Part shown: piece by piece, positions 1-38,448 of the stretch | Numbering within the stretch: position 1 is the first letter of the stretch | How the letters are laid out: every line of letters starts with the position of its first letter | NCBI GenBank assembly: GCA_913060435.1 | Contig: CAJXSB010000003.1 | Location: 1 to 38,448, forward strand | Direction of reading: 5' to 3' | Source of the DNA: an uncultured Desulfococcus sp. | GTDB lineage: Bacteria; Desulfobacterota; Desulfobacteria; Desulfobacterales; Desulfococcaceae | Length of the DNA: 38,448 bases | Made by a program: the position numbers and the translations under genes | The notes under the pieces: model-generated | What the model was told of the DNA's origin: nothing | Databases searched by the model: none | Seen by the model: only the letters and a program-made list of their open reading frames with translations

Positions 1-1
1 C

Positions 2-1225
<1,224 letters not shown>

Positions 1226-1248
1226 TCCCGCAAGGGATGAAAAACTTT

Positions 1249-1282
1249 CAGGCCGGGGGCCGCGTGTCATGGCCCCGGCCTG
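1249..1282. repeat. GC-rich hairpin just downstream of dnaK
   Basis: CAGGCCGGGGGC / GGCCCCGGCCTG arms (11 of 12 pair) around a short loop. No T-run follows on the + strand; a short T-run exists on the - strand side. Confidence 0.5.
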
Positions 1283-1415
1283 GAAGCCGCCGCTTCACCA
1301 CCCTGCTGCAGCAATACGGTCGCGCACTTGAGGTTTCCTCTGATGATATTAGGTTATGGAATGTGAATCCGTCCTTTTCACCGATCCAAGAGACCAACCA
1401 AGAGAGGAGTCATCT

Positions 1416-1700
1416 ATGGAAACAAGACAAGACTGCGAAGGCAAATTCGGGAAAGAGCTCAACGAATGTCTGGCCCGGCTGGAGACGCTGGAAGCCCGGA
1501 AGGATCAGGCGCCGGACCCCGCAGCCTACGCCCGCGAACTGGATGCCCTGAAGAAACGGCACCAGGAGGTCTGGGAAAAATACCAGAAGATGAAAACAGC
1601 CGGCGAGGATGAATGGTCCGGACACCGGAAAACCATCGGCAGCGCCATCATCGCCATACAGCAGGCCCTCGACGAATCCTTTTCACGGTTTCACCGCTGA
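1416..1700 (+). CDS. Small charged, probably helical hypothetical protein (94 aa)
   Basis: ORF METRQDCEGKFGKELNECLARLETLEARKDQ... with GAGAGGAG Shine-Dalgarno upstream of ATG 1416; the longer ORF start at 1356 is less likely. Confidence 0.6.
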   Translation: METRQDCEGKFGKELNECLARLETLEARKDQAPDPAAYARELDALKKRHQEVWEKYQKMKTAGEDEWSGHRKTIGSAIIAIQQALDESFSRFHR

Positions 1701-1932
1701 CGGCAGCCGCCGCCGTAACAGCAACATTCATTGCTCGACTTTCGATTTCGTTCACGCGATGGATGGCGGTGGTTGCCGGCGGATGAAACCTGCAAGCTGA
1801 GAATGATATTGTACCAAGGCGACCATTTTCAGGATTCGAGTGGACTGTTTACCCACATCCCCGGGGTGATGCCTGCCGTATAGGATTGTTGGTGCGCAGG
1901 CAATGTTCAAGGGTTTTCTCACCAGCGTTCAA

Positions 1933-3150
1933 TCACGCCTTTCTTCTGAGGAGCCACAACATTCCAAAAATGCACAGCAACCCCGCCAGGCCCATGAGGC
2001 CGACCTTGATCAGCAGACGGTCGACCATCGCCTCGGTATGTTCGACAGCATCGATGATGAGCCGCTCCCGCATGGCCTCGGCCTCGGACAGGACGGCGGC
2101 GCGCTCCCGGGCGATCATCTCGTTGAGGTTTTTTTCCACCCGCTGCACCTGTTCCGACACAGCCGCCAGCACGATCTCCCGCTCACCGCCCAGCCAAGTT
2201 CGGGCCAGGACATGCTCCGCCGAGAGGGCGCCGAGGACATGAGATCGCTCCGCTTCGATCCTGTTCAGGACAATCTCCCGCTCGGCGGCGATGACGTCCG
2301 GGCCGGCTTCCACGACATCCGCCGCCCTTCTGGCCGCATCGGTCAGCACCATCAGATCGCCGAGAACGATGCGGGCGCTCTCCGGCGGCAGCTCGTCCGA
2401 AATCAGCAGCTCCGCCTGCCACCGGGCCTGCTTGGGCAGGTGCCGGGCATAGACGTTCATGCGGGCGGCGATGTCTTCCATGCCAATGGCCAGGCTGCCC
2501 ATGGCCTTGAAGGCATCGACGCTCTTTTCGCCGATGATGGACGCCATTTCAGCCGAGAGGGACGGCCGGTAGAAAGTGGGGCTCGTGATGGGATTCTTCC
2601 GGACCCAGACCATCAGGTCTTCCAGAAATTCACGGTTTCGCTCCTCCCCGACGAGCCGTTCGCCGATCTCCACGAGAATCCCGTTCATTTCCCGGCAGAC
2701 CGCGAGGGCCGTCACGTGCCATGGGCCGAAGGCGGTTTTCCCGGGTCCGCTTTCGAAATACTGGATCATCTGCAGGACAAAGGCCTTGGTGTCGACGATC
2801 GCCACCAGCGGATCCGAGTGGAACAGGGCTTCATGAACCATGGGAATGGCGTTGGCTTTCCAGAGGAGCGCCTGCCGCTGGATGTCCGGGTCATCGGCCT
2901 GGGTGATGATATCGTCAGCGCCGTCTTCGATCATGCCTTCGAAGGCGTCTGAGATATCATTCAGATAGGCCCTGAGCTCGCGAGGACCCAGCCGGAATTC
3001 CGCGTCTGGACGCTGCCGGAGAATCTCCATGAAATCGCTCTGCAGGGTGAGCTGCTGGCAGCCGGCCGAAAAAGCGACGGCCACCGCCAGAATAATGATG
3101 AACGGCGATAATCGCTGTAATGACAGGCGGCGTCGATGCAGGAAGGCCAT
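1933..3150 (-). CDS. Hypothetical lipoprotein/membrane protein with N-terminal lipobox-like signal and C-terminal TM helix
   Basis: 405-aa ORF; N-terminus FIIILAVAVAFSAGCQQ (lipobox-like); C-terminus LMGLAGLLCIFGMLWLLRRKA; coiled-coil-like segment near the end. Confidence 0.7.
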   Translation of the reverse strand: MAFLHRRRLSLQRLSPFIIILAVAVAFSAGCQQLTLQSDFMEILRQRPDAEFRLGPRELRAYLNDISDAFEGMIEDGADDIITQADDPDIQRQALLWKANAIPMVHEALFHSDPLVAIVDTKAFVLQMIQYFESGPGKTAFGPWHVTALAVCREMNGILVEIGERLVGEERNREFLEDLMVWVRKNPITSPTFYRPSLSAEMASIIGEKSVDAFKAMGSLAIGMEDIAARMNVYARHLPKQARWQAELLISDELPPESARIVLGDLMVLTDAARRAADVVEAGPDVIAAEREIVLNRIEAERSHVLGALSAEHVLARTWLGGEREIVLAAVSEQVQRVEKNLNEMIARERAAVLSEAEAMRERLIIDAVEHTEAMVDRLLIKVGLMGLAGLLCIFGMLWLLRRKA

Positions 3151-3225
3151 AAACGCTCCTTTCTCAAACCAGTGATCACCAGGGTGCGGAACTGCAGCCT
3201 CAACCCCTGTACGAAACAGATGCCC

Positions 3226-3588
3226 TTACGGCCACGACAGGTCCGTAAACCGAAGGACCTCCGCTTCTATGAAGGAATAGAAAGGGTTCAAGCGGAGCCG
3301 CAGCATGTCGGCGGCCGTGATATGGAGGACCCCCCGCTCGGCCCGGAGGGCGATCTCCCCCAGCCGGACCGCCCGGCCCGCGACCTCCGGCGAAAGGGCG
3401 ACGACATCCCGCGTCCGGACCTCGCCGAACCCGCGGATGACGCCCCGGACATCCTCGGGTTCGGCCACGATGGTCTCGGGAGACGTCCAGTTCATGGTCA
3501 CGAACCTATCAAAAGGTCTGTCCTTATTACATAATATATCAAACGGCGCGCCTCGAGTCAAAGGCCTTGCCGCAGCCGGGATCCGCAC
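3226..3588 (-). pseudogene. C-terminal fragment related to the alpha/beta hydrolase at 8719-10185
   Basis: GRAVRLGEIALRAERGVLHITAADMLRLRLNPFYSFIEAEVLRF matches GIALGGIALRGERGVLQIPAADMLRLRWNPFITHVDERIFGF of the full-length ORF; the catalytic part is absent. Confidence 0.6.
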
Positions 3589-3600
3589 AAAAAAACGGCG

Positions 3601-3650
3601 GAGGACAACCAGACGGCTGTGACCATCCAGGTGCTCCAGGGCGAGCGCGA
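3601..3650 (+). pseudogene. 50-bp dnaK fragment
   Basis: Matches 593-642 of this window with one mismatch (gaggacaaccagacggc[t/c]gtgaccatccaggtgctccagggcgagcgcga); encodes [17 protein letters not shown]. Confidence 0.75.
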
Positions 3651-3651
3651 A

Positions 3652-5010
3652 CTACTCCGAGGCATCCCGGCCAAGAAACGCCTTCATTGCAGGTGACTCG
3701 CGCAGCGACCTCCGGGCCGCGGAAATGAGATGATCGACCTCCTTGTCGCTTAGGTTGAAGTTGGTGCCGATGGTGTTGAGGAATTCGCGCTCCTCATTAT
3801 CCCGGACAGCATCGAAGCTGACATCCACAAAATGGAACGTCACCGGCCTCTCGGGCGTTGAGAGCTGGGACGCCCACTGGGTGTAGGCATAGCGCACGAT
3901 ATCGATGGTGTCGGTACTGTATCGGCTGATCTGGTTGGAGGATACACTTCCAAGGAGTTCGGTCAGGGATGGCGAATATCGCTTCAACGCCCACTCTGTC
4001 CTGCCTTTAGCATGGGCATTCACCGATATGATCAGAATGCGGCGGGGCACGGGATGCATGAGGGCTGAAAAAGCGCTTTTCGGATCACCCACCAGGCTGA
4101 CGATGTCATAAAACGACCTCAACCCGAGATTGTCGGAGATGCCGCCGTCCACCAAGTGAAACCACGGCGTCTTTTGCCGGTCGAGGTAGGCCTCGAGAGT
4201 TCGCCCCTCCATCTTTCGGGAGGTCAACCCCTCATCCCTGGCGGCTTCCGCCAGCCAGGCGGGGGGTTCGAATCCGCATTGGCCGGCATAATTCTTCAGC
4301 GTGATCGGAGAGAAGAGCACCGGCACGGCCGACGACGCCGCCACAGCCCGGGACACCGGGTACGAATCGAGGTCCGCGCAGATCAGGTCGAACATGGGCT
4401 GGGTAAACGGGAACCGGCTTCCGGCGGCGAGGTCCGTTGAATTGATGATGATCATTGGCGCCTTTGACCGGGTAAAATCTCCGAACGTCGCATGGTCAAA
4501 AATATGCGTGTCGTAATACTCCGCCACGAGATCGGTCTTGCTGTAGGCCGGGCTCATCCGCTTGACCCAGTAGAACGGGTTGAGCCAGCGTCCGAGCAGC
4601 ACGCCCTGCACATTCTTCCGGAGGAAGCGCTCCTCGAAATCGTCGAAGATCCGGTCCCCGTGGAGCCCGTAATAGGCCGACGTGAAGCTGCCGCCCGACA
4701 CCGATGAAAGAAGATCAATTTCATGCAGCAACAGCGTTCGACCGGCCTCGGTCGTCACCTCGGTCTCCGCAAGCTCCTTGAGGGCGCCGTAGGCAAAGGC
4801 GGCGGCCCGGGTGCCCCCCCCGGAGAAGGCCACCATCACCAGGAGGTCACTGGAGCGCCCGGCCATTGCCTGTGAAATCCGGTGCTGCCCCTGATCCCTG
4901 CTCCAGTGCTGGATCGGTTGATCCACGGCCGTAAATCGGCTGCAGCCCACCAGGGTCTTGACCATGCCAATGATACAGATTTTTGATAACCGGAACAATG
5001 GTTTCATCAT
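3652..5010 (-). CDS. Patatin-like phospholipase family protein
   Basis: Oxyanion motif SGGGTRAAAFAYGAL, nucleophile elbow SSVSGGS (GxSxG-like), DGG in LVDGGISDNLG; AGGAG Shine-Dalgarno upstream of ATG ATG. Confidence 0.85.
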   Translation of the reverse strand: MMKPLFRLSKICIIGMVKTLVGCSRFTAVDQPIQHWSRDQGQHRISQAMAGRSSDLLVMVAFSGGGTRAAAFAYGALKELAETEVTTEAGRTLLLHEIDLLSSVSGGSFTSAYYGLHGDRIFDDFEERFLRKNVQGVLLGRWLNPFYWVKRMSPAYSKTDLVAEYYDTHIFDHATFGDFTRSKAPMIIINSTDLAAGSRFPFTQPMFDLICADLDSYPVSRAVAASSAVPVLFSPITLKNYAGQCGFEPPAWLAEAARDEGLTSRKMEGRTLEAYLDRQKTPWFHLVDGGISDNLGLRSFYDIVSLVGDPKSAFSALMHPVPRRILIISVNAHAKGRTEWALKRYSPSLTELLGSVSSNQISRYSTDTIDIVRYAYTQWASQLSTPERPVTFHFVDVSFDAVRDNEEREFLNTIGTNFNLSDKEVDHLISAARRSLRESPAMKAFLGRDASE

Positions 5011-5232
5011 GGTCTCCTGTGTCATTGCTGATTTGGGTTTTCGAGATTCGCTTTTCTCCGCTTCCTCTGAGGCTCACGATGGATTTCTCTTTGAGGCCCA
5101 CCTTGCAGATCAGGGGCAGGTTGATTTTTCCTGCCGATCCCTTGGTGCGGGCCTCATCCTGAACGCATGAAACAGCCTCGGCGACTGCGCAGATAAACAC
5201 ATCCGGTGCGTCAAAGGCCGGACTGCCATGGG

Positions 5233-5649
5233 TCAAAACAGTGCCCAGTATCTGACTAGCTCGCAGCGGGCGGTGTACATGAGCAACTCGAACATCTCGG
5301 GCATGGCCGAGTGGCGTATGGTCGGCCCGGTCCCGACAACCTGGGCCGGCAGACCGGTCTGGGACGGCGGCAGCGGATGCGTCAGAAGATCACCAATGGC
5401 TTCACCCGTCTCCGCCATCCAGTCGCCGACGAACAGGAGCGTCCCACCCCGGCGCCGGCCGATGTTGGTTTCACCCAAAAGGAGGTATGCGACGATACCC
5501 AGCACCGGGACGGTGACAATGACCACGATCCACGCAATTCGAGACGCAGGCTCCCGATGGGGGCGCAGCAGAACCCTCACGATGAGCCCGATCTGGATAA
5601 GAGCGTTCAGGATCAGAAACATGGTAGCTGCAATGGGGCCTTCGCTCAT
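5233..5649 (-). pseudogene. Cardiolipin synthase / PLD-family remnant (internal deletion plus C-terminal truncation)
   Basis: N-terminal PLDc_N-like TM region (MFLILNALIQIGLIVRVLLRP...VPVLGIVAYLLLGETNIGRRR) runs straight into mid-protein sequence (FVGDWMAETGE...AQVVGTGPTIRHSAMPEMFELLMYTARCELV) and then stops; no HKD motif is present. Confidence 0.7.
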
Positions 5650-5776
5650 ATTTTTATTCTCCTTTATCATTACCGTATATAAAACATTCAGAGCGTACCT
5701 CTACAGAATCCAAGTAAAGTTTCCCCGGAAATTGAAGAAAGAATTTCCTGATGGAGCCCCAACAGCACCTGATGTA

Positions 5777-5805
5777 TTGACAAAAGGCACACATCCATCT
5801 ACTTT
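5777..5805 (+). promoter_or_regulatory. Sigma70-like promoter TTGACA-N17-TACTTT for the toxin-antitoxin pair
   Basis: TTGACA at 5777-5782, TACTTT at 5800-5805, exact 17-nt spacer; ATG at 5812 lies near the predicted transcription start. Confidence 0.55.
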
Positions 5806-5811
5806 TATGCC

Positions 5812-6093
5812 ATGAAACCATTCGACTGGAGTGAAGAAAAAAATAAATGGCTCAAAAAAGAACGGGATATATCATTTGAGCAGGTCGTTCTCAGTGTTGA
5901 AAACGGAAAGCTGCTCGACGTTATCAGGCACCCAAACCCGGCAAAACATGGAAACCAGTGTATTTATGTCATAGAAATCGAAGGGTACGCCTACATGGTG
6001 CCATATGTTGAAAATGATGATGTTATTTTTCTTAAAACAATTTTTCCAAGCCGAAAATATACCAAGTTATACATCAAAAAGGACCAAAAATGA
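5812..6093 (+). CDS. BrnT-like / small toxin-family protein (putative toxin of a type II TA pair)
   Basis: 93 aa; FDWSEEKNKWLKKERDISFEQVV...; overlaps the next ORF by 4 bp (ATGA); followed by a CopG-like protein. Confidence 0.7.
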   Translation: MKPFDWSEEKNKWLKKERDISFEQVVLSVENGKLLDVIRHPNPAKHGNQCIYVIEIEGYAYMVPYVENDDVIFLKTIFPSRKYTKLYIKKDQK

Positions 6094-6377
6094 AATTTCA
6101 TGACAAGGAAGAACTGGAATTGATGAAATCCATTGAGACCGAGGGGTGGGTTTCAGTTGATAACCTGGAAGAAGAGATCAAAAAGGCAAAAGAGGCGGCC
6201 GAAGCAACGTTAAAAAAAAGCGAGAGGATGAACATACGCATATCGCCAAACGATCTGAGACGTCTCAAACTAAAGGCTATGGAAGAAGGAATGCCGTACC
6301 AAACACTGGTGTCAAGCATCATCCATAAATATCTGTCGGGTCGACTTCAAGAACACCACGAACAGAAAAATCTATAG
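6090..6377 (+). CDS. CopG/ribbon-helix-helix family antitoxin
   Basis: KSERMNIRISPNDLRRLKLKAMEEGMPYQTLVSSIIHKYLSGRL pattern of RHH antitoxins; 4-bp overlap with the upstream toxin ORF. Confidence 0.75.
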   Translation: MKFHDKEELELMKSIETEGWVSVDNLEEEIKKAKEAAEATLKKSERMNIRISPNDLRRLKLKAMEEGMPYQTLVSSIIHKYLSGRLQEHHEQKNL

Positions 6378-6427
6378 GCACCACTCGTTCAATTTGCTTT
6401 GGCCCTATCGAGCGCCGAAATTTTTCA

Positions 6428-6735
6428 TCATGGCCGCTTAAGCTTCGTCGCGAGCGCCGCCACTAGAGGATTCGCGCTGAGTCCGTGGGCAACGATGCTC
6501 ATCACGATGGTGCAGACCGCGGTTATCGTAATGGTGCCGCCGCCGGGCAGATGCTTGTTGAGCACGATCACGGCGAACACGATGCTGACCAGCCCCCGGG
6601 GGCCGAACCAGCCCATGAACAGCTTTTCGCTGGTGAAGAGGCGAGGAGCCGCCAGCATTCATGGAGAACGATATCACCGTATCCCAGCGTTGTGAAGGTG
6701 ACCATCGAAAGCATGACAGTATCTCCTCGTTCCTG
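6428..6735 (-). pseudogene. Chimeric remnant: K+ channel pore fragment adjoining the C-terminus of a NhaP/CPA1-type Na+/H+ antiporter
   Basis: - strand, 6705 downward: MVTFTTLGYGDIVLHECWRLL (K+ channel selectivity filter TLGYGD). In another frame: LFMGWFGPRGLVSIVFAVIVLNKHLPGG...SIVAHGLSANPLVAALATK (CPA1 antiporter C-terminal TM segments). Confidence 0.65.
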
Positions 6736-6793
6736 ATCATGATTCTGGAAGGTCCGATGACCCTGCCGATAAAAGTAATCAATGATCGCAATA

Positions 6794-8638
6794 TCACTCC
6801 TTTTCGAAGGTCCGTTTCCAGTAACTGCCGCGCTCGAGCATCTCCTCCCGGGTGTCGTCCGGAATCAGATCGACGGGTTTTTTCCCCTGCCGGATCTCCC
6901 AGCCGCCGCCAAGGGCCCTATAGACCGCCACGAGATTGGTGGCCACCGTGCCCTGAATCGCAGCCAGCTGATCCTGCTGGCTGGCCAGGGCTCTCAGGGT
7001 GCTGATGACGGTGTTGAAGTCCACCAGGCCATCCTCGTACTGGGCCGACGACACATCAGCCGCACGCTGGGCGGCGGATGCAGCCGATTGAAGGGCCTTG
7101 AGCTGATGATGGGATTGCAGATAGGCCACGATGGCGTTCTCCACCTCCGCCTGGGCCTGCAGCATGGTCTGGCGGTAGTCCTCCAGGAGCTGCTGGAAAG
7201 CCGCGTCCTGCAGCCGAACGTTGTTTTTGAGCCGTCCGTAGTTGAAGATGTTCCACTGGAAACCGCCAAAGAAATTGTAGACGAAGCTGTCAGCACTGAA
7301 CATTTTTTGATATGTATATGCCACCAGAAGCGTCGGTTGTTTTTTTTCGGCCCCCTCAGGAAACATTTCCAGCCACCGGCCCAGAATGCGGCGAGAATTA
7401 TCCTGGTCGATGAGGCCATGCATGTTTGCCCCGACCAGCGCAGCTGCTGCATCCAAATCTCCGGCGGCGATCAGCTGCCTGAGCGCGTCCTCGTTGTATC
7501 CACGACCGGCGTACCACTGCCCGGCGCGGCGGTGGTACTGGGCTTGTCGGCACTAGGGCAGGGCCGCTTTCATCCGGCAGCTCAGCAATTCTTGAAACAG
7601 ATGGTGGTATCGATACCAGGCACCATCCCTGTCGAGTGGAACGAGAAACAGGTTTTCCTTTTCAAGTAAATTGATCAGCCGGCGACTGTCCCGAGTGCAA
7701 CCCTCATCGGCCAGCAGATAATCGCAAAGCGATGTGCAGAAGCGATCCAGCATGGACGTTGCGGTAAAAAAATGCTTGATCTCATCCGGCTGCCTGGAAA
7801 TAACCTCGTCCATAAAAAATTCCACAACCATCCGGTCATTGCCGGAAAAACGCCTGGCCAATGCTTCCGGATCATCAGTATCAGCCAAAGAGAGCCTCGC
7901 CAGTTGAAGGCCGGCCACCCAGCCCTCCGTTCGAGTGACAATCCGCTCAATGGCATCATCGGACAGTTGCCCTGCGAGAGCGAATCCGAAATAGGCGCGC
8001 GCCTCTTCCGGGAAAAAACGCAAAACCGCGACACGAATCTCGGCAAGCCACTTCCTGACGCGCCACTGTGCCAGCGGCAGCGGCGGATCCACGCGTGTTG
8101 CGATGACCAGGTGAACGTTATCCGGAAGGTATTGAATCATTCGGGCAAGAACAGCCTGCACTGGTTCCGATGCAGTCGTATGAAAGTCGTCTATTGCGAT
8201 CACCAATGGTTTTTTCAGCGCCACAAGATCGGAAACCAGCGTATCGGCCAGATAATTCGGCGGCGGCAGTGTCGGAGAGGCGAGCAGAGATTCAGTGCGG
8301 ATGCCGAATTCGGGAAAATGACGGCGGACGCCCGCAATAATATATCGGATGAAACGATCCGGCTCATTGTCGTATTGATCCAGGGAAAGCCAGATCGGCG
8401 TTGCGGTAATCTGATCGAGCCACTGCACCACCAGCGTCGTCTTGCCATATCCGGCCGGAGCCGAGATCAGCGTGACGCGTTTGTCCGGGGATCTATCCAG
8501 CGAAGAGATGAGCCGCGGCCGCGCCATCCAACGGCGATCGATCGCCGGCCGGTTCAGCTTGGTAGCTAAGATGTGAATGTCGATCTTGCGGTCTGTCACG
8601 CGGCTCTCCTGAAACAGAGATGTTCTCCAGAAGCACAA
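6794..8638 (-). pseudogene. LuxR/MalT-family ATP-dependent regulator, interrupted by in-frame TAG and fused in frame to the C-terminal part of a NodT/TolC-type outer membrane efflux protein
   Basis: N-part 8638-7553: LISAPAGYGKTTLVVQWLDQ (Walker A), VIAIDDFHTT, RYHHLFQELL. TAG at 7555-7553 is in the same frame as the ORF ending at 6794; codons after TAG continue MalT-like (HRRAGQWYAGRGYNEDALRQLIAAGDLDAAAALV...RRILGRWLEMFPEGAEKKQPTLLVAYTY), then switch to OMF sequence (FGGFQWNIFNYGRLKNNVRLQDAAFQQLLEDYRQTMLQAQAEVENAIVAYLQS). Confidence 0.75.
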
Positions 8639-8718
8639 CGATATAAAACCTTCATTTTGGATACCCCTTGAACCATGCCCCGAATCAACTGAAGCCCTGA
8701 AACATCTTCTGACGCATC

Positions 8719-10185
8719 CTACGACCCATCCAGCCCCAGAAATCCGAAAATTCTCTCGTCCACATGGGTGATGAACGGATTCCAGCGCAGCCGCAGCATG
8801 TCGGCGGCTGGGATCTGCAGCACACCGCGTTCCCCCCGAAGCGCGATGCCTCCCAACGCGATGCCCGGGCTCTTTTCCGCCTGACCACCGCCGTAAACGG
8901 GGTCTTCCGGGGGAAACGGCACGGCGACGTGGGAGAGGGAATAGATGCCAAGGGGCCAGGCGAGACCGAGTTGCACAGCGGCAGGCTCACTTGACTCGGG
9001 GTAATACTGCCGCTCGATGATGCGGAGGCTTCGGTCATTTTCGTTGGTGACCAGGCTGAAGGTAAAGCGGCGGTTCGCATCGTTCTCCAGTATCTGGATC
9101 ATGGCAGCCGGGTCTGACCCGAGAATCGGTCCAATCTCCGCCACGCGGTTGATGTCAAACAGCACCAGCTCATGATCCCCCGGGGGAAGCCTTTCGAACA
9201 GGCCCTGAACCAGGGCAGGGATTGACACCGTGGCGTCGACGACCGAAGAAAAAGCGATCACCGGCGGAAAACGTTCGAGCGTGCCGGCCTTTTTGAGCGA
9301 ATCCAGCCCCCTTTGAATGCGTGTGGTCAGGCGGTAGACGACATCGCCGGCATTCACCGCGAACGAGCCGTACTTGTAGGGATCGTACTCGGGCAGGATG
9401 GCGTTCCAGGCCAGTTTATCCAGGCCCAGCAGATGGCCGAGCCGGGCCTGCCAGACGGCGAGCGCCGCCACCGAGGTCACCCCGATGGCCGGGGAGAGCA
9501 GCACCAGCTTTTGCGTCCTGGGCAGCGTGTCGCCTTCCAGTATCGTCGAAATCGCATATTCAACGGCCAGTGCAGCGCCATTGGAATAGCCGACGATGTA
9601 AAGCGGCCGATCATCGACCTGCACCGCCAGGTGATGCATGGCCAGGCGAACGGCGGAAGCCATGTCCTTCCAGGTGACCGTCACCAGCCCCGATGGCGCC
9701 GTGCCGTGCCCCGGCACCCGGAGCCCCACCACGTGGGCGCCGGCCTTGTTGAGCCGCTGCCCCAGGTGGCGCAGACTGTAGGGGGAATCGGACATGCCGT
9801 GCAGGAGCAGCACGCCGGCCTTTGGAGACGTCGCCGGGAGCTCGAAGCTTCGGTTCCAGTTGGGCGACCACCGCTCGGGATCCGCGAGGCTGCCCCGGTT
9901 GTAGCGGTTGATAAGGCGCCGCTCTTCGGGCGGGGTCTTTGCGTAGACCATTTCGTCCAGCTGCTTGAACAGCCGGTCTTCCAGCGCCAGGTAACCGGCA
10001 AAGGTCTTTATATCGCCCGATGCCGTATACTCTTCGTCAAGATCGACCGTGTGCCAGACATCCAGGTCCGGCCGCTGTTCCATGAGAACGATAAAGACGA
10101 TGATGAGCGCCACCAGGGAGCCGGCGACGCTGAAGGCCAGTGCTTTGAGAATTTCCCGGATCATTCGGGTCAGCTTGAACGCCAT
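8719..10185 (-). CDS. Alpha/beta hydrolase (lipase/esterase-like), N-terminal TM anchored
   Basis: 488 aa; GVLLLHGMSDSPYSLRHLGQRL, GYSNGAALAVEYA nucleophile motif; N-terminal TM ALAFSVAGSLVALIIVFIVLM. Confidence 0.85.
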   Translation of the reverse strand: MAFKLTRMIREILKALAFSVAGSLVALIIVFIVLMEQRPDLDVWHTVDLDEEYTASGDIKTFAGYLALEDRLFKQLDEMVYAKTPPEERRLINRYNRGSLADPERWSPNWNRSFELPATSPKAGVLLLHGMSDSPYSLRHLGQRLNKAGAHVVGLRVPGHGTAPSGLVTVTWKDMASAVRLAMHHLAVQVDDRPLYIVGYSNGAALAVEYAISTILEGDTLPRTQKLVLLSPAIGVTSVAALAVWQARLGHLLGLDKLAWNAILPEYDPYKYGSFAVNAGDVVYRLTTRIQRGLDSLKKAGTLERFPPVIAFSSVVDATVSIPALVQGLFERLPPGDHELVLFDINRVAEIGPILGSDPAAMIQILENDANRRFTFSLVTNENDRSLRIIERQYYPESSEPAAVQLGLAWPLGIYSLSHVAVPFPPEDPVYGGGQAEKSPGIALGGIALRGERGVLQIPAADMLRLRWNPFITHVDERIFGFLGLDGS

Positions 10186-10223
10186 GCGCCCCCCTCCGCC
10201 GGACGGGGACCGCCAGGCGTTTT

Positions 10224-10985
10224 TTAGCTGGAAAGATGCCTCTCGATATCAGCCTTTTTCATATCATGATCCAGGGGTAGACCGCCACCCATTTCAAGAT
10301 ATTGTCGCCCCGCTGGCGGCGATACGATTCTCCCGTCCCTCAAGGTGACGATCCTGCCGGCGCGTCCGGCCAGGTCCGGGTTGTGGGTCACCATGACGAT
10401 GGAGAGCCCTTTTGTATGGAGGGATTCCAGGAGCCGGAAGATCTTCTCGCTGTTGGCGGTATCGAGGTTGCCCGTGGGCTCGTCCGCAAAGATGATCTCC
10501 GGATCGTTCACCATGGCCCTGGCCACGGCCACCCGCTGCATCTCCCCCCCGCTCAGCTGGTTCGGATGGTGGCGGGCCCGGCGCTCCAGGCCCACCATCC
10601 CGATAAGGGACATGATCCTGTCCCGGTTTTCGCCCTTCCCGTTTCCGTTTCGGCTGAACAGCAGGGGAAGCGAGATGTTGTCAAAGACGCTCAGGCCGGG
10701 AATGAGGTGAAACTGCTGAAACACAAAACCGATTTTTTTTCGCCGGAGCCGCACCAGCGCCGATTCGGGCAGATCGCCCACCGTCTGACCGTCGATGGTC
10801 ATCGTGCCGCCCGTGGGTCGGTCAAGGCAGCCCAGAATATGGAGCAGGGTGGTCTTGCCCGAGCCCGACGGCCCGACGATGGAGATGAACTCCCCCCGGT
10901 CGATGGAGAGGTCGACGCCGCCCAGGGCATGGACCTTTTCCGCCCCTCTCGTATAGTCCTTGGTGATATTTTTAAGTTGAATCAT
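10224..10985 (-). CDS. ABC transporter ATP-binding protein (MacB/LolD type)
   Basis: Walker A GPSGSGKTTLLH, signature LSGGEMQRVAVARAM, Walker B IIFADEPTGNLD; 4-bp overlap with the permease gene. Confidence 0.95.
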   Translation of the reverse strand: MIQLKNITKDYTRGAEKVHALGGVDLSIDRGEFISIVGPSGSGKTTLLHILGCLDRPTGGTMTIDGQTVGDLPESALVRLRRKKIGFVFQQFHLIPGLSVFDNISLPLLFSRNGNGKGENRDRIMSLIGMVGLERRARHHPNQLSGGEMQRVAVARAMVNDPEIIFADEPTGNLDTANSEKIFRLLESLHTKGLSIVMVTHNPDLAGRAGRIVTLRDGRIVSPPAGRQYLEMGGGLPLDHDMKKADIERHLSS

Positions 10986-12139
10986 CCTTTTATCGCCTCA
11001 ATAGGGTTGATGTTGGAGGCCTTCCACGACGGATAGCCGCCGGCCGCCATACCAACGACCAGCGTGAATGCGACGCATCCTGCGGCCAGCATCGGATCGA
11101 AGTGGATCATCCTCCCGGAGGGGACGTAGGGCATCACTTCCCTGACAAAGCCCTCGATCACGCCTGCCCCCAAAGTCGACAGCAGGATGCCGCAGACCCC
11201 GCCCGCCGCGGTGAGCAGCACCGTCTCCTGGAGGATGATCCTGAATATGTCCGCCCGGGAGGCGCCGACAGCCCGCATCATGCCGATCTCACGGGTCCGC
11301 TCGAAGATGGCCATGAGGATCGAATTCATCACGCCGACGGCGCTGATGAGGATGGCGATGACCGCGATGGAGAGGCTCAGCACCTTGGCGGAGTTGGCGA
11401 GGGTCGCCAGGCTCCGCATGACCTCGTTCATGGTCACGATCTGGATGCCGGGCACCGTCGCGGAGAGTTCGGCGGTGATCTCCTCGAGACGCTCCGGCCG
11501 GGCGACCTTGACGCCGGCCGCCGTCAGCCCACCCCGTTTTTTGAGGATTTCCTGGAGGGCCGCAACGGGCATGTAGACAAAGGCGTCGTCCTGGCTCCCG
11601 GTCTTCCCGATGATTCCCGACACGGTGAATTCCCGCTCCCCATAGCGGATCCGGTCCCCGATCGCGAGACCGTCGTGAGCCGCCACTTCGGCGCCCAGAA
11701 GGAGCCCCGCCCCGTCTCCGGGTATCCGGCCCTCGACCCGCCATCCGGCCTTGATCTCGGGGACGTGGGACATCTCGAGGCCGTAGACCATATCGAGCCG
11801 GTCCCGTTCGACGTTGGGCACCTGGGTGATCAGCATGGGCGAGACCAGGTCGACGTCCGCGGCGCCCCGGATCCGTTCGACGACGGCGGTGTCAATGAAT
11901 TTGGGGGTTACGGCGCCATGGAGAACCAGCGAGGCCACCTCGTGGGGGCAGCCGGCCGGCACGACCATGAAATGGATGCCGGTCCGGCGGATCTCATCTG
12001 CAAGCCCCCGCTCGAAGCCCCGGTTGAAGGAGAGGATGGAGAAGAGCACCGTCACCGAAGCCGCGATTCCCACCAGGGTAAGGAGGCTTCGGAGCCGGTG
12101 CCGCAGGAGGTTGTTGAATGCGAGTCGAATAAAGGCCAT
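10982..12139 (-). CDS. ABC transporter permease (MacB/FtsX family)
   Basis: MAFIRLAFNNLLRHRLRSLLTLVGIAASVTVLFSILSFNRG; C-terminal MNSILMAIFERTREIGMMRAVGASRADIFRIILQET. Start at 12139 overlaps the upstream stop codon (TGATG). Confidence 0.93.
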   Translation of the reverse strand: MAFIRLAFNNLLRHRLRSLLTLVGIAASVTVLFSILSFNRGFERGLADEIRRTGIHFMVVPAGCPHEVASLVLHGAVTPKFIDTAVVERIRGAADVDLVSPMLITQVPNVERDRLDMVYGLEMSHVPEIKAGWRVEGRIPGDGAGLLLGAEVAAHDGLAIGDRIRYGEREFTVSGIIGKTGSQDDAFVYMPVAALQEILKKRGGLTAAGVKVARPERLEEITAELSATVPGIQIVTMNEVMRSLATLANSAKVLSLSIAVIAILISAVGVMNSILMAIFERTREIGMMRAVGASRADIFRIILQETVLLTAAGGVCGILLSTLGAGVIEGFVREVMPYVPSGRMIHFDPMLAAGCVAFTLVVGMAAGGYPSWKASNINPIEAIKG

Positions 12140-12498
12140 CAGCGCACCTCGACTCCCTGGGCGATGAGCTGGTAGCCGTCTTTGGCGCCCTGGACCACGC
12201 CCGTTACCCGGACCGTCTTCCCCATGGCGGCGGGGATGGAAAAGTTGGCGGGCTTCAGGTTGACGAAGATGCGACCGGTGCCGTCCTGCATGAAGAACCA
12301 GCATTTGTCGGGCGACCCGCACTGGCCGATGATGGTCCCCTCGAGGGTCACCAGCCCATCGTGGAGGGAGCGGTCGAGGTAGACGTCCTTGACGGTGACG
12401 GCTGCGGCGCTGCTGTCCGCCCCGGCGCCGTATTGTTTATCGGAACAGGCGGCCATGAGGATGCCTGCCGATACCAGTATCACGATATGCCTATACAT
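12139..12498 (-). CDS. OB-fold-like lipoprotein, ABC operon partner
   Basis: Lipobox-like SAGILMAACSDK; TLEGTIIGQCGSPDKCWFFMQDGTGRIFVNLKPANFSIPAAMGKTVRVTGVV typical of bacterial OB-fold secreted proteins. Confidence 0.75.
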   Translation of the reverse strand: MYRHIVILVSAGILMAACSDKQYGAGADSSAAAVTVKDVYLDRSLHDGLVTLEGTIIGQCGSPDKCWFFMQDGTGRIFVNLKPANFSIPAAMGKTVRVTGVVQGAKDGYQLIAQGVEVR

Positions 12499-12767
12499 GG
12501 GAGTATTCCTTCTAGTCAGAACCCAAATCGGGTCTCGTAAACCGGTGTCCTCCGGCTCCGGAAAACACCGACATCCATGGAGTGAACAAAACCTGAAATT
12601 TGAGATATATCATTCATAAATGAAAACGAAATTCATTGGACAGAAATACGCGGGCCTGAAGCGACAACATTGCACCGCTGTTCCAGCGAGCTCAAAAAAC
12701 GTATGTTCGATTTAGGAAAGCCTTCGGCAGCCGCCTCATGGAGGCGAAATGCCGCTCGGCAACGAAC

Positions 12768-13241
12768 TCAACAGAGGATGGCGGTTTTCAGAAGATAGAG
12801 GGGTATGGTGGCGGAATTTGGGGGACGGAGGTCCGGCGCGAAGGGAGCAGAAGGCCTGTCGACAGGGGCGGGTTCCATGCACTGCCGTACTATACTCATC
12901 GCAGACAGCGGGAAAGACACCCCAAGATATTCATCGGAAACCACCGCTTCGCACGGATCGCTACCGCAGCAGGACGCTCCTGCATCACCATCCGGGGCCG
13001 TCGCTGCCGGATTGGCGCAACAGGAGATCGCCGTCGGCGGACCATGGGCGCTGCAGGCATCTTCTCCCCCGTGGAGGGTCCAGGCAGAGCCACCCGGCGC
13101 CCCATCGCAGCAGCATGGCATTGCCCCCGACACATCGGCGGCCGCCACCCCGCAGATGAGGAGCACCACGATGGTTCGGGCGATATTTTTAGAGATAATA
13201 ATCAAAAGATATCCTTTTCCCAGGATGCATACATGCCACAA
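12768..13241 (-). CDS. Cys-rich secreted hypothetical protein (start may be TTG 13205)
   Basis: Hydrophobic signal TIVVLLICGVAAADVSGA followed by CCC, CC, CC, CGSDPC clusters; collinear upstream of the OB-fold lipoprotein/ABC operon. Overlapping + strand ORFs look non-coding. Confidence 0.5.
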   Translation of the reverse strand: MWHVCILGKGYLLIIISKNIARTIVVLLICGVAAADVSGAMPCCCDGAPGGSAWTLHGGEDACSAHGPPTAISCCANPAATAPDGDAGASCCGSDPCEAVVSDEYLGVSFPLSAMSIVRQCMEPAPVDRPSAPFAPDLRPPNSATIPLYLLKTAILC

Positions 13242-13330
13242 TGTGGTGTTGATGTCAATTTCAAAGTCAGCGGTTCGAGCACCTCAAACCAATAGTAATC
13301 CCCCATCATTAGGACCGCGGTAAACCCGTA

Positions 13331-13358
13331 TTGAAAAGGTGCGGATCCGCGGCAATAT
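13331..13358 (+). promoter_or_regulatory. Candidate promoter TTGAAA-N16-CAATAT with GCGGATCCGC palindrome in the spacer
   Basis: TTGAAA 13331-13336, palindrome 13341-13350, CAATAT 13353-13358, upstream of the small ORF at 13409. Confidence 0.4.
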
Positions 13359-13408
13359 TCATCTGTAAAATGCAAATGAAAGATCCAAAGCAATGAAAGA
13401 GGTGCATC

Positions 13409-13552
13409 ATGGCAGAGAATAAAATTCAGGATTATATCGAGACCGATGAGGAAAGAGAAAAAGGTCATCAGGACACCCGCAGCTACAACCACGAATGCGA
13501 GAACAAGGATCCCCACCTGGGCTGCAATATGGGGATCGATGTTGCAGGATAA
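13409..13552 (+). CDS. Small hydrophilic protein, 47 aa (below the ORF-track cutoff)
   Basis: MAENKIQDYIETDEEREKGHQDTRSYNHECENKDPHLGCNMGIDVAG*; AAAGAGGTG Shine-Dalgarno-like upstream; followed by a strong rho-independent terminator. Confidence 0.55.
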   Translation: MAENKIQDYIETDEEREKGHQDTRSYNHECENKDPHLGCNMGIDVAG

Positions 13553-13627
13553 TGGAAGCTATGGCAGCGTGCATACCGACGCTGTTCAGATCCCAAAAAC
13601 AGTGATAGTCCACGCATGCTGCCTCAA

Positions 13628-13658
13628 GGCAGGGCCCAACAGCCCTGCCGTTTTTTTT
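13628..13658 (+). terminator. Rho-independent terminator
   Basis: GGCAGGGC-CCAACA-GCCCTGCC perfect 8-bp stem followed by G and eight T. Confidence 0.88.
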
Positions 13659-13828
13659 GGGATGCGCAGTCACAGTCGAGGCATGGGATCGGGATAGGCT
13701 CGGGGAGTATTTACCTTCAGCATTGCGCAAAGGGCACCATCCGTTTTTCACCGGTAACGATGATACGGCAAGCGCTGTCTCCGCTGCGGTGATCGATGGA
13801 CAGCCGTGAATAGTCCGCTTGGGAGAGG

Positions 13829-16591
13829 CTAACGGGATGCCGCCTTGGACCGTGCTTCGCCCCCTCCCTCCTCTCCGCCCTTGAACATTACGGGAAGGAC
13901 GACGGTAAATGTGGCCCCATCGTTCGGAGCGCTCCATACCGAGATGCCACCGCCGTGGAAGGCAACGATCCGCTTGGTGATAGCCAGACCGAGACCGCTG
14001 CCCTGGGGTCGTCCCCGACTCGCTGCGGAGATCTGGGTAAACGGTTCGAAAATCGCCTGCTGTTCCGCTTCGCTGATGCCGATGCCGTTGTCCCGGACGC
14101 TGAGCACCAGCGCATCGTTTTGATGTGCCAGGGCAATGTGAATCTCGCCGGTGCCGGGTGCGCAGAATTTGACGGCATTGGAGATCAGGTTGATCATCAT
14201 CTGCATCAGCTGATCCCGGTCACCGGTGATGGCTGGAACCGCCTCCGGCAGCTCCCGGGTTAGAGAGATCTCTTTCCCCGCGACCAGCTGGTGCGTGGCG
14301 TCAATGGCGCCGCGGATCACGCTGCAGAGGTCCAGGGAGGTGAGCTGCCAGGCCATCCGGCCCGCCTCGATCTTCTGAAAATCGAGCACCTGGTTGATCA
14401 GCCTGGAGAGCCGCTGGGTCTCCGTGATCATGACCGCCAGGAATTCGCTTTTCTCCTCCTTGCCGGTGTCGGGGTAGTCCCTCAGGATCTCGGCAATGCT
14501 CTGTATGGCGGTGAGAGGCGTACGCAGCTCATGGGTGACGGTGGAGATGAATTCATCCTTGAGCCGGTCCAGCTCCTGGAGGCGCTCGTTGGCTTCCTTG
14601 AGATCGGCGGTGACCTTCTCCAGCTCGTGGCTGTAGTTGATCACCTGGCGGGTCTCATCCACGATATCCATCACCTCCTGGATGCCGAAGGTCTCGTCCG
14701 TTACCACCGACGACACCATGACGCGGGCCGAGGCCGACCCAATAACACCGGCCAGCATCGTTTCGACGTGGGTGACAAAATCCGGGTCGGCGTTCAGGGA
14801 TTCCCCCCACCCCGCATCACGATCTCCCATATAGTGGTCGAGGATCTCGCGGGTGCGCTCCTCGCCCAGAAAACGCTCCAGCAGGGATGTCAGGTCCGGC
14901 ACCAGCGCAGTCCCCCGCCAGACGGTCGATTCCCCGGCTTCTCCGGAAAGATGGAACACATTCACGAACATGGCGGCCTGAGTCTGCTCCAGGGGCGACT
15001 GCCGGGTGAACAGCGAAACCCCGATATAGGCCCCGGTGTTGGCCAGCAGGCTCCAGAAAACCCCGTGGGAGATGCTGTCAAACCCGGCGAGGCCGAAAAG
15101 ACGAAAGGGCCGCAGCCAGCCGACGCCCCACGGGCCCTCCTGGATGAAGCTGAGCGGCATCAGGCCGGCATCGGTCATGGTGGGCAGCACCAGGGTATAG
15201 AGCCAGACCAGAAACCCGGCGCACAACCCGGAAAGGGCTCCCGCACGGGTGCCGCCCTTCCAGAAGATGCCCCCAAAGAGCACCGGCGCGAATTGTGCCA
15301 CAGCCGCAAACGACACCAGTCCGATGGCCACCAGCGGGTAGTATTCTGCGGTCTGGCGAAAATAGACATACCCAAGCAGAATCACGGCCACGATCGCTCC
15401 GTGGCGAACGGCCACCAGCCAGGCGCCCAGGTCGCTGTGCCGATCAACCCGCAGGGGACGGATGTGGAGCAGGATGGGCATCACCAGATTGTTGCTGATC
15501 ATGGTCGACAGGGCAATGGTCTCGACGACGACCATCCCCGTCGCCGCCGACATCCCGCCGATAAAGACCAGCAGGGCCAGGGCATTCCGACCATGGGCCA
15601 GGGGGAGGCGGAGCACGAAGGTGTCGGGGTCGACGGCCGTGGCCCCGAACTGGAGAATGCCGGCCACCGCCACCGGCAGCACGAAGAAGTTGATGGCCAG
15701 AAGGTAGAGGGGAAAAAGCCACATCGCCTTTCGAAGGTGCGCCTCATCGATGTTTTCAACAACCGTCATCTGGAACTGCCTCGGCAGCAGGACCACGGCA
15801 AGCATGCTGAGGACGATCTGGACACCCCAGTCCGGCGGGGCGCCTCCAGGCCCCTCGAAGGTCAAGAGGCGCGCCAGCTCGGTGTTCCGGCTCATATGGT
15901 TGAAGAGGTCGGCAAAGCCGCCGTAAAGGCCGTAAGTCACGAAAATGCCGATGGCACCGAAGGCCGCCAGCTTGACCACCGATTCCAGCGCGATGGCAGC
16001 GACCAGGCCTTCATGCCGCTCCGTCACCTCGGGCTTTCTGGTCCCGAACAGGACGGCGAATACGGCCAGAATGACGGCCACGTAAAAAGTGGTGTCCCCA
16101 AAAACGGAAAGGTTGCCGAAGTGCAGGGCCTCGATGCTTTCCGGGTAGTGGGCCAGCAGCAGGAAGCTGGCCGAAACCGCCTTGAGCTGCAGGGAGATGT
16201 AGGGAACGATGCCAAATACGGCGATACCGGTCACCACCCCCCCCAGTGCCACGCTCTTGCCGTAGCGGGAGGCGATGAAATCGGCAATGGAGGTGATCCG
16301 GTGGATGCGGCTGATGCGCAGGATCTTGCGCACCACGACCCAGCCCAGGATGGCCATCAGGGTCGGGCCGATATAGATGGCGAGAAATCCGGGGCCCGAC
16401 CGTACCGCCCGTCCGACGCTGCCGTAAAAAGTCCAGGCCGTGCAGTAGACTGCCAGGGAGAGCGCATAGACACTGGGCCGGTTGATAATGCTTCGCCCGG
16501 CATCGGCACGCTTATCGCCGATGTATGCGACGGCAAACAGGACGCCGATATAGCATAATGCGGCGAGGATGACGGTCTCCGTGGTGATCAT
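13829..16591 (-). CDS. Sodium/solute symporter-like sensor histidine kinase (SSS-HK fusion, CbrA/CrbS type)
   Basis: 920 aa; multi-TM SSS domain N-terminal; H-box ISTVTHELRTPLTAIQSIAEIL; N-box LISNAVKFCAPG; G-box VRDNGIGI, GSGLGLAI. Confidence 0.93.
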   Translation of the reverse strand: MITTETVILAALCYIGVLFAVAYIGDKRADAGRSIINRPSVYALSLAVYCTAWTFYGSVGRAVRSGPGFLAIYIGPTLMAILGWVVVRKILRISRIHRITSIADFIASRYGKSVALGGVVTGIAVFGIVPYISLQLKAVSASFLLLAHYPESIEALHFGNLSVFGDTTFYVAVILAVFAVLFGTRKPEVTERHEGLVAAIALESVVKLAAFGAIGIFVTYGLYGGFADLFNHMSRNTELARLLTFEGPGGAPPDWGVQIVLSMLAVVLLPRQFQMTVVENIDEAHLRKAMWLFPLYLLAINFFVLPVAVAGILQFGATAVDPDTFVLRLPLAHGRNALALLVFIGGMSAATGMVVVETIALSTMISNNLVMPILLHIRPLRVDRHSDLGAWLVAVRHGAIVAVILLGYVYFRQTAEYYPLVAIGLVSFAAVAQFAPVLFGGIFWKGGTRAGALSGLCAGFLVWLYTLVLPTMTDAGLMPLSFIQEGPWGVGWLRPFRLFGLAGFDSISHGVFWSLLANTGAYIGVSLFTRQSPLEQTQAAMFVNVFHLSGEAGESTVWRGTALVPDLTSLLERFLGEERTREILDHYMGDRDAGWGESLNADPDFVTHVETMLAGVIGSASARVMVSSVVTDETFGIQEVMDIVDETRQVINYSHELEKVTADLKEANERLQELDRLKDEFISTVTHELRTPLTAIQSIAEILRDYPDTGKEEKSEFLAVMITETQRLSRLINQVLDFQKIEAGRMAWQLTSLDLCSVIRGAIDATHQLVAGKEISLTRELPEAVPAITGDRDQLMQMMINLISNAVKFCAPGTGEIHIALAHQNDALVLSVRDNGIGISEAEQQAIFEPFTQISAASRGRPQGSGLGLAITKRIVAFHGGGISVWSAPNDGATFTVVLPVMFKGGEEGGGEARSKAASR

Positions 16592-16666
16592 AAGTAAACC
16601 CTCGGGTAAGCCCTTGGCCCCGGCCGCACCGATCGCTTCACACCGGCGCCCCGGGAGATCAACAGG

Positions 16667-16873
16667 TTAGGATAATGGGGAACCGGTGCGAAAAATCAGC
16701 AGAATCAGGAGAATCAATGCCAGCCAGACCCCGAAGATATACCCAAAGAGAAGGGGGATTCCCAAGACGAGCGTCGGCAGGTTGAAAAGAGAGAGCAAGG
16801 GGTTGTTAAGCATCACATATCCGAGCAGAAACAACGCGATGAGTCTTCTTCCGCGGACGGCATCTTTCGTCAT
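16667..16873 (-). CDS. Small two-TM membrane protein preceding the SSS-HK gene
   Basis: MTKDAVRGRRLIALFLLGYVMLNNPLLSLFNLPTLVLGIPLLFGYIFGVWLALILLILLIFRTGSPLS; same strand, directly upstream of the sensor kinase. Confidence 0.75.
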   Translation of the reverse strand: MTKDAVRGRRLIALFLLGYVMLNNPLLSLFNLPTLVLGIPLLFGYIFGVWLALILLILLIFRTGSPLS

Positions 16874-17099
16874 GGCAGCCTCCCTGGGGGCAGCGGGCTG
16901 GATGGTTCGGCGAAAGACCGCCGGGGGATCCTCTGCAGGTCTGCAATTGTATCCAGGCCCATTTTCTGTTATTTTCTGAAAAAAGAGCTTTCTTTTTGAC
17001 GCAGCATAGTGCAAATGAAGCGTTGCGTCAATTTCCCCGCGATTCGCAATGAATGCGCGCATACGGCTGTGAAGACGACCCCATTATGGAGACAGGTGG

Positions 17100-17483
17100 A
17101 TGCCCCCCAAACGAATATTGATTGTGGACGACGAGTTGAGTATTCTCGTGCCCCTGAAGTTCCTGCTCGAGAAGAATCAATTTGAGGTGGAAGTGGCCCA
17201 GAGCGGGAGGGATGCCCTGGAAAGCATCGATCGCGCCAAGCCCCATCTGATCCTCCTGGATATCATGCTGCCGGATCTGGACGGCTACGAAATTTTTCAG
17301 ATGATCCGCGAAAAATCGGCCTGGGACGACATCAAGGTCATCTACCTGAGCGCAAAAAGCCGCGATGTGGACATCGCCAGGGGGCTCAACCTCGGCGCCG
17401 ACGCCTACATCACCAAGCCCTTCACCAATGCCGATCTTCTGGAAAAAATATCGACGGTGCTCCAGGCCCCACCGGAAGAGTGA
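17100..17483 (+). CDS. Single-domain (CheY-like) response regulator
   Basis: ILIVDDE, LILLDIMLPDLDGYE phospho-acceptor region, VIYLSAK, GADAYITKPF. Confidence 0.95.
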   Translation: MPPKRILIVDDELSILVPLKFLLEKNQFEVEVAQSGRDALESIDRAKPHLILLDIMLPDLDGYEIFQMIREKSAWDDIKVIYLSAKSRDVDIARGLNLGADAYITKPFTNADLLEKISTVLQAPPEE

Positions 17484-17606
17484 TCCCATTTTAAAAGAAA
17501 TTTCCCTTAATAGTTGACAATTCCAATCCGATTCGAATCTTTCTAACGTAGATTTATTCATTAATCATCTCATCCAACCAATTTCAAATTGAAGGAGGTC
17601 CAAAAC

Positions 17607-18320
17607 ATGGTGAAACAGTCATGGCTCCAACATCACAGGTCTATGGTGGTTGTTACGGCCGCACTCATCACGGTAGCGGTGGTTTTCGCGGCATCCCCGG
17701 CTGCGGCGTCCAGCGAGGATGCGGCAAAAGCCCAGGAGGTGGTCGACAGCGCCGTCACCACCGTCAACAATTTTTCGGCCGATCCCGACATGGGCTGGTT
17801 TAGGGACAATGTCAAGAACGCCAAGGGAATTCTCGTGGTGCCCAGCCTCCTGAAGGCCGGTTTCGTCTTTGGAGGGTCGGGGGGCACCGGCACCCTTCTG
17901 GGCAAGGATGAAAAAACGGGAAAATGGAGCTATCCTGCCTTCTTCACCATGGGTTCGGCGACCTTCGGCTTTGCCGCAGGGGTCGAAAAATCCGAGGTGA
18001 TCCTGATGATCATGACCCAAAAGGGAATGGACTCCATGCTGTCGAGCTCCTTCAAGCTCGGCGGCGACGTGAGTGTCGCCGTCGGCCCGGTGGGGGCTGG
18101 TGCCAAGGCCCAGACGGCCGACGTCATTGCTTTCTCACGGGCCAAGGGCGTCTATGGCGGCGTCAACCTCGAGGGGGCGGTGATCAAAACCCGGGACTCT
18201 CTCAACAGCGCCTACTACGGCAAACCGACCCGGACGGTGGACATCGTCGTCCAGCACAGCGTCCAGAATGAAAACGCCGACAAGCTCATTGCCAAAGTAG
18301 CGAACGTCGCCTCGAAATAA
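17607..18320 (+). CDS. SYLF/Ysc84-domain lipid-binding protein, secreted
   Basis: Signal-like N-terminus; NVKNAKGILVVPSLLKAGFVFGGSGGTGTLL...GSATFGFAAGVEKSEVILMIM...; AAGGAGG Shine-Dalgarno upstream of ATG 17607. Confidence 0.88.
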   Translation: MVKQSWLQHHRSMVVVTAALITVAVVFAASPAAASSEDAAKAQEVVDSAVTTVNNFSADPDMGWFRDNVKNAKGILVVPSLLKAGFVFGGSGGTGTLLGKDEKTGKWSYPAFFTMGSATFGFAAGVEKSEVILMIMTQKGMDSMLSSSFKLGGDVSVAVGPVGAGAKAQTADVIAFSRAKGVYGGVNLEGAVIKTRDSLNSAYYGKPTRTVDIVVQHSVQNENADKLIAKVANVASK

Positions 18321-18733
18321 TACCTTCGCAACAATCAGGCCTGGGTGCCTGACGATCCAACACTCTCCAAGCAAACGCCGGTGATCACTCCCGGCAATGA
18401 CGATCTTTGCCTTCTGCGGCAGCCGGCAGGAAGCGCCGCCGAACGCCGCGGAAGGCCCTTCCGAAATCCCTCCCCGCACCTCGACCGCCGACGGCCGCCA
18501 TGGCCCCGAACCTACCGAAGCGCGGATTTCGAAGCCCAGGGCGCCCAAAGGCAGCGGACGGGAACAAGCACCGTCTATCGGGAGATCTACGATTCCCGGA
18601 TGGGGCGCCCGGCGAACGGATGCGCCGCTTAAAAGCCTTGCCGCAAGTCCTTTCCATCATGTATAAAATCATGGATCCATCCGAAGGCGACGACAGGAGG
18701 CGACGATATTTCGCATCGAGAGGAAAGACCGCC

Positions 18734-19996
18734 ATGGCCAGAAGGGTTCCAGAAGAAGCATCCGCTCCGGAAAACAACGGCGATGCCGGCAGCGGGCCGG
18801 CACAGAAGGCAGGGCACCCCGCCTACCACCTCCGCTTCGACCGGGTTGAGCTGGCCGGGGCCTTCGGAGACCTGGGGACGATGCTCCCCATCGTCATCGC
18901 CATGATATTGATCAACGGGCTGAGCCCGACCACCGTATTTCTGGCCTTCGGCCTTTTCTACCTGATGGCCGGACTCCACTATGGGCTCCCGGTGGCGGTC
19001 CAGCCGCTCAAGGCGGTGGGCGCCATTGCCATCGCCTACCCGGCGACCATCACGGCGCCGGTGATCGGGGCCGCCGGCATCATTTTCGGCGCCATCATGC
19101 TGGCGCTCTCCCTCACCGGAATGGTCGACCGGATCGCCAAACTCTTCTCCCAGGCGGTGGTCCGGGGCATCCAGCTCACCCTCGGGCTGATCTTCCTCAA
19201 GAAGGGCATCGGGCTGATCGTCTCCCCGGAGCTCTTCATCTCCGGCGTCCCGGGACGGCTTGCCGAATACCCCGTCAATCTCGCCCTCGGGGTGGGGGTC
19301 TTCATACTGATCCTGGTACTCCTGGACAACCGGCGCTTCCCCGCCGCCCTGGCCGCCCTGGCCGTGGGCATTGTCGCGGGGCTGGCCCTGGGCGGCCTCG
19401 GGGGCCGGCCCGTCTCCATCGGCCCGACGGGCATGGCTCCGGTCCTTCCCGCGGCCGGGGATTTCTGGACCGCCTTTATCATGCTGATCCTGCCCCAGAT
19501 CCCCCTCACCATCGGGAATGCCTGCGTCGGCACGGCAGACACCTGCGCCGACCTGTTTCCCAAAAATCCGCGACTGGCGCGGGCCACGGCCGGCCGGTTC
19601 GCCCTCACCATGGGCCTCGTCAATTTTCCGGCGGGCTTTTTCGGGGCGGTGCCCATGTGCCACGGCACCGGCGGCCTGGCGGCCCACTACCGCTTCGGGG
19701 CCCGCACCGGGGGCGCACCGGTGATGATCGGCGTCTTCTTCATCGTCATCGCCCTGGTGCTGGGCGAGCTGGGGCTCACCCTCCTGGCCCTCATCCCCAA
19801 CGCGGTCCTGGGGGTCCTCCTGGTCTTCGCCGGCCTCGAGCTCTGCCCCTTGCTGCGGAGCCTCAAGACCAACGAGGAGTATTTCGTCGCCCTCCTGATC
19901 GCGGGGATCGCCCTGGCCGTGCCCAACATGGCGTGGGCCTTCGGCGCCGGCATCCTGATCGACCTTTTCATCCGGAAGCTCAAGGTCCGGATATAG
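18734..19996 (+). CDS. MOT1-like putative sulfate/molybdate transporter
   Basis: FDRVELAGAFGDLGTMLPIVIAMILINGLSPTTVFLAFGLFYLMAGLHYGLPVAVQPLKAVGAIAIA...; ILPQIPLTIGNACVGTADTCADLFP; FPAGFFGAVPMCHGTGGLAAHYRFGARTGG. Confidence 0.85.
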   Translation: MARRVPEEASAPENNGDAGSGPAQKAGHPAYHLRFDRVELAGAFGDLGTMLPIVIAMILINGLSPTTVFLAFGLFYLMAGLHYGLPVAVQPLKAVGAIAIAYPATITAPVIGAAGIIFGAIMLALSLTGMVDRIAKLFSQAVVRGIQLTLGLIFLKKGIGLIVSPELFISGVPGRLAEYPVNLALGVGVFILILVLLDNRRFPAALAALAVGIVAGLALGGLGGRPVSIGPTGMAPVLPAAGDFWTAFIMLILPQIPLTIGNACVGTADTCADLFPKNPRLARATAGRFALTMGLVNFPAGFFGAVPMCHGTGGLAAHYRFGARTGGAPVMIGVFFIVIALVLGELGLTLLALIPNAVLGVLLVFAGLELCPLLRSLKTNEEYFVALLIAGIALAVPNMAWAFGAGILIDLFIRKLKVRI

Positions 19997-21347
19997 CGTC
20001 GACCAGGAGCACCTGCAGATCCATGACATTGGTCCGGGTGGGGCCGGTGATGAAAAGATCCCCCAAGGGCTGAAAGAAGGCATAGGAATCGTTCTCGGCG
20101 AGATAACGGCGGGCTGACATCTGGCGGGCGGCGGCCCGGGAGACCGTGGTGCCGTCCGCAAAGGCGCCGGCGGCGTCGGTGGGCCCGTCCGTGCCGTCCG
20201 TGCCGGCGGAGAGCAGGAGCACACCGGGATGCCCCGCCAGGTCGATGGCCGCCGAGAGCGCCAGCTCCATATTCCGCCCCCCCTTCCCCCCGCCCTGGAG
20301 GGTTACGGTGGTCTCGCCGCCGGAGAGGAGGCACGCGGGCGCCGCCGCCGGGCGGCTGGAGCGCCGGACCTCCCGGGCCACGGCGCAGAGCACCCGGGCC
20401 GCCTCCCGGGCCTCCCCCTGGAGGGTGGAGGTGAGGACAAGGGGGGCGAAGCCCAGGCGTTCAGCCTCGGCCGCCGCCGCCGCCAGGGCATCGGAGATGC
20501 TGCCGACGATGCGGTTGTCGACGCGGTCGAACATGGCATCCCCCGGCTTCGGCGTCTCATCGATGCGCCCGTCGCAGCCCGCAGCCAGGTGCCGGCGAAC
20601 CGTCTCGGGAATCCGCTCCCCCAGGCCGTAGCGGGATATGATCTCCGCACAGTCCCCAAAGGTGGCGGGGTCTGGGGCCGTGGCGCCGGAGGCGATGATG
20701 TCCAGGTCGTCCCCCACGACATCGGAGAGGATCAGGGAGATGATGCGGGCCCCACCGACGCGTCGGCAGAGCTGCCCCCCCTTGATCCGTGACAGGTGCT
20801 TGCGAAGGGTGTTGATCTCATGAATGTCCGCGCCGCAGGCCAGAAGCAGCCGGGTGGTCTCCTGCTTGTCGGCCAGGGGGATGCCCGCTGCCGGCGCCGG
20901 GGTCAGGGCCGATCCGCCGCCGGAGATCATGCAGAGAATGAGGTCGTCGGGGCCGGCGTCGGCAGTCATGTCGAGCAGGGCCGAAGTCGCCCGTAGCCCG
21001 TTCTGGTCGGGCACCGGGTGGCCCGCCTCCATGACGCGGCACCGCGAAAGGGGCACGCCATGACCGTATTTGGTAATGATGAGCCCGTCGTCAATGCGGT
21101 CGCCCAGGAGCGCCTCGGCCGCCCGGGCCATGGCCGCCGAGGCCTTGCCGAAGCCGATGAGGCGGCACCTGCCCACCGCGGCCATATCCAGCACGATGTC
21201 GCCCGCATGGAGCATCCCGCCGTCCACTCGGAGGTGCCGCCGCACGCACCGTTCCGGGTCCACAGCCGAAAGGCCCGCCTTGAAAATGGCCGTGGCCGGC
21301 GCTTTCAGGTCCTGCGTCCCAACGGCTGCTGCATTGGAAGCCACCAT
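19980..21347 (-). CDS. Glycerate 2-kinase (GckA/TtuD, MOFRL family)
   Basis: GFGKASAAMARAAEALLGDRIDDGLIITKYGHG, EAGHPVPDQNGLRAT, CMISGGGSALTPAPAAGI, SGGETTVTLQGGGKGGRNMELAL, SAGTDGTDGPTDAAGA. Overlaps the 3' end of the convergent transporter. Confidence 0.93.
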   Translation of the reverse strand: MVASNAAAVGTQDLKAPATAIFKAGLSAVDPERCVRRHLRVDGGMLHAGDIVLDMAAVGRCRLIGFGKASAAMARAAEALLGDRIDDGLIITKYGHGVPLSRCRVMEAGHPVPDQNGLRATSALLDMTADAGPDDLILCMISGGGSALTPAPAAGIPLADKQETTRLLLACGADIHEINTLRKHLSRIKGGQLCRRVGGARIISLILSDVVGDDLDIIASGATAPDPATFGDCAEIISRYGLGERIPETVRRHLAAGCDGRIDETPKPGDAMFDRVDNRIVGSISDALAAAAAEAERLGFAPLVLTSTLQGEAREAARVLCAVAREVRRSSRPAAAPACLLSGGETTVTLQGGGKGGRNMELALSAAIDLAGHPGVLLLSAGTDGTDGPTDAAGAFADGTTVSRAAARQMSARRYLAENDSYAFFQPLGDLFITGPTRTNVMDLQVLLVDAISGP

Positions 21348-21439
21348 CTTTCCAACCCTCCTCTCTCAAGATCCAATCGTTATGAGCCGTTGCGGCAGGC
21401 ATACCTTATCGTTGCCAATTCGGGCCGGTCACTTAGCAG

Positions 21440-22657
21440 TCAGGCTGCAGTCCCTTCTGGGGGATGGGCCGGCGATGCAAACCGTCTCTTCCTGGGTCGC
21501 ATGCCAAAGAAAAACCGCACTGCATTGAAACGTCTGACGAATAGCTCGTACAGGGTCATGATCAGGACGAAGGAAGCCACGGCGATAATCAGATACTTTG
21601 GCAGAATACCTATATTCCAATGGATAACGAACCAGCCGACCCACACAATCATTGGTTCATGCAAGATGTAGAAGGGCAGCACCGCCTCGCTGCTGCAGGC
21701 GAGCACCCTGTTATCGGAGTTCAGATACTTTGCTCCGATGTTTAGGACGAAGACGATCCAACTCCAGCGGCCGATGCTCCACACGGTTTGATAGAGCACA
21801 AACGTCGAAGAGAATGGCCCGCCTCCAAAGTACCCGAATTCAAGAGCAAAGTAAACGACAACCGCAAAACTGACGAGGCCAGATATCAGACAGATCCAGC
21901 TGTGTTTCTGTATGCTTTGGGCAAAGCGCGTATCCGCCGCCAGAATGTAGCCGATGATGAAGAAAACCACGAACTCCAGGAAATCGGCCCAGGTATACAA
22001 TCCCGAAAAAGGGATGCTTTTCAAACTGATCCGGACGAGGAGCACAGGGATCAGGAAAAGGAATACTCCGGCCCGTCGCCGGCACCACCTGGCCAGAGTG
22101 TCGATGAGATGAAATCCCCGTTCTGAACGCAGATAATGCATCAGCGGGAGCGTCAGCAACGAAATCAGGAAAAGATACTGGAGAAACCACAAATGACCGT
22201 GAAACGGCACGGGCATCAGACCATGCGGTGATTCAAGTGTAAATTCCCAGTGGCCAAAATAGTGTATAAGCATCTCCCAGAAGGTCGAGGTGCCAGGATA
22301 TCCCAAATGATGAATCGCCCAAAAATAGGCCGAAATCGGGAGAAGGAGAAATACGCCTACGGTATAGAAAGGCACCAGAAGCCGTTTGGCTCTCTCCAGG
22401 AGATACTGCCCGCTGCTTATGGATCGCAACGCATACCAGGAACCAGAACCGGAAAGCAGGAAAAAAAGGGGCATGCCCCAAAAAGCAAGCCAGCCACTGA
22501 AGACATCGGCCACGAGGCTGTGTTCTGCATTTTTTAGAATCCAGGCACCGCTTCGAAAAAACTGGGCGCAATGGAAAAAGAACACCGCAAGTATGGCCAT
22601 TACCCGCAGCCAATCGATATCGTATCTTCGTTCTTTTCCGATTTTTTGTTCTTTCAT
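21440..22657 (-). CDS. Acyltransferase family 3 (OafA-like) integral membrane protein
   Basis: YDIDWLRVMAILAVFFFHCAQFF, ...MPLFFLLSGSGSWYAL, HLWFLQYLFLISL; many TM segments. Confidence 0.88.
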   Translation of the reverse strand: MKEQKIGKERRYDIDWLRVMAILAVFFFHCAQFFRSGAWILKNAEHSLVADVFSGWLAFWGMPLFFLLSGSGSWYALRSISSGQYLLERAKRLLVPFYTVGVFLLLPISAYFWAIHHLGYPGTSTFWEMLIHYFGHWEFTLESPHGLMPVPFHGHLWFLQYLFLISLLTLPLMHYLRSERGFHLIDTLARWCRRRAGVFLFLIPVLLVRISLKSIPFSGLYTWADFLEFVVFFIIGYILAADTRFAQSIQKHSWICLISGLVSFAVVVYFALEFGYFGGGPFSSTFVLYQTVWSIGRWSWIVFVLNIGAKYLNSDNRVLACSSEAVLPFYILHEPMIVWVGWFVIHWNIGILPKYLIIAVASFVLIMTLYELFVRRFNAVRFFFGMRPRKRRFASPAHPPEGTAA

Positions 22658-22818
22658 TTGGCAAAATACCAATCTTCTCCGGCAATCCATCCGCCGCTTA
22701 ACGCATCGGCTCACGGGCGCCGGGCACGAAGTGATCGGCATCCCTTGAAGCAGCTGATGCGCTTACACCCCACTCAACCTTTCCGCGGCTGCCTTCGTAC
22801 CCACATTCTCGTCGGGCA

Positions 22819-23516
22819 TCAGCTCGAGATCTCTTCCCCTTCCCCGAATCGGCCACGTCGGAGGTATGCAGCCAGGCGCTCCTCTCGCGCTTTTGTGATC
22901 TGCGATCGTCTCCAGGTGACAGTCCACCATCCCGCAGTCACAGGTGCCCCTGTCTTGGCCGCATAAGCACGTTGCTCAGCGGCAGCGACAGCCGGAGTGC
23001 CGAGTTCGGCCTCCTTCCTACGTATCCTTTCAATGACGTCCTGCACTTGAGGCGTTTTCGAGGAGATCTGGGTTGCCACCCCATCCTTGAAGCGGAAATC
23101 ACTCGGTGAACTCGCCTCACCATAATCTTCCTCACAAAGCAGGAGAACATGAAACGCCGCATCAGCCATCGCTTCCATCGCGGGAATTCCGCCAGTCTCA
23201 ACCGCAATGCCTCGTGGCATAATTCCCATACCTCTCCAGCAGACTTGCCATGTTTATCCAGTGCCTTATAAACCGCAAGTTCCTGAGCGGAGATAAGGAG
23301 AAACGTATTGAGCGCCCTTGCGCGCGGCCCCCCAATGTACGGGATTTCTGGGACCAGTTTCTCATATTTCCGGCGCGCCTCATTCTCTATCGCTTTAGTG
23401 AGCGCTTTTCCGTAGCGTGCCAAAAGCGATGCCTGCATTACGGCACACGTAATACCAAATTCGCTCAGGAGTTTCTCTTTGTACGATGTGTAGTACCCTA
23501 CTATTTGACTTGACAT
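22819..23516 (-). pseudogene. L-2-amino-thiazoline-4-carboxylic acid hydrolase-like remnant with internal deletion/frameshift
   Basis: Start MSSQIVGYYTSYKEKLLSEFG at 23516; EIPYIGGPRARALNTFLLISAQELAVYKAL...RWLMRRFMFSCFVRKIMVR is coding-like; near 23110-23130 plausible coding moves to another frame (EASSPSDFRFKDGVATQ...). Confidence 0.5.
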
Positions 23517-23766
23517 GGGAACCACCTCTTCAGGTCGAACGCTCAGGCTCACAGGTGAGGGTCGCGCACCGGCCTGAATCCAGTGCAGCCGGTGGGTTTC
23601 AAACCGGCCTCCCCTGGCGTGTGTCTCCGTGGGTGCGCCGCCTGTCGCCTGCCGGTGCAGGCACAATTTTCTCGGCGGTGACCAGACGCCGAGGTGATAA
23701 GAATCCATGCAGAGAGGCGCGCGTTTTTTTTTCACGCCCTGCTGCAGCCGGTGGTTCTGGTCCGAT

Positions 23767-24606
23767 CTACACCCTGTTGGCGATGACTGCAAATTCGCTC
23801 GATTTTCGATCATAGGCGGTTCCTGCGACATCGGAATAAAGCCCATTAACGGAAAAGCCCGCCTCTTTGAACTCCCCCTCAAGATCCTCGGGTGCAAAAT
23901 ATTGCAGCCAGTTGTATACCTCTCTGGTGCGGTCCCACTCGATAATTGTGTACTTGTCCAGTGCAACCCTTTCTTCTTCGTATTTGAAGGTATTCAGAAA
24001 GCCATAGTACTTGTTGGGTGACCAGAATCCGTTGAGCAGATTTACCTCGTATATCGCGACCTCTTCCTTTTGTTCAAACGCCGACAGTGAATACACATCC
24101 AGAAGGACTGATCCGCCCGGCTTCAGAATTCTGTGGAATTTCCTTAGCATCTCTTTTCGTTGTGCCGGGCTGAGGGCACAGAAGTCGCACATGATCATCA
24201 ACACAAGGTCGAATCGCTCTTCGGTTTCAAAGGCGTGGTAGTCCTGCTTCACGTAGCGGATGTTCAAATGTTCACGGGCGGCAACTCCCTTTGCGTAATC
24301 AATGGATCCCCCCGAAAAATCGATGCCCGTCACATCCGCTCCGCGTTTCGCCAACGGTGCAGCGTACAATCCAGGGCCACAGCCGAAATCAGCGATGTTG
24401 AAGCCTCTGCCGATATTGAACTCAGATGCGATCCATTTTACAGATCGATTGATGAACGCCGTGTTTCGCGAACAAACATCGATAGCCTCGTTGAGGTGGA
24501 GCGAGAGCATCTTCTTTGATGTATGTTCATCGGTCCATAGATCGCCAGCAGTATAAAACTGGAATGGTTCGGGTCGTTCGTTGATCCTCTCCAACGCTTC
24601 AAACAT
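23767..24606 (-). CDS. Class I SAM-dependent methyltransferase
   Basis: IADFGCGPGLYAAPLAKRGADVTGIDFSGGSIDYAKG; FDLVLMIMCDFCALSPAQRKEMLRKFHRILKPGGSVLLDVYS. Confidence 0.92.
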   Translation of the reverse strand: MFEALERINERPEPFQFYTAGDLWTDEHTSKKMLSLHLNEAIDVCSRNTAFINRSVKWIASEFNIGRGFNIADFGCGPGLYAAPLAKRGADVTGIDFSGGSIDYAKGVAAREHLNIRYVKQDYHAFETEERFDLVLMIMCDFCALSPAQRKEMLRKFHRILKPGGSVLLDVYSLSAFEQKEEVAIYEVNLLNGFWSPNKYYGFLNTFKYEEERVALDKYTIIEWDRTREVYNWLQYFAPEDLEGEFKEAGFSVNGLYSDVAGTAYDRKSSEFAVIANRV

Positions 24607-24806
24607 GTTCTTTCCTATCTGATGATGCAGACTGGTTCTTTGCCCCGTTAAAGCTCGCGGCTCACAGGGCGGAAAACGGACCCGGAGAACACCTCATATC
24701 CGTATCCATCGTATGAACGAATCTCGAAAGTTGAGTTGAGACAATTTGACCGGATAAGTTGCCTATCCGCCAGACTGAGACCAATTCAACTTTACCTGAC
24801 GACATC

Positions 24807-24865
24807 TGTACCCTTTTTTTATCCGCCCAACTGTATCTTGTGATTTCCGCTGAAGCCCCTACAAT
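24807..24865 (+). promoter_or_regulatory. MocR/EamA promoter region: TGTACC and TGTATC half-sites 25 bp apart, TTGTGA-N16-TACAAT core
   Basis: TGTACC 24807, TGTATC 24832, TTGTGA 24838-24843, TACAAT 24860-24865. The same architecture is conserved in the degenerate copy at 32903-32961. Confidence 0.6.
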
Positions 24866-24922
24866 GGGCCCACGATTCGAGAATGCACAGAAACCGAACG
24901 CCCCAGCCCCCTCTACGAAACC

Positions 24923-26353
24923 GTGGCCCGGAGGATCGCCGACATGGTCGCCAAGGGCACCTACACGCCGGGCGAGCGGGTGCCGTCGATCCGGCAGTTG
25001 AGCCGTCAGCTCCGGGTCAGCGTCAACACCGTCAAGGCCGCATACGTGCACCTGGAGGACCGGCGGATCATCGAGGCCCGGCCCCAGTCGGGGTACTACG
25101 TCTGCCCGAGCCTGCCCGAACCGCCGCGGGAGCCGGACATCGGCGCATCCGGGACCGCGGCCTTCAACCCCGCCGAGGTCGATGCCGGCGGCCTCGTCAT
25201 GCGCATCATGGCGGATGTCATGGACCCCGGCCGGGTCCAGTTCGGGGCCGCGGTGCCGGATCCCGCACTGATCCCTGCGGAGAAGCTGAACCGGATGCTC
25301 GCCGCCGAAAGCCGCCGCTTCCGGGAGGAAAGCACCGGCTATGCCATGCCGCCGGGAAGCCTGCGGCTGAGGACCCAGATCACCCGCCGGATGGTCCGGT
25401 CGGGCTGCACCCTGCGGCCCGACGACATCATCATCACCACGGGCGCGACCGAGGCCGTGTTCCTGGCCCTCCGGGCCGTCTGCTCCCCCGGCGACACCCT
25501 GGCCGTGGGATCCCCCATCCACTTCAATTTCCTGCAGCTCTTCCAGAGCCTCGGGCTCCGGGTCCTGGAGATTCCGTCGTCCCCCACGGACGGCATCAGC
25601 ATCGAGGTTTTGGAAAAGGCGCTGCGGGAAGTCCCGATCCGGGCGTGTCTCGTGATCTCCAACTTCAACAACCCCCTGGGCATCTGTATGCCCGACGAGC
25701 GGAAGCGCCGGCTCCTCGCCCTTTTGGCGCGCTTCGACGTGCCCCTCATCGAGGACGACATCAACGGCGACCTCCCCTTTTCCGGCAGGCGCCCGTTGAC
25801 GGTCAAGTCCTGGGACACCGCCGGCCGGGTGATGCTCTGCGCCTCGTTTTCCAAAACCCTGGCCCCGGGGTACCGGGTGGGGTGGATCGCGCCCGGGCGG
25901 CACTTCGAGGCGGTCATCCGCCAGAAGCTCGTGACCAGCATCGCCAGCGCGACCCCGACCCAGCTTGCTGTGGCCGAGTTCCTGACCAGCGGGGGATACG
26001 CCCGCCACCTGCGGGCCATCCGGAAGGCCTACCGCGCGAAAACCGCCCAGATGGCCGACGCCGTGGGCCGCGCTTTCCCCCCGGGCACCCGGGTCACCCG
26101 ACCCACTGGCGGTTTCACCCTCTGGTTGGAGATGCCCCGGACGGTCGACAGCCTGGCGCTCTACGGACTCGCCCGGGAGCAGGGCATCACCATCGCGCCG
26201 GGGCGGATCTTCTCCACCACCGACCGGTTCGGCCACTGCATCCGCCTCAATGCGGCCCTCTTTTCCGAAAAGACCCGGTGGGCTGTCGAGGCCGTCGGGC
26301 GCATGGCGCATCAACTCGCCGGCGACGGGCCGGCCCAGGATTCAACCGACTGA
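24923..26353 (+). CDS. MocR-type PLP-dependent transcriptional regulator (GntR wHTH + aminotransferase-like domain)
   Basis: ADMVAKGTYTPGERVPSIRQLSRQLRVSVNTVKAAYVHLEDRRIIEARPQSGYYV wHTH; FNNPLGICMPDERK, SFSKTLAPGYRVGWIAPG (PLP lysine). Homologous frame extends upstream to about 24872 (PLYETVARRIADM) without a canonical start. Confidence 0.93.
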   Translation: MARRIADMVAKGTYTPGERVPSIRQLSRQLRVSVNTVKAAYVHLEDRRIIEARPQSGYYVCPSLPEPPREPDIGASGTAAFNPAEVDAGGLVMRIMADVMDPGRVQFGAAVPDPALIPAEKLNRMLAAESRRFREESTGYAMPPGSLRLRTQITRRMVRSGCTLRPDDIIITTGATEAVFLALRAVCSPGDTLAVGSPIHFNFLQLFQSLGLRVLEIPSSPTDGISIEVLEKALREVPIRACLVISNFNNPLGICMPDERKRRLLALLARFDVPLIEDDINGDLPFSGRRPLTVKSWDTAGRVMLCASFSKTLAPGYRVGWIAPGRHFEAVIRQKLVTSIASATPTQLAVAEFLTSGGYARHLRAIRKAYRAKTAQMADAVGRAFPPGTRVTRPTGGFTLWLEMPRTVDSLALYGLAREQGITIAPGRIFSTTDRFGHCIRLNAALFSEKTRWAVEAVGRMAHQLAGDGPAQDSTD

Positions 26354-26464
26354 CACCGCGCCCCGGCGCCCTCCGGAAAAACCTGCCAGCGGCATGACCC
26401 GCCGGCAGGAGGATCTGGCGGCAGGGCCGACAGCGCGAATCGCGGAAAAAAAGGAGAAAAAGGG

Positions 26465-27490
26465 ATGGGAAATGCAATCTTCTACACCTTGACGGTGCTG
26501 ATATGGGGGTCGACGTGGCTGGCCATCAAGTTCCAGCTGGGCGACGTCGACCCCATGGTCTCCGTGGTCTGGCGGTTCACCCTGGCGGCGGCCATCCTCA
26601 TGGCATGGTGCCGGGCGCGGCGGCTCAACATGCGCTTCAGCGGGAGGGACCACCTGTTCATGGCACTCCAGGGCGCCACGCTTTTCGGGGTCAACTACTG
26701 GCTCTTCTACGCGGCGGAGCAGCACCTCACCAGCGGCCTGGCCGCCGTGATCTTCTCGACCATCCTGGTCATGAACATGGTCAACGGCACCCTGTTCCTG
26801 GGCGCGCCCTTCGACATGAAGGTCGCCGCGGGCGCCTTGCTGGGGCTCTCGGGCATCGCCCTCGTCTTCCGGCCGGAACTGACGGGGTTCCACCTGGGCG
26901 ACGACAGCCTCGTGGGGATGCTCCTCTGCTTCGCCGCCACCTTCCTGGCCTCCCTGGGCAACATCATCTCGGCCCGGAACCAGCAGCGCGGCCTGCCCGT
27001 GATCCAGACCAACGCCTGGGGCATGGCCTACGGCGCGGTCCTGATGCTGGCCGCGGCGCTCCTGAGCGGAAGGCAATTCGCATTCGTGGGGAGCCCCGCC
27101 TACATCATCGCCCTGGTCTACCTTGCGGTCTTCGGCTCCATCGTGGCCTTTGGCTGCTACCTCACCCTGGTGGGCCGCATCGGCGCCGACCGGGCCGCCT
27201 ACGCCACCCTTCTCTTCCCCATCGTGGCCCTGGGGATCTCGACGGTCTGGGAGGGCTACCAATGGACGCCCGAGGCCGCTATCGGCGTGAGCCTGATTCT
27301 GGGGGGCAAACTTCTCATGCTGAAGAAAACGTGCTTCCGGCACCGCACCGTCGATGCCGGCAGGGGCACGAAACCTCGGACGGGCCCAGGCTTGAGGGCA
27401 GCCCGCCCGGCGGCCCTCGCCGGGCATACGGAGACCGGGTGCGTGTGCCGGGCGCCATTGCCGTACAGTTTCAGTGGAGGGATGGATTGA
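26465..27490 (+). CDS. EamA/DMT-family transporter
   Basis: 10-TM DMT pattern: NAIFYTLTVLIWGSTWLAIKFQLGDVDPMVSVVWRFTLAAAIL...; directly downstream of MocR. Confidence 0.92.
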   Translation: MGNAIFYTLTVLIWGSTWLAIKFQLGDVDPMVSVVWRFTLAAAILMAWCRARRLNMRFSGRDHLFMALQGATLFGVNYWLFYAAEQHLTSGLAAVIFSTILVMNMVNGTLFLGAPFDMKVAAGALLGLSGIALVFRPELTGFHLGDDSLVGMLLCFAATFLASLGNIISARNQQRGLPVIQTNAWGMAYGAVLMLAAALLSGRQFAFVGSPAYIIALVYLAVFGSIVAFGCYLTLVGRIGADRAAYATLLFPIVALGISTVWEGYQWTPEAAIGVSLILGGKLLMLKKTCFRHRTVDAGRGTKPRTGPGLRAARPAALAGHTETGCVCRAPLPYSFSGGMD

Positions 27491-27513
27491 CACGGCATTT
27501 TCGGGAAGACGGG
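27394..27513. repeat. Direct repeat copy A
   Basis: Collinear without visible gaps with 33260-33379; includes ...cgccgggcatacggagaccgg[g/a]tgcgtgtgccgggcgccattgccgta[c/a]agtttcagtg...gatggattga. Confidence 0.85.
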
Positions 27514-27528
27514 CTCAGCACCAACATA

Positions 27529-27563
27529 GGAGGTCAAGAGTTCTGAATTTTGACTCCTTTTTT
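27529..27563 (+). terminator. Rho-independent terminator after EamA
   Basis: GGAGGTCAA ... TTGACTCC stem (one bulged G) followed by TTTTTT. Confidence 0.6.
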
Positions 27564-27581
27564 CTTGGGGATGGTGAATCA

Positions 27582-29849
27582 TCACGCCAGTACAGAATGT
27601 TTTATGACAACATTTTTTACCTGCTCCCAGGCCATCTCCAACCAGCTCATAACTTGCTGGAATTCCTTCACTGCGAATAGTCGGGGTTGTGTGGTAGCAG
27701 CTTGCTTAAGGTCATCCATGGCTATATAGAGCAATCCTCGACGCTTGAAAACGTGTTTTCGATCTACCATTTCCAGCGTCCGCTGATAATTATGTAGCGA
27801 TAGGCTATAGTCTTCACCACACATCTGCACCAGAGCAAGGTCAAACCAAGTAGAAAGCATTTTCCGGTTGAGCGCCAGGGCTTCTTCAAAAATTCGCCCA
27901 GCATCTTTATACTGCCCCAGATTATACCTGCACCAACCTATCAGTGACTTATCGTCGGCACTTACCAGTTTGCGTTTTTTCGCTTGCTCGATAACATAAC
28001 GGTATTTGTCTATGCCTGCCTTCGTTTCACCAAGCAAAACCAGCGCATTAGCAAGCCCTTTATGCGCCCAGAGGTCATTCTCCTGCAACGAAATAGCCGT
28101 TTCATATGCCTGCCGGGCTTCCGCCAATCGTCTGAGATTCTCCAAAGCCCATCCCATTGACAAAAAACTGTCGTGATTCGATGAGTCCAAGGACACTGCT
28201 CGCCCGAACAAATGCGCAGCGTCCTCATAATAAGCGAATTCCGACAGGACATTACCTTTAAAGTTCAGCCCCCATACGTTATTTGGTTCCAGGGCCAACG
28301 CTCTATCCAAGGCCATCAGCAAGCCCTCATAATCCTCTTTGAAGTACAGGCTCAATGCCCGCCCAGTAAGGGCAATCATTTCCTGTTCTCTATCTGTTTG
28401 ACTACAAGCTAATTCCGCTGCCTTATAATAATCCTTCTGGGCCTGCGTATATTTTTCCTGATTGAAATACATCTGGGCCCGAGCGTTATAAGCTTCTGGA
28501 ATGTCAGGCTCTAGTTCAATCACTTTGCTAAATTCGATAATGGCTTCTGGGTATGCTTCTTGCTCCAAATAGACCAGCCCACGTCCCCAATACCCGTCTA
28601 CTGCGCTGGGGTCTATCTCCACGACCTTATCATAATCCAATAGCGCTTGCCCATAGCGTTGCAATGTCAAGTAGATCCCGGCACGTGCATAATATGCCAT
28701 AGAATTGCTATGCACCAGCGAGACGAACTTGTCATAGCAGCCCAGCGCTTTATCATATTTCTCAGATAATTCGTACACAAAGCCCATACTGTTCCACGCT
28801 TCAGCGTTTTCCGGATCGTGGTCAAGCGCCTGGCGATACTTCTCCAGGGCCTCATCGTACCGTTGCTGTTGGGCATGGACGTTGCCCTGCTTCCAATAGC
28901 CAAAGCTCGGTTCAGGCATCCGCTCGATGGCCTGAGCATAAGCCTCCAACGCCTCGTCGTACTGCTGAAGCGCAAGATAGACATCACCGCTGTTGAGGTA
29001 GCCGACGGAGTTGTCAGGTGCAAGTTCGATGACGCGCCGGTATTGGGCAAGCGCCTGCTCGTATTCTCCCTGGGTTTCATACACCAAACCCATACTGTTG
29101 TAAGCGTCGACGTTCTGGGGATCGTGGTCGAGCGCCTGGCGATACTTCTCCAAGGCCTCATCGTACCGTTGCTGTTGAACATAGACGTTGCCCTGCCTCC
29201 AATAGCCGAAGCTCGGTTCAGGCATCCGCTCGATGGCCTGAGCATAAGCCTCTAACGCCTCTTCATACTGCTGAAGTGCAAGATAAACATCACCGCTGTT
29301 GAGGTAACCCAGCGAGTCGTCAGGTGCAAGTTCGATGACGCGCCGGTATTGGGCAAGCGCCTGCTCGTATTCTCCCTGGGTTTCATACACCAAACCCATA
29401 CTGTTGTAAGCGTCGACGTTCTGGGGATCGTGGTCGAGCGCCTGGCGATACTTCTCCAAGGCCTCATCGTACCGTTGCTGTTGAACATAGACGTTGCCCT
29501 GCCTCCAATAGCCGAAGCTCGGTTCAGGCATCCGCTCGATGGCCTGAGCATAAGCCTCTAACGCCTCTTCATACTGCTGAAGTGCAAGATAAACATCACC
29601 GCTGTTGAGGTAACCCAGCGAGTCGTCAGGTGCAAGTTCGATGACGCGCCGGTAATGGGCAAGCGCCTGCTCGTATTCTCCCTGGGCTTCGTAGACTTGC
29701 CCCATCCCGAAAAAACCTTGAAGATTGTCCGGATCATAACGTAACAGCTCGGTAAAAGCGACTTTCGCCTGGTCATAGTCTCCCGCTTCAAGGGCAAGTG
29801 TACCTGTGTTCAGTAACTCTGTTTGTTCACTCTTATTCCACTCTGACAT
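27582..29849 (-). CDS. Tetratricopeptide repeat (TPR) protein, third gene of the CHAT operon (alternative start 29867)
   Basis: 34-residue TPR periodicity throughout (YNSMGLVYETQGEYEQALAQYRRVIELAPDDS...). GGGGAG Shine-Dalgarno before MSEWNKSEQ; the alternative upstream ATG overlaps the CHAT stop (ATGA). Confidence 0.92.
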   Translation of the reverse strand: MSEWNKSEQTELLNTGTLALEAGDYDQAKVAFTELLRYDPDNLQGFFGMGQVYEAQGEYEQALAHYRRVIELAPDDSLGYLNSGDVYLALQQYEEALEAYAQAIERMPEPSFGYWRQGNVYVQQQRYDEALEKYRQALDHDPQNVDAYNSMGLVYETQGEYEQALAQYRRVIELAPDDSLGYLNSGDVYLALQQYEEALEAYAQAIERMPEPSFGYWRQGNVYVQQQRYDEALEKYRQALDHDPQNVDAYNSMGLVYETQGEYEQALAQYRRVIELAPDNSVGYLNSGDVYLALQQYDEALEAYAQAIERMPEPSFGYWKQGNVHAQQQRYDEALEKYRQALDHDPENAEAWNSMGFVYELSEKYDKALGCYDKFVSLVHSNSMAYYARAGIYLTLQRYGQALLDYDKVVEIDPSAVDGYWGRGLVYLEQEAYPEAIIEFSKVIELEPDIPEAYNARAQMYFNQEKYTQAQKDYYKAAELACSQTDREQEMIALTGRALSLYFKEDYEGLLMALDRALALEPNNVWGLNFKGNVLSEFAYYEDAAHLFGRAVSLDSSNHDSFLSMGWALENLRRLAEARQAYETAISLQENDLWAHKGLANALVLLGETKAGIDKYRYVIEQAKKRKLVSADDKSLIGWCRYNLGQYKDAGRIFEEALALNRKMLSTWFDLALVQMCGEDYSLSLHNYQRTLEMVDRKHVFKRRGLLYIAMDDLKQAATTQPRLFAVKEFQQVMSWLEMAWEQVKNVVIKHSVLA
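28737..29654. repeat. Three tandem 306-bp units (three TPRs each) inside the TPR gene
   Basis: gacgcgccggta...gggcaagcgcctgctcgtattctccctgg recurs at 29031, 29337 and 29643 (306-bp period). The two units 29043-29348 and 29349-29654 look essentially identical; the third has diverged. Confidence 0.9.
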
Positions 29850-29863
29850 CTTCACACTCCCCT

Positions 29864-31513
29864 TCACTCATCTATGCGGGATGAATCATAAATACGACTA
29901 GTTGATATCCTTGTTGGCTGCGGTTTCCACTGAACCGAACCACTCACCGGCCGTCGTTCCTGTCCACCTCGAATGGGTTGAGCAGAACCTATTGACGGTT
30001 GTTGAACCCTGTCCGGCTTTCCCAATTGATGGGAAGCATGTTCCAGCATCCGCTTCGCTACATCCGCATCCATATTCAGGCATGTCAGAGCATTATCCAC
30101 TATTCTTGCTTCAATTGGCCTTTCATCTTGAAGCATATTGCGTGCTCCTTCCATACAGATTCTTGCTTGATCCTCATCCACTGGATAATCCTCATCCTTC
30201 AGCCAACTCAGAGCAATCTCAATCAGGTGTAAAGCTTGCTGGACCAGTGGTGTGGCGGTACCGCGCGGCCTTAGCGAAGTCCTATCTCCGGGTTGTCTGG
30301 GCAACGCAGGCGCTGATGGCTCCTGAAGCAGGATTATTCCAGTCGGGTCATACGTGAACAGCACAGGCGTACCAAAGGAAGGTTCGCTCCCGCGAACTTT
30401 GTTCCAAATTGTCCAACGACCTTCCTGCACAGCCTCATCTACATCCTTGCCGTCTCGCAGCGCCTTGTAAAATCCAGTAGCAAAACTGGTAGCGTGCGCA
30501 TTCATAATTGATGATTGCATAGCGACTACTGCGGGGATGCCTCGCTGAATAAGATGATCTGCCAAGCTGATGAAGCCCGGCGCCGGGTCCTTCATAGCGC
30601 CTTCACAGGCCTGCAGCAGGATAAGACGTGGAAACCAATCAGTAAAAAGGCGTGAAATGAGTTCGGCAGAACACCACTCTACTCTGCCTGTGTCATCAAC
30701 TAGTGCTAAACCTTTGTCGGACTCACCATGCCCAATGAAATGCAGCACGTGGGGTTGCTCGTCTTTGGTAGCCAACTTATCGATCAACTCTGTGATGTTC
30801 CCATACGTTGCTGGCCGATCAATATGGTCAATTCCGGGTATGTTCTTCTCGTAGCATTCGATCTGGCCCAGCACCCTGATCTTTATTCTGATAACTTCTT
30901 CACTACCTGGGTCACTGAGTTCTGTCTCTGCCAATTCACCTATTTCTTCGAGAATTTTGGTTGTGATTACACCCCCCAGGTCTTCATTTTCTGGTTTGCT
31001 GATAATAACCAACACGCGCAGCGGTGGTGTCTGAGGGTTGAGGTCATAAACGACACTTGTGTCAAATTTGGTTCGCCGAGAAAGCGCAATCATGGGTTTT
31101 TCTGTTGCCAGCCAAAATCTCATGGGCTTACAGTACAGGAACTCCAGTGGCCAAGAGAAAACTTCAGATGTGGAATCCACGTCGATAACGACCCGTAAAC
31201 AGCGATTCTTGTTTCCACGTCGTCGGTCGTTTATTACGGTTTGAAGGGCTTGCTCGAACAGGATTCCAACCTTACCCGGGAAGATCGTCCGGTAGAGATC
31301 CCGTCCCAGAGTCTGAATCTCTTCCATCTTTCCATCCAACTCACCTGCTTTGAGCTTACTAATATTTTTTCTGATGTCATCCAGCAGATCTTCTTCCTTG
31401 ACCACTTTTGCGGCTGCAAAACGTTTAAGATTATCTTGTGTGACCAGCGTAGCTCTAATATTGTCACCGGGCAGGATCTCAAGTTCAAACTGATCGTATT
31501 CTTTTGTGTCCAT
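29864..31513 (-). CDS. CHAT-domain (caspase-like, clan CD) putative protease
   Basis: Predicted catalytic His in HVLHFIGHGESDKGLAL and Cys in FPRLILLQACEGAMKD; SLADHLIQRGIPAVVAMQSSI...FATGFYKALRDGKDVDEAVQEGR typical of CHAT. GGGGAG Shine-Dalgarno before ATG 31513 (GTG 31519 alternative). Confidence 0.88.
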   Translation of the reverse strand: MDTKEYDQFELEILPGDNIRATLVTQDNLKRFAAAKVVKEEDLLDDIRKNISKLKAGELDGKMEEIQTLGRDLYRTIFPGKVGILFEQALQTVINDRRRGNKNRCLRVVIDVDSTSEVFSWPLEFLYCKPMRFWLATEKPMIALSRRTKFDTSVVYDLNPQTPPLRVLVIISKPENEDLGGVITTKILEEIGELAETELSDPGSEEVIRIKIRVLGQIECYEKNIPGIDHIDRPATYGNITELIDKLATKDEQPHVLHFIGHGESDKGLALVDDTGRVEWCSAELISRLFTDWFPRLILLQACEGAMKDPAPGFISLADHLIQRGIPAVVAMQSSIMNAHATSFATGFYKALRDGKDVDEAVQEGRWTIWNKVRGSEPSFGTPVLFTYDPTGIILLQEPSAPALPRQPGDRTSLRPRGTATPLVQQALHLIEIALSWLKDEDYPVDEDQARICMEGARNMLQDERPIEARIVDNALTCLNMDADVAKRMLEHASHQLGKPDRVQQPSIGSAQPIRGGQERRPVSGSVQWKPQPTRISTSRIYDSSRIDE

Positions 31514-31531
31514 AGTCACTCTCCCCGAGCT

Positions 31532-32449
31532 TCAGAAGCCCGCTACAATATCATTCCACAGCTTTTTGTCTGTGCCAGGTGCACCGCTTTTTAAAAAATT
31601 CTTGGCAGGCTTCGAAAGAAAGTCCAGCACGTCACGTAGCTCGGAAGTAAAGAAGTGGAAGTTGCGAAATACGGCCAGGGCGCCGATAGCATCTATCCGA
31701 GAGACATGCTTGGGAACCTGGAGGACTACCCCCAAACGAGGTTCTGTCTGCATAATCTTTTCCTCGCCTTCCAGACGCCACATAACTTTGACATTGCCAC
31801 GTCCTCGGCTGAGAATCTTCGGTCGCCGGACATAATGATTAAACGGCCCCAAGATCAGTCCCGCCTTGCCGGCCATTTTGAGTTCAATCGCCGCCTTTGC
31901 CGGAGGGCTCAGATTTAACAACTGCTCAGTTGGCTGTGCTGAGTCTGCTTTAAATTCAAAATTTTCGTCCAATCCGACAGTCAAATCTTGCCAAGCGTTG
32001 ATTATGTCCTGCCATTCTTCGTGCGGAAAGATCTGATAGGCTACGGGACGCTCGGTGGAGGAGTGGTCTGGATTGAATTCAACTCTACATTCCAATCGCT
32101 CAAATCCCCATCCGGGTTTGGGAAACAAAGTGATTGGAAAATCAACTAAATAGAAATGGAAGCGTTTGAGCAGATTGGCAATATAGGGTGGTATCTTCAG
32201 GTGGAGGTCAGCGAACAGCTTTTTCCTCAACGGTACGATAGCCAGTTTTGGTGAGAATTCCGCCACCTCTCTGCCAAGTTCAGCCACCAATTCTATAAGG
32301 CGATTGCTATCGTTTTTAGTCTTCGCTTCCGAACCCAAAGGGGTTTTGTAAGCGTAAGCAACATCTGCTAATTCCTGCAAGAAGATCTGCCGATCATTGG
32401 GCTGGAAATCGACGCCCAATTCTGCATATAGACTATCGACACTCATCAT
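31532..32449 (-). CDS. Uncharacterised 305-aa protein, first gene of the CHAT-TPR operon
   Basis: Long ORF with AAGGAAG Shine-Dalgarno upstream of ATGATG; separated from the CHAT gene by a few nt; no domain recognised. Confidence 0.8.
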   Translation of the reverse strand: MMSVDSLYAELGVDFQPNDRQIFLQELADVAYAYKTPLGSEAKTKNDSNRLIELVAELGREVAEFSPKLAIVPLRKKLFADLHLKIPPYIANLLKRFHFYLVDFPITLFPKPGWGFERLECRVEFNPDHSSTERPVAYQIFPHEEWQDIINAWQDLTVGLDENFEFKADSAQPTEQLLNLSPPAKAAIELKMAGKAGLILGPFNHYVRRPKILSRGRGNVKVMWRLEGEEKIMQTEPRLGVVLQVPKHVSRIDAIGALAVFRNFHFFTSELRDVLDFLSKPAKNFLKSGAPGTDKKLWNDIVAGF

Positions 32450-32468
32450 ATTTTTCTTCCTTTAAATC

Positions 32469-32504
32469 CATAATATTATGAATACAGGAAAACTTGATTT
32501 TCCT
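32469..32504 (-). promoter_or_regulatory. Candidate operator region of the CHAT operon
   Basis: Perfect 12-bp palindrome CATAATATTATG (32469-32480) and inverted repeat AGGAAAA-CTTGA-TTTTCCT (32486-32504) about 20 nt upstream of the first start codon. Confidence 0.45.
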
Positions 32505-32889
32505 CCGAGAGCAAACATCGGACTTCATCTGGTGCAGGTTTTGATGGCTGTCGCCCAACCAATAGCATTTTATCCGTCGTCCCGGAAAAACGGTATTCGA
32601 TAAGGAGGACAAGACATCAAAAACAAGCGGTAGGTCAACAAAGCTTCGGAGCGGAATGGCGGATAAAGTGTAGTTGAACTGAGCTGCGGGTTTCATGAGG
32701 CGCCCGGATTTCGTCCTATGGATTTTATATAATTGGCAGGTCGAGAATTGCAAGAAAAATATGGAATTATCTCATGAAAGAAGCCTTCTATGAATTTTTC
32801 ATAACACCCTGAGCGATCCCACAAGTTCGGCGGGCTCAAGTCTATGGGCACAGATCCCTTATCCACCAGGATGAGTTCAATTCAAATTC

Positions 32890-33382
32890 ATATAAAAACA
32901 TATGTACCCTTTGTTTATCTGCCCATCTATACCTTGTGATTTTTGCTGGACGCCCTAAAATTGGGCCATGATTCGAGAACGCACACAGACCGAACGAGCA
33001 GCCCCCTCTACGAAGCTGTGGCCCGGAGAATCGCCGACATGGTCGTCCAGGGCACCTAAACGCCGGGCGAGCGGGTGCCGTCGCCGGGATTTGAGCCGTC
33101 AGCTCCGGTTCAGCGTCAACACTGTCAAGGCTGTCTACGGGCACCTGGAGGACCGACGGATCATCGAGGCCCGGCCCCAGTCGGGGTACGAAGGAAAAGC
33201 GGGCCGACACCACGCCGTCCCCGCCGGCGGGCGCACGAGCCCTCGGGCGGCTCCGGTGTGAGGGCGGCCCGCCCTGCGGCCTTCGCCGGGCATACGGAGA
33301 CCGGATGCGTGTGCCGGGCGCCATTGCCGTAAAGTTTCAGTGCGGGGATGGATTGAGGCAGGCGTATCGGACAGGCGGGTTC
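32890..33382 (+). pseudogene. Degenerate, internally deleted copy of the MocR-EamA cassette
   Basis: Promoter and 5' coding region resemble 24790-25097 (ATTCGAGAACGCAC...CTCTACGAAGCTGTGGCCCGGAGAATCGCCGACATGGTC...GAGGCCCGGCCCCAGTCGGGGTAC), then jumps to sequence matching the EamA 3' end (27340-27513). A 1-nt length difference frameshifts it. Confidence 0.8.
33260..33379. repeat. Direct repeat copy B
   Basis: Gap-free alignment by eye to 27394-27513 (constant offset 5866). Confidence 0.85.
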
Positions 33383-33430
33383 AGAGTCTATAAATTCAGC
33401 GGTTTGGAACGTTTATTTCACCGATGAGAT

Positions 33431-34879
33431 TCAGCGAGCCCTTGTGAAATGATTCGTTGACCCATCTGTATTTATTTGACGCTTCCCTTTAATGAGATTA
33501 TGGCCAACCATGTAGCAATAAAGACTGGTGGGGATAAAATCGAGAAGCACGTTTCCCATGACAGTGCTTCCGTTCGCTGATTTGGTTGTCACGGCTGCAT
33601 TATCAAGGTTATTTGCGTGGCAAAACCGAAGCAGGTTTTTGAGCTCCGCCGGCTTATGATAAAATCGATCTGTCCACTTAACCTCAATAGCCCACATGAC
33701 TTTTTGTTCTTTACCAATATTTACGATATCAACTTCACCATTCTTCCACTTGGAGTAATGAAGCAGAACATCAGAATGAAACCACTGGGAGTACACTGCT
33801 GTTTCCGCTACTTCGCCCATAGCTGGATCGTCACTTGTTATGGGCGAAAACAACGCACTTCGTATGGATGGATTTGTCAAATAGACCTTGAAAAAGTTTG
33901 CCCGCTTAAACCGCTTGGCAGTCCTGTCTACTCTATGCACAGTTCTGATTAGAAATGCCGCTTCTAAATATTCTATGTACTTTTTGATGGTATTTTTAGC
34001 CACGCCTGAACCTTTTGACAATTCTTCAAGCGAGACCTCATTTGAGGTATTGAATGCCAGCGTTGTAAAGAGATAGTTTAACTCTTGTATGTCCTGAACA
34101 CCATATAACCCGGGAAGATCACGCAGCAAGACTTTATCGATAATATCATTTTTTATGAATCTGCCTGGATCCGACTGAATCTCTTCAGAGAATATAACTT
34201 CAGGATAGCCACCAAAGTTCAAGTAGTGAACAAAGCTATCATTCAACGCTTCGATGTCGGGAGTTGTGAAAGAACCCCGGTTTGAATCAGGAGCAACAAC
34301 CATATCATTTTTCCCCAACAAATCTAAATATTCATGAAATGTCAGGGGCGGCAATAAGAAATCGGTAAATCTACCCGCGCCGGACTCGTGACTCTTCAAC
34401 CTCAGCGCCGCAGCCGCAGAGCCGGAAACCGTGCATTTTAGATTCGGAAATCTATCAACCATCGCCTTGAGGTGAATCTCCCAATTTTTCAGGTATTGAA
34501 TCTCATCAAAGAAAATAAAGCATTCATCTTCGATATAGTTGATTCCAGTTGCCTGTGAAAAGATATCCAAGAAGGCTTCAAGGGCAAGCCCGTTGTAGAT
34601 AGGATGATCAACTGAAAAATATACTATTTGTTTGGGGGATATCCCTGTTTCGATCAGATTTTGAATGGCATGATGTATGAGTACCGTTTTGCCGACACGT
34701 CTAGGCCCCATCAGCACAGTGGCCCTGCGTATCTTTCTCGATTCGACAAGCGGATAGAACAACTTCAAATATGCTCTGGGCTTGAACGATCGGAAAATCT
34801 TCGGTATACGACCATCTTTCCACCACGGATTTTCGATATCGAGCCTTTTAACCACCTGTTCTGTAGGAATTTTTTTCAT
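33431..34879 (-). CDS. AAA-family ATPase with DUF4143-type C-terminus
   Basis: Walker A MGPRRVGKTVLIHHA, Walker B ECFIFFDEIQYLKNWE, VSGSAAAALR sensor region, RFTDFLLPPLTFHEYL, C-terminal VMWAIEVKWTDRFYHKPAELKNLLRF. Visibly lower GC than flanks. Confidence 0.9.
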   Translation of the reverse strand: MKKIPTEQVVKRLDIENPWWKDGRIPKIFRSFKPRAYLKLFYPLVESRKIRRATVLMGPRRVGKTVLIHHAIQNLIETGISPKQIVYFSVDHPIYNGLALEAFLDIFSQATGINYIEDECFIFFDEIQYLKNWEIHLKAMVDRFPNLKCTVSGSAAAALRLKSHESGAGRFTDFLLPPLTFHEYLDLLGKNDMVVAPDSNRGSFTTPDIEALNDSFVHYLNFGGYPEVIFSEEIQSDPGRFIKNDIIDKVLLRDLPGLYGVQDIQELNYLFTTLAFNTSNEVSLEELSKGSGVAKNTIKKYIEYLEAAFLIRTVHRVDRTAKRFKRANFFKVYLTNPSIRSALFSPITSDDPAMGEVAETAVYSQWFHSDVLLHYSKWKNGEVDIVNIGKEQKVMWAIEVKWTDRFYHKPAELKNLLRFCHANNLDNAAVTTKSANGSTVMGNVLLDFIPTSLYCYMVGHNLIKGKRQINTDGSTNHFTRAR

Positions 34880-35059
34880 ATATTCTCTCTAAGGCCAAGC
34901 TGTTGATCTTAAGATACCATTTTGACCTTTAATGTCAACAGATTAATCTTAATGCAATGGTTGGCCATAATATTTTAGGTCAGTGGAAGAAATAATCCCA
35001 TTGACTTTATCCACCATCGTGCGCCATAGCTTCCTGCTGGAAGCGTCAGATACTGCTGT

Positions 35060-35112
35060 AGTCCAGTTTCAGTGGGGGGATGGATTGAGACGGGCGTATC
35101 GGGGAGATGGAT
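35060..35112. repeat. Direct repeat copy C (shorter)
   Basis: ccagtttcagtggggggatggattgagacgggcgtatcgggga resembles cagtttcagtggagggatggattgacacggcattttcggga (A) and aagtttcagtgcggggatggattgaggcaggcgtatcgga (B). Confidence 0.7.
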
Positions 35113-35136
35113 CCAGGGCGAATAAGACCAGTGGGG

Positions 35137-35216
35137 GCAACCTTCGAGCTTCGTTCACCCGGTGGACGGAGGTGGCCTCCGCGTGAGACCACCAGGCTGC
35201 GAAAGTCGAAGGTTGC
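35137..35216. repeat. Long imperfect inverted repeat (cruciform/hairpin; attC-like candidate)
   Basis: Outer arms GCAACCTTCGA / TCGAAGGTTGC perfect; extends as CAACCTTCGAGCTTCG / CGAAAGTCGAAGGTTG (14/16); nested GGTGG...CCACC and GGAGG-TGG-CCTCC. Confidence 0.7.
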
Positions 35217-35227
35217 GTATGGTGAGT

Positions 35228-36622
35228 CTATATCTCGACTGTTGCTTCCGCCATTGTTACGATGGGCAGCGGATGTGTCCCTTTTCCCGTGATCTCGTCC
35301 AGCAATTTCTGGGATGCGCTTCGATACATCAGGGATACCCTGATCTGACCACCCGTTAAATCCTTTTGGGGCAGCACAAGGGTTTCCACCAATGATTCTC
35401 CCGGCGGCACCCTTTTGTCTTTCAGGATCTCACGGGCTTGGGCGATATTCCGGACAGGGTTGCCCTTGCCATCACCGAAGACGGTATTGTAGATGATGGC
35501 ATCATCCGGCAAATATTGGTCTTTATCCCTCACGCCGGAGGTAAATACGGTGTTCCCGTTCTTATCGTTGACCTCGATTTCAAGCCACATCTGGCGAACA
35601 TCTGTGAGCCCCGTGGGCAGATAATGGCCCGCGCCGATATTTTTCACTTCAATGATCAGTTCGTGTTGATCCAAATGGCTCTTGTCAATAGCAAGGGCAG
35701 CGGAATGTTGCAGCCGCGACATGGCCATTCGGGATTTTTCCAGGTCGCCGTTCAATTTCGGAAGATAGACATTGGCACCCACAAAATAATGCGTGAAGAT
35801 ATGCTCCCTTTCCGGCCCGCCCTCCGCTGCATACCCCGGATTGGCCGGTCTTTCGGTGCTTCCCGTCGCCGGAACGTCCGGCCGCTGGTACATATGGCAG
35901 CCCTGGCAGGTAATGCGCTTTTCCGGGTCATCTGAATTGTAGGGGCCGTTTTTCCATTCGGTGTAGGTTGTTTCAAGATCCGTTTCAAATACGACATGCT
36001 TCACATCATGACATGTCCCGCAGATTTCAGCGTTGGTGTGAAATTCGGAATAGGCAACCTCATGATAAAATGATTCCGAATCTTTGAACGGCCCCCGTTT
36101 GACGCCGGGATCCTCTTCCCCGTTTCCGGGTTCGAGCTGCAGATCGTTATTGTAAATTTTGTGGGCTGTGGTGGCGGAGTGGCAATAATCACACTGAATT
36201 CCCATTTGGGCCAGTTCCGGAATCTTTTCCCTGTCATCGGAGGATTTCGTCGGGTAACCGGTAACATATCCCACAGGTGTGTGGCATTTTACACAAGATT
36301 CCGCTTCCTTGAGTTCATCCGGATCGCTCAAGCCGCTGCGGAAAAAATCTGAAACAGCTTTATAAATCCTATCCTTGTGAGAAAAATGATGCATGGAATT
36401 TTCCCATTGCGCATAGATATCCGGATGGCAGGCGCCGCAGGTGTCCGGAGCGATAAACTGATCGATGTCAAATGCCTGCGCTGCCTCTTTTGGCGCCTCT
36501 TTAATCTGCGCTGATTCTTTTGGCGCCTCCTTAAAATGAATATTATAGACAATCGCCAGTATGACTGCGAGGATCATCAACGACGCATTTACCAGGTGTC
36601 TATTGCTCTTCAAATCCGCCAT
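35228..36622 (-). CDS. Multiheme (five CxxCH) cytochrome c, membrane-anchored
   Basis: CGACH, CVKCH, CDYCH, CGTCH, CQGCH; N-terminal TM LMILAVILAIVYNIHF; KEAPKESAQIKEAPKEAAQ linker. Confidence 0.9.
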   Translation of the reverse strand: MADLKSNRHLVNASLMILAVILAIVYNIHFKEAPKESAQIKEAPKEAAQAFDIDQFIAPDTCGACHPDIYAQWENSMHHFSHKDRIYKAVSDFFRSGLSDPDELKEAESCVKCHTPVGYVTGYPTKSSDDREKIPELAQMGIQCDYCHSATTAHKIYNNDLQLEPGNGEEDPGVKRGPFKDSESFYHEVAYSEFHTNAEICGTCHDVKHVVFETDLETTYTEWKNGPYNSDDPEKRITCQGCHMYQRPDVPATGSTERPANPGYAAEGGPEREHIFTHYFVGANVYLPKLNGDLEKSRMAMSRLQHSAALAIDKSHLDQHELIIEVKNIGAGHYLPTGLTDVRQMWLEIEVNDKNGNTVFTSGVRDKDQYLPDDAIIYNTVFGDGKGNPVRNIAQAREILKDKRVPPGESLVETLVLPQKDLTGGQIRVSLMYRSASQKLLDEITGKGTHPLPIVTMAEATVEI

Positions 36623-36746
36623 TTCTTTGTTGCCTCCATTGTATGATTATGCCGAAAATGTCCTGTCCTGAACAAACCTAAGGTGAGGGAGGGATCGATG
36701 TTTGTGCTGAATTTCAACTTTTTTTTATAACGTATTGCCGGATTTG

Positions 36747-37655
36747 TCAAAGGTGCGTATGGTCTGGCGTCACAGCCAGCGGGGGGACCGGCAGCGCGCG
36801 GACCTTGAACGCCTTGAGCGGGACCCGGCTTTCCCACTGCGGCAGCCTGGCCGCCGGCCCTTCAATCCGGACGAGGGGCGGCACACGGTCCGCAAGCCCG
36901 TTGATCCTGGTCCACAGTGTCGTATCTCCCCAGAACTGCGGCGGGATATCGGCAGCAGCCACGGACGCGTAAATCTCCCCCGGGGTTTCGCATCCGGAAC
37001 GGATCGCTGCAAGCGCGAGGCTTTCGAGCCGCCCCAAACCGGTTGCCGGGTCGGGCTGTTCCTGAAGCCATCGCGCTGCCGCCGCCGGGATCCAGGGCAG
37101 CGGCGGCCCGGTCGCGGTTGACAGTTCGGTGAGCAGCGCAGCATCCTGCGCTGCGAATGCCCTGTCCACGACGGCGGCAAACCGGAATTGCTCGTCTGTA
37201 ACCGGACGCCTGCCGGGATAGAGGGATGCCAGCTCCTCCGGTTGGAGCTGCCCGAGGCCGTGGAAGGGTTCGATGCCGGGGAATGCGTCGACACAGAGAA
37301 GCGCCACCTGCTGGATTCCTTTCAGGGAGAGGCACGTCAGAATATGGGCGAGCATGGACTGGTCAAACAGACATGCGTCGAACCACAGAACGATGCGCTC
37401 GCAACGCGCAGCCTCTGAAAGCTTCCGGTATTGATCATGGAAGGTTCTCAGGATGCTGTCCCGATAAAGGCCGCCGCCGGTGAACGCCTCCAGAAAGCGC
37501 GCACGGGCCTTGAGGATATTCTCATTTGGCCAGCCCGGCTGCCGGGGGCCGTCATAGAGGATGTCATGCCAGACGAACACCTCCCCTGGAAGACCGGCCT
37601 TTGCCAGGCTTCCGCCCGCGATGTCGCCGCTGGTGATATGGAATATTTTGCGCAT
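36747..37655 (-). CDS. DUF1835-domain protein
   Basis: N-terminus MRKIFHITSGDIAGGSLAKAGLPGEVFVWHDILYDGP; FHDQYRKLSEAARCERIVLWFDACLFDQSMLAHIL. Confidence 0.8.
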   Translation of the reverse strand: MRKIFHITSGDIAGGSLAKAGLPGEVFVWHDILYDGPRQPGWPNENILKARARFLEAFTGGGLYRDSILRTFHDQYRKLSEAARCERIVLWFDACLFDQSMLAHILTCLSLKGIQQVALLCVDAFPGIEPFHGLGQLQPEELASLYPGRRPVTDEQFRFAAVVDRAFAAQDAALLTELSTATGPPLPWIPAAAARWLQEQPDPATGLGRLESLALAAIRSGCETPGEIYASVAAADIPPQFWGDTTLWTRINGLADRVPPLVRIEGPAARLPQWESRVPLKAFKVRALPVPPLAVTPDHTHL

Positions 37656-37775
37656 CTACATTCTCCTGTTGAACTGCAGCCGTGGCCCCGCCCGTTCGCC
37701 TTCAGGGAAGTGATCCGCTGCTGGCAATCGGAGGCGGCAACGATCCTGCCACAGGGGGAGAGCCCCATACAGCCA

Positions 37776-38369
37776 TCAATCCTTAGCCAGCACATAGCCC
37801 AGCCATGTATCGTCAGCATTTACCTTGGATGTCTGCACCCGATAATCCAGGATCGAAAAACCAAGATGTTCAAAAGCGCCCCGAATTTCTGTGTCATGCC
37901 ACAAATAGAATAGCCTCCCGAAACCGTCACGGTGCACCCCGTCGCCTTGCTTCAGCGTCAACAACACCTTCCCGCCCGGCTTCAACCCGGCCGTAACGCG
38001 GCTCAAAACACCCGGCACCTCTCTATGTGCAATATGCACCAGCGCCCCGACCAGCAATACGGCGTCTGCGGGCATGGTTCTAAAATCGTAATACCTGAAA
38101 TCCCCCACAACCACCTCGCAACCGGAATGCCGTCTTGCGAAACCCGCCAGCCCCGTCGATCGCTCGAACCCCCTGAGCTCAAACCCGCGTTCCTTGAACC
38201 ACCGCATGTCCCGCCCGGACCCACAGCCGATATCAAGGATACGCGCACCGGGGCTCAATTGCCGGGCAAGTGGTTCCAAAAATGATGCGGGATCGATGTG
38301 GGCGGTCTTCTCGTAGTAGGATTCGAAATGTTCCTGGTAAAAATCTGCCATATTATTATGGGATTCCAT
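37776..38369 (-). CDS. Class I SAM-dependent methyltransferase
   Basis: ARILDIGCGSGRDMRWFKERGFELRGFERS; LSRVTAGLKPGGKVLLTLKQGDG. Start MESHNNMADFYQEHFESYYEKT at 38369. Confidence 0.9.
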   Translation of the reverse strand: MESHNNMADFYQEHFESYYEKTAHIDPASFLEPLARQLSPGARILDIGCGSGRDMRWFKERGFELRGFERSTGLAGFARRHSGCEVVVGDFRYYDFRTMPADAVLLVGALVHIAHREVPGVLSRVTAGLKPGGKVLLTLKQGDGVHRDGFGRLFYLWHDTEIRGAFEHLGFSILDYRVQTSKVNADDTWLGYVLAKD

Positions 38370-38448
38370 TATATGTCCGCCGTCCATTTTCCTTCGGATG
38401 TGAACAGAAGGCGAAGTTCTCTTCGACAACACTATTTCGCAACGAAAC

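What the first reader, a model, noticed from the sequence alone, without database searches (positions are those of the whole stretch)
27582..32449. Three-gene CHAT protease / TPR / unknown-protein operon: candidate conflict or regulated-proteolysis system
Seen: tight minus-strand operon (a few nt between genes 1 and 2; ATGA overlap available between genes 2 and 3) of a 305-aa unknown protein, a CHAT-type protein with apparent His (HFIGHGES) and Cys (LLQACEGA) residues, and a TPR-only protein. Known: CHAT proteases are clan CD caspase-like peptidases, and TPR partners or fusions occur in bacterial defence (TPR-CHAT/Csx29 with gRAMP; CHAT-like proteases activating bacterial gasdermins). Inference: a stand-alone module in which the TPR protein is sensor or substrate and the 305-aa protein is effector, substrate or inhibitor. 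No gRAMP, CRISPR or recognisable gasdermin is present, so it is not an obvious instance of a described system.
Basis: partly seen in the sequence, partly recalled or inferred. Interest (0 to 1): 0.82.

Follow-up and report, generated by a model that had tools for sequence, protein, structure and literature searches.

The report
CHAT protease paired with unknown partner
A bacterial gene trio pairs a caspase-like protease with an undescribed protein family that travels with such proteases across many different immune-type sensors, in one related bacterium even inside a CRISPR-guided protease operon, so it is probably the effector (or close partner) that the protease switches on.

Summary
The trio is real: on the minus strand, a 305-aa protein, a CHAT protease with an intact His/Cys dyad, and a TPR-only protein. 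The 305-aa protein matches no Pfam, NCBIfam or PADLOC family but is not an orphan. I found 47 further members, mostly cyanobacterial. Of 45 members with readable neighbourhoods, 41 sit next to a CHAT gene; 37 have it directly downstream on the same strand. Distances within the two proteins correlate at r=0.946 over 37 pairs. The pair recurs with at least ten sensor architectures (MoxR/vWA systems with VMAP or iSTAND, NB-ARC-TPR, NACHT-HEAT, GUN4, FGE and others). In a same-order genome a member lies between Csx29 and Cas7-11 of a type III-E CRISPR ('Craspase') operon, its start overlapping the csx29 stop. It is neither Csx30 nor Csx31, and belongs to the window protein's own subfamily (100/100 support). 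Best reading: a portable protease/partner module with TPR as sensor or scaffold, organised like the protease-gated pro-nuclease pairs published in 2025. A modest model (pLDDT 66.7) of a cyanobacterial member resembles beta-pore-forming toxins; this is only suggestive. No function was tested.

The parts
31532..32449 (-). 305-aa protein of an undescribed CHAT-associated family (subfamily with L088-L090 and the Craspase-locus member L111)
   Evidence: ORF; no family match; relatives; tree
29864..31513 (-). CHAT protease gene (alternative GTG start 31519)
   Evidence: Pfam CHAT E 1.8e-19; start chosen from the ribosome-binding-like stretch
30395..31213 (-). CHAT domain, aa 103-375 of the 551-aa reading
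30728..30742 (-). HFIGH motif with candidate catalytic His (His260, His264)
   Evidence: sequence; invariant in alignment
30605..30607 (-). candidate catalytic Cys305 (LLQAC)
   Evidence: sequence; invariant in alignment
29867..30310 (-). C-terminal part of the CHAT protein, no EAD recognised; equivalent position to the EADs of relatives
   Evidence: no Pfam match; no convincing second copy in the own genome
27582..29849 (-). TPR-only protein (alternative GTG start 29867)
   Evidence: 16 TPR stretches, no NTPase domain
28770..29690 (-). three 306-bp TPR blocks, 90-99.7% identical: recent repeat expansion
27383..27518 (.). repeat flanking the operon (copy 1)
33249..33384 (.). repeat flanking the operon (copy 2, 84% identical; a further part-copy at 35065-35134)

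Best explanation
The window holds one version of a portable two-component module: an undescribed ~300-aa, probably non-enzymatic, beta-rich protein plus a dedicated CHAT protease, plugged onto an exchangeable sensor. Proposed mechanism: the TPR protein (sensor or scaffold) detects an infection or stress cue and lets the CHAT protease act; the protease cleaves the 305-aa protein, and the product arrests or kills the cell. Shown here: the pair is a conserved, co-inherited unit; the protease dyad is intact; the pair is combined with many sensor types, including a type III-E CRISPR effector; the protein is fused once in the position the literature assigns to effectors. Inferred: that the 305-aa protein is substrate and effector, that TPR is the sensor, and that the outcome is cell arrest or death.
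For: 41 of 45 testable family members lie next to a CHAT gene, 37 directly upstream of it on the same strand; distance matrices correlate r=0.946, none of 2000 permutations above 0.39. Sensors vary: VMAP or iSTAND with MoxR/vWA, NB-ARC-TPR fused or separate, NACHT-HEAT, GUN4, FGE, nSTAND1-EAD10. Between Csx29 and Cas7-11 in L111. C-terminal fusion to a vWA-NB-ARC-TPR protein in L021, the effector position of PMC7159879. Dyad conserved in nearly all CHAT partners. No conserved catalytic set in the 305-aa family. Published precedent of the same layout: PMC12799240.
Against: No cleavage, toxicity or defence assay exists. Other stable partners of a protease (inhibitor, chaperone, adaptor) would show the same linkage. 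The known Craspase substrate, Csx30, is a different family. Four members lack a neighbouring CHAT gene (L070, L086, L087, L110; L086 has a C14 caspase instead). The window has no NTPase in its third gene, so how a TPR-only protein would gate the protease is unclear.
Confidence: 0.5

Rival explanations
1. The 305-aa protein is a regulatory subunit, inhibitor or adaptor of the CHAT protease (comparable to CanB of the caspase-nuclease system), not its substrate; the true target is elsewhere, possibly the TPR protein or a host protein.
For: Same linkage and co-inheritance data. CanB forms a complex with its caspase CanA (PMC12799240). The protein is non-enzymatic by conservation.
Against: Fusion of the family in the effector position in L021. 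Across systems the constant upstream partner of a defence protease has so far been the substrate where tested (PMC12799240).
Confidence: 0.27
2. The 305-aa family is a beta-pore-forming protein of leukocidin/haemolysin-like fold that permeabilises the cell's own membrane after CHAT cleavage, a counterpart of bacterial gasdermins. This is a narrower form of the best explanation.
For: For a cyanobacterial member (pLDDT 66.7, pTM 0.66) the best 15 PDB matches appear to be all beta-pore-forming toxin entries, best E 9.9e-6. Alternating strand such as NLNLGLDANLDVGI in the unmodelled middle of some members.
Against: TM-scores only 0.2-0.25; other beta-sandwiches follow. The window's own model is unusable and gives no significant match. 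The alternation test is not significant for the window protein and weak for most members. No sequence match to any solved structure.
Confidence: 0.18
3. The trio serves ordinary regulated proteolysis or signalling (for example development or stress response) with no role in defence.
For: Neighbours in the window are mostly ordinary genes (regulator, transporter, cytochrome, methyltransferases). CHAT-type proteases also have housekeeping relatives (weak HetF match).
Against: Patchy distribution: 1 of 297 genomes of the phylum sample, 3 of 291 of the class, 38 of 391 of a cyanobacterial order. Plasmid copies, lower GC than one flank, flanking repeats. Association with published conflict systems and a type III-E CRISPR operon.
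Confidence: 0.12

Closest known systems
Protease-gated nuclease pairs of Hachiman/AVAST and the caspase-nuclease (canu) system (PMC12799240)
   Same: A separate, typically upstream partner gene next to a protease that is joined to unrelated immune sensors; a clan CD protease variant whose loci include TPRs; recurrent acquisition of the pair as a unit.
   Different: Partner there is a metallo-beta-lactamase nuclease with a trypsin-like or caspase protease; here the partner is an unrelated family with no nuclease or other catalytic signature, and the protease is CHAT.
Type III-E Craspase: Cas7-11 with TPR-CHAT Csx29, substrate Csx30, plus Csx31 and a sigma factor (PMC10028731, PMC9729208)
   Same: CHAT protease plus TPR; a family member sits between csx29 and cas7-11 in a same-order genome (L111) and groups with the window protein.
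   Different: In the window CHAT and TPR are separate proteins and there is no gRAMP; the 305-aa family is neither Csx30 nor Csx31.
MoxR-vWA ternary conflict systems with VMAP or iSTAND and EADs (PMC7159879)
   Same: Many relatives of the 305/CHAT pair are the signalling/effector part of such clusters, with matching EADs on CHAT and core protein.
   Different: The window has no MoxR, vWA, VMAP, iSTAND or recognisable EAD. That paper reports an alpha/beta-hydrolase gene beside caspases; here the slot beside CHAT holds the 305-aa family, which lacks such a catalytic set.
Bacterial gasdermin with adjacent caspase-like protease (from general knowledge)
   Same: Small protein next to a caspase-like protease; possible release by cleavage.
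   Different: No sequence match to solved structures; structure hits are haemolysin-type rather than gasdermin; no Cys near the N-terminus of the window protein.

Membership tests
CHAT protease (PF12770) | CHAT domain above the curated cut-off | tested here: met
   70.7 bits against cut-off 24
CHAT protease (PF12770) | His/Cys dyad | tested here: met
   HFIGHG and LLQAC, invariant in ten aligned partners and present in nearly all others
CHAT protease (PF12770) | Proteolytic activity | not testable with these tools
   needs a biochemical assay
Type III-E Craspase | Cas7-11/gRAMP beside the protease | tested here: not met
   No gRAMP among the window genes scanned around the trio; the window's whole genome was not searched for it
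Type III-E Craspase | TPR and CHAT in one chain (Csx29) | tested here: not met
   Separate genes; no Csx29 model match to the window CHAT in NCBIfam
Type III-E Craspase | CRISPR array | tested here: not met
   None in the window by a simple repeat test
Csx30 / Csx31 | Match to NF041234 or NF041235 | tested here: not met
   Models recognise L123 proteins (2.2e-92, 9.9e-117) but not the window protein, L088 or the L111 member; profile comparison negative
MoxR-vWA ternary conflict system | MoxR, vWA and VMAP or iSTAND genes in the locus | tested here: not met
   None among the window neighbours scanned; rest of the genome not tested
Protease-gated nuclease pair / canu | Metallo-beta-lactamase nuclease as partner | tested here: not met
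   No Pfam match; no conserved His or acidic cluster in 48 members
Bacterial gasdermin | Sequence similarity to solved gasdermins | tested here: not met
   Profile search of PDB sequences gave only one unrelated hit at E 0.24
Bacterial gasdermin | Gasdermin fold and cleavable C-terminus | tested here: inconclusive
   No gasdermin among the best Foldseek matches, but the model is of moderate quality
Leukocidin/haemolysin-like beta-pore-forming protein | Beta-sandwich with a membrane-inserting stem | tested here: inconclusive
   Best E 9.9e-6 but TM about 0.25; the candidate stem region is unmodelled

The most novel reading that the evidence does not exclude
The 305-aa family is a new, non-gasdermin class of intracellular pore-forming death effector released by CHAT proteases, shared by STAND/MoxR-type bacterial immune systems and, in some bacteria, by an RNA-guided Craspase that uses it in place of Csx30/Csx31.
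Probability: 0.18. Interest if true: 0.93.

Novelty: new variant of a known kind. Interest (0 to 1): 0.74.

Why it matters
CHAT and caspase-like proteases are common in bacterial immunity, but few of their substrates are known. A protein family that accompanies them across at least ten sensor types is a direct list of candidate substrates or regulators. Its presence between Csx29 and Cas7-11 suggests that some Craspases act through something other than Csx30. Both claims can be tested with one cleavage assay. If the fold hint is right, it would add a second pore-forming branch to protease-triggered bacterial cell death.

Tried and rejected
Single-sequence scan of genome contigs with the 305-aa protein: nothing; the alignment scan worked. 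Viral contigs and phages: nothing. That the family is Csx31 or Csx30 was tested and rejected. The weak MLTR_LBD match (E 0.2) was rejected as chance. The structure job on the window protein was unusable. A second copy of the CHAT C-terminal part in the own genome (an EAD partner): none convincing. 305-like genes beside eight CHAT loci from plasmids: none. The amphipathic-strand test was weak and not significant for the window protein.

Full report
Observation. The window is contig 3 (38,448 bases) of a 4.58-Mb genome in 553 contigs. The three minus-strand genes are present as described. Reading the sequence, the better starts are ATG 31513 for CHAT and ATG 29849 for the TPR protein, each behind a purine-rich ribosome-binding-like stretch, leaving gaps of 18 and 14 nt. 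Pfam gives CHAT at E 1.8e-19 and TPR at E 2e-112; the 305-aa protein has no Pfam, PADLOC or NCBIfam match. The CHAT dyad (HFIGHG; LLQAC) is intact. The operon is about 44-53% GC, against 62-69% on the flank at 24.5-27.5 kb, and lies between repeats.

Finding relatives. tblastn found two plasmid homologues, in Planktothrix and Anabaena. Their neighbours include CHAT genes, and in Anabaena a complete iSTAND/MoxR/vWA/FGE cluster. An alignment scan of species genomes gave seven more in filamentous cyanobacteria. Profile searches gave 6 of 386 genomes sampled from the cyanobacterial phylum and 38 of 391 from one order. In the window's own phylum sample of 297 genomes no other member appeared with profile A3, but a subfamily-specific profile (A8) found two more in its class, both of the same order, and one more in cyanobacteria, L112.

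The pair is the unit. I examined 48 members with neighbourhoods, counting the window and collapsing duplicates. Three end at a contig edge or run into a transposase (L065, L066, L071). Of the other 45, 41 lie next to a CHAT gene: 37 directly upstream of it on the same strand, plus Csx29 in L111, a fused arrangement with a CHAT fragment next to it in L021, and opposite-strand neighbours in L003 and L084. The exceptions are L070, L087, L110, and L086, where the neighbour is a C14 caspase. The distance matrices of the two proteins correlate at r=0.946 over 37 pairs, with no permutation of 2000 above 0.39. Shared host descent contributes to this, so it shows co-inheritance rather than contact. CHATs linked to the family fall on one side of a branch (81/92; 85% of bootstraps) away from seven unlinked CHATs. 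The window CHAT is a long branch, so its exact place is unsure.

The third component changes. Partners seen: VMAP+MoxR+vWA; iSTAND+MoxR+vWA; CHAT fused to VMAP; CHAT-NB-ARC-TPR in one chain; a separate NB-ARC-TPR gene (L061, L064; the layout closest to the window); CHAT-NACHT-HEAT; CHAT-AAA/NACHT; CHAT-GUN4 with HEAT proteins; nSTAND1-EAD10; CHAT-FGE; CHAT-C14; an unassigned ~637-aa protein; Csx29+Cas7-11; and TPR only in the window. In several loci the CHAT C-terminus and the core protein both match the same EAD (EAD6 in L010; EAD9 in L004), though weakly and below Pfam's cut-off. That is the homotypic-coupling pattern of Kaur et al. 2020 (PMC7159879). In L021 the 305-family domain is the C-terminal part of a 1545-aa vWA-NB-ARC-TPR protein, the position that paper assigns to effectors.

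The CRISPR link. In genome G1090, of the same order as the window, contig 476 encodes Csx29 (NF041237, E 7.7e-136; solved TPR-CHAT 7zoq, 1.9e-138), then a family member, then Cas7-11e (NF041225, E 0). The member's ATG at L111:6126 overlaps the csx29 stop ending at 6132, and the gRAMP start follows about 25 nt after its stop. Csx30 and Csx31 were not recognised among the four L111 proteins scanned; the remaining small ORFs of the contig were not scanned. The gRAMP frame is split, with transposase-like ORFs between the two parts, so this copy may be inactive. Csx30 and Csx31 models recognise proteins of another type III-E locus in the same order (L123: 2.2e-92 and 9.9e-117) but none of the family members scanned, and profile comparison is negative. 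In the family tree the window protein, the L111 protein and three cyanobacterial members (L088-L090) form one group with 100/100 support. Identity of the window protein is 31-36% to L088-L090 and 25% to L111.

What the protein might be. Among 48 members the only polar or aromatic positions at 100% are Tyr100, Cys121 and Trp224; no His or acidic cluster is conserved. An enzyme is therefore unlikely. The window protein could not be modelled (pLDDT 42.8). A cyanobacterial member reached pLDDT 66.7 and pTM 0.66, with a confident core and an unmodelled middle. Its fifteen best PDB matches appear to be all beta-pore-forming toxin entries (best E 9.9e-6), but TM-scores are 0.2-0.25 and other beta-sandwiches follow; a viral library gave nothing significant. 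I treat a beta-sandwich as likely and a pore as a hint.

Mechanism. The organisation matches closely the protease/pro-nuclease pairs shown experimentally in 2025 (PMC12799240): a separate, typically upstream partner gene, a protease joined to unrelated sensors, and a caspase variant whose loci include TPRs. I therefore favour a protease-gated effector (0.5) over a regulatory subunit (0.27). The TPR protein, with recently expanded 306-bp blocks up to 99.7% identical, is the natural sensor or scaffold. No step of this mechanism was tested.

Novelty. I found no description of the 305-aa family in the libraries or papers read. CHAT proteases, TPR partners and modular conflict systems are known; the partner family, its breadth and its presence in a type III-E operon are what is new. 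Hence 'new variant of a known kind'.

Noticed in passing
window 24904-25096 and 32999-33189; 27383-27518 and 33249-33384; 35065-35134: Parts of the MocR-type regulator start and EamA transporter end recur, decayed, on the other side of the trio, with a third part-copy beyond the AAA_14/DUF4143 gene; the repeat is found nowhere else in the genome, so the trio and its neighbour may have been inserted between duplicated stretches.
   Followed up: partly
window 33431-34879 (-): AAA_14/DUF4143 ATPase matching PADLOC candidate defence family PDC-S01 (E 4.8e-56), next to the trio; such ATPases are widespread, so this is a weak defence-island hint.
   Followed up: no
L111:7008-14054: Cas7-11 gene of a type III-E locus split into two parts with two transposase-like ORFs between them.
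   Followed up: no
L124:2910-3926; L125; L127:9505-14470: Further type III-E loci in the same order whose accessory genes differ: an unknown 339-aa protein just upstream of csx29 (L124), a weakly Csx30-like protein (L125), a PtuA-like ATPase and unknowns (L127).
   Followed up: partly
L110:5579-6490 and 12859-13818: Same-order genome with a cyanobacterial-type (subfamily A) member lacking a CHAT neighbour, in an area with GAF and EAD11 proteins; suggests transfer between phyla.
   Followed up: partly
L078, L080, L082, L083 and L086: Caspase variety: L078 has CHAT fused to a C14 caspase domain (similar-length CHAT partners in L080, L082, L083), and in L086 a C14 caspase gene takes the place of CHAT beside the family member.
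   Followed up: partly
L006:10293-12206, L007:10509-12428, L069:6579-8483: An unassigned ~637-aa protein with no clear Pfam domain is the constant third gene in three 305/CHAT loci.
   Followed up: no
G000 contigs C168, C107 (two), C80 (L025-L027, L029): Four further CHAT matches in the window's own genome, three in long open frames, distant from the trio's CHAT.
   Followed up: no
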